NCBI GenBank assembly: GCA_902524955.1
Contig: CABZEY010000002.1
Coordinates: 1-56,390, forward strand
Direction: 5' to 3'
From: an uncultured Pelagibacteraceae bacterium
GTDB taxonomy: Bacteria; Pseudomonadota; Alphaproteobacteria; Pelagibacterales; Pelagibacteraceae
Length of the DNA: 56,390 nucleotides
Shown: positions 1-56,390 of the stretch, piece by piece
How the letters are laid out: each line of letters starts with the position of its first letter
Position numbering within the stretch: the first letter of the stretch is position 1
Notes under the pieces: generated by a model
What the model was told of the DNA's origin: nothing
Database searches by the model: none
What the model saw: the letters and a program-made list of their open reading frames with translations, nothing else
Translations under genes and position numbers: made by a program

Positions 1-713
1 TCTTTAAAATTAAAATTTCTTTTTTTAAATAAAATTTTAATTGCCTGGTAGTGTATCATAATCATAATTTTTTGAGCGTAAAAAAATCTCTTAATAGCTG
101 TAAATAATAGATTTTTGTCAGTTAAGTTAATAAATTTAATATTCATACCAGTATAAAGCTTTTCCTTTTTGCTTATTGCATTAATCATAATTTTGAGACC
201 ATTCTTTTTAAAATTAATATTAAAAAAATATTTGAGATTCATTTTTAAAAAAGGTGATACATAAAATTTTTTATTTATTTGGTGTTTTTTTAAATTGTAA
301 GCGTTTAATTTTTTAAAATACATATGTTTTTCATGATGGGTATTCCTTACTTCATAAATTATGAATTCGATTTTTTTCTTATAATAAACAAAATATATAG
401 AAATAGGATTAAAAATATATCCAAAAAATTTAGGTGAAGTTAGAAGAAATATATTATAATTTTTATTTACTTTATATTTATTTTTTAATTTATTAATTAT
501 AAACGAGTATAGGTTACCGGTTAAATTACCATATTCCTTCAGGTTTATACTAAAAATATTAAACTTGTTTAATGATATAAATTTAAGATTTTTGAGTTTC
601 TTAATATTTTTAATATCAAAAAAAATTGAACAAATTTTATAATTAAAACGATTTTTAAATGGTAATTTTCTAGTGTGATATACATCACTTTCACATAAAA
701 AATTATTTAGCAT
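1..713 (-). CDS. DUF1365 family protein (3' end cut by the window edge)
   Basis: The reading frame opens with ATG at 713-711 and stays open for 237 codons to the left edge, so the C-terminus is missing. Visible DUF1365-type landmarks are FNPISIYFVYY at about residues 101-111, EVRNTHHEKH at 121-130 and KKFYVSPFLKM at about 148-158. DUF1365 proteins have no settled biochemical role; they recur beside a COG2907 FAD oxidoreductase, often with cyclopropane-fatty-acid synthase, which suggests membrane lipid modification. Here the gene overlaps the 3' end of that FAD oxidoreductase by 11 bp, which indicates translational coupling, and photolyase lies one gene further upstream. Function beyond the family name is inference from context. 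Confidence 0.85.
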   Translation of the reverse strand, partial: MLNNFLCESDVYHTRKLPFKNRFNYKICSIFFDIKNIKKLKNLKFISLNKFNIFSINLKEYGNLTGNLYSFIINKLKNKYKVNKNYNIFLLTSPKFFGYIFNPISIYFVYYKKKIEFIIYEVRNTHHEKHMYFKKLNAYNLKKHQINKKFYVSPFLKMNLKYFFNINFKKNGLKIMINAISKKEKLYTGMNIKFINLTDKNLLFTAIKRFFYAQKIMIMIHYQAIKILFKKRNFNFK

Positions 714-1917
714 TAATTAATCTCCGTATTTTTAATGCTGACTTTACCCCGTCTTCATGAAAGCCATAGCCTAGCCAGGCACCAGCAAACCATATATTGT
801 TAATTCCTTGTGCATTATGATTAATTTTATTTATTGATTTAAGTGATCTTGTAAACACAGGGTGTTCATAAATTATTTTCTTAATAATACTTTTTTTTTT
901 AATTTTATCAAAATTTAAAGTAACAAAAATATTTTTTCTACAATTTAGTTTTTGAAGAAGGTTCATCCAATAGGTTAAAATAAGATTATCCCTATTATAT
1001 AAATAGTTCCAAGATGACCAGTTAGACTTTTTTTTTGGCATTAAATTTTTATCAGTATGAACAATAACTTTATTTTTTTGATATTTTACTGAATTTAAAA
1101 GCTCTAATTGTTCTTTTTTGGTTTGTTTTAAAATTTTTTTTATTTGATCAGTATGATTTGCTAAAATAAGATGATCATATTTAAATTTTTTTTTATTTAT
1201 TGTTTTTATATATTTTTTTTTCTGATTAATTTCAATTACCTTTTCTTTTAAATATATTTCTGGTTTTACCTCTTTTATTATTTTTTCAATGTATGATTTG
1301 CTTCCGTTTTTTATTGTAAACCAAATAGGTCTTTTGCTAATTATATTATTCAACCCATGATTTTTAAAAAAATTTAAAATAAAAGAGGTGCTGTAATTCA
1401 TGATATTTTTAAGATTAGATGACCATATAGAAGCGCACATTGGTAAAAAATAAAGATCAATAAATTCTTTCGAAAAATTATATTTTTTCAAAAATTTCTT
1501 TAAACTAATATTATATAAAGATGCATCCTTTTCACATAATTTTGAAAATTTAAATATATCTTTTAAAACTTTCAAATAACGAATTGTAAAAAGATTATTA
1601 TAATCAAATATTGTTTTTAAATTTTTTCCGGCCCATTCATATTTAATTTTGTTATTTGTCACAGAAAATGACATATTACTTTCTTGATATCCAACTTTGA
1701 TGGTATTTAATAAGTTGATGAAATTAGGGTAATTTCTATCATTAAAAACAATAAATCCACTATCAAAAAAAATTTTCTCATCTTTTAAGTAATGTGTATG
1801 TGTGTGACCTCCTAGATAATCGTTTTTTTCAAAAATTTTAATTTTAAATTTATTTCTTAAATAGTAAGCACTGGCTAGTCCAGAAATCCCAGATCCGATT
1901 ATAATCAGTTGCTTCAT
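703..1917 (-). CDS. FAD/NAD(P)-binding amine-oxidase-like protein (COG2907 type)
   Basis: This 404-residue flavoprotein has an N-terminal Rossmann dinucleotide fold (IIIGSGISGLASAYY, residues 5-19) and the adjoining FEKNDYLGGHTHTH segment. A C-terminal FAD contact follows, AGAWLGYGFHEDGVKSAL near residues 375-392, as in the amine-oxidase/phytoene-desaturase superfamily. COG2907 members accompany DUF1365 and lipid-modifying methyltransferases, so an unsaturated or cyclopropane lipid substrate is plausible but unproven. The ATG overlaps the photolyase stop in an ATGA tetranucleotide (1914-1917), and the 3' end overlaps the DUF1365 start, so the three genes form one tightly coupled minus-strand operon starting at photolyase. 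Its link to photolyase may reflect a shared light or oxidative-stress theme; that is inference. Confidence 0.85.
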   Translation of the reverse strand: MKQLIIIGSGISGLASAYYLRNKFKIKIFEKNDYLGGHTHTHYLKDEKIFFDSGFIVFNDRNYPNFINLLNTIKVGYQESNMSFSVTNNKIKYEWAGKNLKTIFDYNNLFTIRYLKVLKDIFKFSKLCEKDASLYNISLKKFLKKYNFSKEFIDLYFLPMCASIWSSNLKNIMNYSTSFILNFFKNHGLNNIISKRPIWFTIKNGSKSYIEKIIKEVKPEIYLKEKVIEINQKKKYIKTINKKKFKYDHLILANHTDQIKKILKQTKKEQLELLNSVKYQKNKVIVHTDKNLMPKKKSNWSSWNYLYNRDNLILTYWMNLLQKLNCRKNIFVTLNFDKIKKKSIIKKIIYEHPVFTRSLKSINKINHNAQGINNIWFAGAWLGYGFHEDGVKSALKIRRLINAK

Positions 1918-3320
1918 TTTTTTTTTGTATGTTCAAATGCAGCTAAGGCTGCTTGTCTTGCTTCAGAATGATCTACAATTGGTTCATAATAATTTTCTTT
2001 TAAACTAAATTTTATTTTGGTTGCTATATCTCCAGGAAGTTCCCAGGGTTTATGGATAAATTTTTTAGGTAATGCTTTTAGTTCAGGTACCCATTTTTTT
2101 ATAAATTCACCATCTGGGTCAAATTTCTCACTTTGAGTTATCGGATTAAAGATTCTAAAATATGGAGCTGCGTCTGCACCACACCCAGCTATCCATTGCC
2201 AACCTGATACATTGTTTGCGGTATCATAATCCAGCAATGTATCTTTAAAATATTTCTCACCTTCAATCCAATTTATTCTTAAATGCTTAACCAAAAAAGA
2301 TCCAGTTACCATTCTCAATCTATTATGCATCCAACCAATTTCATACATTTGTCTCATTGCCGCATCCACAAGAGGGTATCCAGTTTTTCCACTTTTCCAT
2401 TTTTCTAAATGAATTTTATTCTTTGACCATGGAAAGTTATCAAAATTTTTTCTTAAATTCTTTTTTAACATTTCAGGAAAGTGATAAACTAAATGATAAG
2501 CAAATTCTCTCCAACCTATTTCATTTATAAATTTTCTTGTTCTAATATTTTTTTTCTTAATATTTTGATATTGATCAAATACTTCTCTAGAACTTATCTC
2601 ACCAAATGATAAATGAGGTGAAAGTTTTGATGTTCCATCGATGGAAGGAAAATCTCTAATTTTATCATAATTAAAAATATTTTTAGTTTTAAAATTAGTT
2701 AATTTTTTATGTGCTTCATTTTCACCAACTATCCAATATTGTTCAAATTTTTTATACCAATTTTTTTTGGGAAGAATTATTAGAAATTCTTTATATATTT
2801 TTAAATTTTTTATTTTTGGTAATTTAATATTATAATTTTTATAATTATATTTGTTTAGATATAAGTTCTCCTCATTTTTCCAAAAAGGTGTAAAGACTTG
2901 AAATGGAGTATCATCTTTTTTACGTGTTTTTTTAGGTTCTAGTAATAAACTTGAGCTAAAAATTTTATAAGAGGTATCATTATCGTTTAAAATTTTTATT
3001 ATTTTGTCCTCAATCAATATTTCATTTGGTAAATATATTTTGTTCCATATTATTTGACTAATTTTATTTTCCTTTAATAATCTCTTTATTGTATTTATCT
3101 CCGTATCATTTGAAAAATTAAATTTAAATTTTTTTTCATCCAAATTATTTCTAAAATTTGTTAAAGATTTATAAAGCCACCATCTTTGAGCAGATCTATC
3201 CTTAAATTTATTTTCATCGTATGAGTAACAGCATAATTTTTTGCCGTTATAATTTGAAAAATACCTTAAAGCCTCATTGTCAATGAAGCGAAAATCATTT
3301 CTAATCCAATAAATAAGCAT
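1914..3320 (-). CDS. phrB: Deoxyribodipyrimidine photolyase (class I CPD photolyase)
   Basis: A 468-residue photolyase/cryptochrome-family enzyme that uses FAD and blue light to split cyclobutane pyrimidine dimers. The N-terminal alpha/beta antenna domain starts MLIYWIRNDFRFIDNEAL. The C-terminal helical FAD domain carries GWREFAYHLVYHFPEML, then a block running from KSGKTGYPLVDAAMRQM through GWMHNRLRMVTGSFLVKHL to DYDTANNVSGWQWIAGCG. These supply flavin contacts and the tryptophan electron-transfer chain typical of class I DNA photolyases. Length matches the family (about 450-490). It is the first gene of the minus-strand operon with the FAD oxidoreductase and DUF1365. For a surface-ocean bacterium light-driven DNA repair is expected. 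The 124-bp gap to the divergent XRE regulator holds both promoters. Confidence 0.95.
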   Translation of the reverse strand: MLIYWIRNDFRFIDNEALRYFSNYNGKKLCCYSYDENKFKDRSAQRWWLYKSLTNFRNNLDEKKFKFNFSNDTEINTIKRLLKENKISQIIWNKIYLPNEILIEDKIIKILNDNDTSYKIFSSSLLLEPKKTRKKDDTPFQVFTPFWKNEENLYLNKYNYKNYNIKLPKIKNLKIYKEFLIILPKKNWYKKFEQYWIVGENEAHKKLTNFKTKNIFNYDKIRDFPSIDGTSKLSPHLSFGEISSREVFDQYQNIKKKNIRTRKFINEIGWREFAYHLVYHFPEMLKKNLRKNFDNFPWSKNKIHLEKWKSGKTGYPLVDAAMRQMYEIGWMHNRLRMVTGSFLVKHLRINWIEGEKYFKDTLLDYDTANNVSGWQWIAGCGADAAPYFRIFNPITQSEKFDPDGEFIKKWVPELKALPKKFIHKPWELPGDIATKIKFSLKENYYEPIVDHSEARQAALAAFEHTKKK

Positions 3321-3444
3321 AATTTTATAAAAAAAACTGTTAATTCAGTAACAAAATCAAGAGAATTTTTACAGATTTTTTATATTTTTTTTGTTGCCAT
3401 AGTTATGAAAAAGGTATTTAACATTGTTCCAAAGGGAGACATTG

Positions 3445-3810
3445 GTGAGCGCACAGTTAAACCAACATTTGGGGAAAAAGCTAAGATTAAGACGAACTTC
3501 ACTAGGATTAACTCAAACTCAAGTAGCAAAAGCAATAAACGTAACATTCCAGCAAATCCAAAAGTACGAAAAAGGTACTAATGGGGTCAGTTCGGCACGA
3601 TTGTTACAATTGGCTAATTTTCTCAAGGTACCGATTAAATATTTTTTTGAAGATTATCAGGATTTTTCATCAACTAATGAGTCAAATCAGTCATCAAAAG
3701 ACATAAATTACAGCTTTTTAGTAAGATTATTTAACGACCTTGAGCAACAACAAAAAGAAAAGTTACTTGACGTTTTGGGGGATAACCGAGGTTTAAAAAA
3801 AGCAATTTAA
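3445..3810 (+). CDS. XRE-family helix-turn-helix transcriptional regulator
   Basis: A 121-residue cytoplasmic DNA-binding protein. The Cro/C1 HTH spans roughly residues 7-62, including LRLRRTSLGLTQTQVAKA and FQQIQKYEKGTNGVS, followed by a short C-terminal tail ending in a helix rich in Glu and Lys. I choose GTG at 3445 because GGAG at 3435-3438 lies six bases upstream and the protein then starts MSAQLNQHLGKKLR, as in related alphaproteobacterial regulators. A TTG start at 3424 (128 residues) or at 3442 is possible but has no better ribosome-binding site. The gene is monocistronic and its stop is only 2 bp from the 3' end of the opposing tRNA-Asn. Target genes are unknown; the divergent photolyase operon is the obvious candidate to test. 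Confidence 0.88.
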   Translation: MSAQLNQHLGKKLRLRRTSLGLTQTQVAKAINVTFQQIQKYEKGTNGVSSARLLQLANFLKVPIKYFFEDYQDFSSTNESNQSSKDINYSFLVRLFNDLEQQQKEKLLDVLGDNRGLKKAI

Positions 3811-3812
3811 GC

Positions 3813-3888
3813 TGGCTCCCCGGGCCGGACTCGAACCAGCGACCGAGCGGTTAACAGCCGCTTGCTCTACCAACTGAGCTACCGGGGA
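3813..3888 (-). tRNA. tRNA-Asn (GTT)
   Basis: The reverse complement is a complete 76-nt cloverleaf starting TCCCCGGTAGCTCAG and ending with an encoded CCA. The anticodon GTT is read from 3853-3855. The T arm GGTTCGAGTCC and the acceptor stem TCCCCGG/CCGGGGA pair fully. It lies 45 bp from tRNA-Cys on the same strand, so the two may be cotranscribed. Confidence 0.97.
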
Positions 3889-3933
3889 ATATGTCCTTAT
3901 TATAGATTTTTTAATTCAAAACAATATTTTTTT

Positions 3934-4007
3934 TGGAGGCCACGCCCAGAATCGAACTGGGATATAAGGATTTGCAATCCTCTGCGTAACCATTCCGCCA
4001 CGTGGCC
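3934..4007 (-). tRNA. tRNA-Cys (GCA)
   Basis: The reverse complement gives a 74-nt cloverleaf that begins GGCCACGTGGCGGAATGG and ends GCGTGGCC-T-CCA, with CCA encoded. The anticodon GCA lies at 3973-3975 in the loop TTGCAAA. Discriminator U73 fits the tRNA-Cys identity rule. It is divergent from valS. Confidence 0.96.
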
Positions 4008-4019
4008 AATTTTTAGAAA

Positions 4020-4048
4020 TTGTTTATTAGTCCTGAGATATATATAAA
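4020..4048 (+). promoter_or_regulatory. Candidate promoter for valS-ilvD-manC
   Basis: TTGTTT at 4020-4025 and TATAAA at 4043-4048 are spaced by 17 bp, about 20 bp before the valS ATG. The gap between tRNA-Cys and valS is only 61 bp, so a promoter for this operon should be here. In DNA this AT-rich such matches arise easily, so support is weak. Confidence 0.3.
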
Positions 4049-4068
4049 GTTTTGTAATATTCAATAAA

Positions 4069-6714
4069 ATGTCTACGTTTAAGTCATATAACCACAAATA
4101 TATTGAACATCAAATTTATAAATATTGGGAAAAAAATAATTGTTTTAAGCCTAAAAAAAATAAAAATAAAAAATATTTTTCTATAGTTATACCCCCGCCA
4201 AATGTGACTGGAAGTTTGCACATGGGACATGCTTTAAACAATTCTATTCAGGATTTATTAGTTAGACATAATAGAAACAAAGGCCTGGAAACATTATGGC
4301 AACCTGGAACTGACCATGCTGGTATAGCAACGCAATTAGTTGTTGAAAAACAACTTAATGAAAAGGGAATTTCTAGAAAAGATCTTGGAAGAGAAAAATT
4401 TCTTAAAGAGGTATGGAAGTGGAAAGAGAAGTCTGGAGGTATAATAACTGATCAGCTTAAGAAACTTGGATCATCTTGTGATTGGTCTAGAGATAGATTT
4501 ACAATGGATAAGGGTTTATCTAAAGCAGTACTAAAAGTATTTGTCGACTTATATAAAAAAAAATTAATTTATAAAGATTTAAAATTAACAAATTGGGATA
4601 CTAAACTACAAACTGCCATTTCAGATTTAGAAGTTGATCAAAAAGACGTAAGAGGAAAACTTTATTATATTAAATATAAATTAGTAGAAAGCGATCAAAA
4701 TATTATTATTGCAACTACAAGGCCTGAAACTATGTTTGGAGATACCGCAATTGCAGTACATCCAAAAGATGAAAGATATAAAGATTTAGTATCTAAAGAA
4801 GTTATTATACCTATATCAAATAGAAAGATAAAAATTATTACTGATGATTATGCAGATCCAAACCAAGGCTCGGGAGTGGTCAAGATTACTCCTGCTCATG
4901 ATTTTAACGATTATCTAGTTGGAAAAAGAAATAAATTAGGCTTGATAAATATACTAAATAAGGACGGAACCTTAAATGGGAATGTACCGAGTAATTATCA
5001 AAATATTGATCGATTGGATGCAAGAAAGAAATTAATATCTGAATTGGATCAAAAAGATTATCTAGATAAAATTGAAGATATCAATCATACTATTCCTTAC
5101 GGGGATAGATCAAATTCAGTCATTGAACCACTATTAACCGAACAATGGTTTGTTGACGCAAAAAAACTATCTAAAGAAGCAATCAAACAGGTTAAGAAAA
5201 AGAAAACAAATTTCTTCCCAGATAATTGGAAAAAAACTTATTTTCAATGGATGCAAAATATAGAACCCTGGTGTATTTCTAGACAATTATGGTGGGGTCA
5301 TCAAATTCCAGCGTGGTACACAGAGGAAGGAAAAATTATTGTTGCTGAAAATATTAAGCAAGCAAAGAATATTGCTAAAAAGAAATTTAAAAAAGAAGTT
5401 AATTTGAAACAAGACCCCGATGTTCTTGATACTTGGTTTTCTTCAGCTCTTTGGCCCTTCGCAACTCTAGGTTGGCCAAATGATAATTCTTATGAATTAA
5501 AGAGATTTTACAAAACATCTGTATTGGTTACTGGATTCGACATTATATTTTTTTGGGTTGCTAGAATGATGATGATGGGACTTTATTTTATGAAAGAGGT
5601 TCCATTTGAGAATGTATATGTGCATGCTTTGGTTAGAGATGAAAAAGGTCAAAAAATGTCTAAATCAAAAGGCAACGTAATTGATCCTCTAACAATCATA
5701 AATCAATTTGGTGCCGATGCTCTAAGGTTTACTCTTATCTCGATGTCGTCTCCAGGTAGAGATGTAAAATTATCGTTAGATAGGGTGAAAGGTTATAGAA
5801 ATTTTATAACAAAAATTTGGAATACTTTTACTTATTGCGAAATAAATAATGTTTTTAAATTAAAAAAAATAAAATTGGCTAATATTAAAATACCAGCTAA
5901 TCAATGGATAATTGCAACATTGAATTTGTATAAACAAAAAATTATTAAAAATATTAATGAATATCGCTTTGATGAGGCAGCTAAAAACATTTATTCCTAT
6001 ATTTGGAATTATTTTTGCGATTGGTATATTGAGTTTTCTAAACCATTATTAAACTCAAAAAATAATCAAGTAATAGAAGAAACCAAAAATATTTTACTGT
6101 ACGTTCAAAGAGAAAATCTTTCGATTTTACATGCATTTATTCCATTTGTGACTGAGGAACTTTGGGCTTTGACCAAATTTAGAAAAATGGAAAAAACAGA
6201 TCTGGTTAATTTTAATTTTAAAAAAGACCATAAATTAAAAAATTCCAGAGGTATAAAAGATATTGATTTTATAATAAATTTTATAACTGATTTAAGATCA
6301 ATAAAAGCAAAATTAAATATTTCACCTGGTAATTTTGTTGACCTAAATATTGATGAATTACCAAAAAAAAATCAGAAAATAATTTATAATAATGAGCTGA
6401 TAATTAAAAAAATAGGTAGAATAAAAAACTTTAATCTTAAAGAAGTTAAATCCAAAATCGCAAAAGTTATTTTAGCCAACAACAAAATATCTATTTTTTT
6501 TGGTGACGATGTTGATTTAGATCAACAAATTTTGATACTTAATAAAAAGGTTGTGACATTGCAAAGTCAAATAAATAATTCAGAAAATAAACTTCAAAAT
6601 GATAACTTTATAAAAAAAGCGCCTAAAAATATTATTAATCAGGAAAAAAATCTTTTAGAAAATAATAAAAACGAGTATAAAAACCTTTCGGAGATAATAA
6701 ATAGTTTAAAATGA
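4069..6714 (+). CDS. valS: Valyl-tRNA synthetase
   Basis: An 881-residue class Ia aminoacyl-tRNA synthetase that charges tRNA-Val and edits misactivated threonine. The HIGH signature is HMGH at residues 51-54 after PPPNVTGSL, and KMSKS is at residues 529-533. The editing (CP1) domain lies between them, including [34 protein letters not shown] precedes the second half of the catalytic core. The C-terminal stretch (residues about 810-881) is Asn/Lys/Gln-rich and looks like the ValRS coiled coil. The stop overlaps the ilvD ATG in ATGA, so charging of valine and its synthesis are translationally coupled in one operon, an apt pairing. Confidence 0.97.
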
Positions 6715-8426
6715 AAGTAGATAAATCAAAATTACCAAGTAGACATACTACAGTTGGACCTGAGAGAGCTCCTCATAGATCTTTTTATTATGCAATGAAT
6801 TTAACCGAGACGGATGTTGCAAAGCCTTTTGTTGGTGTTGTTTCTACTTGGAATGAGGCGGCTCCTTGTAATATTGCATTAATGAGACAGGCCCAAAGCG
6901 TGAAGAAGGGTGTCAGTCAAAACATGGGAACTCCTAGAGAGTTTTGTACTATTACAGTAACTGATGGAATTGCTATGGGACATGAAGGTATGAAATCTTC
7001 TCTTATATCAAGAGAAGTAATAGCAGACTCAACTGAATTAACTGTTAGAGGTCATTGCTATGATGCTTTAGTTGGTTTAGCGGGATGTGATAAGTCTTTG
7101 CCAGGTCTGATGATGGCAATGTGTAGACTAAATGTACCAAGTATATTTATGTATGGTGGATCAATATTACCAGGCAAATTTAAAGGTAAGGATGTTACAG
7201 TTGTAGATGTATATGAAGCTGTGGGTATGCATGAAGCAGGTAAAATGTCCGATGAAGACTTGAGAGAATTAGAATTAGCTGCATGCCCATCGGCAGGGGC
7301 ATGTGGTGGACAATTTACTGCAAATACAATGGCATGTGTCTCAGAGGCAATAGGTTTAGCTCTACCTTATTCTTCAGGAACTCCTGCACCTTATGAAGAA
7401 AGAGATAAATACGCTTTGGAGAGTGGTATGCAGGTTATGGAGCTATTAAAGCGAAAGATTAGACCCAGAGATATAGTTACGATTGAAGCTTTAAAAAATG
7501 CAGCTGTTATTGTTGCCGCAACAGGCGGTTCTACTAATGCAGCGCTTCATTTGCCAGCTATTGCTAACGAATGCGGAATTAAGTTTGATATTATGGAAGT
7601 GGCAGAAATTTTTAAAAAAACTCCTTATCTTGCAGATTTAAAACCTGGAGGAAAATATGTGGCTAAAGATATGTTTGAAGCTGGAGGCGTCCCCATGTTA
7701 TTAAAAACTCTACTAGATGGCGGTTTTATTAACGGTGATTGTTTAACAGTTACAGGGAAATCGATGGCAGAGAATTTAAAGAATGTGAAATTTAATGACA
7801 ATCAAGATGTTATAAGACCTTATAGCAACCCAATAACCAAAACTGGTGGGGTTGTAGGCTTAAAAGGAAACCTAGCAGAAGGTGGCGCCATTGTTAAAGT
7901 AGCTGGTATGAAAAGATTAAATTTTAAAGGTAATGCCAGATGTTTTGATTGCGAGGAAGATGCTTTTAAAGCTGTAAAAGAAAAAAAATATAAAGAGGGT
8001 GATGTTATAATTATTCGTTACGAAGGACCCAAAGGTGGTCCGGGAATGAGAGAAATGCTTTCGACCACAGCAGCTATTTATGGCCAGGGTATGGGCGAAA
8101 AAGTTGCTTTAATTACTGATGGTAGATTTTCTGGAGCTACTCGAGGTTTTTGCATTGGTCATGTATCTCCGGAGGCGTATGTTGGTGGAATGATTGGATT
8201 ATTGAAAGATGGCGATGAAATAGAAATTGATGCTGAAAAAGGCAGTATATCTGTAAAATTATCAGATGATGAAATCCAAAAGAGAAAGTCTCAGTGGAAA
8301 CCAAAAGACTCTAATTTTGAAAGTGGTACGTTATGGAAGTATGCCCAAAGTGTAGGTGATGCAACTAATGGCGCAGTTACACATCCAGGCGGGTTTAAAG
8401 AGAAAAAAATATACGCTGATATATAG
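6711..8426 (+). CDS. ilvD: Dihydroxy-acid dehydratase
   Basis: This 571-residue Fe-S dehydratase converts 2,3-dihydroxy-isovalerate and -methylvalerate to the 2-oxo acids of valine and isoleucine synthesis. Family blocks are seen at [19 protein letters not shown] (cluster Cys near residue 126), [19 protein letters not shown] (Cys near 199), and the C-terminal [19 protein letters not shown] and HVSPEA. It belongs to the shorter IlvD type of about 560-570 residues rather than the 616-residue E. coli type; the short type often carries a 2Fe-2S cluster, but cluster type cannot be read from sequence alone. It is the second gene of valS-ilvD-manC. Its protein is notably less Lys/Asn-rich than its neighbours, consistent with a highly expressed, conserved enzyme. 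Confidence 0.97.
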
Positions 8427-8430
8427 TTAA

Positions 8431-9630
8431 ATGAAGATTTTACCTGTTATTATTTGTGGGGGGGCAGGTAAAAGACTCTTTCCTGAGAGCAAGAATTACT
8501 TACCAAAGCAGTTTGTTGATTTTGGTAACTGGAACATGTTTCAAAAAACGCTAGAAAGAATAAATTCATCCATTTATTTGCCGCCAATTATTAGTACAAA
8601 TATAAAATATTTATCTTTAGTAAAAAAATATTTGAAAAAATACCAGGTAAAAAAATATAATATAGTTTTAGAGCCTGTTAAAAAAAATACTGCACCCGCT
8701 ATTTTGGCTACCTCATTATTAGCTAATATAAAATCATCTCAACCAATGATTTTTTTACCATCAGATCAACTAATAGAAAGTAAAATAAAATTTAATGCCG
8801 CCGTAAAAAAATATGCCACTAAAATGAGCTATAAAGACATATTTATTTTTGGAATAAAACCAAAAGAACCTTCAGACCAGTATGGGTATTTTTTGAGAAA
8901 GAACAATTCAATCGAAGTCTCCAATTTTATTGAAAAACCAAATAAATTTGCTGCTAAAAAATTGATGAAAAAGAAAGCATTATGGAATGCTGGTATTTTT
9001 CTGACAACAAAAGAAACTTTAGTATATCAATTTTTGAACAATCAAAAAAAGTTGTTTGGCGACTGCTTAAATTCTGTCAAAAAAGCTTTAAAAAAAAATA
9101 GTTGTATTTACTTAGAGAAAAAATCTTTTAGTAAAATTAAACCTATATCTTTTGATTGTGCAATATTAGAAAAAATTAAAAATATCAAATCTATAAAGTT
9201 GATTACAGATTGGTCAGACCTTGGAAGTTGGAAAGCTATAAATGCATTATTTAAGAAAAATAGACTCAAATTTTATAATAAAAGAAATTTATTTAAAAGA
9301 CCGTGGGGAACTTATCGTAATCTTTATAAAGGAAAAAATTTTTTAATTAAAGAACTTATAGTTTTCAAAAACGGTTGTTTAAGTTTACAAAAGCATAAAT
9401 ATAGGTCGGAACATTGGTTGATATTTGGAGGAAAACCAGAAATTACATTGGAAACAAAAATTTTAAAACCATCTTTAGATGATTTGGTATTTATACCAAA
9501 AGGTTCTATTCATAGAATAAGAAATAGATTCAAACAACCAGTGAAAATTATCGAAGCTCAAATAGGCAAAATATTAAGGGAGTCAGATATTATACGTTTC
9601 GATGATATTTATGGGCGTATTAAAAAATAA
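8431..9630 (+). CDS. manC: Mannose-1-phosphate guanylyltransferase / mannose-6-phosphate isomerase
   Basis: A 399-residue bifunctional sugar-nucleotide enzyme. The N-terminal nucleotidyltransferase has PVIICGGAGKRLFPES followed by YLPKQF (residues 5-27), FLPSDQ, EKPNKFAAKKL and WNAGIF. The C-terminal type II phosphomannose-isomerase cupin starts at RPWGTYRNLY (about residue 290) and carries LQKHKYRSEHWLIFGG and FIPKGSIHRIRN. It makes GDP-mannose for surface glycans. At 399 residues it is shorter than typical ManC/XanB (about 460-480), the shortening being spread through the linker rather than a lost domain. It starts 4 bp after ilvD. Its last 11 bp overlap the 3' end of the opposing xthA. Confidence 0.92.
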   Translation: MKILPVIICGGAGKRLFPESKNYLPKQFVDFGNWNMFQKTLERINSSIYLPPIISTNIKYLSLVKKYLKKYQVKKYNIVLEPVKKNTAPAILATSLLANIKSSQPMIFLPSDQLIESKIKFNAAVKKYATKMSYKDIFIFGIKPKEPSDQYGYFLRKNNSIEVSNFIEKPNKFAAKKLMKKKALWNAGIFLTTKETLVYQFLNNQKKLFGDCLNSVKKALKKNSCIYLEKKSFSKIKPISFDCAILEKIKNIKSIKLITDWSDLGSWKAINALFKKNRLKFYNKRNLFKRPWGTYRNLYKGKNFLIKELIVFKNGCLSLQKHKYRSEHWLIFGGKPEITLETKILKPSLDDLVFIPKGSIHRIRNRFKQPVKIIEAQIGKILRESDIIRFDDIYGRIKK

Positions 9631-10390
9631 CTCTTATAGGCGCATGATCAGACGGTCTTTCAAGACCACGGGTGAACTTATCTATTTCAACATTTTTAAT
9701 TTTAGTAGAAATTTTATCTGTCACTAGAAAATGGTCAATTCTTAATCCTTTATTTCTTTGCCACGACCCCTGAGTATAATCCCAAAATGTATATTGTTTA
9801 TCTTTATTATTAAATAATCTAAAACTGTCTTTAAAACCAAGGTTTATTATTTTTCTAAATTCTTTTCTAACTTCTAATTTATATAGAGCATCATTTTCCC
9901 AATCTTCAGGATTTCCAACATCATTTGAATTAGGTATAATATTGAAATCACCTCCAATTATAATTCCATCATATTTATTAATTTCTTTTTTAACAAAATT
10001 AAAAAAATTACTTAACCATTTAAGCTTATATGGATATTTATCTGTATTAACTGGATTACCATTTGGCAAATATATGCAAATTAATTTTATAAGTTTGTCA
10101 TTTATATTTATATCTGCTGATATAAATCTTGACTGATTGTTCGGGTCTTTGAAACTTTTGTCAATATTTGCGAGTTTTTTTTTTGATATAACTGCAACTC
10201 CATTATATGATTTTTGTCCGTAGACATAGCAGTTATATTTTTTATTTTCAAAAAATTTATAAGGGAATTTATCATCTTCACATTTTATTTCTTGAAACAT
10301 TAAAATATCTGGATTAATTTTATTAATATATTTTTCGATATTTTCTGTTCTTATTCTTATAGAGTTGATATTCCAACTTGAAATTATCAT
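9620..10390 (-). CDS. xthA: Exodeoxyribonuclease III / AP endonuclease
   Basis: A 256-residue endonuclease/exonuclease/phosphatase-fold enzyme that nicks DNA at abasic sites in base-excision repair. Seen are ISSWNINSIRIR at the N-terminus, the metal-binding Glu in FQEIKCEDD (E34), GGDFNIIPNSNDV, the substrate-binding WDYTQGSWQRNKGLRIDHF and the catalytic SDH at residues 247-249. The start is ATG 10390-10388 because it overlaps the erpA stop in ATGA; an in-frame ATG at 10417 would add nine poorly conserved residues inside erpA. The erpA-xthA order is common in alphaproteobacteria. The 3' end overlaps manC by 11 bp on the other strand. Confidence 0.95.
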   Translation of the reverse strand: MIISSWNINSIRIRTENIEKYINKINPDILMFQEIKCEDDKFPYKFFENKKYNCYVYGQKSYNGVAVISKKKLANIDKSFKDPNNQSRFISADININDKLIKLICIYLPNGNPVNTDKYPYKLKWLSNFFNFVKKEINKYDGIIIGGDFNIIPNSNDVGNPEDWENDALYKLEVRKEFRKIINLGFKDSFRLFNNKDKQYTFWDYTQGSWQRNKGLRIDHFLVTDKISTKIKNVEIDKFTRGLERPSDHAPIRVIF

Positions 10391-10701
10391 ATTGAAAACG
10401 ATATTCCACATCCGCAAGAAGCTTTTGCGTCTGGATTATTAATTCTAAATGATTTGCTCATTAAATTCTCCTCATAGTCTAATTTTGAATTTTTAATGAA
10501 TTCATGACTTATTTTGTCGATTAAAACTTCACCAATCATTATATCGTCAGTATTTGATTTACTATCAATTGAAAAACTGTATTTAAAGCCAGAGCAACCG
10601 CCACCAGTTACAGAAACTCGAAAAAAAGAACCTTTTGGTTCATTGTGAAGAAGTTTTGCTATTTGTTTTTTTGCATTTTCTGTTATTTGAAGTGTGTTCA
10701 T
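10387..10701 (-). CDS. erpA: Iron-sulfur cluster insertion protein (HesB/IscA/ErpA family)
   Basis: A 104-residue A-type Fe-S carrier with the three invariant cysteines: C36 in TGGGCSGFKYSF and C96/C98 in SCGCGISF at the C-terminus. It delivers clusters to apoproteins; IlvD is a candidate client in this window, although that pairing is inference. ErpA is preferred to IscA because the gene stands alone before xthA as in other alphaproteobacteria, not in an isc operon. The ATG is only 14 bp from the divergent dgt ATG, so its promoter must lie inside dgt coding sequence. Confidence 0.9.
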   Translation of the reverse strand: MNTLQITENAKKQIAKLLHNEPKGSFFRVSVTGGGCSGFKYSFSIDSKSNTDDIMIGEVLIDKISHEFIKNSKLDYEENLMSKSFRINNPDAKASCGCGISFSI

Positions 10702-10715
10702 AACTTAAAATTTTA

Positions 10716-11825
10716 ATGGATATTAATAATAAATACTCCAATTTAGCATCATTTGCATCAAAAGATGATAATTTTTTGGGTAGAAAATACCCATACACTT
10801 TAAGCAAATATAGAGGAGAATTTCAGAGAGATAGAGATCGAGTTATCCATTGCAATTCATTTAGGAGGTTAAAATTTAAAACCCAGGTATTTGTATATTA
10901 CGAAGGAGATCATTTCAGAACAAGATTAACTCATTCCTTAGAAGTTTCTCAAATAGCGAGATCGGTAGCAAGAGTTTTAGATTTAAATGAAGATCTTTGT
11001 GAGGTTCTAAGTTTAGCTCATGATCTTGGTCATACACCATTTGGACATGCAGGAGAAATAGCTCTTTCAAGTTGTCTAGGTAATGATTGTTTTGATCATA
11101 ATATACAATCATTACGAATATTAATTTTACTGGAAGATAGTTACAAAAATCAAAAAGGTTTAAATCTTTCGTTAAACTGTATAGACGGTCTTCTAAAGCA
11201 TAATGGCCCAATTAAAAATTTAAATATCATTAAAAACCAATTACCTGAAATTTTAGATTATAAAATTAATATTAAAAACTCTGGGAGCCTTGAGGCTCAA
11301 ATCAGTTCACTTTCAGATGATATCGCATACAATTGTCATGATATTGACGATGGTTTAAGAGCTGGTTTGTTTGATATAAAGGATTTACTTGAACTAAAAT
11401 ATTTGAATAAAATTTTCAAAAATGATCCAAAAATTAATAAAAATGAGGTAGTTAGAAAACTTCTAAATATACTGGTGACTGATTTAATTGAAAATTCAAA
11501 AAATGAAATCAATTTAGCTAATATAAAAAATATAGATGATGTTTATAAAAAAAAAATTAATATTATTAATTTTTCTGATAATGTTAATATTGGGTTAAAT
11601 GAAATAAGAAATTTTTTAAAGATTAAAATGTATAATCATCACAGTATTAAAAAATGGAATATAAACTCTGAAAAAATTATATATCGTCTTTATGAATATT
11701 TTAAAAAAAATATAAAAAAAATTCCAAATTTTAACAAAAAATATAATGAGAACAGAAATATTGCTGATTACATATCAGGTATGACAGATAAGTTTGCTTT
11801 GAATGTATATAATTCTATAAAATAA
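10716..11825 (+). CDS. dgt: Deoxyguanosinetriphosphate triphosphohydrolase-like protein
   Basis: A 369-residue HD-domain dNTP triphosphohydrolase that cleaves dNTPs to deoxynucleosides and triphosphate. Metal ligands are visible as H73 in RTRLTHSLEVSQIARS, H102-D103 in LAHDLGHTPFGHAGE, and a later Asp in ISSLSDDIAYNCHDIDD. GEFQRDRDRVIHCNSFRRL is the conserved N-terminal block. Length suits the shorter type-2 dGTPase-like subfamily. It opens the long operon dgt-argS-(84 aa)-nagZ-scpA-scpB-tatABC-serS, and argS follows after 1 bp. The divergent erpA start is 14 bp away. Confidence 0.94.
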   Translation: MDINNKYSNLASFASKDDNFLGRKYPYTLSKYRGEFQRDRDRVIHCNSFRRLKFKTQVFVYYEGDHFRTRLTHSLEVSQIARSVARVLDLNEDLCEVLSLAHDLGHTPFGHAGEIALSSCLGNDCFDHNIQSLRILILLEDSYKNQKGLNLSLNCIDGLLKHNGPIKNLNIIKNQLPEILDYKINIKNSGSLEAQISSLSDDIAYNCHDIDDGLRAGLFDIKDLLELKYLNKIFKNDPKINKNEVVRKLLNILVTDLIENSKNEINLANIKNIDDVYKKKINIINFSDNVNIGLNEIRNFLKIKMYNHHSIKKWNINSEKIIYRLYEYFKKNIKKIPNFNKKYNENRNIADYISGMTDKFALNVYNSIK

Positions 11826-11826
11826 T

Positions 11827-13530
11827 ATGAATATATTTGAGCACTATAAAGATATTTTTATTGAGTCGATCAATATTAAAAATATTGATAAAAAAATAAA
11901 AAATAAAATAGCAGTTGAAATACCTAAACAAAAAATTTTTGGAGATATATCATTTAATGCCCCTTTAATTTTAGGATCCTTTTTGAAAAAATCACCCTTA
12001 GTATTAGCTGAGGATTTTAAAAAAAATATAATAAATAATAATAATGACTTTGAAAAAATTGAAGTTGTTAAACCAGGCTTTATTAATTTTACTTTCAAAA
12101 AATCAATTTTATTAAAATTATTAAGTAAAATTCAAAATAATTTTGGAAAGTCAAATAATATTATTAAAAAAAAAATTAATATTGAATTCGTTTCAGCAAA
12201 TCCTACAGGGCCACTTCATATTGGGCACTGTCGAGGTGCAATATTTGGTGATATATTATGTAATTTTCTTAAGTATTACGGTCATAGTGTTACTAAAGAA
12301 TATTATATTAATGATTATGGTAACCAAATTAACATATTTTTAAAATCTATTTATTTTAGAGCAATAGAAATATTAAAAAAAAATAAATTTCCAGATGACC
12401 AGGGACTTTATCCAGGAGAGTACATAATTGATATTGCAAACGAGATATTGAGAACGATAGATGTCGGAAAATATGATAATTTTAAAGATGTCAAATCTAC
12501 TTTGGCTCCAGTAGCAATAAAATTATCAATGGCTATTATTAAAAATGATCTAGAAATTATGGGTATAAAACATGATATATTCATTTCAGAAAGTGATATT
12601 GTTAAAGATAATATCTTATCCAAATCTATTGAAATATTAAAACAAGAAGGGGCTATAACAAAAGGAGTTTTGCCTAAGCCAAAGGGTGATACTGGAGATT
12701 GGGAGCCAAGAGAGCAATTATTATTTAAGTCGACAAATTATGGTGATGATGTTGATAGAGCTCTGCAAAAATCTGACAATACATGGACTTATTTTGCAAA
12801 CGATATTGCTTATCATTACCATAAATTAAAGAGAGGTTATGATTATTATATTAATATACTGGGCGCTGATCATAGCGGCTATATAAAAAGACTTTCTTCA
12901 GCAGTAAAAGCTTTGAATAAAAATGCAAACTTTGAAATTAAAATCAGCCAAATTGTAAAATTATACAAATCTGGCAAGCCATATAGAATGTCTAAAAGAG
13001 CTGGTGATTTTATTTTAGCAAAAGATTTAATAGATGCTGTTGGCAAAGATGCTGCCAGATTTATGATGGTTTATAGAAGTTCACAATCCCCTCTAGATTT
13101 TGATTTCGATGTTGTTAATGATAAATCAAAGGAAAATCCTATATTTTATGTTCAGTATGCATGTGCTAGATTAAATTCATTATTTCAAAAATCAAAATTT
13201 AATATTGATAAAGAAATAAAAGATGCAAATCTTCAATTATTAAATAGTTCACAAGAAATCAATTTAATAAAAAAAATTTTACAATGGCCTAAAATTGTAA
13301 ATTTGTGCAATTCAAATTTTGAGGTTCATTATATTCCTTTTTATCTTTACGAATTATCATCTGAATTTCACTCTTTTTGGAATCTGGGAAAAGAAAATGA
13401 TGATTTTAAAATTATTGAGCATTCAAACGAAAATTTGTCAAAATCCAGGTTATTTTTACTCCAAAAACTATATATAGTTTTAAAGACTGGTTTAAATATT
13501 CTTGATGTTGACATACCAAAAAAAATGTAA
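11827..13530 (+). CDS. argS: Arginyl-tRNA synthetase
   Basis: A 567-residue class I synthetase. The N-terminal Add-1 domain covers about residues 1-90, the HIGH motif is HIGH at 131-134 in ANPTGPLHIGHCRGA, and the KMSKS counterpart is MSKR at 388-391 in KPYRMSKRAGDFI. The C-terminal DALR anticodon-binding domain includes VQYACARLNSL and a run to the end. An unusually short, lysine-rich sequence relative to mesophile ArgS does not remove any motif. It lies 1 bp after dgt, and its TAA overlaps the ATG of the next small gene (TAATG at 13528-13532). Confidence 0.97.
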   Translation: MNIFEHYKDIFIESINIKNIDKKIKNKIAVEIPKQKIFGDISFNAPLILGSFLKKSPLVLAEDFKKNIINNNNDFEKIEVVKPGFINFTFKKSILLKLLSKIQNNFGKSNNIIKKKINIEFVSANPTGPLHIGHCRGAIFGDILCNFLKYYGHSVTKEYYINDYGNQINIFLKSIYFRAIEILKKNKFPDDQGLYPGEYIIDIANEILRTIDVGKYDNFKDVKSTLAPVAIKLSMAIIKNDLEIMGIKHDIFISESDIVKDNILSKSIEILKQEGAITKGVLPKPKGDTGDWEPREQLLFKSTNYGDDVDRALQKSDNTWTYFANDIAYHYHKLKRGYDYYINILGADHSGYIKRLSSAVKALNKNANFEIKISQIVKLYKSGKPYRMSKRAGDFILAKDLIDAVGKDAARFMMVYRSSQSPLDFDFDVVNDKSKENPIFYVQYACARLNSLFQKSKFNIDKEIKDANLQLLNSSQEINLIKKILQWPKIVNLCNSNFEVHYIPFYLYELSSEFHSFWNLGKENDDFKIIEHSNENLSKSRLFLLQKLYIVLKTGLNILDVDIPKKM

Positions 13531-13784
13531 TGAATTACTTTAAAATACTTTGTTATGTACTTTTTATATGTTTTTCATATTTGATAATAAATAATTATTT
13601 TTCGGATGAATTTTTAAATAAAAAAAAATTAGCAAGAGAAAATTACATCTCTTTTTTAGAGAGTGAAATTGAGAAAATTAGTATAATCAAAAGTCAAAAG
13701 AATTTTAAAAAATTTAAAGATAATTCTAAATATTTTAAAATTGATCAGGAGAAGGAATTTTGGAATCTTCTAAGGACAAAATAA
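13530..13784 (+). CDS. Small single-pass membrane protein in the SPOR-gene slot
   Basis: I do not recognise this 84-residue protein. It has one hydrophobic segment at about residues 5-22 (CYVLFICFSYLIIN) followed by about 60 charged, Lys/Glu/Phe-rich residues that probably sit on the periplasmic side or form a short coiled coil (ENYISFLESEIEKISIIKSQ). In many alphaproteobacteria the gene between argS and nagZ encodes a SPOR-domain membrane protein that binds denuded septal peptidoglycan. The anchor is kept here but no SPOR domain is visible. It is coupled to argS by TAATG and its last 25 bp overlap nagZ. A reduced remnant of the SPOR protein is my inference. Confidence 0.75.
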   Translation: MNYFKILCYVLFICFSYLIINNYFSDEFLNKKKLARENYISFLESEIEKISIIKSQKNFKKFKDNSKYFKIDQEKEFWNLLRTK

Positions 13785-14680
13785 TACCAGCTATATTTGG
13801 TTTGAAAGGCTATTCCCTTACTAAAAAGGAAATTAATTTCATCAAAAATAATATGATATTTGGGTTTATTATATTTAAAAGAAATATTTTAAATTTTTCA
13901 CAATTACGCATTTTAATTAACCATTTAAAAAAATTGTCATTAAATAATCCTATAATAATGATAGATCATGAAGGGGGTAGGGTAAATAGATTTTCAAATT
14001 TATTTTCTCAACGAAGTCTCTCGGCAAAATATTTTGGAGAATTATATTGTAAAGATAAAAAAAAATTCTTCAAAATTGCAAGATTTTTTGTAAATTTTAA
14101 TAGTAGAATTTTCAATTTTTTAGGAATCAATACTGTTGCATACCCTGTTTTAGATTTAAAATATAAAAAAACCCATCATGTAATAGGCGATAGATCTTTT
14201 TCAAACGATCCAAATATAGTTAAAAAAATTTCCAAAGTATTTATAAAAGAATACCAGGAAAGAGGTATAAATTGTATATCAAAACATGTGCCCGGCCATG
14301 GTCTATCAGTAGTGGATAGTCATTACGACCTTCCTGTAGTTAAAGAAACTTATAATTATCTAACAAAAAATGATTTTTCATGTTTTAAAAACATTAAATC
14401 TAAATTTATGATGACTGCTCATATCAATTTCTCATCAATAGATAAAAAAATAGCTACATATTCAAAAAAAATAAACTTCATTATTAAAAATAAACTTAAT
14501 TTTAAAGGAATGATTATGACAGACGATATTTGTATGAAGGCACTTAAAGAAAATTTAGTTAATCGAACCCTGCAACCATTAATTGCAGGTTATGATATTA
14601 TTTTGCATTGTAACGGTAATATTAATGAAATGGAAAAAATAGTAAGTATTATTAAAAAATGGAAGAATCAAAAAAAATAA
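13760..14680 (+). CDS. nagZ: Beta-N-acetylhexosaminidase (NagZ, GH3)
   Basis: A 306-residue cytoplasmic GH3 glycosidase that removes GlcNAc from anhydro-muropeptides in cell-wall recycling. Seen are DHEGGRVNRF at residues 69-78 (usually DQEGGRV), the flexible His loop KHVPGHGLSVVDSHYDLP near 174, and MTDDICMKAL near 252-261 containing the Asp nucleophile. The start is TTG at 13760, supported by AGGAG at 13747-13751 eight bases upstream; no ATG is close. It overlaps the preceding small gene by 25 bp and scpA by 22 bp. GH3 NagZ is short-form as usual. The substrates fit the murein-cleaving mltB and dacA products encoded downstream. Confidence 0.93.
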   Translation: MESSKDKIIPAIFGLKGYSLTKKEINFIKNNMIFGFIIFKRNILNFSQLRILINHLKKLSLNNPIIMIDHEGGRVNRFSNLFSQRSLSAKYFGELYCKDKKKFFKIARFFVNFNSRIFNFLGINTVAYPVLDLKYKKTHHVIGDRSFSNDPNIVKKISKVFIKEYQERGINCISKHVPGHGLSVVDSHYDLPVVKETYNYLTKNDFSCFKNIKSKFMMTAHINFSSIDKKIATYSKKINFIIKNKLNFKGMIMTDDICMKALKENLVNRTLQPLIAGYDIILHCNGNINEMEKIVSIIKKWKNQKK

Positions 14681-15432
14681 ACTCTCAAAATAAAGAAAAT
14701 TTTACAGATGAAAAAGTTCTTGAGTTAAATATAGATAATTATGAAGGCCCGTTAGATTTATTGTTGGATTTGGCAAAAACTCAAAAAGTTGATTTAATGC
14801 AAATATCCATCGTTCAACTTGCTGATCAATACATTTTTTTTGTCGAAAGAATCAAGAAGAACTTAGAAATAGCTGCAGATTTTTTAGTTATGGCATCATG
14901 GTTGGCATATTTAAAATCAAGATTGCTACTGCCAGAAGATTTTGATGATGATTTCTCTGCTACAAAAATGGCAGAAAAATTAAAATTACAATTGAGAAAG
15001 CTTGAAATGATAAGATTGTTGTCAGACCAATTGATGACTAAAAAACAAATGGGTGTTGATATTTTTTTTAGAGGAATAAAAGAGGGAATTAAAAAAAAAA
15101 ATACACCCAAGTATTCCTTGTCTTTATATGAATTAATCAAGTCTTATGCAGATTTTAAAAAAAGACAGAATTTTTCGACAATTGAAATTAAAAGGCTAAA
15201 AACTTACACCATGGAAGAAGCTATTAAAAAAATTACTTCAATGTTTGAGAAATTAAAAGATTGGTGCGATATTATGGATTTAATACCACAAACATTTAAA
15301 ATAAAAAAAAAACTTAGAAGAACTGGTTATGCTGGTTCTTTTGTAGCTGGTCTAGAATTAGTAAAGGAAGGTGATTTATTAATTAAACAAAAAAAATTGT
15401 TTGATAAAATATATCTTAAAATAAAAAAATGA
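14659..15432 (+). CDS. scpA: Segregation and condensation protein A
   Basis: A 257-residue kleisin that bridges the SMC dimer and recruits ScpB for chromosome condensation and segregation. The typical N-terminal block is NYEGPLDLLLDLAKTQKVDL (residues about 24-43), followed by FLVMASWLAYLKSRLLLP. The C-terminal winged helix is short and ends in a Lys-rich tail. ATG at 14659 lies inside nagZ (22 bp overlap), and the TGA overlaps the scpB ATG in ATGA. Confidence 0.95.
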   Translation: MEESKKINSQNKENFTDEKVLELNIDNYEGPLDLLLDLAKTQKVDLMQISIVQLADQYIFFVERIKKNLEIAADFLVMASWLAYLKSRLLLPEDFDDDFSATKMAEKLKLQLRKLEMIRLLSDQLMTKKQMGVDIFFRGIKEGIKKKNTPKYSLSLYELIKSYADFKKRQNFSTIEIKRLKTYTMEEAIKKITSMFEKLKDWCDIMDLIPQTFKIKKKLRRTGYAGSFVAGLELVKEGDLLIKQKKLFDKIYLKIKK

Positions 15433-16070
15433 AAAAAAAAGATAAAAATCTTGTTGAAGCTTTATTGTTTGCAGCCAGTGAACCTTTAGATGTTTCAACC
15501 ATTAAGTCTAAACTAAAAACTGGAACGGATGTTTTAAAAATTCTTTATGAATTGCAAAAAGACTATTCAGATAGAGGTGTAAATTTAGTCCAGTTGGCAG
15601 ATAAGTGGTCTTTCAGAACTGCAGATGATTTATCGAGTAAATTAAAAAAAGAAATTATAATTCAGAAAAAGTTATCAAAAGCTGCAATTGAGACATTGGC
15701 TATAATTGCTTATCACCAACCTGTGACGAGGTCTGAAATAGAAGAAATAAGGGGTGTATCTTTTAGTACAGGTACTTTAGAAATATTATTTGAACTGGCA
15801 TGGGTAAAGCCAAATGGTAGAAAAGAAATTCCAGGAAAGCCATTGTTGTATGTTACAACAGATAAATTTTTAAACCATTTCAATATCAATAGCTTAAATG
15901 ATCTACCTAATGCTGATGAGCTTTTAGCTGCAGGATTGATTGATAGTAGAGTTGATAGCTCTATTTTTGGTACTTCAAAATTCATTGAAACTGAAAAAAA
16001 TGATAAAAACGAGAATATTTATTCAAACATAGACGATATGATTTCTGATACCCTAAATGAGGATAAATAA
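15429..16070 (+). CDS. scpB: Segregation and condensation protein B
   Basis: A 213-residue partner of ScpA with two winged-helix domains. Family signatures are LVEALLFAASEPLDVSTI at the N-terminus and KAAIETLAIIAYHQPVTRSE with EEIRGVSF in the middle, then GRKEIPGKPLLYVTTDKFL. The roughly 40 residues after LLAAGLID are acidic and low in complexity. It starts inside scpA (ATGA). A 39-bp gap containing a 22-bp AT-only inverted repeat separates it from tatA. Confidence 0.95.
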   Translation: MKKKDKNLVEALLFAASEPLDVSTIKSKLKTGTDVLKILYELQKDYSDRGVNLVQLADKWSFRTADDLSSKLKKEIIIQKKLSKAAIETLAIIAYHQPVTRSEIEEIRGVSFSTGTLEILFELAWVKPNGRKEIPGKPLLYVTTDKFLNHFNINSLNDLPNADELLAAGLIDSRVDSSIFGTSKFIETEKNDKNENIYSNIDDMISDTLNEDK

Positions 16071-16077
16071 CCTCTTG

Positions 16078-16099
16078 TATTTAAATTTTAATTTAAATA
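16078..16099. repeat. AT-only inverted repeat between scpB and tatA
   Basis: TATTTAAATT at 16078-16087 and AATTTAAATA at 16090-16099 are exact reverse complements around a TT centre. RNA could form an 8-bp A-U stem with a six-base loop. No T-run follows. It is the only sizeable gap inside the scp-tat stretch, so it could be a weak attenuator or protein site, or simply AT-rich chance. Confidence 0.4.
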
Positions 16100-16109
16100 T
16101 AATTGAGAT

Positions 16110-16298
16110 ATGCAGATAGGATTTTGGCAAATTGCAATCGTAATTGCTTTAGTAGTTTTGCTCTTTGGAAGAGGCAAGATCTCAGAGCTGATGGGTGACG
16201 TTGCTAAAGGAATTAAAAGTTTTAAAAAGGGTTTGAATGATGACCCTAGTAATAACAAATCAATTTCGGATAACGATAACAATAAATCAGAAAGTTAA
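16110..16298 (+). CDS. tatA: Sec-independent protein translocase TatA
   Basis: A 62-residue subunit with one short N-terminal transmembrane helix ([16 protein letters not shown], residues about 5-20), the [10 protein letters not shown] hinge, an amphipathic helix ([16 protein letters not shown]) and a polar, low-complexity tail of Asn, Ser and Asp. It forms the pore-like oligomer that moves folded twin-arginine substrates across the inner membrane. It is followed by tatB after 3 bp and tatC, so the whole translocase is encoded here. A candidate substrate, the M48 lipoprotein at 29330, lies in the same window. Confidence 0.94.
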
Positions 16299-16301
16299 TC
16301 A

Positions 16302-16514
16302 ATGCCTCAGATAGGATGGTCTGAGTTATTAGTAATTGTCATTTTGGCCGTGTTAATCATAGGTCCAAAAGATATGCCTGTAGTGTTAAAAAAAATTGCA
16401 AGTTCGGTAAAAAAAATCAAATCTTATATATCAAATATTCAAGATGATATTGAGCATTCTGTAGATGTTGATACTGAAACTGACAAGAGTAATAAAAACA
16501 AAAAAAACCTCTAA
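16302..16514 (+). CDS. tatB: Sec-independent protein translocase TatB
   Basis: A 70-residue TatA/B-family protein with a TatB-like N-terminus (MPQIGWSELLVIVILAVLII, then GPKDMPVVLKKI). The GPKD-x-P turn and its place between tatA and tatC favour TatB, the receptor component that acts with TatC. It is much shorter than E. coli TatB (171 residues), with only about 45 residues after the membrane helix, as expected for streamlined genomes. It abuts tatC with no gap. Confidence 0.9.
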   Translation: MPQIGWSELLVIVILAVLIIGPKDMPVVLKKIASSVKKIKSYISNIQDDIEHSVDVDTETDKSNKNKKNL

Positions 16515-17258
16515 ATGACGGAGCAAAAAACAACTGTCAGTGAACATCTCATAGAATTACGAAGCCGGCTTATTAAATCAATTATATTTTTATTTCTTAC
16601 ATTTATTATTTGTTATATTTTTTCTGATAAAATTTATAATTTTCTAGTTGACCCATATGCCCAAGCTGTAAAAGACGATGGCAATAATAGAAGATTAATA
16701 TTTACTGCTCTACACGAAACATTTTTGACATACCTAAAACTTGCTTTTTTTTCTGCATTCTTTTTTTCTTGTCCATTAATATTAATTCAGATTTGGAAAT
16801 TTATAGCTCCAGGTTTATATAAAGATGAAAAACTAGCTTTATTTCCTTTTTTAGTTGCAACTCCAATTCTTTTTTTATTAGGTGGAATGTTAGTTTATTA
16901 TTTAATAATGCCTATAGCTATAAAGTTTTTTTTGTCTTTTGAGTCAGTGTCTGTTAACGGTTCATTGCCAATACAACTTGAGGCCAAAGTAAATGAATAT
17001 TTATCTTTAGTTATGCGTTTAATATTAGCATTTGGAATAAGTTTTCAATTACCTGTTTTTTTAACTTTATTAGCAAAGGTAGGATTTATTACATCTGAAT
17101 ATTTGAAAACTAGACGAAAATATGTAGTTATAATAATATTTAGTATGGCGGCTTTATTAACCCCCCCAGACCCAATAACACAAATTGGACTAGCCCTCCC
17201 ACTATTACTTTTGTATGAAATATCTATCTATACGGTTAAATTAGTTGAGAAAAAATAA
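16515..17258 (+). CDS. tatC: Sec-independent protein translocase TatC
   Basis: A 247-residue polytopic inner-membrane protein with six predicted helices; it binds the twin-arginine signal peptide with TatB. The N-terminal EHLIELRSRLIKS, the periplasmic-loop region LHETFLTYLKLAFFSAFFF, IAPGLYKDEK and the late RRKYVVIIIFSMAALLTPPDP are characteristic. Its TAA overlaps the serS ATG in TAATG (17256-17260). Confidence 0.96.
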   Translation: MTEQKTTVSEHLIELRSRLIKSIIFLFLTFIICYIFSDKIYNFLVDPYAQAVKDDGNNRRLIFTALHETFLTYLKLAFFSAFFFSCPLILIQIWKFIAPGLYKDEKLALFPFLVATPILFLLGGMLVYYLIMPIAIKFFLSFESVSVNGSLPIQLEAKVNEYLSLVMRLILAFGISFQLPVFLTLLAKVGFITSEYLKTRRKYVVIIIFSMAALLTPPDPITQIGLALPLLLLYEISIYTVKLVEKK

Positions 17259-18526
17259 TGTTAAATATTAAAGAAATAAGAACTAATACTAATTATATAA
17301 TCGAGAGTTTAAAAAAAAGGAACTTTGATAATCCAGAAAAAATTATAAATCAAATTTTAAAAATTGACAAAAACTATCGAGAAGATTTAGAAAAAAAAGA
17401 AAAATTATTAGGTGAACGAAATTTAATTTCTAAAGAACTCGCAAATTTTAAAAATAATAAAAAAAAATTTAATGAACTTAGTACAAAAGTTTCTTCATTG
17501 AAAAATGAAATAACAAAATTAGAAAATCAAACAAATGAAAAGCTAAAATTGTTGAATAATCAATTAATGGTTTTGCCAAACACTCCTCATGAAGATGTAC
17601 CTATTGGTAAAGATGATACGTTTAATAAAGAAATAAAAAAATATGGAGAATGCAAATCTGATGGCAAAGTCCTTTCACATGAAATTATTGGAGAAAAAAT
17701 TGGACAACTTGATTTTGAGACAGCTGTAAAAATTTCTGGTTCTAGATTTGTAATTCTAAAAAAGAACATTGCAAAATTAGAACGTGCTCTCGTAAATTTT
17801 ATGATTGATACCCATATAAATGATAGCGGTTATACCGAGTACAGTGTACCGGTAATTGTAAATGAAAACACAATGTATGGTACAGGTCAGTTACCAAAAT
17901 TCAAAGATGATCAGTTTCAACTGAATAATGATCAATGGCTTATTCCCACTGGTGAGGTAAGTTTAACTAATGTAGTTTCTAATTCTATTGTTGAGTACGA
18001 TAAACTACCATTGAGAATGGTCACTGCTACATCATGTTTTAGAGCTGAAGCTGGTGCCGCTGGAAAAGATACAAAAGGTATGATACGTCAGCATCAATTT
18101 ACTAAGGTTGAATTGGTTTCAATTATTCAACCAGAATTTAGGCTAAAAGAGTTAGATCGATTAGTCAATTGTGCTGAATTAATATTACAAAAACTAAATC
18201 TACCATATAGAGTTGTTTTACTCTCAAGCGGAGATATGGGTTTTAGTGCTGAAAAAACATATGATTTAGAAGTATGGTTACCGTCTCAAAAAAAGTACAG
18301 AGAGATTTCTAGCTGTTCTTCATGCGGTACATTTCAAGCAAATAGAATGAAAGCAAGGTATAAATCATTAGATAAAAAAAATAATTTATTAGCTACATTA
18401 AACGGTTCAGGTTTAGCAGTAGGTAGAACTATTGTTGCTATTTTAGAAAATTATCAAAGCAAAGATGGAAAAATTGCTGTTCCAGATGTTTTAAAAAAAT
18501 ACATGGATGGAATAAGTTATTTGTAG
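17258..18526 (+). CDS. serS: Seryl-tRNA synthetase
   Basis: A 422-residue class II synthetase. The N-terminal long antiparallel coiled coil that grips the tRNA-Ser variable arm spans about residues 30-100 and is Lys/Glu/Asn-rich. Catalytic motifs follow: LIPTGEVSLTNVV, motif 2 in CFRAEAGAAGKDTKGMIRQH then QFTKVELV, and motif 3 in NGSGLAVGRTIVAILENYQ. It closes the dgt-tatC operon. Its TAG (18524-18526) directly abuts the CCA end of an opposing tRNA-Ser gene, the very substrate of the enzyme. Confidence 0.97.
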   Translation: MLNIKEIRTNTNYIIESLKKRNFDNPEKIINQILKIDKNYREDLEKKEKLLGERNLISKELANFKNNKKKFNELSTKVSSLKNEITKLENQTNEKLKLLNNQLMVLPNTPHEDVPIGKDDTFNKEIKKYGECKSDGKVLSHEIIGEKIGQLDFETAVKISGSRFVILKKNIAKLERALVNFMIDTHINDSGYTEYSVPVIVNENTMYGTGQLPKFKDDQFQLNNDQWLIPTGEVSLTNVVSNSIVEYDKLPLRMVTATSCFRAEAGAAGKDTKGMIRQHQFTKVELVSIIQPEFRLKELDRLVNCAELILQKLNLPYRVVLLSSGDMGFSAEKTYDLEVWLPSQKKYREISSCSSCGTFQANRMKARYKSLDKKNNLLATLNGSGLAVGRTIVAILENYQSKDGKIAVPDVLKKYMDGISYL

Positions 18527-18616
18527 TGGCGGAGAGAGTGGGATTCGAACCCACGAATGAGTTGCCCCATTGCCGGTTTTCAAGACCGGTGCTTTCAACC
18601 GCTCAGCCATCTCTCC
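18527..18616 (-). tRNA. tRNA-Ser (TGA)
   Basis: The reverse complement is a 90-nt class II tRNA starting GGAGAGATGGCTGAG, with anticodon TGA at 18580-18582, a long variable arm (AATGGGGCAACTCATT) and encoded CCA at 18527-18529. It is convergent with serS with zero bases between them. Confidence 0.97.
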
Positions 18617-18677
18617 TGAAAAGCGGTTTATACGTTAACATAATCAAAAATACAACAAATGACTTCACTTTTTTGAT

Positions 18678-19664
18678 ATGTTAATAAACGTTATGAGATT
18701 TTTAAGTTCGATTCTTTTTATCTTTTTGTACTTAATTTCAAATTCATACTCTAATGATGATTTTGGTAATTGGTTAATAAAATATAAAAAATATGCAGTC
18801 AAACAGGGTATTTCAAAAAAAACAGTGGATGAAGCATTCAAAAATACAAAACTTTTAAAAAGAATAATTAAATATGACAGGAATCAACCAGAGTTTATTG
18901 AGAAAACGAATGTATATATTGGTAAAAGAGTTAATAAGCAGAAAGTTATTTATGCAAAAAAATTAATTCGAAATAATAAAAATCTTTTAAATAAAGTAGA
19001 AAAAAAATTTAATGTTCCAAAAAATTATTTAGTAGCTCTTTGGGGAATTGAAACTGTATTTGGAAAACATAAAGGAAAAGTAGATATTATTTCTGCACTT
19101 GCAACTTTAAGTTATGATAAAAGAAGGTCAGCATATTTTTCAAGAGAATTAATAACACTTTTAAAATTAATAGATAAAGAAATTGTTAACCTAGATGATC
19201 TAAAAGGGTCATGGGCTGGAGCTCATGGAAACTTTCAGTTTATGCCATCGTCAATTCAAAATTATGCTGTTGATTATAATAAAGATGGAAAAATTGACCT
19301 ATATGAATCTCTAGAAGACTCATTTGCGTCAGCCGCAAATTATTTAAGGAAAATAGGGTGGGATAAAAATCCGTGGGGCGTAAAAGTTAAATTGTCAAAA
19401 AAAATAGACTCTAAAAATTTTACATATGATGCCAGAAAACTTGCAAAACAAAAAAAGGTCAAAGACTGGGTAAAAAAAGGTATCTTAATACCAGAAAAAT
19501 TTAAAATTAATCCAAATACTAAAGCGCGGCTTGTAAAACCAGATGGAAAAGTATCTGATGTTTATATGGTTTTTAATAATTACGAAAAACTATTAAATTG
19601 GAACAGGTCTTTAAGGTTTGCTATAACAATAGGTATTTTTGCAGACCTGCTATCGAATGCATAA
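18678..19664 (+). CDS. mltB: Lytic murein transglycosylase (MltB/SLT_2 family)
   Basis: A 328-residue secreted enzyme that cleaves glycan strands to 1,6-anhydromuropeptides. An N-terminal hydrophobic signal (residues about 7-25) is followed by FGNWLIKYKKYAVKQGIS. The catalytic glutamate is E125 in ALWGIETVFGKHKG, and GSWAGAHGNFQFMPSSIQNY and DYNKDGKIDLYESLEDS are family hallmarks. No peptidoglycan-binding domain is appended. ATG 18678 is used; ATG 18693 (MRFLSS) would give an equally good signal peptide. No clear lipobox is seen, so it is probably periplasmic rather than anchored. It starts the murein operon and overlaps the next start by 8 bp. Confidence 0.92.
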   Translation: MLINVMRFLSSILFIFLYLISNSYSNDDFGNWLIKYKKYAVKQGISKKTVDEAFKNTKLLKRIIKYDRNQPEFIEKTNVYIGKRVNKQKVIYAKKLIRNNKNLLNKVEKKFNVPKNYLVALWGIETVFGKHKGKVDIISALATLSYDKRRSAYFSRELITLLKLIDKEIVNLDDLKGSWAGAHGNFQFMPSSIQNYAVDYNKDGKIDLYESLEDSFASAANYLRKIGWDKNPWGVKVKLSKKIDSKNFTYDARKLAKQKKVKDWVKKGILIPEKFKINPNTKARLVKPDGKVSDVYMVFNNYEKLLNWNRSLRFAITIGIFADLLSNA

Positions 19665-20301
19665 AAAAATTTATTTAATTTTTTGTGTAATTTTTTTTTC
19701 TTGTACTTTTAATTATAGTATTTACGAGCAAAAAGGTTTTGTAAAAATTAATAATGATAATAAGGTAATTTCTTCTTTACCAAAAGGTACAATATTAAAA
19801 GTTACAAATCCAAAAAATAAAGAAAGTATAGTAATTACAACAAATGAGACTAGTAAAAATTTAGGTCCAAGAATAATCATTTTGCCAGATAACATTTTCA
19901 AGGAATTAAAATTAAATAAAAACTTACCATTAATTCACATGCAGTCTTTAAGAAAAAATAAAATTTTTATAGCAAAAAAAACAAAAACATATGAACAAGA
20001 AAAAAGGGTTAATAAAAAAGTAGAAATAGAAAAAATTAATATTTTGAATTTAAATAAAGAAAAAAAAATTAAAGATAAAATTTATCTTAATTTTGGGCCT
20101 TTCTATAATAAAATATATGCAAATCAGATGTATAAAATTTTAAAAGCTAAAATCGATAATAAAAATCTTGTTTTTAGAGATTATCAGGATAAAAATTATA
20201 TAATATCAATTGGTCCACTGAAAAATTTAACAGAATATGATGAAATTTATTTAAAATTAGGTAAAATTGGTTTAATTGGTTTCGATATAAAAATTCAATG
20301 A
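19657..20301 (+). CDS. RlpA-like SPOR-domain lipoprotein, reduced
   Basis: A 214-residue envelope protein in the place of rlpA (between mltB and dacA). The signal MHKKIYLIFCVIFFSC ends in a loose lipobox (FFSC). Residues about 25-95 keep only the second half of the RlpA double-psi barrel (SLPKGTILKVTNPKNKES to LGPRIIILPDN); the WYG-x-FHG-x-TANGE-type block and the DRGPF catalytic segment are not found. After a Lys/Glu linker, residues about 144-214 match a SPOR domain (LNFGPFYNKIYANQMYKIL, then NYIISIGPL). ATG 19657 overlaps mltB and has a better N-terminus than an upstream ATG at 19639. It probably binds denuded septal glycan but is unlikely to cleave it. Confidence 0.75.
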   Translation: MHKKIYLIFCVIFFSCTFNYSIYEQKGFVKINNDNKVISSLPKGTILKVTNPKNKESIVITTNETSKNLGPRIIILPDNIFKELKLNKNLPLIHMQSLRKNKIFIAKKTKTYEQEKRVNKKVEIEKINILNLNKEKKIKDKIYLNFGPFYNKIYANQMYKILKAKIDNKNLVFRDYQDKNYIISIGPLKNLTEYDEIYLKLGKIGLIGFDIKIQ

Positions 20302-21437
20302 TTAGAAAAATACTTTTATTAATAAATATATTTTTTTATACAATTACAGTTTCAGCTTTTGAAACTACTGCTAAACAAGCGTATTTAATTGATGTTCTTT
20401 CTGGTAATGTGTTATTAAAAAAGAACGAAAAAGAAAAAATTTCTCCTGCTTCAATTACTAAAATTATGACGACAATTGTAGCATTTGATTTGATCAAAAG
20501 AGGTGAGTTAACGTTAGATGAAAAAATTAAAATTTCTAAAAAAGCATGGAGAATGTCTTCAAAGGGATACTCTTCAATGTTTATTATGCCAGGTGATAAG
20601 GTAAGTGTAGAAAATCTCTTGAAGGGAATTATAATCGTTTCAGGAAATGATGCATGTGTTGCTTTAGCTCAAGGTATTGCAGGAACTGAGGAGGAATTTG
20701 TAAATATGATGAACTCTATGGCAAAAAAAATTGGTTTACCAAATACAAATTTTTCAAATTCTTCAGGACTGTTTAATGAAAATAATTATTCCACAGCGGA
20801 AGATATTGCAAAGATGTCAATTTACTTAATTAATAATTTTCCAAAATTATATAAATATTATAAAGTAAAAAAATTTAAGTGGGATAGAACTGGTGGCGCT
20901 CCAATAACACAAGGTAATCGTAATCCCATTTTGTACAAAGACATGGGTGGTGATGGTCTTAAAACTGGTCATTTAGAGGATTCTGGATATTCATTGGCAG
21001 CAACAATAAAAAAAGATGAAAGGCGAATATTAAGTGTAATTAGCGGGCTGAACTCAAAAAGTGAAAGATCGAGGGAAACAGTGCGTTTACTCAGTTATGC
21101 AAAAAACAGATTCGACTTGCTAAAAATTAACAAATTAGACGAAAATTTTATGATTAAAACTTGGAATTTAAAACCAAATAAAGTTCAATTAACATTATCA
21201 GATGACGTTTATTTAACCATCCCCAAAAGGCAAAAAAGTAAGATTAAAATTGAAATAGTGCATAAAGATCAATTGTTAAAAAATGTTATAAAAAAAGGAC
21301 AGGCCGTATCAAAGTTAAATATTTACTATGATGATAGATTATTTAAAAGTGAAATTTTATACTCCTCTACAAAAACAGAAAAAGAAAATTTTTTTATTAG
21401 ATTTATAAACTCAGTAAGTTATTTCATATGGGGTTGA
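20298..21437 (+). CDS. dacA: D-alanyl-D-alanine carboxypeptidase (penicillin-binding protein 5/6 type)
   Basis: A 379-residue low-molecular-weight PBP that trims the terminal D-Ala of pentapeptides. A signal peptide covers residues 1-20. The three active-site motifs are complete: SITK at 52-55, SGN at 115-117 and KTG at 222-224. The C-terminal beta-rich PBP5 domain (about 275-370) ends in FFIRFINSVSYFIWG, a likely amphipathic membrane anchor. It starts in ATGA with the RlpA-like gene and overlaps tmk by 10 bp. The rlpA-dacA-tmk-holB order is standard in alphaproteobacteria. Confidence 0.94.
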   Translation: MIRKILLLINIFFYTITVSAFETTAKQAYLIDVLSGNVLLKKNEKEKISPASITKIMTTIVAFDLIKRGELTLDEKIKISKKAWRMSSKGYSSMFIMPGDKVSVENLLKGIIIVSGNDACVALAQGIAGTEEEFVNMMNSMAKKIGLPNTNFSNSSGLFNENNYSTAEDIAKMSIYLINNFPKLYKYYKVKKFKWDRTGGAPITQGNRNPILYKDMGGDGLKTGHLEDSGYSLAATIKKDERRILSVISGLNSKSERSRETVRLLSYAKNRFDLLKINKLDENFMIKTWNLKPNKVQLTLSDDVYLTIPKRQKSKIKIEIVHKDQLLKNVIKKGQAVSKLNIYYDDRLFKSEILYSSTKTEKENFFIRFINSVSYFIWG

Positions 21438-22054
21438 AAAAAGGTGTTCTTGTTACATTTGAAGGAATAGAAGGCTGTGGTAAATCAACACAAATTAATA
21501 AATTATATAAATTACTAAAAAAAAGAAAAATTAAATGCATTAAAACCAGGGAACCAGGTGGCACAAAATTATCAGAAAAAATAAGAAAATTAATTATAAA
21601 TGATTTAAAAAATAATGAGGATAATTTAACTGAATTATTACTCTTGTTTGCATCTAGAGCAAATCACTTTCTTAAAATATCAAAATATTTAAAAAAAAAT
21701 TATATAGTTATATGTGACAGATATATTGACTCAACATATGCATATCAACATTATGAACAAGGCCAAAGTTTAAAATTTATTAATTTTTTACAAAAAAAAA
21801 TAGATAATAATGTAAGGCCAAATATCACTTTTTTTTTAGATATTCCTGCAAGCTTATCGAAAAGAAGAATATATAGCAGGGAAAAACGAGATAGATTTGA
21901 TAAATATAACCAAAAAAAAATGAATAATTTAAGAAAAAGTTTTTTAATATTAACAAAAAAATTTAAAAGAATAATTAAAATAGATGGAACAAAAGACAAA
22001 AATAGAGTTCATAATGATATTATTCAATATTTATTAAATAAAAATGTTATTTAA
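21428..22054 (+). CDS. tmk: Thymidylate kinase
   Basis: A 208-residue kinase that converts dTMP to dTDP. The P-loop is GIEGCGKST at residues 13-21, the DRY-type signature is CDRYIDSTYAYQ, and the lid includes SREKRDRFDKYNQ. REPGGTKLSEKIR is the usual strand-helix after the P-loop. It starts within dacA and overlaps holB by 11 bp. Confidence 0.96.
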   Translation: MGLKKGVLVTFEGIEGCGKSTQINKLYKLLKKRKIKCIKTREPGGTKLSEKIRKLIINDLKNNEDNLTELLLLFASRANHFLKISKYLKKNYIVICDRYIDSTYAYQHYEQGQSLKFINFLQKKIDNNVRPNITFFLDIPASLSKRRIYSREKRDRFDKYNQKKMNNLRKSFLILTKKFKRIIKIDGTKDKNRVHNDIIQYLLNKNVI

Positions 22055-22835
22055 AACTTCTGACAAAATTATTGGTTACGATGAAGAGTGGTCTTTTTTT
22101 TTACGACTTTATAATAATAAATATTTACCAAATACTATATTACTACAAGGTTTGGAAGGCATAGGCAAATATACTTTTGTTTTACATTTAATTAATAGTT
22201 TAATGAATAATAAAAATACTGTTAACTTAGAAACAAGTTTGATGAATAACAATAATGTTTTTATTTTAAAAAAAAACGTAGATAGTGTTGAATATAAATT
22301 TGAGGATGTTAAAAAAATTATAAATTTTTGCAAATATAAATCCCTCGATATTAAACCAAAATTTATTGTTATTAAGTCTATTGATTTACTTAATAAAAGC
22401 TCAGTGAATGCTCTTTTAAAATTAACAGAGGAGACAAAAGAAAATGTATATTTTTTTTTTACGTCGAATTTTATGAAATATAATTCTAAAACTTTAGAAT
22501 CTAGATTTTTCAAAAAAAAACTTTTTTTAAAAAAAAGTTACTACAATCAGATAATTTCGTATTTTTTTAAAACTAATAATTTTACTAAAGATGAACTCGA
22601 AAGAGAAATTAAAGATACACCAGGAATATATATAAGAAAATATTTGCATAATGCAGAAAATAATCTTGAAAAAATTAAAAAAAATGATGAAAATATTTTT
22701 TATAAAATAATAAGTGAAAAGATTATAAAACAATTTGAAGGGGAGCATCTAGAAATTTTAAAAAAAATCAAATTTAATTTAATATTAAAAAATGATATAA
22801 GTAAATTATTAAAAAAAATTAGTATAAATGAGTAA
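22044..22835 (+). CDS. holB: DNA polymerase III delta-prime subunit (clamp loader)
   Basis: A 263-residue AAA+ protein of the clamp loader. It has a Walker A-like GLEGIGKYT at residues 36-44, a conserved NALLKLTEETKENVYFFFTSN block (sensor 1 region) and LESRFFKKKLFL in place of the SRC motif (SRF here). The four-Cys zinc module of E. coli delta-prime is absent. The C-terminal half is very Lys/Asn-rich and weakly conserved. Position between tmk and metG strongly supports the call. It overlaps metG by 8 bp. Confidence 0.88.
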   Translation: MLFKTSDKIIGYDEEWSFFLRLYNNKYLPNTILLQGLEGIGKYTFVLHLINSLMNNKNTVNLETSLMNNNNVFILKKNVDSVEYKFEDVKKIINFCKYKSLDIKPKFIVIKSIDLLNKSSVNALLKLTEETKENVYFFFTSNFMKYNSKTLESRFFKKKLFLKKSYYNQIISYFFKTNNFTKDELEREIKDTPGIYIRKYLHNAENNLEKIKKNDENIFYKIISEKIIKQFEGEHLEILKKIKFNLILKNDISKLLKKISINE

Positions 22836-24324
22836 CAAATTTTATATTACAACTCCAATTTATTATCCTTCAGCTAAGCCACATATGGGTCATGCTTATT
22901 CGAGCATAGCAGCAGATGTTATTGCTCGTTTTAAAAAAATTCAAGGTTATAACGTTTTTTTTTTAACTGGAACCGATGAGCATGGCTTAAAAATTCAAAA
23001 AGCAGCTGAGAAAGAAAAAAAAGATCCAAAAATTTTTTGTGACGAAATTTCTAAAAATTTTATAGATTTAACAAATATTTTAGATTTAAGTAATAATGAT
23101 TTTATTAGAACTACTGAAGAGAGACATAAAGCAACTGCAATAGAGTTGTGGAAGTTATTAGATAAAAATGAACAAATCTATTTATCCAAGTATGCAGGGT
23201 GGTATTCAATTTCAGACGAAGCATACTATTCCGAAGATGAAATAGACGAGATAGATGGAAAAAAATTTTCAAAATCTAGTGGTAGCTCAGTTGAATGGAT
23301 GGAAGAAGAAAGTTTTTTTTTTAAATTGTCTGAGTGGCAAAAACCATTATTAAACTTTTATGAAAAGAATCCAGATTTTATAATGCCTGAAAGTAGAAAA
23401 AATGAGGTTGTTAATTTTGTAACAAGTGGACTTAAAGATTTATCAATTTCAAGAACAACTTTTAAATGGGGTATTCCTGTTCCAAATAATAGTAAGCATA
23501 TTATGTATGTTTGGTTAGATGCTTTGACAAATTATATTAGTGCTACAAATTTTTTTGAAAATAAAAATAAATTCTGGCCTGCAGACTTGCACATCATAGG
23601 TAAGGACATATTAAGATTCCATGCTATCTATTGGCCAGCGTTTTTAATGGCTGCTAAATTACCCTTGCCAAAACAAGTTTTTGGTCATGGATGGATATTG
23701 TCTGGTGAAGAGAAGATGTCTAAATCAAAAGGTAATATTTTAGATCCTATAGAATTAGTAAATGATTATGGATCTGATGAATTAAGATATTATCTAATGA
23801 AAGAAGTGATTTTTGGATTAGACGGAACTATAAATCTAGATAATTTTAGAAATACTATTAACGATTTAGCAAATAATATTGGAAATTTATCTAATCGAAT
23901 ATTTACTATACTCGATAAAAATTATGATTGTAAAATACCCGAAATATCCTCGGGTTATACAATAAATGAAAATTTATTAATTAATTTAAAAGACTTTATA
24001 AATCTCATTAATAAATATGAAATTCATAATTATTTAAAAAAAATACATACCTACTCTTCGATGCTAAATAAGTATGTAAATGATAACGAACCATGGAACA
24101 AAAAAATTAATTCAGAGCAAAATATTAAAAATATATTATATTCAACAATAATAGGATTAAAAAACATTTTTATTTTATTGTATCCAATTACACCAAAATC
24201 TAGCATTTCTTTTCTAAAAAACCTTAGTATCAATAGAGAAGATATAGCCCTAGACTTAATAAATAAAGAATTTGTGCCTAATCAAAAATTATCAAAACCA
24301 AATATATTATTTAAGAAATATTAA
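22828..24324 (+). CDS. metG: Methionyl-tRNA synthetase
   Basis: A 498-residue class I synthetase. HIGH is HMGH at residues 19-22 in SAKPHMGHAYSS, and KMSKS is at 296-300. The region that would carry the zinc knuckle (GWYSISDEAYYSEDEIDEI) has no cysteines, so this is the zinc-free short type without the C-terminal dimerisation domain. WLDALTNYISAT and HIIGKDILRFHAIYWPAFL are conserved core blocks. Its TAA overlaps the tatD ATG (24324). Confidence 0.96.
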   Translation: MSNKFYITTPIYYPSAKPHMGHAYSSIAADVIARFKKIQGYNVFFLTGTDEHGLKIQKAAEKEKKDPKIFCDEISKNFIDLTNILDLSNNDFIRTTEERHKATAIELWKLLDKNEQIYLSKYAGWYSISDEAYYSEDEIDEIDGKKFSKSSGSSVEWMEEESFFFKLSEWQKPLLNFYEKNPDFIMPESRKNEVVNFVTSGLKDLSISRTTFKWGIPVPNNSKHIMYVWLDALTNYISATNFFENKNKFWPADLHIIGKDILRFHAIYWPAFLMAAKLPLPKQVFGHGWILSGEEKMSKSKGNILDPIELVNDYGSDELRYYLMKEVIFGLDGTINLDNFRNTINDLANNIGNLSNRIFTILDKNYDCKIPEISSGYTINENLLINLKDFINLINKYEIHNYLKKIHTYSSMLNKYVNDNEPWNKKINSEQNIKNILYSTIIGLKNIFILLYPITPKSSISFLKNLSINREDIALDLINKEFVPNQKLSKPNILFKKY

Positions 24325-25100
24325 TGTATATAGTAGATAGCCATTGCCATTTATATTATGAACCATACATTGATAATTTAAAAAAAATAATTGATGAATG
24401 TAAATATAAAAATGTTAAACGACTTTTATCAATATCTGTTGATTATGAAACTTCATTAAAAAATATAAATATTGTCTCAGAATTTGATGAGGTTTTTTGT
24501 ACAATTGGTCTACACCCAAATAAAGTTGTTAACGAAAAATACAAATTAAATAAAATTTTAGATTTATATATTCCAAATAAAAAAATTTTAGGAATAGGAG
24601 AGGCTGGAATAGACCTTTACAGGTCAAATGATAATTTAAAAGACCAAATATATTGCTTTGAGCAACAGATAGAATTTTGTATTGATAACAAATTACCACT
24701 AGTTATACATTCAAGAAACGCTGAAAAAGAAACAATAAATGTTTTAAAAAATTATGCTAAAAAAGGATTAAGTTTTGTCTTACATTGCTTTAGTGGTACA
24801 GAGAAATTTGCAATGGAATGTTTAAATTTAAATGGCTATATATCTTTTGGTGGAATTATTACTTTTAATAAATCAAAAGTTCTTAGCGAAATTTGTTACA
24901 AAATACCATTAGATAAAATTTTAGTAGAAACAGACTCGCCATATTTATCACCATCTCCTTATAGAGGCAAAACCAACCATCCTGAAAATACTTTTATAAT
25001 TGTAAAAAAAATTGCTGATATTAAAAATAAAACAATTGAAGAAATATCTGAGAAAACTACATCTAATTTTAATAAATTATTTAAACTCACTGACCTGTAA
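24324..25100 (+). CDS. tatD: TatD-family metal-dependent hydrolase/DNase
   Basis: A 258-residue TIM-barrel protein of the YcfH/TatD family. Metal ligands are visible in DSHCHL (H7, H9), GEAGIDL, VIHSRNAEKE, LHCFSG and VETDSPYLSP. The family has 3'-5' exonuclease or D-aminoacyl hydrolase activities; the exact substrate here is not readable. It ends the conserved mltB-tatD operon, with 12 bp before the glycosyltransferase gene that replaces the usual metallo-beta-lactamase-fold neighbour. Confidence 0.93.
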   Translation: MYIVDSHCHLYYEPYIDNLKKIIDECKYKNVKRLLSISVDYETSLKNINIVSEFDEVFCTIGLHPNKVVNEKYKLNKILDLYIPNKKILGIGEAGIDLYRSNDNLKDQIYCFEQQIEFCIDNKLPLVIHSRNAEKETINVLKNYAKKGLSFVLHCFSGTEKFAMECLNLNGYISFGGIITFNKSKVLSEICYKIPLDKILVETDSPYLSPSPYRGKTNHPENTFIIVKKIADIKNKTIEEISEKTTSNFNKLFKLTDL

Positions 25101-25112
25101 AGAACAATTTTT

Positions 25113-27209
25113 ATGAAAACAATAATAAAACATGCAATTATTTTACCATTAAAGGAAAACTTTAGTTCGAAAGAGTCAGGCGCCGTATCAATTTGGGTTA
25201 ATAGTTATTTAAAAAAAACCAATTTTAGAAATAATATTCATATTTTTTGCTCAAAACTTCATAAAAGCAACTATTTAAGTAAAAAAAATTTAAATATTAT
25301 TGACAATAAAAGTAAATTATTTTCAAATTACTCGTATATAAAAAAAATATCAGACAGGATAGTAAGTAAAAATTTATATTCTGCAGAAGTACATAATAGA
25401 CCGGAATACGCTAAATTTCTTTTAAAGAATACCAATTTAAAAGTAAATTTAATTTTTCATAATGACCCTAACAGTTTGAGAGACAGCGATACAACAGAAA
25501 AGAAAAATTTTTTATTAAATAATTGTAATAAAATAATATTCGTTAGCGAGTATTTAAGAAGGCAATTTTTTAAGAATTTAAATATTAAACACAAAAATAA
25601 CGTTGAGATTGTGGGAAACGCAATAGATAAACTAAAAAAATTTCCAAAAAAAAAAAATCTGATAATTTTTTCAGGTAAACTTAATAAATCAAAAGGTTAT
25701 AATGTTTTTGGCAAGTCTATAATTAGAATACTCAACAAAAATAATGACTGGAAAGCAGTAGCAATTGGCAACGAACCGAGGGAAAAGTATAATTTTAAAC
25801 ATAAAAATTTTAAAATATTAAATTGGTTAGAGCACTCTAAATTACTTAAATTCTTTGAAAAAGCAGCTATAAGTGTCGTTAATCCTACATGGCAAGAGCC
25901 ATTTGGTCGTACAGCAATGGAGAGTGCCTCTAGAGGATGTGCTGTGATAACATCTATTTCAGGAGGATTACAAGAAACTTTTAATAATAATTTAATTTTA
26001 AAAAAAAATAATACACATAATTTAATTAAAAAAATACAGTTTCTTATTGATGATAAGAAAAAATTAAATTCTATTCAGAAGCTTAATTTTAAAAATGTAG
26101 TTCATGATATAGACGAAAAGTCAAAAATTCTTGATAATCTTATTCCAGTTTTAGAAGACTATAATTCTATAACAAATAAAAATTTAAGAATTTTGCATGT
26201 TTCAACTTTTGGTGAAAGACTTGATCATAGAATATTTAACTTATCTATTTCAAGTAAAATTTCAAAAGGTCTAATAAGAAATAATTTTGATGTAATAAAT
26301 TTTGATTATAGAGATTATAGTAGAAAAAAAATATTTAATAATTCTATAGATGATAAAATTTTATCGATTGTAATGAATTATAGACCACATCTTGTAATTT
26401 TTGGACATAATAATATTTTAAAAAGAGAAACATTGTTAAGTTTAAAAAATAATTTCAAATCTAAAGTTATAATTTGGTATGAAGATGCACTTGCAAAGGG
26501 TGGACCTGATTATAAATATAGTCAAAGACTTTTAGAGAAAAATCACGACATTATTGACAAGTATTTTATCACCACCCATCCTTCAGCACTAAGAACAAAA
26601 ATTAGTAAAGAAAAAATACATTTTATGCCTGTGCCTGTTGATCAAAATATAGAAAGTGAAAACTTTTATGAAAAAAAAAAATCAAAAGATTTATTTTTTG
26701 CTCTAAGCCATGGAGTTAATTTTGGAAAACTTAAAAGGGGCTCCTCTGATGATAGGGAAAAATTTATAGAAAAATTAATTTTCGCATCAAATGGTATGAT
26801 AAATTTTAATATTTTAGGTTTGTTTGAAGAACAGCCTAAATGGAATTATGACTTAAATAGTGAAATAATGAAATCCAAAATTGCATTAAATTTAAGTAGG
26901 GGCAAACCCGTAAAATATTATTCAAGTAATAGAATAGCTACATTGATGGGCAATGGTTGTTTAACAGCAATAGATCAAAGAGTTGGTTATTCCGATTTTT
27001 TTTCAAAAAAAGAAATGATTTTTTACAAAAATGAGAAAGATTTAGTTAGAAAAATTTTAAAAATAAAAGATAATAAAAATTTATTAATTAAAATAGCCAA
27101 AAATGGAAAAAAAAAATATTTTAAATTATTTTCAAATCTTTATGTTAGTCAATTTTTAATTGATAAGACCTTTAGTTTTAAAAATAAATATAATTATAAA
27201 TGGACTTAA
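25113..27209 (+). CDS. Two-domain glycosyltransferase (GT4-like plus CgeB-like)
   Basis: A 698-residue protein with two GT-B-type halves. Residues about 1-350 are GT4-like: IIFSGKLNKSKGYNVFGKS, then LNWLEHSKLLKFFEKAA, and the nucleotide-sugar E-x7-E signature in PTWQEPFGRTAMESASRG near 262-278. Residues about 365-698 resemble the CgeB/Glyco_trans_1_2 group: ILHVSTFGERLDHRIFNLS, WYEDALAKGGPDYKYS and NRIATLMGNGCLTAIDQ near the end. No membrane segment is seen, so it is probably cytoplasmic and builds a surface glycan. Acceptor and donor are unknown. It follows tatD by 12 bp but faces a recombinase, and its stop shares TTAA with the recombinase stop, which suggests imported cargo. Confidence 0.8.
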   Translation: MKTIIKHAIILPLKENFSSKESGAVSIWVNSYLKKTNFRNNIHIFCSKLHKSNYLSKKNLNIIDNKSKLFSNYSYIKKISDRIVSKNLYSAEVHNRPEYAKFLLKNTNLKVNLIFHNDPNSLRDSDTTEKKNFLLNNCNKIIFVSEYLRRQFFKNLNIKHKNNVEIVGNAIDKLKKFPKKKNLIIFSGKLNKSKGYNVFGKSIIRILNKNNDWKAVAIGNEPREKYNFKHKNFKILNWLEHSKLLKFFEKAAISVVNPTWQEPFGRTAMESASRGCAVITSISGGLQETFNNNLILKKNNTHNLIKKIQFLIDDKKKLNSIQKLNFKNVVHDIDEKSKILDNLIPVLEDYNSITNKNLRILHVSTFGERLDHRIFNLSISSKISKGLIRNNFDVINFDYRDYSRKKIFNNSIDDKILSIVMNYRPHLVIFGHNNILKRETLLSLKNNFKSKVIIWYEDALAKGGPDYKYSQRLLEKNHDIIDKYFITTHPSALRTKISKEKIHFMPVPVDQNIESENFYEKKKSKDLFFALSHGVNFGKLKRGSSDDREKFIEKLIFASNGMINFNILGLFEEQPKWNYDLNSEIMKSKIALNLSRGKPVKYYSSNRIATLMGNGCLTAIDQRVGYSDFFSKKEMIFYKNEKDLVRKILKIKDNKNLLIKIAKNGKKKYFKLFSNLYVSQFLIDKTFSFKNKYNYKWT

Positions 27210-28120
27210 AATTTAATTTTATTTAAAGCGTTATTTTTGAATAGATTTGCTTCTTGTATATATCTTCTAACCATCTGAGTTGTTTTGTGGCCTGTCATAG
27301 CCATAATACTTCTTTCATCAGCCCCTGTTTCAGCAGTAGAGGTTGCAAATCCCGATCTCAAACTGTGGCCAGCATATTTTTTATGATCAAGACCGGCAAT
27401 AAGAGCATATTTTTTTATAATTAGTGCAACAGATTTATCTGAAATTTTAAATATTCTTCCACTATCAATTTTGGCATAATTTATCCATTCCTTCAGCGAT
27501 ATAACAGGGCAAAATTCTCTATTTGCAAAGTAGGGTATAGCCTTGATCATCCCTATACCTATTTGATCTGTCTTTGATTTTTTAATATTAATTTTTACGC
27601 CCTCATTAACAAAATCAACATCATCATATTCAATAGAAATCAGTTCTGATCTTCTAAATCCACCAGCAAAACCTATTAAAATTAATGCTTTATTTTGAAC
27701 CTTCTTAAACTCATTTTTTTCGTCTGTTATAGCCTGTATAATTAATTTTAAATCATCTACTAGTATTGGTTTTTTTGACATTTGTTTTACGCCTAATTTT
27801 CTTTTAATACCCATTAAATTTTCTGAAATGATAGGATGTTTTGTATCAATATAATGCCCTTTGAGCTTATGTATAACTTTGATTGATGCGAGTCTTCTTT
27901 TTAATGTACTAAACTTACTAGAAGAGCTAAGATGAGTTAGGTAAAGCGCTACAATTTTTGGATCTGTTGGCAGCGAGCAAAAGTTATTTGTTCTACAAAA
28001 ATTTGAAAAATCATTAAAATCAGCTTGATAAGCTCTAAGAGTATTATGAGCTTTCGAATTTTTTAAATTCTTTACTGTCTCTAATTCAAGGTTTTTAACA
28101 TTTGTAACTATATTGTTCAT
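27206..28120 (-). CDS. Tyrosine-type site-specific recombinase/integrase
   Basis: A 304-residue phage-integrase-family recombinase. The N-terminal SAM-like core-binding domain spans about residues 15-110 (HNTLRAYQADFNDFSNFC). The catalytic set is complete: R156 in GGFRRSEL, a beta-hairpin Lys at 181-183 (KSKTDQ), H252-x-x-R255 (AGHSLRSGFAT), H278 (MTGHKTT) and nucleophile Y287 (VRRYIQEAN). It is neither clearly XerC nor XerD. The ATG (28120-28118) has only a weak ribosome-binding site, GGAA, that lies inside the palindrome at 28124-28150. A TTGACA promoter lies just upstream. Its 3' end overlaps the glycosyltransferase stop. It is likely active or recently active. Confidence 0.93.
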   Translation of the reverse strand: MNNIVTNVKNLELETVKNLKNSKAHNTLRAYQADFNDFSNFCRTNNFCSLPTDPKIVALYLTHLSSSSKFSTLKRRLASIKVIHKLKGHYIDTKHPIISENLMGIKRKLGVKQMSKKPILVDDLKLIIQAITDEKNEFKKVQNKALILIGFAGGFRRSELISIEYDDVDFVNEGVKINIKKSKTDQIGIGMIKAIPYFANREFCPVISLKEWINYAKIDSGRIFKISDKSVALIIKKYALIAGLDHKKYAGHSLRSGFATSTAETGADERSIMAMTGHKTTQMVRRYIQEANLFKNNALNKIKF

Positions 28121-28123
28121 AAT

Positions 28124-28150
28124 TTTCCGATAACCATTAATTATCGGAAA
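28124..28150. repeat. Perfect 10-7-10 palindrome at the recombinase promoter
   Basis: TTTCCGATAA (28124-28133), spacer CCATTAA, and TTATCGGAAA (28141-28150) are exact inverted arms. It lies 3 bp before the recombinase ATG and overlaps its -10 box and probable transcription start. Arm and spacer sizes fit a tyrosine-recombinase core site (about 9-13 bp arms around a 6-8 bp spacer) or a dimeric repressor operator. In mRNA it would form a hairpin that hides the ribosome-binding site. Confidence 0.75.
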
Positions 28151-28176
28151 TATATATTAGATGAAATTATTGTCAA
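28149..28176 (-). promoter_or_regulatory. Candidate promoter of the recombinase gene
   Basis: On the minus strand a consensus -35 TTGACA (28176-28171) is followed after 16 bp by TATATT (28154-28149). Transcription would start near 28142, inside the palindrome. The exact -35 match is unusual in a genome whose promoters are hard to see. Confidence 0.55.
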
Positions 28177-28289
28177 TAATTATAATTTATTACTTGTATG
28201 GCTGGATCTATAAAATTTGGAATTTAGATATTGCAGTTGATGCAATGAAGAAGTTCAATAAATTATTTAGAATATTAAACTCTATATAA
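28161..28289 (+). CDS. Possible 42-residue small membrane peptide
   Basis: ATG at 28161 opens a 42-codon frame ending TAA at 28287-28289. The peptide has a hydrophobic aromatic N-terminus (KLLSIIIIYYLYGWIYKIW) and an amphipathic Lys-rich tail with AMKKFNKLFRIL. It diverges from the recombinase across the palindrome with 40 bp between starts. Only a distant GGA (28146-28148) could serve as ribosome-binding site. I do not recognise it, and chance is a real possibility. Confidence 0.3.
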   Translation: MKLLSIIIIYYLYGWIYKIWNLDIAVDAMKKFNKLFRILNSI

Positions 28290-28452
28290 AAAGGTATATA
28301 TAAAGGCAGAAATCTTAATTAGACAGATATAAATAATGGAAAAAATATTTTCAGTCTCTTTAATAAATAATATTTTTATAATTGGTTTAATAAATATAAA
28401 AAATTCAATAAATACATAGGTTTATTTTATAATATTAATTTAATATATTAAA

Positions 28453-28536
28453 TTATAGTAAACATAATATAACTAGACAAATTACAAAATATTTATAGAT
28501 ATATGCAAGCTCAAGAGTTAATAGCGATATAGCCAT
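28453..28536 (-). CDS. Possible 27-residue hydrophobic peptide
   Basis: ATG at 28536-28534 opens a 27-codon frame on the minus strand whose product is almost entirely one hydrophobic helix (YIYKYFVICLVILCLL at its C-terminus). A strong Shine-Dalgarno AGAGGA (reverse complement of 28543-28548) lies six bases upstream. CAAGAG over that site can pair with CTCTTG inside the frame, so initiation could be controlled. It has no known family. Confidence 0.35.
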   Translation of the reverse strand: MAISLLTLELAYIYKYFVICLVILCLL

Positions 28537-28585
28537 CTCTGTTCCTCTTGGGCACCAATTTTTCCTAAATTAAAGATAATGTATC

Positions 28586-29203
28586 TTATGTCTTAATTGA
28601 TCCAGCAGACATTATAAATTTGGAAGCTTCCTCAAAAGACATATCTAAATAAACAACATCCTTTTCAGGGACAACAAGAAGAAAACCACTTGTGGGGTTT
28701 GGTGTTGTGGGAACGAATATGTTAACCATTTTCTCTCCTACTCTATCCGTAACTTCTCCGCTATTAATACTTGTCGCAAAACCTAAAGAGTATATTCCTT
28801 TTCTAGGATACTCTATTAATACCATTTTTTTTTGGTTGTTATTATCAACTGACGCAAAACTTTTAGTTAATTGTGTTAAGCCGTTAAATATTGTTTTTAA
28901 AACAGGTATTCTATTTAAAAGTCTTTCATTCAAATTTAAAAAATACTTTCCTACAAATGTGAGTGACAACATACCTATAAAGGTTATCAAAAAAAAAGTA
29001 ATTAGGATTTCTAAACCTGGTATATCAAAAGGTAAAAGGTTATTGGGATTTAGATATTTAGGCAATAAATTTGAAAATGCTCTTTCTACGAATAAAGAAA
29101 AATATATTGTTATCCCGATAGGAATTAAAACAACTATACCAGCTAAAAAATAGTTACGAATTTTTTTGACAATAGAAATTTTTTTTTTGGTGTTTTCTGC
29201 CAT
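28586..29203 (-). CDS. DUF502 family inner-membrane protein
   Basis: A 205-residue DUF502 protein with two transmembrane segments at about residues 15-36 (NYFLAGIVVLIPIGITIYF) and 60-84 (LEILITFFLITFIGMLSL). They are followed by the diagnostic cytoplasmic or periplasmic domain: RIPVLKTIFNGLTQL, VLIEYPRKGIYSLGFATS, FVPTTPNPTSGFLLVVP and the acidic DMSFEEASKFIMSAG. The family is widespread in proteobacteria without an assigned function. In other alphaproteobacteria it often lies near recG, which is elsewhere in this window (41648). It is the last gene before the insertion-like region. Confidence 0.92.
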   Translation of the reverse strand: MAENTKKKISIVKKIRNYFLAGIVVLIPIGITIYFSLFVERAFSNLLPKYLNPNNLLPFDIPGLEILITFFLITFIGMLSLTFVGKYFLNLNERLLNRIPVLKTIFNGLTQLTKSFASVDNNNQKKMVLIEYPRKGIYSLGFATSINSGEVTDRVGEKMVNIFVPTTPNPTSGFLLVVPEKDVVYLDMSFEEASKFIMSAGSIKT

Positions 29204-29206
29204 ATT

Positions 29207-29290
29207 TTAAATACTATTACCTGCCGAGTATATAATAAAAGCTAAAATTAATACTAATATTACTATTAAAATTTTATTATCTAAATTCAT
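29207..29290 (-). CDS. Possible 27-residue single-helix peptide upstream of DUF502
   Basis: ATG at 29290-29288 opens a 27-codon frame: four polar residues, a hydrophobic helix (ILIVILVLILAFIIY) and a short SAGNSI tail. It ends 3 bp before the DUF502 ATG, like a leader cistron. TATAAT-like sequence lies only 7-20 bp upstream and no Shine-Dalgarno is seen, so the message could be leaderless or the frame spurious. Confidence 0.35.
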   Translation of the reverse strand: MNLDNKILIVILVLILAFIIYSAGNSI

Positions 29291-29329
29291 AGAATTGTTA
29301 TAATATTATATATATATTATTAATTTTTA

Positions 29330-30154
29330 ATGCAAAGAAGAGATTTTATCAAATATTTAGGCTGTGGATGCTGTGCTTTTGTAGTACCATCATGCTCATC
29401 AACACCCATTACAAATAGAAAGCAACTTAAAATATATCCTGAGACTACAATTAATGCTAATGCTGCAAAAGCTTATACCGCATTCAAAAAAAAGGCAAAA
29501 ATGAGCAAAGATATTGCTACTTTAAATATGATAAAAAAAATAGGTAGCAAAATGGAAAAGGCAATTTCTTATTATTTCAAAAGTAAAAATTTAAAAGATC
29601 CTACACAAAATTTTAAATGGGAATATATTCTAGTAGATGACGATAAAACTCTGAATGCATGGTGTATGCCAGGTGGAAAAATTGCGGTTTATACTGGAAT
29701 ATTAAAAGTTACAAAAAATGAGGATGGTTTAGCAAATGTCATGGGGCATGAAATAGCCCATGCTGTAGCAAAACACTCTGTTGAAAGGGCGAGCGCCGCT
29801 ATGGCTTTAAATCTTGGGACTGCTGTTATAGACATCTTTACTGGAGGCGTTATTAGCAGAACTCGAAATACTGTAGGAAGAAATACCGGTATTGATGTTT
29901 TGCAAGTAGGCATATTTAATCCCTTTACAAGAAAACAAGAGTCAGAAGCAGATTACCTTGGCTTAGCATTTGCATCTTTAACTGGCTATAATTTGTACGA
30001 AGGTGTGGAAATTTGGAAAAGAATGCAAGAAGAAATGGGGGGGAATATTCCACAATTTTTAAGCACCCATCCTTCACCAAAAAATAGAATTAGGCAAATA
30101 AGAAATTGGATACCTCAAATAAGAATTCAATTTCCAAAAATAAAAAGTATCTAA
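29330..30154 (+). CDS. M48-family zinc metalloprotease, Tat-exported lipoprotein
   Basis: A 274-residue Ste24/LoiP-type peptidase. The N-terminus MQRRDFIKYLGCGCCAFVVP carries a twin-arginine motif (RRDFIK, residues 3-8), and a lipobox follows with C22 in VVPSC. The metalloprotease core has HEIAH at 140-144 with a third-ligand block ESEAD at 204-208, and FLSTHPSPKNRI near the C-terminus is typical of periplasmic M48 enzymes. It is predicted to be a folded, lipid-anchored periplasmic protease in envelope quality control. The tat genes at 16110-17258 supply the exporter. Its stop overlaps an opposing zinc-ribbon gene by 4 bp. Confidence 0.93.
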   Translation: MQRRDFIKYLGCGCCAFVVPSCSSTPITNRKQLKIYPETTINANAAKAYTAFKKKAKMSKDIATLNMIKKIGSKMEKAISYYFKSKNLKDPTQNFKWEYILVDDDKTLNAWCMPGGKIAVYTGILKVTKNEDGLANVMGHEIAHAVAKHSVERASAAMALNLGTAVIDIFTGGVISRTRNTVGRNTGIDVLQVGIFNPFTRKQESEADYLGLAFASLTGYNLYEGVEIWKRMQEEMGGNIPQFLSTHPSPKNRIRQIRNWIPQIRIQFPKIKSI

Positions 30155-30282
30155 TTTTTTTTAATCCTATTGAACATTTTTTCTAGACATGATTCACAGT
30201 AAACCTTTTTTTTAGACCTATAATCATCTATGGAAACCTTCACTGATTTTTTACATTTAAAACAATTTAAGTAATAAAACAT
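30151..30282 (-). CDS. Small CxxC-CxxC zinc-ribbon protein (43 residues)
   Basis: ATG at 30282-30280 opens a 43-residue frame. Two cysteine pairs, C7-x2-C10 (NCFKCKK) and C29-x2-C32 (YCESCLEK), are spaced 18 residues apart, the geometry of a zinc ribbon, embedded in a very Lys-rich chain (pI clearly basic). It resembles no named family that I know. The stop TAG and the M48 stop TAA share CTAA at 30151-30154. The start lies 7 bp from tRNA-Lys, so cotranscription with the tRNA is likely. The Cys pattern is the main reason to believe it is real. Confidence 0.65.
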   Translation of the reverse strand: MFYYLNCFKCKKSVKVSIDDYRSKKKVYCESCLEKMFNRIKKN

Positions 30283-30289
30283 TGATTAA

Positions 30290-30365
<76 letters not shown>

Positions 30366-30423
30366 ACATTTTTATATAGATTATATCTTCATATATTGAA
30401 TTAAACACTTATTTCAACCCTTA

Positions 30424-31530
30424 TTAACTATTTAAAGTTTCATAGTGTTGATTATAAAATTCCTCAAACTTATTGATTTTTATAGCGTTTCTAATCTTTG
30501 CCATTAAATTTTGGAAGAACGCAACATTATGCCACGTAACCAATGTAGAAGCTAAAATTTCATTACAATTGATTAGATGATTCAAATAGTTTTTTGAATA
30601 TAAATTTGAGGCTGGACAATTAACATCTGGGTCTAATGGTGTATCATCGCTTTGGTATTTGGCATTTCGCAAATTAATTTTGCCATTCCAGGTGAATGCG
30701 AGACCATTTCTGCCTGTCCTAGTCGGCAAAACACAATCAAACATATCTATCCCCCTTTTAACAGCTCCTAATAAATCTCCTGGTGTCCCAGTGCCCATTA
30801 AATATCTAGGCTTATTTTTATCCATAAAAGATGAAATTTGCTCTACAGTATCAAACATTTCAATTTGAGGCTCACCAACAGCTAAACCTCCTAGTGCATA
30901 TCCATCAAAACCAATTTCTTCTAAATAATTCAAGGACTCTTTTCTTAAATCATTAAATATCCCACCTTGCACTATTCCAAAAAGCATCTTATTGGGATTA
31001 CTACCAAAAGCGGTTTTTGATCTTTTTGCCCATCGTGTTGATAAATCCATAGACTCTTTAATTCTTTTTTTATCTTTGGTGTATTCAGGACATTCATCGA
31101 AAACCATAACAATATCTGAGTTAAGTTTTTTTTGAATTTCAATACTAATTTCAGGAGATATAAATATTTTTTTTCCATCAATATGAGAATTAAACGTTGC
31201 ACCATCCTCAGTAATCTTAGTATTTTTAGATAGAGACATAACCTGAAAACCACCTGAGTCTGTTAGGATTGGTTTTTTAAAATTCATAAAATTATGAAGC
31301 CCCCCTACTCTTTCTATCCTTTCAGTACCAGGTCTTAGGTATAAATGGTAAGTATTGCATAATATTATTTGTGAATTTGTTTGATTAATTTGATCAACTG
31401 ATAAAGCTTTAACGGTTGCTGCTGTACCCACGGGCATGAAAGTTGGAGTATCTATAATTCCTCTTGGAGTAATTATTTGACCTAAACGTGCACCATTGTC
31501 TTCATTAATCAACGAAAACTTCGATGACAT
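30424..31530 (-). CDS. tgt: Queuine tRNA-ribosyltransferase (TGT)
   Basis: A 368-residue TIM-barrel enzyme that swaps G34 for preQ1 in GUN-anticodon tRNAs (Asn, Asp, His, Tyr; tRNA-Asn GTT is encoded at 3813). Core motifs are intact: TDSGGFQVMSL, ECPEYTKD, GIVQGG, ALGGLAVGEP, RYLMGTGTP and FDCVLPTRTGRNG. The C-terminal zinc site is not: the usual C-x-C-x2-C...H reads V303, C305, S308, H334 (VNCPASNLYSKNYLNHL then TWHN), so two of three cysteines are gone. It is the last gene of ssb-gyrA-coaD-ppi-tgt and directly abuts ppi. Confidence 0.95.
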   Translation of the reverse strand: MSSKFSLINEDNGARLGQIITPRGIIDTPTFMPVGTAATVKALSVDQINQTNSQIILCNTYHLYLRPGTERIERVGGLHNFMNFKKPILTDSGGFQVMSLSKNTKITEDGATFNSHIDGKKIFISPEISIEIQKKLNSDIVMVFDECPEYTKDKKRIKESMDLSTRWAKRSKTAFGSNPNKMLFGIVQGGIFNDLRKESLNYLEEIGFDGYALGGLAVGEPQIEMFDTVEQISSFMDKNKPRYLMGTGTPGDLLGAVKRGIDMFDCVLPTRTGRNGLAFTWNGKINLRNAKYQSDDTPLDPDVNCPASNLYSKNYLNHLINCNEILASTLVTWHNVAFFQNLMAKIRNAIKINKFEEFYNQHYETLNS

Positions 31531-32091
31531 TTATTTTTCTACTGTAATTTTTTCAATGATATCTGGATTATCTACAGAGCCTGAACCGGGTGCTCCTTTT
31601 TTAATTTGATCAACAAATTCCATTCCAGAAATTACCTTGCCAAAGACTGTATATTGACGATCTAAGTGTGGATGAGTATCGAAACAAATAAAAAATTGAC
31701 TGTTTGCACTGTTTGGACTTTGTGATCTAGCCATGGATAGAATGCCTCTTTCATGAGGTATATCATTAAACTCCGCTTTAAGATCTGGCAGATCAGATCC
31801 ACCAGTACCAACCATTCCAGGATTAAAGCTATTTTTTGTATTTCCGTGTTTGACGTCACCAGTTTGAGCCATAAATCCATCTATTACTCTATGAAAAGCA
31901 ACTCCATCGTATTTACCTTCTTTACTTAACGTTAAAATTCTTTTCACATGGTTTGGTGCGACGTCGTTAAATAATTCTATCTTAACATCTCCATATTTTA
32001 ATTTAATTGTAATTTTTGGATTTTCCATTGCCTCTCCTTGAGTTGTAAAACTTAAAAATAATATAAAAAATATAATTTTTTTAAATTTCAT
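31531..32091 (-). CDS. Peptidyl-prolyl cis-trans isomerase, cyclophilin type, exported
   Basis: A 186-residue cyclophilin. Residues 1-21 (KKIIFFILFLSFTTQGEA) form a signal peptide with an AxA-like end, so the enzyme should act on folding proteins in the periplasm. The cyclophilin core is intact: GVAFHRVIDGFMAQTGDV, SMARSQSPNSANSQFFICF and LDRQYTVFGKV. An internal ATG at residue 22 would give a cytoplasmic form; a dual start is possible. It stands between coaD (2-bp gap) and tgt (abutting). Confidence 0.93.
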   Translation of the reverse strand: MKFKKIIFFILFLSFTTQGEAMENPKITIKLKYGDVKIELFNDVAPNHVKRILTLSKEGKYDGVAFHRVIDGFMAQTGDVKHGNTKNSFNPGMVGTGGSDLPDLKAEFNDIPHERGILSMARSQSPNSANSQFFICFDTHPHLDRQYTVFGKVISGMEFVDQIKKGAPGSGSVDNPDIIEKITVEK

Positions 32092-32093
32092 TG

Positions 32094-32591
32094 TTATTTA
32101 TATTTTTTTTTTAAATACATTATTGCAGGTTTTGGTGCAAATTTAGAAACATCACCTTTTAATGATGCAATTTCCTTGACCATTTTAGAGGATATTGCTT
32201 GATTATCAATATCAGCTGTTAAAAAAATTGTTTGAATATTTTTATTAAGCTTACTATTCATTCCAGATAATTGAAACTCATACTCAAAATCAGCAACTAC
32301 TCTTAGTCCCCTTATAATAATTGATGCACTAATTTTTTGGCAATAATTAACTGTTAAATCATCAAAGCTAACTACTTTAATTTTATTTTTAATAGATTTG
32401 GGCAGTTTTTGTACTGTTTGATTAACTATGTTTATTCTATCCTTAAGAGAAAAAAGACATTTCTTATCTTTGTTATTTGCTACTGCAACGTAAAGCAAAT
32501 CTATTATTTTAGTTGCTCTTTTTATAATATCTAAATGCCCAAATGTTAAAGGGTCATAAGTACCTGGGTACAATGCAATTTTTTTAGCCAT
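32094..32591 (-). CDS. coaD: Phosphopantetheine adenylyltransferase
   Basis: A 165-residue hexameric nucleotidyltransferase that makes dephospho-CoA. It begins with [20 protein letters not shown] (HxGH-type site GHLDI), has [19 protein letters not shown] for substrate binding, and ends with [19 protein letters not shown], all family signatures. It overlaps the 3' end of gyrA by 8 bp. Confidence 0.96.
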
Positions 32592-35130
32592 TACTATCAG
32601 TTAATCTTACAGCTGTTACAACTTTTTCATCACTTGCAGTTTTAAATATTCTTACACCCTGGGTATTTCTACCGGCGACTCTTATTTCACTAACTTTAAC
32701 TCTAATCATTTGCCCTTTATTTGTTACTAGCATAATATCATCTTCAGCATTAATTGGAAAAGAAGCGGAAACATTACCATTTCTTTCAGACGTTGATATA
32801 TTAATAATTCCCTGTCCACCCCGGCCAGTTTCTCTAAATTCATATGATGAAGATCTTTTCCCATATCCATTTTCAGTAATAGTTAAAATGAATTCTTCTT
32901 TTGATTTCATTTCATCTTTATTGGACGATATTAAATTTTTATTTAAAATTGATAATGATATGACCTTGTCATTATTTTTAAGGCTCATACCTTTGACACC
33001 CTTTGAACTTCTTCCTTTAAATAATCTAATTTTATTACTATTTACTCTTAAACTTTTTCCCATATAAGAGTTGATCATTATATCTTCATTCGCTTTTAAT
33101 AATTTAACAGAAACTATTTCATCTTCTTTATCTAATTTCATTGCTATTTTTCCGTTAGACTGGATATTTCTAAAATCCTCTAGATTATTTTTTCTAATTT
33201 TCCCATTTTTTGTAATAAATACTATGTTTAATTTTGACCACTCGTTTTCATTTTCTGGAAGTGGCATAATTGAAGAAATATAACTTTCGCTTTGTATTGG
33301 CAAAAGATTGTGCAGAGATTTACCTTTTGATTGATTTGATCCCTCTGGTATTTTCCAGGTTTTAATTTTATAGACAATACCTTTGTTTGAAAAAAATAAT
33401 ACCGGCGTTAGTGTATTTACAGAGAATAATTGTGTAACAAAGTCTTCCTCTCTAGTAACAATACCAATTTTGCCTCTACCACCTCTTTTTTGTGTTTTTA
33501 TATTCGTTATAGGAGTTCTTTTGATATAACCCTTGTTTGTAACCGTTACAACAACCTGCTCTTTTTGTATTACATCCTCTATTTCAACTGATGATATTTC
33601 ATCAATAATCTTGGTTTTACGTGGCTGAGCAAATTTATTCTTAATAATGGTTAATTCATTTTTTATTAAATTAGTTAGCTCTTTTTTATCGTTAAGTATT
33701 TTTTTTAATTTAATAATTACTTCATAGAGCTCTTTTAGTTCATTATTTATTTCTTGATAACCAATTGCTGTTAATTTTTGAAGTCTTAAGTCAAGAATTG
33801 CTTTGACCTGATGATCTGATAGTTGATATTCATTTATTTGATTTAATTCGTTTATACTTAAAATATTTTTATCCAAATTAGATTTTTTAAAGTTCCATTT
33901 TTTCTTAAGAAGTAATGATCTAGCATCATTGGGTGTTTTTGATTTCCTTATGATGCCAATTATTTCATCAATATTTTCAATGGATATAAACAAACCAATT
34001 AGTATATGAGATCGGTCTTTCGCCTTTTTTAATTCAAAAAGTGTTCTTTTAACAATCGTTGATTCTCTAAACTTGATAAAGATTTCAACAAATTGTTTTA
34101 AATTTAATAATTCCGGTTTTTTTTCATTTATAGCTAAAGTATTAAATCCAAAAGAACTTTCGAGAGGTGTAAATTTGTAAAGTTGATTAATAATAATATC
34201 TTGATTTATATTTTTCTTGGTTTCAATTACGATTCTCACACCTTCTTTATTAGACTCATCTCTCAAGTCAGCTATTCCTTCCAATTTTTTCTCCCTAATA
34301 AGATGTGCAATCTTTTCAATTAATGTAGTTTTATTTATTTGATATGGAATTGATTTTATTAATATTAATTTTCTATCTTTAATACCTTCCTCAATATCTA
34401 TTTCTCCTCTAATTTTTATAGAACCTCTTCCAGTTTCGTAACCATTTTTAATATCATTTTTACCCAGTATTAATCCACCAGTTGGAAAATCAGGCCCTGG
34501 AATACTTTTCATTAATTCTAAAATTGTAATTTTATTATTGTCTAAATAAGCCAACGTACCATCTATTACTTCACCTAAGTTGTGAGGGGGGATATTTGTT
34601 GCCATACCAACAGCTATTCCACCTGCACCATTTACTAATAAATTTGGAAATTGAGCTGGCAGAACTACAGGCTCAGTTTCTGTATCATCATAATTATTTT
34701 GAAAGCCTACAGTATTTTTGTCAATGTCTGAAACTAGGTATTCAGAAATTTTTGCCAATTTAGTCTCCGTATACCTCATTGCAGCTGCCCTATCTCCATC
34801 TAATGATCCAAAGTTACCTTGGCCATCTAATAATTTACTGTTCATTGAAAAATCTTGTGCTAGACGAACTAATGCATCGTACACAGCCTGATCTCCATGA
34901 GGATGATATTTACCAATTACGTCTCCTACAACTCTTGCAGATTTCCTAAACTGTTTCGACCAATCATATCCACCTTTGTACATTGCATATATGATTCTCC
35001 TGTGCACAGGTTTCAATCCATCTCTAGCATCTGGTAAGGCTCTCGAAACAATAACACTCATTGCATAAGACAAGTACGATGATTTCATTTCATCGCTAAT
35101 GTTTCTATTACCGATATTTTTAATAGACAT
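32584..35130 (-). CDS. gyrA: DNA gyrase subunit A
   Basis: An 848-residue type IIA topoisomerase subunit. The catalytic tyrosine is Y120 in [12 protein letters not shown], the quinolone region reads [13 protein letters not shown] (residues 75-87), and the GyrA box is QKRGGRG in the pinwheel C-terminal domain, which includes [11 protein letters not shown] repeats. The residue aligned with E. coli Ser83 is Gln81, and Asp87 is kept as Asp85. It follows ssb after 11 bp and heads coaD-ppi-tgt. It maintains negative supercoiling. Confidence 0.97.
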
Positions 35131-35141
35131 TTAAAAAAAAA

Positions 35142-35600
35142 TTAAAATGGAACCTCATCATCCAGTTCATTTGATGAAACATTGTTATCGGATGGTAAGG
35201 AACTAGAATCCTGGTTCATGCTATTATCTTCAATTTTACTGCCCGAGTTAGAACTACCTAGCATTGTTAAAGTTGAATTATACCCCTGTAAAATTATTTG
35301 AGTACTATACTTTTCTTGACCATTATTATCTGTATATTTTGTTGTTTGGATTTGACCCTCTATATACACTTGAGAACCTTTTTTTAAATACTGCTGCACA
35401 ACACCTACAAGACCCTCATTAAATATCACAACTCTATGCCATTCAGTCTTTTCTTTACGTTCACCAGAATTTTTATCTTTCCAAGTTTCCGAGGTTGCGA
35501 CACTTAATCTTGCAACATTTTTACCATTGCTCATTTGCTTGATTTCAGGATCATTTCCGAGTCTTCCTATCAATAAAACTTTGTTTAAACTACCAGCCAT
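35142..35600 (-). CDS. ssb: Single-stranded DNA-binding protein
   Basis: A 152-residue OB-fold protein. It starts AGSLNKVLLIGRLGNDPEIK, has SVATSETWKDKNSGERKEKT and WHRVVIFNEGLV, and ends in a Ser/Asn-rich linker with the acidic tip DDEVPF that recruits partner proteins such as RecG, RecJ and UvrA-pathway factors. recG, recJ and uvrA are all in this window. It is the first gene of the gyrA operon and diverges from uvrA across 82 bp, the usual alphaproteobacterial arrangement. Confidence 0.96.
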   Translation of the reverse strand: MAGSLNKVLLIGRLGNDPEIKQMSNGKNVARLSVATSETWKDKNSGERKEKTEWHRVVIFNEGLVGVVQQYLKKGSQVYIEGQIQTTKYTDNNGQEKYSTQIILQGYNSTLTMLGSSNSGSKIEDNSMNQDSSSLPSDNNVSSNELDDEVPF

Positions 35601-35682
35601 AAATTATTTTTTGTGATATTAATTATTTTAACATATATGAGTAAAATATTATAACTAATTATTAATAAAACGATCAACAGGT

Positions 35683-38568
35683 ATGCTAAAAAATATAGTA
35701 GTTAAAGGGGCAAAAGAACATAATTTAAAAAACCTCTCAGTTGAGATACCGAGAGAAAAATTAGTGATAATTACAGGTCTGTCTGGCTCTGGAAAATCCT
35801 CATTAGCTTTTGATACAATTTATGCAGAGGGTCAAAGACGTTATGTTGAAAGCCTGTCTGCTTATGCAAGGCAGTTCTTGGATAAAATGAAAAAACCGAA
35901 TGTTGATTTGATAGAAGGTTTATCTCCTGCTATTTCAATAGAGCAAAAAACTACATCTAAAAATCCAAGATCGATTGTTGCCACGGTAACCGAGATTTAC
36001 GATTATATGAGAGTTTTATATGCCAGGATAGGAACACCCTACTCCCCGTTTACCGGTAAAGAAATTAAATCACAAACTGTCTCTGAAATTGTAGATAAAA
36101 TTTTAAATTTGCCAAAGCCTTCAAGAATAACTTTATTTTCACCTATAGTGAGAGGAAGAAAGGGAGAATATAAAAAAGAAATTTTAGGACTAAAAAAGCA
36201 AGGTTTTGAAAAAATTAGAATTAATGAGAAATTATATGATATTGACGATACACCAGCACTTAACAAAAAACTAAAACACAATATTGATGTTCAAATTGAC
36301 AAATTTTTAAATAAAAAAGATGATGTTAAAAGAATTTCAGAAAGTGTTGAATCTGCTTTAAAATTATCTGATGGATTAATCTATGCAGAATTTATAAATG
36401 AAACTTTACCTAAAGAACATCAAATAATTGAAAAATTAATCTTTTCATCAAAATTTGCTTGCCCAGAAAGCGGTTTCACTATTGAAGAAATAGAACCAAG
36501 ATTATTTTCATTCAACTCTCCATTTGGTGCATGCACCGAATGCGATGGTCTTGGCATGGATCTGTTTGTTGATCCTAAATTAGTTATCCCTAATGAGAAA
36601 ATTACATTAGCAGATGGTTGTATAAAACCTTGGTCATCAAGTTCCTCGTTATATTACGCTCAAACGTTATCATCATTAGCTAAGCATTATAAATTTTCAT
36701 TAAATGATCCTTGGAAAAAAATTCCAAAAAAAATTCAAGATATAATTTTATATGGTTCTAACGATGATGAAATTAAATTTTCTTATGATGACGGGTATGG
36801 AAAATATTCAAGTACTAAAACATTTGAAGGTGTTATCACTAATTTAGAAAGAAAGTATTTAGAAACAGAGAGTGATTGGAAAAGAGAAGAAATATCACAG
36901 TATCAGAGTGAAAAAGAATGCAGTGGTTGTAATGGTCTTAGACTTAAAGAAGAAGCTTTGTGTATAAAAATTAGTAAAAAAAATATTAGTGAAGTAACTA
37001 GACTTTCTATCAAAGAAGCAAATCAATGGTTCATAAATTTACCAAAAGAACTTAATGAAAAACAAAATGAAATAGCTCAACATGTTTTGAAGGAAATTAA
37101 TGAAAGACTTAAATTTTTAGTTAACGTAGGATTAGATTATCTAAATTTATCTCGTGCTTCAGGAACGCTTTCGGGCGGTGAGTCTCAAAGAATTAGATTG
37201 GCATCTCAAATAGGTTCAGGCTTACAAGGTGTTTTATATGTTTTAGATGAACCATCCATAGGTTTGCATCAAAAAGATAATTCAAAATTATTGGAGGCTT
37301 TAAAGCGACTCCGAGATCTTGGTAACTCTGTTATTGTTGTTGAGCATGATGAGGAGGCAATGCTAACTTCAGATCATATTATAGACATTGGCCCAGAAGC
37401 AGGAATTAACGGTGGTAAAGTAGTAGCTCAGGGAAGTACAGAAGAAATAAAAAAAAATAAATATAGTTTAACTGGAGACTATTTATCAGGAAGAAAGTTT
37501 ATACCCATACCAACAAATAGACGTGTTGCAAAAAATGGAAGATATTTACAAATTACAGGGTGCACTGGAAATAATTTAAAAAATGTAAATCTACATGTGC
37601 CCCTAGGTACATTCACCTGTGTTACAGGTGTTTCTGGAAGTGGTAAATCAACGGCAGTTTTGCATACGCTTTATCGTGCACTTAATTTGATGATAAACAA
37701 ATCTTACTCTAGAAAAATGCCACAACCCTTTAAAGGAATTAAAGGTTTTGAATATCTAGATAAAATAATTGATATCGACCAATCTCCAATTGGAAGAACG
37801 CCAAGGTCTAATCCAGCAACGTATTCAGGAGCATTTACTCCAATAAGAGACTGGTTTGCAGCTTTACCAGAAGCAAAAAGTCGAGGTTATAAACCTGGAA
37901 GGTTTTCATTTAACGTAAAAGGTGGCAGATGTGAAGCATGTGAAGGAGATGGTGTTATAACTTACGAAATGCACTTTTTACCAGATGTATTTGTTCAATG
38001 TGACGTTTGTAAAGGCAAAAGATATAATCGGGAAACATTAAATGTAAAATTTAAAGAAAAAAGTATTGCTGATGTGCTAGATATGAGTGTTGATGAAGGT
38101 GTGAGGTTTTTTGAAAATATTCCAATAATAAAGGATAAATTGCTAACATTACAAAAAGTTGGTTTAGGTTACATTAAAATTGGTCAACAAGCCACAACAC
38201 TATCAGGAGGTGAAGCGCAAAGAATTAAGCTTGCTAAAGAACTTTCCAAAAGATCTACAGGAAGAACTATATATATTCTTGACGAACCAACCACTGGATT
38301 ACATGCCCATGATATTAAAAAACTATTAGAAGTACTCCAGGCATTTGTTCAAAAAGGCAATACTGTTTTAGTTATTGAACATAATATGGATGTAATAAAG
38401 ACAGCTGACTGGTTAATTGATATGGGTCCAGAGGGTGGAGTTAACGGTGGCCAGATATTGTTTCAAGGTAAGCCAGAAGATATAGCAAAAGTAAAAAATA
38501 GTTATACAGCAAAATATTTAGATAAAATACTTAAAATAAAAAATAATAAGCTTAAAAAATCTGCTTAA
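35683..38568 (+). CDS. uvrA: Excinuclease ABC subunit A
   Basis: A 961-residue damage-sensing ABC ATPase for nucleotide-excision repair. Walker A sites are GLSGSGKSS (32-40) and GVSGSGKST (about 649-657), with signatures LSGGESQRI and LSGGEAQRI. The C-terminal zinc module is intact ([12 protein letters not shown] to [11 protein letters not shown]), but the first module reads FACPESGFT to [10 protein letters not shown], so one of four expected cysteines is Ser. I recall the same change in other alphaproteobacterial UvrA. Its stop shares TTAA with the secF stop. Confidence 0.97.
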
Positions 38569-39470
38569 GGCGTATTATCAATTACTTCACTCCAATCGCG
38601 TTTAACATTAAAAATTAAAATTAGTGGAGAAGCTATGAATATTGAAGAATACGTACCAACTATTACACCCCAAATTAACGCAAATGAAAATCCTCTTAAA
38701 ATTTCACCGCCGAACAAGTATATAGCTGTAAGTGCCAACAATGTTGTAATTGAAGTTTTTAGTGTTCTGGGTAAAGTTTCATTTACTGATAAATTTATTA
38801 AATCTAAAAGGCTTGCTCTATCATCTTTTTTCAAATTTTCTCTAATTCTGTCATAAATAACAACAGTATCATTCATGGAATATCCCACTATAGTTAATAC
38901 TGCAGCGATTATAGAAAGATTAAATTCAAACCCAATGATACTAAAAGCTCCTAGTGTTAAAATAACGTCATGAGATAATGCTAAAATAGCACCCATACTA
39001 AACTGCCATTCAAATCTTAACCAAATATAAAAAAGCATTAGAACTAGAGCAATTACAACAGCGTATATACCTGCTTCTGTAAGTTCTTTGCTTATTTTTG
39101 GACCAACCATTTCAACTCTTCTAAAATTAATACTTTGATTTAGATTTTTTTCTAAATTACTTTTGATTTCAGATATAAAATTACTTTTACCACTTTTTTT
39201 TTCTAAAATAGCTAGAAAAGTTTTGCTATCACCAAACTCTTTTACTTTTATGTCACCCAGCTCTTGTTTTAATAATCCAGATCTTATCTTGTCAGAAGCT
39301 AAATTTTGGTTAAATTGCATTTCAATAATTGTTCCACCTTTAAAATCAATTCCTAAATTTAATCCTTTAGAAAACAATGAAATTAGAGAAATAATAATAA
39401 TTATTAAAGATAAAGTGTAAAACTTTTTGTAATGATTAATAAAAGCAATTTTAGTGTTATAAAAATTCAT
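38565..39470 (-). CDS. secF: Protein translocase subunit SecF
   Basis: A 301-residue RND-type membrane protein with six helices that helps SecYEG use the proton-motive force. After the first helix it has [15 protein letters not shown]; later [28 protein letters not shown] and [24 protein letters not shown], all characteristic. It is the last gene of sdhE-yajC-secD-secF, 2 bp after secD. The terminus overlaps uvrA by 4 bp. Confidence 0.96.
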
Positions 39471-39472
39471 AA

Positions 39473-41020
39473 TTAAATTTTTATTTCCTGACCTTTTTTT
39501 GATTTAATATATACAGATACAAATAGTCTTCCTAAAATAAATGTTGTAAACAAAGAAGTGATTATTCCAATTGCTAGTGTTACTGCAAATCCTTTTATCG
39601 GACCACTGCCAATAAAATATAGTACAAAAGCAGCAATTAAAGTGGTGATATTTGCATCTAATAGAGTTGTTAAAACTCTTTTATATCCATTGTCAAATGC
39701 AATCAAAATATTATCTTCAATTTTTAATTCTTCTTTAATTCTCTCATAAATTAATACATTCGCATCTACAGCCATTCCTACTGTTAATATTATTCCCGCT
39801 ATCCCCGGCAGAGTTAAAGTTGCTTCAACTATAGTCAAAATACTAATTAATAATATTAAATTAATAAAAAGGGATATGTTAGCAAATATACCAAAGATTT
39901 TATAATTATAAAAAATATATAAAATTACTAAAATAAAACCGATAATTAATGATAATATTCCTTTATCTATACTTTCTTGACCGAGATCTGGTCCAACAGT
40001 TCTTTCTTCAATAATTGACATAGGAGCAGGTAAAGCGCCTGAGCGTAAAATAATTGATAAATTATTTGCTTCTTCAACGCTAAAACTACCTGATATTTGA
40101 CCGTTTCCAGTTGTAATGGCGTCTCGAACTACAGGAGCACTAACAACTTTATCATCAATAATTATCGCAAGTCTTCTGCCAATATTATTTTTTGTTGCAT
40201 AAGCAAATTTTTTGGCTCCAAAACCATCTAATTTAAAATTAACAACTGATGAATTGTTAAGGTTATCAAATCCTGGTTGTGCATCTGTTAAATGCTCACC
40301 AGATAAAACTAGTTTTTTTTGCACATTGTAAGTCTCAAGATTATTTTTTGATTGAAGTTTTTCATAACTTTGTTTTTTAGCATCGTTATCTGCTATAAAC
40401 CTGAATGTTAATTTTGCCGTTGTACCAATTATTTCTTTAATTCTTTTAGGATTTTTAATACCAGGAAGTTCAATTAAGATTCTCTCCTCACCTTGTGCAA
40501 TTATAGTAGGCTCCCTTGTACCAAGTTCATCTATTCTGGAACGAATAATTTCAAGAGATTGCTCCATTGCATTTTTTTTAATTCTTTTTTGGTAACTTTC
40601 ACTTAGATTAATTTTAATTTGATTATTCAAAAATTGATAATTTAGCTCCCTATTACTCTCATCAATATTTTCGTTGATTTTATTATCATTCAATACTTTT
40701 AAAATATTATCTTTATTTTCAATATTAAATTCAAAGGAGATGGTCGAATTCTTTATAATAAAATTATTATAATTAATTCTTTCAGACCTTAATTTTTTTT
40801 TTAATTCAAAAGACTTTGTTTCAAGTTTATCTTTAAATAAAGGCTTGGAGTTTACCTCTAGTAATAAATATGATCCACCTTGTAGATCCAAGCCTAAAAC
40901 AACTTTTTTTTTAGGTAAAAATGAAACTTCAGATTTAAACACATTTGGCAAAAAAAATATAAATCCGAATATTATAAGAGAAATAATAGTAAAAATTTTT
41001 AACTTAGAAAATTGTAACAC
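39473..41020 (-). CDS. secD: Protein translocase subunit SecD
   Basis: A 515-residue partner of SecF. It has LGLDLQGGSYLLLEV at the start of the large periplasmic P1 region, EIIRSRIDELGTREPTI, LRSGALPAPMSIIEERTVGP before the membrane core, and AGIILTVGMAVDANVLIYERIKEEL, the proton-path segment with conserved Asp. Six transmembrane helices follow the usual pattern. It lies 6 bp downstream of yajC. Confidence 0.96.
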   Translation of the reverse strand: MLQFSKLKIFTIISLIIFGFIFFLPNVFKSEVSFLPKKKVVLGLDLQGGSYLLLEVNSKPLFKDKLETKSFELKKKLRSERINYNNFIIKNSTISFEFNIENKDNILKVLNDNKINENIDESNRELNYQFLNNQIKINLSESYQKRIKKNAMEQSLEIIRSRIDELGTREPTIIAQGEERILIELPGIKNPKRIKEIIGTTAKLTFRFIADNDAKKQSYEKLQSKNNLETYNVQKKLVLSGEHLTDAQPGFDNLNNSSVVNFKLDGFGAKKFAYATKNNIGRRLAIIIDDKVVSAPVVRDAITTGNGQISGSFSVEEANNLSIILRSGALPAPMSIIEERTVGPDLGQESIDKGILSLIIGFILVILYIFYNYKIFGIFANISLFINLILLISILTIVEATLTLPGIAGIILTVGMAVDANVLIYERIKEELKIEDNILIAFDNGYKRVLTTLLDANITTLIAAFVLYFIGSGPIKGFAVTLAIGIITSLFTTFILGRLFVSVYIKSKKGQEIKI

Positions 41021-41026
41021 TCTAAA

Positions 41027-41347
41027 TTACTTTTTAGGTTCTGTTTTGCTTAAAACCTGAGAAATTGTACTTTTTATAACTTGTATCGTCACGTTATCTG
41101 AAATTTGAATTTCAGCCTTATCACCATCTATGATTCTAACCACTTTACCGACTATACCACCAGCAGTAACTACATTGTCTCCACGTGTCAGAGCTTCAAC
41201 CATCGCTTTATGTTCTTTTATTCTCTTTTGCTGCGGTCTGATCAGCAAAAAATAAAAGATAACAAAAATTAAAATTAAGGGTATGAATTGCCCTATTGCT
41301 TTTCCATCCATGAACGATGTATTTAAACTAAATGGGTTATAATTCAA
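41027..41347 (-). CDS. yajC: Preprotein translocase accessory subunit YajC
   Basis: A 106-residue small inner-membrane protein. After a short N-terminus it has one helix (FIPLILIFVIFYFLLIRPQQKRIKEH), then the conserved GDNVVTAGGIVGKVVRI beta-domain. In many bacteria tgt precedes yajC; here tgt lies in the gyrA operon and sdhE takes that place. Confidence 0.95.
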   Translation of the reverse strand: MNYNPFSLNTSFMDGKAIGQFIPLILIFVIFYFLLIRPQQKRIKEHKAMVEALTRGDNVVTAGGIVGKVVRIIDGDKAEIQISDNVTIQVIKSTISQVLSKTEPKK

Positions 41348-41354
41348 CCCATTA

Positions 41355-41612
41355 TTATTGATCTTCTAAGTGTTTCTTTATTTTTTTTACAATATTTATA
41401 TTTTCTAAATTTATGTTTGGTCTATTCATTACAAAATAATCAGTTAATATTTTATCACTAAAATCAAGCAATTTTTCAAATTCTCTTAAATCTATTTCTG
41501 ACAAATTACTGTGATTTTTCTTAAAATAACCACCTAGTACAATATCCATTTCTTTAGTTCCCCTATGTGAAGATCTAAATAATAATTTTTTTACAAAGTC
41601 TGTATTGCTCAC
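41355..41612 (-). CDS. sdhE: FAD assembly factor SdhE (succinate dehydrogenase assembly)
   Basis: An 85-residue SdhE/YgfY-family protein that helps attach FAD to the SdhA flavoprotein. The signature RSSHRGTKEMDIVLGGYF contains the RG-x2-E-x-D core; SEIDLREFEKLLDFSD and ILTDYFV follow. I start it at GTG 41612-41610 (MSNTDFVKKLLFR). The longer frame from a TTG at 41648 would add only an improbable run of Ile and Phe encoded by the recG promoter region. recG beside sdhE is a common alphaproteobacterial order. yajC follows after 7 bp. Confidence 0.88.
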   Translation of the reverse strand: MSNTDFVKKLLFRSSHRGTKEMDIVLGGYFKKNHSNLSEIDLREFEKLLDFSDKILTDYFVMNRPNINLENINIVKKIKKHLEDQ

Positions 41613-41647
41613 TAAGAAAATAAATATAAAAATAATAATTATTATCA

Positions 41648-43699
41648 ATGAAAAACGATCTATTTAGCTCAATAATAAATGTAAAGGGCATTGGTCCTAA
41701 AATAAAGAAGAAATTAGAAGAAAAAAATATTTTAAATAAAGCAGACCTTTTATTGAATCTCCCATCAGGATCGATTGACAGAAGATTCTGTCCAAAACTA
41801 GATCAATTAGAAATTGGTAAGATATCTACAATTTTTGTAATACCGATAAAATACAGTTTTCCTAGAATTAGAAATTTACCAAGTAGAGTAACTTGCAAAG
41901 ATGAATATAGTAAAATTGATTTAGTTTTTTTCAATAGTCGCGAAAATTACATTAAGCAAATGCTACCTTTGAACGAAGAGGTAGTTATTAGTGGTAAAGT
42001 TAGTCTTTATAAAAGTAAATATCAAATTACCAATCCAGATTATATTAGAACAACAGATAAAGGAACTAACATTCAAAAAGTTATGTCGAGATATTCATCC
42101 ATATCAGGTATCTCTGATAAAACGCTTCAAAAAATTTTTAGTGATGAGGCAAACAATATTGAAGAATTAGATGATTGGCATGACAAGTCTTTTTTAGAGA
42201 AAATGAAATGGCTCTCATGGTCTCAAAGCATTAAAAGAATTCATAACCCTATAGAAACTGATGACGTAAATAAAAATTCACTTTATTATGAACGTTTAGC
42301 CTATGATGAAATTTTTAGTAATTTATTAATATTTAATGAAATTAAAAAAAGAATTGAAAAAATAAAAAAAATACCAAAACAAATATCCAAATTAGAAATA
42401 GATGGAATAACAAAAAAAATTCCATTTAATTTAACCAATGATCAAAAAAATTGTTTAGATGACATTATTAAAGATATGAAATCAGAAAGAAAAATGATGA
42501 GAGTTTTACAAGGTGATGTTGGTTCTGGAAAAACGATTATTGCTCTTATGGCATCATACTTAAACTGTAAATCAAATTATCAAACAGCAATAATGGTGCC
42601 TACAGAAATATTAGCAACACAACATTATAAAAATTTTAAAAATATTTTAGATAAAACAAATATTAATATCGAGCTGTTGACTGGTAAAACAAAACTTAAA
42701 AATCAAAAAATTATAAGGGAAAAATTAAAAAATAATAAAATTGATATTCTAATTGGTACACATTCATTGTTTCAAGATAAAATAGAATTCTCAAAACTTG
42801 GATTGATAGTTATCGATGAACAACATAAATTTGGTGTTAAACAAAGAATTAATTTATCTTTAAAGGGTACAAATAATACGGATGTTATACTTATGACAGC
42901 TACGCCAATTCCAAGAACTTTAGTTCTAACTAATTATGGAGATATGAATATTTCAACAATTAAAAAAAAACCTTTCTCAAATAATAATCTAACAACTCTT
43001 ATAAAGCCTATTCAAAAATTAGATGAAGTAATAGCCTTTGTAAATCAAAGAATGGATAATGAAGATCAAATATATTGGGTTTGTCCATTAATTGATGAGA
43101 GTGAAAAATTGAAATTAATGGCAGCGATAAAGAGGTTCGAATTATTAAAGAAAAAAATTAACCATAACATTGGATTAATTCATGGTTCCACAAAAAAAGA
43201 AGATAAAGAGGAAGTTATGCAAGATTTTATTGATGGAAAAATCAGGGGTATTATCTCTACCACGGTTATAGAAGTTGGTATTGATAACCCAAATGCTAAT
43301 ACTATCATAATAGAAAATGCTGAAAGGTTTGGACTTGCTCAGTTACATCAACTTAGAGGAAGAGTTGGAAGATCGGGTAATGAAGCAAACTGTATATTGC
43401 TTTATTCATCTGCAATTTCAGAAACTGGAAAAAAAAGATTAAAAATAATGAAGGACTCTAATGATGGATTTTATATTTCTGAGGAAGATTTAAAATTAAG
43501 AGGTTATGGTGATATAATTGGTTATCAACAAAGCGGTGAAAAGAACTTTATAATTGCTGATCCAATTTATCATTCCCATCTATTTGAGCTTGCAAAAAAT
43601 AATCTGGATTTACTGGAGCAAAATAATAAAAGTAAATACGAAATACTTTTAAAAATTTTTAAAAAAGACAGAATTTTAAATATTATAGATACTGGTTAA
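41648..43699 (+). CDS. recG: ATP-dependent DNA helicase RecG
   Basis: A 683-residue branch-migration helicase that remodels stalled forks and recombination junctions. The wedge OB domain (about 60-150) is followed by Walker A GDVGSGKT (289-296), DEQH box (390-393) in VIDEQHKFGVKQR, MTATPIPRTL, and the C-terminal block TTVIEVGIDNPNANT, RFGLAQLHQLRGRVGRS. It diverges from sdhE across 35 bp and shares TTAA as the overlapping stop with the SbmA/BacA-like gene. Confidence 0.96.
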   Translation: MKNDLFSSIINVKGIGPKIKKKLEEKNILNKADLLLNLPSGSIDRRFCPKLDQLEIGKISTIFVIPIKYSFPRIRNLPSRVTCKDEYSKIDLVFFNSRENYIKQMLPLNEEVVISGKVSLYKSKYQITNPDYIRTTDKGTNIQKVMSRYSSISGISDKTLQKIFSDEANNIEELDDWHDKSFLEKMKWLSWSQSIKRIHNPIETDDVNKNSLYYERLAYDEIFSNLLIFNEIKKRIEKIKKIPKQISKLEIDGITKKIPFNLTNDQKNCLDDIIKDMKSERKMMRVLQGDVGSGKTIIALMASYLNCKSNYQTAIMVPTEILATQHYKNFKNILDKTNINIELLTGKTKLKNQKIIREKLKNNKIDILIGTHSLFQDKIEFSKLGLIVIDEQHKFGVKQRINLSLKGTNNTDVILMTATPIPRTLVLTNYGDMNISTIKKKPFSNNNLTTLIKPIQKLDEVIAFVNQRMDNEDQIYWVCPLIDESEKLKLMAAIKRFELLKKKINHNIGLIHGSTKKEDKEEVMQDFIDGKIRGIISTTVIEVGIDNPNANTIIIENAERFGLAQLHQLRGRVGRSGNEANCILLYSSAISETGKKRLKIMKDSNDGFYISEEDLKLRGYGDIIGYQQSGEKNFIIADPIYHSHLFELAKNNLDLLEQNNKSKYEILLKIFKKDRILNIIDTG

Positions 43700-44670
43700 G
43701 CTATTTTTTTGTAGCCTATAGCTATTTCAAATTCATTTAATCTTTTATATATAGATCTCAATTCTGTAATAGTGGTCCAATTTTGTGTAAATAGCGAAAA
43801 ACTACCATGCACTCTTGCAAAAGCGTTCGATACTTGAATAACAAAACCCAAAGTAATTGCTCCTGTAAACAAACCTGGAGCCATTACAAGATATGGAACT
43901 ATTACCATGAATTGATCATAAATATTTACCCATATATCAAAATATCCATAATGTAGAAAAAGACGGTGATAGTTAAATTTTATACCTGTAAATAGTTCAA
44001 ATACTGTATCTGGTTTAGCATACGTATCCCTATCATCCTCTCCATAAACTAACTCTTTTCTAAATTTTGCTTCAACTTTTTGATTATTATATTCTAAACC
44101 AGGTAATTTTATTCCAACAAACCAACTAATTATTAAACTACCAACACTTGTAGCGAATGCTACCCAAACAAGAGATCCTGGAATATTTCTTAAAAAATCG
44201 ATCTCAACTTTTGAGGACAGTGACCACAATATTGGTGTAAATGCAATTAAAGTCATTATCGCTCTTACAACTTGAAGACCTAGACTCTCAACGATTTTTG
44301 CAAATCTCATTGTATCTTCTTGTAGCCTTTGGGCTGAACCCTCGACTTTAACTCTACCTGATGTCCAGATAGGTATGTAGTCAAAAGTCATCGCCTCTCG
44401 CCAACGAAAAGCATACAGCCTTGTAAAATAAGCTGTAAGTGTTGCTAAAACTACATATGGTAAAGCTAAATACACAAACTCTAAAATTTTATCCCAAAAC
44501 ATTGAAATATCATTTTCAGTTGGCTTTTGAAGTAGATCATAAAATCCTTTATACCACTCATTGATTTTCACAGTTATTGTGACTTGAATTAAAAGTGATA
44601 AGATTAAAAATAATCCTCCACCCCATGACCATAATAGCCATTTTTTATTAAGAAAAAAACTTTTAAACAT
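43696..44670 (-). CDS. SbmA/BacA-like peptide transporter
   Basis: A 324-residue multi-helix inner-membrane protein of the SbmA/BacA family, the membrane half of an ABC transporter without its ATPase. Seen are KINEWYKGFYDLLQKP near the N-terminus, RLYAFRWREAMTFDY, VEGSAQRLQEDTMRFAKIVE, and DTVFELFTGIKFNYHRLFLH. SbmA imports proline-rich peptides and microcins; BacA affects very-long-chain lipid A modification and persistence in hosts. Substrate here is unknown. It starts 2 bp after the NDUFS4-like gene and ends on recG. Confidence 0.9.
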   Translation of the reverse strand: MFKSFFLNKKWLLWSWGGGLFLILSLLIQVTITVKINEWYKGFYDLLQKPTENDISMFWDKILEFVYLALPYVVLATLTAYFTRLYAFRWREAMTFDYIPIWTSGRVKVEGSAQRLQEDTMRFAKIVESLGLQVVRAIMTLIAFTPILWSLSSKVEIDFLRNIPGSLVWVAFATSVGSLIISWFVGIKLPGLEYNNQKVEAKFRKELVYGEDDRDTYAKPDTVFELFTGIKFNYHRLFLHYGYFDIWVNIYDQFMVIVPYLVMAPGLFTGAITLGFVIQVSNAFARVHGSFSLFTQNWTTITELRSIYKRLNEFEIAIGYKKIA

Positions 44671-44672
44671 TT

Positions 44673-44954
44673 TTATGAAAGAAAATTGTCTGCGTAAGAT
44701 TTAATAATTTGTTTTATCTTTTTTGACTCTATTAAATCAAAATCAATATTATTTTTTTTTGCATAATTAATTGCAGAGTCTTTATCATCAAAATAAAGTT
44801 TTACTTGAGATTGGGTATCAGTAGTACTTTCCCAATTCATTAAATGATCATAATCACTATTATCTTTAAAAAATTCTAACACCCATTTTTTACTATTATT
44901 ACGGCCTGACTGTGTTGCAGTTTTTGAGGGTATGTAAATTTTAGCTTTTTTCAT
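44673..44954 (-). CDS. NDUFS4-like complex I accessory subunit (ETC complex I subunit conserved region)
   Basis: A 93-residue homologue of the mitochondrial NDUFS4 (18 kDa) subunit, found in alphaproteobacteria. Diagnostic are ARIYIPSKTATQSGRNNSKK-like opening (here AKIYIPSKTATQSGRNN), WVLEF, the DHLMNWESTTDTQSQVKLYF block, and FDDKDSAINYAKKNNIDFDL. It is expected to bind NADH dehydrogenase on the cytoplasmic side. The nuo operon is not in this window. It heads a two-gene unit with the SbmA/BacA-like gene and starts near tRNA-Pro. Confidence 0.9.
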   Translation of the reverse strand: MKKAKIYIPSKTATQSGRNNSKKWVLEFFKDNSDYDHLMNWESTTDTQSQVKLYFDDKDSAINYAKKNNIDFDLIESKKIKQIIKSYADNFLS

Positions 44955-44968
44955 GTTTTTAATTATTT

Positions 44969-45045
<77 letters not shown>

Positions 45046-45129
45046 ACTTTATAACTTATATACATATTTTATTGATCTTTTAAAGAATTAAGAATTTCAT
45101 TTTTAAAACTAAAATGATAATAAATCAGC

Positions 45130-46320
45130 GTGATTACGAAAATCTCATCTTTTTTTAAGTGGTACATTAAACATGAAAGTACCGCAGGTATTACCTTGCT
45201 AGTGATGACTATTATTGCTTTAATAATTAGTAATTCTTTTTTGTCAGACGACTATTTCAAAGCACTCAAAACGTATTACGCCCTCGGTTTTGGTGAATTT
45301 AAACTTAAACTATCTTTATTTCATTGGATAAATGATGCTTTAATGGCAATTTTTTTCTTAGTAGTTGGATTGGAAATCAAAAGAGAATTTGTTGAAGGAG
45401 AATTATCAAGACCAACACAAGCTGCATTGCCAATAATGGGCGCTGTTGGGGGAATGTTGGTACCCGCTCTAATCTACGTTGGTTTTAATATTCAAACACC
45501 AGAAACATTAAGAGGTTGGGCAATACCATCTGCTACAGATATCGCATTTTCTATTGGGATTTTATCTTTGCTAGGATCTAGAGTCCCCTTGTCTCTAAAA
45601 GTATTTTTAGTTGCTCTTGCTATTATTGACGACATGGGTGCAGTAATTATTATAGCTATATTTTATACAACAGAATTAAATCTTACCTATTTAAGTTTGA
45701 TGTTTGCGTGTTTTTTTATACTTTTATTACTAAATAAATTTAATGTTAAATATTTTTCACTATATTTAATAGTCGGGTTGTTCATGTGGTTTTTTACTCA
45801 TGAGTCCGGTGTGCATGCTACAATTGCTGGAGTACTTTTGGCAATAACTATCCCACATAAACAAGATCAATCTCATCATGGTAAATCAATGTTAAAGCAT
45901 GTTGAACATACACTGGCTCCATATGTTTCATTTATTATAATGCCAATATTTGCTTTTGCAAACGCTGGAGTTAATTTTGACGGCATGTCATTCTCACAAT
46001 TATTAGAGCCGGTTCCCCTTGGAATTTGTCTTGGATTATTTGTTGGAAAGCAAATTGGAGTATTTATTTTCTCAATTGCTGCAATAAAATTTGGTCTAGC
46101 TGAGAAACCAAATGATGCTAACTGGGGAAGTTTTTATGGTGTTGGAATACTTACGGGTATTGGTTTTACCATGAGTTTATTTGTAGGAAACTTGGCTTTT
46201 CCTGATTCAGATATTATTGATGGTGTTAAAATTGGTGTTTTATTGGGATCGTTATTTTCAACACTAGCTGGATATGGTTTGTTAATGATAACAACAAAAA
46301 AAAAGAATGCGATCGCTTAA
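45130..46320 (+). CDS. nhaA: Na+/H+ antiporter NhaA
   Basis: A 396-residue, about 11-12-helix antiporter. The paired ion-binding aspartates are D167-D168 in ALAIIDDMGAVIIIAIFY; other blocks are HWINDALMAIFFLVVGLEIK, GWAIPSATDIAFSIGIL, FFTHESGVHATIAGVLLA and GFTMSLFVGNLAF. It starts with GTG at 45130 and has no obvious Shine-Dalgarno. It removes Na+ at high pH, apt for seawater. It overlaps the glutathione peroxidase start by 14 bp. Confidence 0.95.
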   Translation: MITKISSFFKWYIKHESTAGITLLVMTIIALIISNSFLSDDYFKALKTYYALGFGEFKLKLSLFHWINDALMAIFFLVVGLEIKREFVEGELSRPTQAALPIMGAVGGMLVPALIYVGFNIQTPETLRGWAIPSATDIAFSIGILSLLGSRVPLSLKVFLVALAIIDDMGAVIIIAIFYTTELNLTYLSLMFACFFILLLLNKFNVKYFSLYLIVGLFMWFFTHESGVHATIAGVLLAITIPHKQDQSHHGKSMLKHVEHTLAPYVSFIIMPIFAFANAGVNFDGMSFSQLLEPVPLGICLGLFVGKQIGVFIFSIAAIKFGLAEKPNDANWGSFYGVGILTGIGFTMSLFVGNLAFPDSDIIDGVKIGVLLGSLFSTLAGYGLLMITTKKKNAIA

Positions 46321-46834
46321 AATATTAATTATAATTATATTATTTAGTAACCCAGTTTATGCAAATATGAAAAATGCTTTTGACTTTAAATTTGACTCAA
46401 TAGATGGCAAAGATTTAAATCTTTCGAAATACAAAGGAAATACTTTACTTGTAGTAAATGTTGCAAGCAGATGTGGTTTTACAAATCAGTACGACGGTTT
46501 ACAAACTTTGTGGGAAGAATACAAAAATAAAGGTTTTGTAGTCATCGGTGTATCCTCAAATGACTTTAATCAAGAATTAAAAAGTAAAGAAGAGGTTAAA
46601 AAATTTTGTGAAGTAAATTTTGGTATAAATTTTCCAATGACTGATATTACAACTATTAAAGGTGATAATGCACACCCGTTTTTCAAATGGGCTAAAGATA
46701 CATCTGGTTTCAAACCAAAATGGAATTTTTATAAAATATTAATAAATAAATCTGGTCAAATAGAAGACACTTTTAGCTCAATGACAAAACCCAAAAGTAC
46801 TAAACTTATTTCAGCCATAGAGAAAATTCTATGA
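46307..46834 (+). CDS. Glutathione peroxidase family protein, exported
   Basis: A 175-residue thioredoxin-fold peroxidase. Residues 1-20 (LKILIIIILFSNPVYAN) form a Sec signal, so it probably reduces hydroperoxides in the periplasm, whereas most bacterial members are cytoplasmic. The active site has Cys56 in NVASRCGFTNQYDGLQ (a normal TGT codon, not selenocysteine) and Trp-Asn in PKWNFYKILI. Electron donor is unknown. It is coupled to nhaA (14-bp overlap) and, through ATGA, to the 37-residue gene that follows. Confidence 0.92.
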   Translation: MRSLKILIIIILFSNPVYANMKNAFDFKFDSIDGKDLNLSKYKGNTLLVVNVASRCGFTNQYDGLQTLWEEYKNKGFVVIGVSSNDFNQELKSKEEVKKFCEVNFGINFPMTDITTIKGDNAHPFFKWAKDTSGFKPKWNFYKILINKSGQIEDTFSSMTKPKSTKLISAIEKIL

Positions 46835-46944
46835 TAGAAAAAATTAAAAAAAATAAAAAAATACTTATATTAATTGGTTTAATAATAATTATAGAGATAT
46901 CTGGACACGGTATTTTTGCGTCACTTTTGAGGTTTCTTGCTTAA
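46831..46944 (+). CDS. Small single-pass membrane protein (37 residues)
   Basis: ATG at 46831 overlaps the TGA of the peroxidase gene in ATGA, the same coupling used between real genes throughout the window. The product has a Lys-rich head (EKIKKNKK), one hydrophobic helix (ILILIGLIIIIEIS) and a short GHGIFASLLRFLA tail. I know no family. Position suggests a role linked to the periplasmic peroxidase. It ends 6 bp before the convergent ATP-grasp gene. Confidence 0.55.
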   Translation: MIEKIKKNKKILILIGLIIIIEISGHGIFASLLRFLA

Positions 46945-46950
46945 GCTGTT

Positions 46951-48396
46951 TTAATTATCTATAATTAACGTGTCTTTAGAGCCTCCACCTTGAGAACTAT
47001 TTACAATTGTGCTTCCTTTTTTTAGTGCAACCCGTGTCAAACCTCCGGATGTAACATAGGTTGATTTACCACTTAAAACAAATGGTCTTAAATCAACATG
47101 ACGAGGCTCAATATTATTATCTGTCATAGTTGGAAGTGTTGATAAAATCTCTAAAGGCTGAGCAATAAATTCTCTCGGGTTTTTAATAATATTTTCTATA
47201 GTAAGCTTTTTAGTCTTTTTAGATGATTGGGCTCCAATTATTATGCCGTATCCTCCAGAGGCATTTGCTGGTTTGATTACTAATTTTGATATATTTTCAA
47301 TAACATAATCTCTTTGTTTTTTATCATGACATAAATAAGTTTCTACTTGATTTAGTTTTGGTTGCTCACCTAGATAATAAACAATCATTTTATTCACGTA
47401 AGAATAAATTACTTTATCATCTGCAATACCTGTTCCTATTCCATTAATAATTCCCACATTCCCCTTTCTCCAAGCTTTAAACAAACCAGGGACACCAATT
47501 AATGAACCTTTAAAAAAAACTTTTGGGTCCAGAAAACTATCATCTAGTCTTCTATATATGCAATCCACACGTAATTTGCCTGACACTGTTTTCATGTACA
47601 CAATGTCGTTTTCTACAAATAAATCTTTACCTTCGACTAATGCAATTCCCATTTGTTCTGCTAAAAATGAATGTTCAAAGTAAGCAGAATTATAAATACC
47701 AGGAGTAAGTACGACCATGTGTGGATTATCTCTTTTCTTCGGAATGCATTCTATCATACAATGATATAGTTTATTTGCGTATTGATGAATTGAAGATACT
47801 TTATATCTTGTGAAAAGTTCTGGGAAGACATCTCTCATGACCATACGATTTTCTAACATGTAAGAAACACCAGATGGCACTCTTAGATTGTCCTCTAAAA
47901 CTAAATATTCTCCATTAATATTTCTTATCAGATCAATTCCAGAAATATTAGACCAGGTTTTGTATTTAGGTGAGAAGCCATTGCATTCTTTAATATAATA
48001 TTGAGATTTAAATATTAAATCTTTTGGTATTACATTGTCTTTGAAAATTTTTTTATTATTATAGACATCGTCTATGAATAGATTTAGCGCTTTAACTCTT
48101 TGAGTTAATCCTTTCGCTACCTTGTTCCATTGAGTTTTTGGAATGATTCTTGGGATGATATCTAATGGCCATTTTTTTTCTTCGGCTCTGTTGTTTGCTG
48201 CGTATACTCTAAAATTTATACCTCTTGCACTTATTGTGCTTTGACAATTTTTTTCAATCTCTAGTAGTTTTTTTTTACCATTTCTTTCTAAAATATTTGA
48301 GATGATTTTTGCGTGTTTTCTTAGTTTGCAATCATCTGTAATATATCCATCATAGGCGTTTTTATAATTATAGTCTTTCCAAAAAGATAATCCCAT
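46951..48396 (-). CDS. Circularly permuted ATP-grasp type 2 family protein (DUF404/DUF407)
   Basis: A 481-residue predicted peptide ligase. Family marks are GINFRVYAANNRAEEKKWPL, IPRIIPKTQWNKVAKGL, YLVLEDNLRVPSGVSYMLEN, VIKPANASGGYGIIIGAQSS (ATP site) and the C-terminal RHVDLRPFVLSG and SSQGGGSKDTLI. ATP-grasp enzymes join carboxylates to amines, and this subgroup is genomically linked to an alpha-E (DUF403) protein, a transglutaminase-like protein and the Anbu protease. Only the Anbu gene is present next door, divergently across 106 bp. The substrate is unknown. Confidence 0.9.
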   Translation of the reverse strand: MGLSFWKDYNYKNAYDGYITDDCKLRKHAKIISNILERNGKKKLLEIEKNCQSTISARGINFRVYAANNRAEEKKWPLDIIPRIIPKTQWNKVAKGLTQRVKALNLFIDDVYNNKKIFKDNVIPKDLIFKSQYYIKECNGFSPKYKTWSNISGIDLIRNINGEYLVLEDNLRVPSGVSYMLENRMVMRDVFPELFTRYKVSSIHQYANKLYHCMIECIPKKRDNPHMVVLTPGIYNSAYFEHSFLAEQMGIALVEGKDLFVENDIVYMKTVSGKLRVDCIYRRLDDSFLDPKVFFKGSLIGVPGLFKAWRKGNVGIINGIGTGIADDKVIYSYVNKMIVYYLGEQPKLNQVETYLCHDKKQRDYVIENISKLVIKPANASGGYGIIIGAQSSKKTKKLTIENIIKNPREFIAQPLEILSTLPTMTDNNIEPRHVDLRPFVLSGKSTYVTSGGLTRVALKKGSTIVNSSQGGGSKDTLIIDN

Positions 48397-48502
48397 AAGA
48401 TGATAATCTACAAATTACAATGATAAGCTAATGCCAATTTTATATAACAGTTATGCTACAAATAGATTGTAAATATTATGATTATTAACTATCAATTGAA
48501 TA

Positions 48503-49231
48503 ATGACATATTGTATTGGAATTAAAACAAATGATGGATTAGTGTTTGCATCTGACTCAAGAACAAATGCCGGTTTAGATAATGTTAATATTTACTCAAA
48601 AATGATGACACATGATGTTGGTGACAGAACTATAATTGTGGTCACATCTGGAAATCTTGGAACTTCACAGGCTGTTTACAAATCAATCGAGAAAGATCTA
48701 AAAAGCGATAAATCAAAAATTAATTTAAATACTTGCAAAAACTTTGAGCAAATAGCCTCTTATATAGGTTCACTTAATATAAAACATTCTTCACCACAAG
48801 GCATGAATACTGATAATGTTTTATTAGGGTCTACTTTCATTGTTGGAGGTCAAATAAAAGGGCAACAACATGAAATGTACCTAATTTATCCTCAAGGAAA
48901 TTATATTAGACCCGCTGATAGTAAGCCCTATCTTGTGATAGGTGAAGTCAAATATGGAAAGCCAATACTTGACAGAGTAATTAAACCAGATATTTCAATT
49001 GGAGATGCTTCTAGATGCGCATTAATATCAATGGACTCAACATTGAGAAGCGATTTAACAGTTGGTCCACCAATTGATTTCGCGGTTCTAAAAAAAGATT
49101 CAGAAAAACTTGTGGCGTTAGAATGCTTGAATATATCTGACGATGTTTATTCTAAAGTTTGTAATCAATGGTCTGAAAGTATTTTTAAAGTTTTTGACTC
49201 ATTTCCAAGATTTAAATGGGAAAAAAAATAA
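48503..49231 (+). CDS. Anbu proteasome-type protease
   Basis: A 242-residue member of the Ntn-hydrolase proteasome/HslV superfamily, the Anbu (ancestral beta subunit) group. The nucleophile Thr follows the initiator Met (MTYCIGIKTNDGLVFASDSR); counting it as Thr1, Asp17 is in SDSRTNAG and a Lys lies at 32, the positions used by proteasomal beta subunits. SMDSTLRSDLTVGPPIDFAV is also typical. No propeptide is encoded. No unfoldase gene such as hslU is near, consistent with Anbu. The upstream ATP-grasp gene is divergent. Function of Anbu is unsettled. Confidence 0.9.
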   Translation: MTYCIGIKTNDGLVFASDSRTNAGLDNVNIYSKMMTHDVGDRTIIVVTSGNLGTSQAVYKSIEKDLKSDKSKINLNTCKNFEQIASYIGSLNIKHSSPQGMNTDNVLLGSTFIVGGQIKGQQHEMYLIYPQGNYIRPADSKPYLVIGEVKYGKPILDRVIKPDISIGDASRCALISMDSTLRSDLTVGPPIDFAVLKKDSEKLVALECLNISDDVYSKVCNQWSESIFKVFDSFPRFKWEKK

Positions 49232-49280
49232 GTCGAATTTTAAAAAACCTTAAATTAAATTGAGTATAAAGAAAGTGTTG

Positions 49281-49308
49281 TATGAGTGTTAACTCAGTAA
49301 CACTCATA
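49281..49308. terminator. Perfect hairpin between the convergent Anbu and zinc-ribbon genes
   Basis: TATGAGTGTTA (49281-49291) and TAACACTCATA (49298-49308) are exact inverted arms of 11 bp around a six-base loop. It begins 50 bp after the Anbu stop and 3 bp beyond the zinc-ribbon stop. No T-run follows on either strand, so a two-way transcription stop or 3' stabiliser is likely but not proven. Confidence 0.5.
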
Positions 49309-49311
49309 AAA

Positions 49312-49491
49312 TTAAGCTTGCTGACAAACGTCTTTAACTATTGGAGTGTTTGAACAATCATCACACTTTGTAATCTGTACTAGGCATCCACTCTCCGCTT
49401 TTGCGAAATCAACAGTCTTGTTACATTTTGAACATGTCGAAGCTAGAGTCATACCGCATTTTGAACAGCTTGCTGTATTTAAATTTTCCAT
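49312..49491 (-). CDS. Small multi-Cys zinc-ribbon protein (59 residues)
   Basis: ATG at 49491-49489 opens a 59-residue frame with AGGA about eight bases upstream. It has eight cysteines: three C-x2-C pairs (C9-C12 in CSKCGM, C20-C23 in CSKCNK, C43-C46 in CDDC) plus single C36 and C56, a layout expected for one or two zinc ribbons. Hydrophilic, with no membrane segment; cytoplasmic. I know no family name. The upstream region has a promoter-like TTGAGA and a Fur-like 7-1-7 box, so metal-responsive expression is likely. It is the last of three orphan minus-strand genes. Confidence 0.75.
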   Translation of the reverse strand: MENLNTASCSKCGMTLASTCSKCNKTVDFAKAESGCLVQITKCDDCSNTPIVKDVCQQA

Positions 49492-49562
49492 AATTATTTC
49501 CTAAAACTTTCTTATATATTATTTAATAAATAACAAGATAGAAAAACTATTATTTTTAAGAG

Positions 49563-49577
49563 TGATAATCATTCTCA
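49563..49577. promoter_or_regulatory. Fur-like 7-1-7 box upstream of the zinc-ribbon gene
   Basis: TGATAAT-C-ATTCTCA matches the 7-1-7 Fur consensus TGATAATnATTATCA at 13 of the 14 defined positions. On the minus strand it overlaps a candidate -35 TTGAGA (49578-49573), with AATAAT 18 bp on, a place where a repressor would block RNA polymerase. It is 72 bp before the zinc-ribbon start and also just past the 3' end of the upstream membrane gene. Confidence 0.5.
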
Positions 49578-49579
49578 AA

Positions 49580-49933
49580 CTAATAATAAAATTCATTAAT
49601 TAAATATAAAGTGAAAGATGCGATAAGAGCATACTCAAAATAGAATTTTATTTTCATTATTCTGTCAAAAAGGTTACTTTTGTTGGACAAATATTTCTTT
49701 CCGGTAAAAAATAATATTTCTATAAATACAAAAGTTGCTAACAAACTCATAAAAGTTTTCTTAATACCAAAGTTTGTAATACCAAAAAAAATACTAGAAA
49801 TAAGTGTCAAATAAGAAACTTTAATGACGAAAATTGTAAGTATAATGTTTGTTTTTTGAGAAAAGCTTTTTTTTAATTTAATAAAAAAAAATGACCATAA
49901 GCATGCAAAAATAAATAATGTGAACTCAATCAT
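49580..49933 (-). CDS. Hypothetical membrane protein (117 residues)
   Basis: I do not recognise this protein. It has about four hydrophobic segments: near residues 2-18 (EFTLFIFACLWSFFFI), 29-52 (NIILTIFVIKVSYLTLISSIF), 60-77 (FMSLLATFVFIEILFF) and 98-116 (YFEYALIASFTLYLINEF). The loops are Lys-rich, suggesting an inside-positive topology. It sits between a DUF4864-like gene and the zinc-ribbon gene on the same strand, with gaps of 86 and 88 bp. No catalytic motif is visible. Confidence 0.7.
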   Translation of the reverse strand: MIEFTLFIFACLWSFFFIKLKKSFSQKTNIILTIFVIKVSYLTLISSIFFGITNFGIKKTFMSLLATFVFIEILFFTGKKYLSNKSNLFDRIMKIKFYFEYALIASFTLYLINEFYY

Positions 49934-50019
49934 AATTCTTCTGTTTATAAGAAATATGTTTAAAGTACTTTTCTTTTCCTTTAATTATTTTAAATCTATT
50001 AATTGCAATAAAAATAATG

Positions 50020-50502
50020 TTAAACGTCTTTTTTATATTCATAGGATATTACACTAACTGTAGACCATAAAGAATTTTTATTATTGTCGATATAGGGAAT
50101 TAATGTCCACAAAAAAGTTCTACTTCTTTTATTTTTTGTAACCTTAACAAGATATACCTCATGAAATTGATCTTTGTGAGCAAGCTCAACTTTATTTTCA
50201 TTATGATCTAAAAAAATTGAATATGGATAAGACTTTATCATTTTTTTAAATTTGTTTATTGGCCCTGTTATTTTTTTATTATCGGGATGAGCAAAAATGA
50301 ATACCTGTTCAATACCACGATCTTCGCCTAGTTTAGAATTATTTTTTAAAGATTGAAGTTGTAAAATTAAAACTTGATAAGCTGTAAGTTTTGCATTTGG
50401 GAGTATTAAATTATTAGATTTTGATTTAAAGCCAACAAATCCAATAATTAAAGCAAAAATAATTAAAATGTTGGAAGATTTTAAATTTTTAATTGCTTTC
50501 AT
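50020..50502 (-). CDS. DUF4864-like protein with N-terminal membrane anchor
   Basis: A 160-residue protein. After a Lys-rich start, residues 11-27 (NILIIFALIIGFVGF) form an anchor or signal. The rest resembles DUF4864: LTAYQVLILQLQSLKNN, then FIFAHPDNKKITGPINKF, KKMIKSYPYSIFLDH, and FLWTLIPYIDNNKNSLW. The HPDNKKITGP stretch recalls the SPEN-x-TGP motif of plant and cyanobacterial members. The domain has no known function. It is probably tethered on the periplasmic side. It stands next to tRNA-Glu. Confidence 0.6.
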   Translation of the reverse strand: MKAIKNLKSSNILIIFALIIGFVGFKSKSNNLILPNAKLTAYQVLILQLQSLKNNSKLGEDRGIEQVFIFAHPDNKKITGPINKFKKMIKSYPYSIFLDHNENKVELAHKDQFHEVYLVKVTKNKRSRTFLWTLIPYIDNNKNSLWSTVSVISYEYKKDV

Positions 50503-50518
50503 TTTTTAGTTTATTAAT

Positions 50519-50593
50519 TGGCGGTCCCTAGGGGAATCGAACCCCTCTTTCATGGATGAAAACCATGTGTCCTAACCGATAGACGAAGGGACC
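50519..50593 (-). tRNA. tRNA-Glu (TTC)
   Basis: The reverse complement is a 75-nt cloverleaf starting GGTCCCTTCGTCTATCGG, with loop TTTTCAT (anticodon TTC at 50558-50560), T arm GGGGTTCGATTCCCC and encoded CCA at 50519-50521. It lies 48 bp downstream of the recJ stop. Confidence 0.97.
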
Positions 50594-50641
50594 AGAAATA
50601 AAACCTTTTATTTAAAATTGTTATTTAATCAATAAAAAAAT

Positions 50642-52381
50642 TTAATTTATTAATTGAATATCATCAATAATTAGCTCTATATTTGTTTTACCATTCCATT
50701 CATTTAATTTTATTTTACCTGCGACATTAAAATTTTTTTTGTAATTTAACAGATAATTTCCAATATCTTTATTTTTTGAATTAAAACAAATTGCATTTAG
50801 ATAAAAAGATCCTTTTTGCATTACAACTTTTACATGATTATTGTTGGTATCTATAATTTTACTGATTTTAAAATTTTCAAAAGCAAAAACAGGCTCTTTA
50901 TTTCCAGAGCCATAAGGTTCGAGAAGATTAATTTTGTTAATTAAATCAATATTAATTGCTGAAGTTTCTAAGTATGAGTCTATATAAAAATGATTATTGT
51001 TATCTCTTTTAGATTTTTTATAGATTTTTAATATTTCATCCTTGAAAATATCTAACTTATCAGTCTCAATGCTAAAACCACCTGCCATTGGATGCCCACC
51101 ACCCTTTATTAAAAGATCCATTTGTTTACATTTGGTGATTGCTAAACCAATATCGAAACCTAAAATAGATCTAGCAGATCCCTTGCAAATCAATCCATTT
51201 TGAGAAAGAATGAAGGCTGGTCTATTATAATGCTCTTTTAGTCTACTTGCTACAATACCGATTAAACCCTCATGCCAATCTTTTTTAACAAGAAATATTA
51301 TGTCTTGCAGCTTTTGTTTATCAACTAAATCAATTGCTTCATTAATAATATTACCCTCAAGTTCCTTCCTTTTTAAATTTAAACTATTTAATTCACTTGA
51401 TATCAAATATGCAGTTTCTGCATCATCAGTAGTTAATAATTTATAACCTAAATTAGATTTTCCTATTCTTCCACCAGCATTTATCTTTGGGCCTAATACG
51501 TACCCAACTTCATAAGTTGATAATTTTTTGTTAATTTTTGAATAATCTGTTAATGTTTTCAAACCTAGATTATTTCTTTTTGAAGCTATTTTAAGACCTT
51601 GATGAACAAAAGCTCTATTCAAGTTTATAAGTGGAACCACATCGCATATAGTCCCCAACATCACTAAATCTAAAAAATCAAATAAATTTGGTTCATTTAT
51701 ATTTTTTGTTTCAAAATACTTTTTATATCTTAAAAACGTATTTAAACCTGCAAGAAATATAAAAAGGACTCCAGCCGCACAAAGATAGTAAAATTCGTCA
51801 TTTTCATCTAATCTATTTGGGTTTATTACAGCATCGGCTATTGGAAGGTTTTCTTGAGATTTATGGTGATCTATTACAACAACATCTATATTATTGTCTT
51901 TTGCAAATTTAATAGCATCAAAAGATGTGGTGCCACAATCTAATGTAATAATCAATTTGATATCTTCCCTAATAATCTTTTTAAAAGTTTCGATAGATGG
52001 CCCGTAACCATCTTTTTGACGATCAGGAATATAAACTGAGTAATTAACCTTTAATTTTTTTAAATATAATGACATCATACCAGCGGAAGTAGCTCCATCA
52101 ACATCGTAATCTCCAAAAATACAGATTTTACTATTATTTGAGATGTGTTTGTAAATAATTTTTATACCTAGATCGCAATCTTTAAAATGAGTGGGATTTG
52201 GTAAAAAATTTTTAATCTTTGGCTCCAAAAAACTCTCAATTTCATTAACTAAAATCCCTTTTATAGAAAGTAGTTTTGCTGTAAAAAAATCAACCTCGTA
52301 CTTACTTGAAATAAGTTCTAAAAGATTTTTATCGTAGTCTTTTATTAACCACTCTTTTCCTTGAACAGAGGGATTTTTCAT
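50642..52381 (-). CDS. recJ: Single-stranded-DNA-specific exonuclease RecJ
   Basis: A 579-residue DHH-superfamily 5'-3' exonuclease used in recombination and mismatch repair. It has FGDYDVDGATSAGMMSLYL, LDCGTTSFDAI, VVIDHHKSQENLPIADAVIN (DHH motif), and the DHHA1 block GSARSILGFDIG, LLIKGGGHPMAGGFSIE, followed by an OB fold. Length fits RecJ. It ends the rplM-rpsI-argC-hom-glpX-recJ series, and its ATG overlaps the glpX stop in ATGA. Confidence 0.96.
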   Translation of the reverse strand: MKNPSVQGKEWLIKDYDKNLLELISSKYEVDFFTAKLLSIKGILVNEIESFLEPKIKNFLPNPTHFKDCDLGIKIIYKHISNNSKICIFGDYDVDGATSAGMMSLYLKKLKVNYSVYIPDRQKDGYGPSIETFKKIIREDIKLIITLDCGTTSFDAIKFAKDNNIDVVVIDHHKSQENLPIADAVINPNRLDENDEFYYLCAAGVLFIFLAGLNTFLRYKKYFETKNINEPNLFDFLDLVMLGTICDVVPLINLNRAFVHQGLKIASKRNNLGLKTLTDYSKINKKLSTYEVGYVLGPKINAGGRIGKSNLGYKLLTTDDAETAYLISSELNSLNLKRKELEGNIINEAIDLVDKQKLQDIIFLVKKDWHEGLIGIVASRLKEHYNRPAFILSQNGLICKGSARSILGFDIGLAITKCKQMDLLIKGGGHPMAGGFSIETDKLDIFKDEILKIYKKSKRDNNNHFYIDSYLETSAINIDLINKINLLEPYGSGNKEPVFAFENFKISKIIDTNNNHVKVVMQKGSFYLNAICFNSKNKDIGNYLLNYKKNFNVAGKIKLNEWNGKTNIELIIDDIQLIN

Positions 52382-53319
52382 ATCTTATATTTTTTTTTAA
52401 CTTTTTTAAAAAATTTCTGAGAATAATGTAAGGCAAAAGTTTCTGTTTCATATTCCTTGTTTCTTAATTTTACTCCAGAAACTAAATCACCGTCAGTAAC
52501 ACCTGATGAGCAAAAAATTACATCACCTTTTACAAGGTCATTCAAGTAATATTTTTTTTCAAAATCTTTAATTCCAAGATTTGTTGCTCTTTTAATTTCA
52601 TCATCATCTTGAATTTTTAATCTAGCTTGAAATTGTCCACCCAGACATTTTATTGCAGATGCTGCCAATACTCCTTCTGGGGCACCCCCTATACCGAGAT
52701 ACATATCAACATCTGAAGTCTCTAAAGCAGAAAATATTGATCCAGCAACATCGCCATCTGATATTAGTTTTAATTTTGCACCTAAAGATTTAATATCTTC
52801 AATAAAGTGTTTATGCCTTTCTCTGTCTAGTAAACAAATACAAATCTCATCTACACTTTTATTTTTGGCTTTTGCTAAATTTTTAATATTGTTTTTCACA
52901 TCTTCATCTAGATCAACAATATTTTCTGGAAGACCATGACCTACCGAAATTTTATCCATATATGTGTCCGGAGCTTGTAATAGCATTCCCTCTTCTGAAA
53001 TTGATATTACTGAAATAGCGTTTGGCTGATTATTTGCTGCTAATTTTGTTCCATCTAGAGGATCAACAGCTATATCAATTCTTGGATTTTTTGATTTACC
53101 AAGTGTCTCCCCAATATAAAGCATTGGAGCTTCATCCATCTCCCCTTCCCCAATAACGACCTTACCACAAATATTTAGTTCATTTAATTTTTGCCTCATT
53201 GCATCTACTGCAGCTTGGTCAGCGGCATTTTTATCTCCTTTGCCTTTTAACAATGAAGATTTATAAGCTGCAACGGCTGCAACATCGATAATTTGATCTA
53301 ATAAATTTGGTTCCAACAT
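52378..53319 (-). CDS. glpX: Fructose-1,6-bisphosphatase class II (GlpX)
   Basis: A 313-residue class II FBPase that acts in gluconeogenesis. Seen are VVIGEGEMDEAPMLYIGE, AVDPLDGTKLAANNQPNAIS (Li-sensitive phosphatase motif DPLDGT), VGHGLPE, LISDGDVAGSI, YLGIGGAPEGVLAASAIKCL and IFCSSGVTDGDLVSGV. It starts at the hom stop (TAATG) and is coupled to recJ. hom-glpX-recJ is a common alphaproteobacterial order. Confidence 0.96.
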   Translation of the reverse strand: MLEPNLLDQIIDVAAVAAYKSSLLKGKGDKNAADQAAVDAMRQKLNELNICGKVVIGEGEMDEAPMLYIGETLGKSKNPRIDIAVDPLDGTKLAANNQPNAISVISISEEGMLLQAPDTYMDKISVGHGLPENIVDLDEDVKNNIKNLAKAKNKSVDEICICLLDRERHKHFIEDIKSLGAKLKLISDGDVAGSIFSALETSDVDMYLGIGGAPEGVLAASAIKCLGGQFQARLKIQDDDEIKRATNLGIKDFEKKYYLNDLVKGDVIFCSSGVTDGDLVSGVKLRNKEYETETFALHYSQKFFKKVKKKYKI

Positions 53320-54614
53320 TAAAGTTTTTTATAATCCCTCACTCTTATCATAACTATTTTTTTGAATAATTTTTTTTGAGTTAATAATTTTCTCATTACT
53401 TTTTGAATGCTTAATTCTTTTGTCTGATGTGTTACTAACATTATATTAGCAGATCCTAATTTGGAAGGTTCCTGGTACAAGTTGGCAACACTAATTTTAT
53501 ATTTGGCTAAGACTGATGTTATTTTAGATAATACACCTGTTACATCTTTTGTTAAAAATCTAATATAATATTTGGATATATGATTATCAAAATTAAATAA
53601 ATTTAATTTTTTTTTAGCTGATGGTGCTAATCCAAATGAATATTCATCATTACCCAACATTATTGACGTAATATCTGAAATTACGGCAGATGATGTTGGC
53701 CCCTTTCCTGCGCCTGGTCCTTCATATATAGTTCTGCCTATTGGGTGACCATCAACTACAATTGCATTTATTACGTTGTCAATATTTGCAACGTCTAGAT
53801 TGTCAGGTATTAAACAAGGGTGGACTCGTTGTTTTACTTTATTACCTTTTCTCTCAGCTATAGCTAAAAGTTTAACCGTATAGTTTAATGATTTTGCAAA
53901 CCTTATATCATCTAAATCAATATTTCTTATGCCCTCGATTACAAAACCTTTGTTAATAATTTTTGTACCAAATCCGATTGAACTTAAAATTGAAATTTTA
54001 TCTGCAGCATCAAAACCGTCGACATCTGAACTAGGATTTGATTCTGCATAACCTAATTTTTGTGCATCTTTAAGCACATTGACAAAACTTTCATTTCTTT
54101 TTTCCATTTCGGTTAAGATAAAGTTTGTTGTTCCATTTAATATTCCATATATGTGGGTTAATTTATTTGCAATCAAACCTTGTTTCATCGATCTTATTAT
54201 TGGAATACCGCCTCCTACAGCTGCTTCAAATAATAAATTTACACCGTATTTTTCTGCAAGTATTGAAAGAGCATCACCATGTTTTGCAATTAAAGCTTTA
54301 TTAGCAGTAACTACATGTTTATTTTTTTTTATTGAATCAAAGATAATTTTCTTAGCAACGCCATCTGAGCCACCTATTAATTCAACAATAATATCAATTT
54401 TTGGGTCGTTTATTATCTTAGATATATTTTTTTCTATTAATTTCTTAGGTATTTTTATTTCTCTTTTTTTTCTGATATTTTTTGCACTTACTTTTAATAT
54501 ATTTAGTTTAAATCCTGTCTTTTTTTTTATATCAGACGCATTTTTTTTTATATTTCTGTAAACTTCCAGACCAATATTTCCTAAACCAATGATACCTAAA
54601 TTAAATTCTTTCAT
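53319..54614 (-). CDS. hom: Homoserine dehydrogenase
   Basis: A 431-residue monofunctional enzyme that reduces aspartate semialdehyde to homoserine for Thr and Met. It has a Rossmann NAD(P) site (LGIIGLGNIGLEVYRNI, residues 5-22), VELIGGSDGVAKKI, VTANKALIAKHG, the catalytic-domain block GGGIPIIRSMKQGL and GILNGTTNFILTEM. The C-terminal ACT domain (from RFLTKDVTGVLSKITSVLA) allows threonine feedback. It abuts argC by one base. Confidence 0.96.
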   Translation of the reverse strand: MKEFNLGIIGLGNIGLEVYRNIKKNASDIKKKTGFKLNILKVSAKNIRKKREIKIPKKLIEKNISKIINDPKIDIIVELIGGSDGVAKKIIFDSIKKNKHVVTANKALIAKHGDALSILAEKYGVNLLFEAAVGGGIPIIRSMKQGLIANKLTHIYGILNGTTNFILTEMEKRNESFVNVLKDAQKLGYAESNPSSDVDGFDAADKISILSSIGFGTKIINKGFVIEGIRNIDLDDIRFAKSLNYTVKLLAIAERKGNKVKQRVHPCLIPDNLDVANIDNVINAIVVDGHPIGRTIYEGPGAGKGPTSSAVISDITSIMLGNDEYSFGLAPSAKKKLNLFNFDNHISKYYIRFLTKDVTGVLSKITSVLAKYKISVANLYQEPSKLGSANIMLVTHQTKELSIQKVMRKLLTQKKLFKKIVMIRVRDYKKL

Positions 54615-55627
54615 TAAATTAATCCTAATTGCTCATCAAAATTAAATCTGATATTAAAATTTTGTATAGCTTGTCCAGCAGCACCTTTTAACAAATTATC
54701 AATACTTGAAGATATAATAAAAGTGTTTTTGGCATTACTTTTATTAACAGAGATATGAACCATATTCGTATTTATTACTTTATCAGTATTTATCATTTTT
54801 GATTTAAAAATTTTTATAAATGGTTCATTTTTATAAAATTTATCTAAAGTATCGTAAATATCCTCAATTGATTTTTTAGATTTGATATAAATAGTAGAAA
54901 GCATTCCTCTAAATGTCGGTATTAAATGCGGTGTAAATAAAATCTCTACATTTTGATTAGCGTATAATGATGAATAAAAATTAATCTCAGGCATATGTCT
55001 ATGATTTCCAGCACCATAAATTGCAATATTTTCATTTAAATTTGGGTATTGATCACTACTATAAATTTTTTTACCTGCACCTGAATAACCTGATTTACTA
55101 TCTGCAATTATATTTTCTAATTCAATATCTTTTGTTTTTAACAACGGTATCAACGGTAAGAGTATTGAAGTTGGATAACAACCTGGGCACGCTATTAAAT
55201 CACTTCTTTTAATCTTATCTCTATAAATTTCGGATAAACCATATACTGCTTTGTTTAATAGATTGGGACTTTTATGCTCTGAGTTGTACCACTTTTCATA
55301 TGTTTTGCTATTTGGTAATCTAAAATCAGCTGACAAATCAATAATTATAATTTTTTCTGAGATATCATTAATAACTTTGTGCAACTCAGAATGTGGAAGT
55401 GCAGAAAAAAAAACGTCGCATTTATTAATAAGACTCAAATCAATTTTTTTCAGTTTAGGCAATTTGCTAATTTCTTTAGGTAAATTTTCATAAATATTTT
55501 CATCTATACTATCCTTAACAAACAGATATTTGATCTCTACTGAAGGATGAGCATATATTTTTTTTATAATTTCCAATCCAACAAATCCTGTTGCACCAGC
55601 GATAGCAATATTTAATTTATTAGCCAT
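54614..55627 (-). CDS. argC: N-acetyl-gamma-glutamyl-phosphate reductase
   Basis: A 337-residue arginine-pathway enzyme of the semialdehyde-dehydrogenase family. It has IAIAGATGFVGLEIIKKI (NADP site), VFFSALPHSE, IDLSADFRLPN and active-site C150 in LIACPGCYPTSILLPL, with GAGNHRHMPEI carrying the general base. It belongs to the type found next to rpsI in alphaproteobacteria, 53 bp downstream of rpsI here. Other arg biosynthetic genes are not in the window. Confidence 0.96.
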   Translation of the reverse strand: MANKLNIAIAGATGFVGLEIIKKIYAHPSVEIKYLFVKDSIDENIYENLPKEISKLPKLKKIDLSLINKCDVFFSALPHSELHKVINDISEKIIIIDLSADFRLPNSKTYEKWYNSEHKSPNLLNKAVYGLSEIYRDKIKRSDLIACPGCYPTSILLPLIPLLKTKDIELENIIADSKSGYSGAGKKIYSSDQYPNLNENIAIYGAGNHRHMPEINFYSSLYANQNVEILFTPHLIPTFRGMLSTIYIKSKKSIEDIYDTLDKFYKNEPFIKIFKSKMINTDKVINTNMVHISVNKSNAKNTFIISSSIDNLLKGAAGQAIQNFNIRFNFDEQLGLI

Positions 55628-55680
55628 TAGTCTAAATTTAAATGTGTTTGATTTTAAAACAATAAAAAACTAAAAAATGG

Positions 55681-56094
55681 TTATCTTTTAGAAAACTGGA
55701 ACTTTCTTCGTGCTTTCCTTTGTCCAGGTTTTTTACGTTCAACCGTTCGTGAATCTCTTGTTAACATTTTGTTTTTTTTTATAATTTTTCTAGTATCTGG
55801 CGATGAACTCACTAATGCCTTAGAAATACCGTGTGTTACAGCTCCTGCTTGACCGCTCATACCCCCGCCTTTAACAGTGCATACAATATCGAAAATGTCC
55901 TTCGATTTTGTAATTGTTAACGGTTTTTCAATTGCTAATTGATGAATAGGTCTTTTAAAATATTGAGAATAAACTTTTCCATTAACAAAAATTTTTCCTG
56001 AACCCTTCAACATCCAAACTCTTGCAACTGCATCTTTTCTTTTGCCCGTAGCATAGACAGCATCTTTTGATATTTTAATTACTTCTGTACTCAT
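55681..56094 (-). CDS. rpsI: 30S ribosomal protein S9
   Basis: A 137-residue protein with YATGKRKDAVARVWMLKGSG, the central VKGGGMSGQAGAVTHGISKA and the basic tail ending RRKFQFSKR, whose last Lys-Arg reaches the P-site tRNA. It starts 1 bp after the rplM stop, the universal L13-S9 pair. Confidence 0.98.
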   Translation of the reverse strand: MSTEVIKISKDAVYATGKRKDAVARVWMLKGSGKIFVNGKVYSQYFKRPIHQLAIEKPLTITKSKDIFDIVCTVKGGGMSGQAGAVTHGISKALVSSSPDTRKIIKKNKMLTRDSRTVERKKPGQRKARRKFQFSKR

Positions 56095-56095
56095 A

Positions 56096-56390
56096 CTAGT
56101 TAGTTCTCACGTTCTTTTTATTTATTTTTCCGAATTCAATATTCTTTATTTTTTGTGCCTCATGAGGATGCTTTTCTTTTGTATAAATTTTTAATTTTGT
56201 AAGTTGTTTTTTTGATAGTGGACCTCTTGGCAACATTCTTTTAACTGCCAGTTTCAATATCTCCTCTGGCTTATTCTTATCAGCAAAATTACTTGGCGTT
56301 CTCTCTTTTATACCACCAGGCCAACCAGTATGTTTATAATATTTTTTTTCTGTAAATTTTTTTCCCGTAAACTTTATCTTTTCAACATTT
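56096..56390 (-). CDS. rplM: 50S ribosomal protein L13 (5' part cut by the window edge)
   Basis: The frame is open from the right edge to TAG at 56098-56096 and covers the last 98 residues. It starts NVEKIKFTGKKFTEKKYYKH, then TGWPGGIKERTP, AVKRMLPRGPLSKKQLTKLK and HPHEAQKI, all L13 signatures. The N-terminus and promoter are outside the window. rpsI follows after one base. Confidence 0.97.
   Translation of the reverse strand, partial: NVEKIKFTGKKFTEKKYYKHTGWPGGIKERTPSNFADKNKPEEILKLAVKRMLPRGPLSKKQLTKLKIYTKEKHPHEAQKIKNIEFGKINKKNVRTN

Follow-up and report, generated by a model that had tools for sequence, protein, structure and literature searches.

Immediately before the start codon of a tyrosine recombinase gene from an uncultured Pelagibacteraceae bacterium lies a short perfect palindrome, which raises the question of whether it serves the enzyme as a recombination substrate, controls the gene, or does both. 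Within the window (the whole stretch of 56,390 nucleotides analyzed here), the plus strand reads TTTCCGATAA (28124-28133), CCATTAA (28134-28140) and TTATCGGAAA (28141-28150), bearing out the original prediction of two exact 10-bp arms with a 7-bp spacer, 3 bp from the recombinase ATG (complement of 28118-28120). The palindrome alone is little better than chance, as the whole window holds three perfect 10-bp-arm palindromes with a spacer of 3-12 bp and at least three G+C per arm, against 0.5 expected from Markov shuffles; the striking part is its conservation across SAR11. We propose that this non-coding element of about 28 bp, with inverted arms around a short centre (10-7-10 bp), is very probably the dif site of a single-recombinase Xer system that has gone unrecognised in the Pelagibacteraceae (SAR11). 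Its features are collected in Table 1.

Table 1. Location of the site, its recombinase gene and associated elements in the window.
Feature	Position	Strand	Remarks
Single Xer-like (Cre-like fold) tyrosine recombinase, 304 aa	27206..28120	minus	PF00589
dif-like recombination site (putative)	28124..28150	minus	10-bp arms, 7-bp spacer; single copy where found, arms covary between clades
Invariant 17-bp core GATAATTAATGGTTATC	28129..28145	minus	99.3% identity, 104 unique loci
Asymmetric central region TTAATGG (gene strand)	28134..28140	minus	expected strand-exchange region
Probable -10 box TATATT	28149..28154 (read 28154 to 28149)	minus	placed by 16-bp spacer from -35
-35 box TTGACA of recombinase promoter	28171..28176 (read 28176 to 28171)	minus	TTGAC in 104/104 unique loci
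Cumulative GC-skew maximum in window (replication terminus)	30043		1.9 kb from site
KOPS-like octamer GGGNAGGG	13975..13982	plus	aimed at site
KOPS-like octamer GGGNAGGG	53143..53150	minus	aimed at site from opposite side

The palindrome was present, linked to the recombinase gene, at all 125 scorable SAR11 loci; homologues whose start codon has no inverted repeat beside it were looked for, and every scorable homologue in the SAR11 family proved to have the site. Identity across 104 unique loci is 99.3% for the 17-bp core, its asymmetric 7-bp spacer included, as against 46% at -70 to -50 upstream and 65% downstream, the gene start included. Most of the 76 distinct sites have TTAATGG as spacer, and the variants are limited to TTAATTG, TTTATGG and a few others. 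Strand exchange would call for a spacer that is both fixed and asymmetric, whereas a plain operator would not. The arms come in two types, A (TTTCCGATAA/TTATCGGAAA) and B (ATTACTAAYGATAA/TTATCAATAGTAAT), which have a GATAA-N7-TTATC core in common. In the second SAR11 clade, clade B, the site takes the form ATTACTAAYGATAA-TTAATKG-TTATCAATAGTAAT, both arms being altered around an unchanged core, and the arms extend, imperfectly, to 14 bp. A genome search that allowed up to three mismatches found the A-type site in exactly one copy in each of the 73 genomes with a match, and the reversed pattern used as control had no matches. Nor does the window contain a second copy of the core with up to two mismatches. 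A 17-bp stretch at 39941 (GATAATTAATGATAATA) differs from the core at three positions, has no second arm and is probably due to chance.

The enzyme encoded beside the site is a single, chromosomal tyrosine recombinase that retains all catalytic residues. It combines PF00589 with an N-terminal SAM-like domain, and residues R156, K183, H252, R255, H278 and Y287, to which we assign a catalytic role from the known R-K-H-R-H-Y pattern, occupy invariant columns in an alignment of 28 family members. The gene was detected in 230 of 297 family genomes, including 111 of 127 near-complete genomes, and in all 11 single-contig genomes examined; it occurs once per genome, one draft with two matches being the exception. 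It encodes the sole PF00589 tyrosine recombinase in nine of 12 genomes, and the remaining three have one extra tyrosine recombinase each, none of them in common. An AlphaFold2 model (pLDDT 82, pTM 0.59) had its best structural match in Cre (TM 0.70) and also matched XerH (TM 0.66). The protein could not be assigned to XerC/XerD, since the best XerD-model score of about 82 bits compares with a cut-off of 329.6 and both members of the classical XerCD/dif pair are absent, nor to XerS, on whose model it scored 53 bits vs a cut-off of 267. Sixteen near-complete drafts, all of them multi-contig, have neither the recombinase nor a XerD-like gene (G012, G019, G028, G048, G069, G083, G171, G175, G197, G215, G221, G225, G255, G259, G283 and G287), possibly reflecting an assembly gap at the terminus or a true loss.

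The location of the site gives strong support to the role as crossover site that was among those originally predicted, and specifies it as a chromosomal dif, with one site per chromosome at the terminus. In six closed genomes from four genera (G005, G009, G003, G040, G022 and G077; skew computed over 400 kb around the site), the distance from the site to the cumulative GC-skew maximum is 0.6-2.4 kb, and dnaA is 0.42-0.45 of the genome away, roughly opposite the site. All 12 genomes examined encode FtsK with a gamma domain. Within 200 kb of the site in five genomes, 31 copies of the E. coli-type KOPS GGGNAGGG, a motif fixed beforehand, are oriented toward the site and none away from it; a sixth genome contributed 1:0, giving a total of 32:0. 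With 42 permutations as control, this KOPS was the most polar of these same-composition patterns. Since an unrestricted scan of octamer polarity was dominated by A-rich words that track strand skew, we limited the polarity count to this pre-defined motif.

From these elements we propose the following sequence of events. RecA recombination would join sister chromosomes into a dimer, and FtsK, steered by the terminus-pointing KOPS, would pump DNA until two copies of the site meet at the septum. On each copy the inverted arms would be occupied by two recombinase protomers, and the resulting tetramer, presumably activated by FtsK, would cleave the DNA and swap strands across the 7-bp central region, thereby resolving the dimer into monomers. 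Expression data from cultured SAR11 are compatible with this role. In Candidatus Pelagibacter ubique, the mRNA of SAR11_1019, annotated as xerD and presumably the same gene as the one studied here, rises 7.6-8.5-fold with recA upon sulphur starvation (PMC5069961), and both xerD and recA increase in light (PMC3090418); a rise along with recA fits a need to resolve dimers made by RecA.

How the family came to possess this system is best approached through its relatives. Six genomes from another family of the same order contain two XerD-model matches each (307-322 and 244-258 bits), which we read as a XerC/XerD-like pair, and a match to the SAR11 recombinase was absent from the three of these six that were looked at. 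Searches with a profile of the SAR11 recombinase picked up sporadic relatives in other parts of the class (E 1e-54 to 1e-71), and tblastn with the recombinase returned 1200 plasmid records. The best among the matches listed outside SAR11 shares 43% identity and is borne on the Alicyclobacillus plasmid pAACI01, where the site reads GTCCGATAA-GTGATTG-TTATCGGAC. Relatives with 27-43% identity often have a site of the CCGATAA-N6/7-TTATCGG type near the gene; near the genes of plasmid-borne and other relatives it often takes the form (G/T)TCCGATAA-N6/7-TTATCGGA(A/C). With up to two mismatches, TTCCGATAA-N5/8-TTATCGGAA occurs at six of 11 class-level loci and three of 10 plasmid loci, where by our own estimate such a match would arise by chance at about 1 in 3000 loci. 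In the stretches examined, three of the 11 class-level loci had no recognisable site and two more a weak one, and the site was missing or weak at about half of the 10 plasmid loci. Among individual plasmids, one from Rhizobium carries two sites, and five loci from alphaproteobacteria and Alicyclobacillus (L325, L327, L329, L331 and L333) have a CCGATAA-type or CCAATAA-type palindrome near the relative. Sites near the genes of relatives make the link between gene and site independent of SAR11, and recombinase and site together look like a widespread plasmid module for which we found no published description. Since the relatives often carry a site of the same design, it is probable that a plasmid-type recombinase-plus-site module took the place of XerCD, the direction of the exchange being our reading of this comparison, which points to the recruitment of a mobile module by the chromosome.

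The main competing explanation concerns the promoter. The consensus TTGACA -35 box that had been noted for the recombinase gene is present, and the reported overlap of arm and -10 box amounts to 2 bp shared between the outer arm and TATATT. In 102 of the 104 unique loci, TTGAC precedes the core by 31-34 bp. The transcription start deduced from this arrangement falls inside the upstream arm, so that the site covers the expected start and bound recombinase would block its own promoter. It is therefore plausible that the site doubles as an operator for its own gene, and that the recombinase, when seated on it, probably limits its own synthesis. The same fixed distance and overlap would also be accounted for if the palindrome were purely an autoregulatory operator, bound by the recombinase or another repressor, and its location at the terminus were incidental. 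We regard this as unlikely, because a pure operator does not need an invariant asymmetric spacer and has no reason to lie at most 2.4 kb from the skew maximum in six genomes. In addition, in plasmid relatives the distance between site and gene reaches about 0.95 kb and the site may even follow the gene; a pure operator would also leave the lone recombinase without a site.

A tyrosine recombinase adjoining an inverted repeat, with relatives common on plasmids, could also mark the place where a mobile element attaches or a phase-variable switch inverts. This reading is very improbable: the site occurs once per genome where found, with no second copy that could bound a mobile or invertible segment, the gene is near-universal in the family, and no element boundaries are apparent at this terminus location. 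The crossover role originally envisaged thus does not extend to the junction of an integrating or inverting element. Finally, although RNA of the full palindrome could fold into a 10-bp hairpin beside the ATG, an RNA switch hiding the ribosome-binding site of the recombinase mRNA is highly improbable, as a transcript started in the upstream arm would retain little of the hairpin's 5' half, a conserved Shine-Dalgarno sequence to be sequestered is found in none of the 104 loci, and similar sites accompany phage terminase genes and, at no fixed distance, the genes of relatives. The related claim that the palindrome contains the only Shine-Dalgarno-like bases is weak, for AGGA, GGAG, GAGG and AAGG are absent between site and ATG in all 104 unique loci, and clade-B sites lack GGAA in this region.

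Sites resembling the proposed dif are also present in viruses. The core pattern had matches in 29 viral contigs, and TTCCGATAA-N5/8-TTATCGGAA was found in at least 120 IMG/VR viral contigs. When 123 site-bearing viral contigs were examined, 57 had a terminase relative 313-1157 bp from the site and 14 encoded a recombinase relative; a B-like site lay within about 60 bp of 32 of 118 viral sites. One viral contig (L406, at 6523-7560) has its recombinase relative about 110 bp from the site. Among cultured pelagiphages, HTVC100P and HTVC035P carry B and A sites adjacent to each other, HTVC106P has an A site accompanied by a weaker, B-like site, and EXVC021P has a B site. None of these stretches, which lie near terL, is annotated. 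In shuffled controls, no A site was matched at up to three mismatches and no B site at up to five. The sites of these four phages (L222, L226, L223 and L225, respectively) are at about position 1470-1565. In the stretch read, HTVC010P, HTVC024P, HTVC028P and EXVC029P had no convincing site. The spacers of the cultured phages are unlike that of the host, and integration is thus not an obvious use; the phage sites may possibly serve in multimer resolution, integration or as decoys. A terminase relative was detected in six of the 297 family genomes; the stretches read around it in five of these six had neither a SAR11-type site nor a recombinase close by, and so gave no sign of a prophage at dif. 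Taken together, one scenario is that a Pelagibacteraceae ancestor lost XerC/XerD and substituted a plasmid-type module with the site in its own promoter, making dif an operator as well, and that pelagiphages evolved both site types by the terminase to use the host recombinase in one of these three ways. In our judgement this scenario is about evenly balanced between being right and being wrong.

The proposed system shares features with several known ones. Like XerC/XerD and dif, it comprises a site of about 28 bp with ATAA...TTAT inner arms at the terminus, FtsK-gamma and the KOPS GGGNAGGG; unlike them, it has neither XerC nor XerD, uses one enzyme on symmetric arms, and has a centre of 7 bp instead of the 6 bp of E. 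coli dif. Cre and plasmid tyrosine recombinases provide the best fold match and the nearest listed non-SAR11 relative, but the SAR11 enzyme is encoded by a chromosomal core gene and its site is terminus-located. The loxP site consists of 13-bp arms and an 8-bp spacer. XerH/difH of Helicobacter and Campylobacter likewise pairs one recombinase, to which the SAR11 model shows the structural similarity given above, with a linked site; however, XerH has 354-362 aa vs 304, difH arms are imperfect, and a PDB sequence search with the SAR11 recombinase had no XerH entry among its significant matches. In XerS/difSL of streptococci and lactococci, one recombinase again adjoins its site, and the left arm of difSL, TTTCCGAAAA (PMC5357621), is one base off TTTCCGATAA, whereas difSL has unequal arms around an 11-bp centre in a total of 31 bp, and XerS has 356 aa. 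XerL/dif of the Legionellales (PMC9765430), which we compared by description only, is alike in being a single-recombinase system in an order believed to be Xer-less, with perfect dyad arms of 10-12 bp and a site near the skew maximum; over 400 kb separate dif from xerL in L. pneumophila, while in SAR11 site and gene touch. XerL is also encoded on a plasmid of Coxiella burnetii.

XerL shows that a single-recombinase system with perfect arms has escaped notice before (PMC9765430). Pelagibacter ubique had been stated to be without dif/Xer and was used as evidence that genome streamlining can drop this machinery (Carnoy & Roten 2009, PMC2731167). In the open literature searched, outside of which most subscription papers lie, there was no report of a SAR11 dif, and a search for the site sequence gave unrelated matches only. 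Our data counter the 2009 view and indicate that SAR11, among the most abundant groups of organisms on Earth, kept a system of this kind, with a different enzyme and a different site that are close to plasmid-borne genes. The site would provide a terminus marker for SAR11 genomes, and the recombinase/site pair is ready for testing. Moreover, the two sister families would make a clear example of how such a system is replaced, and the site may open a new angle on pelagiphages.
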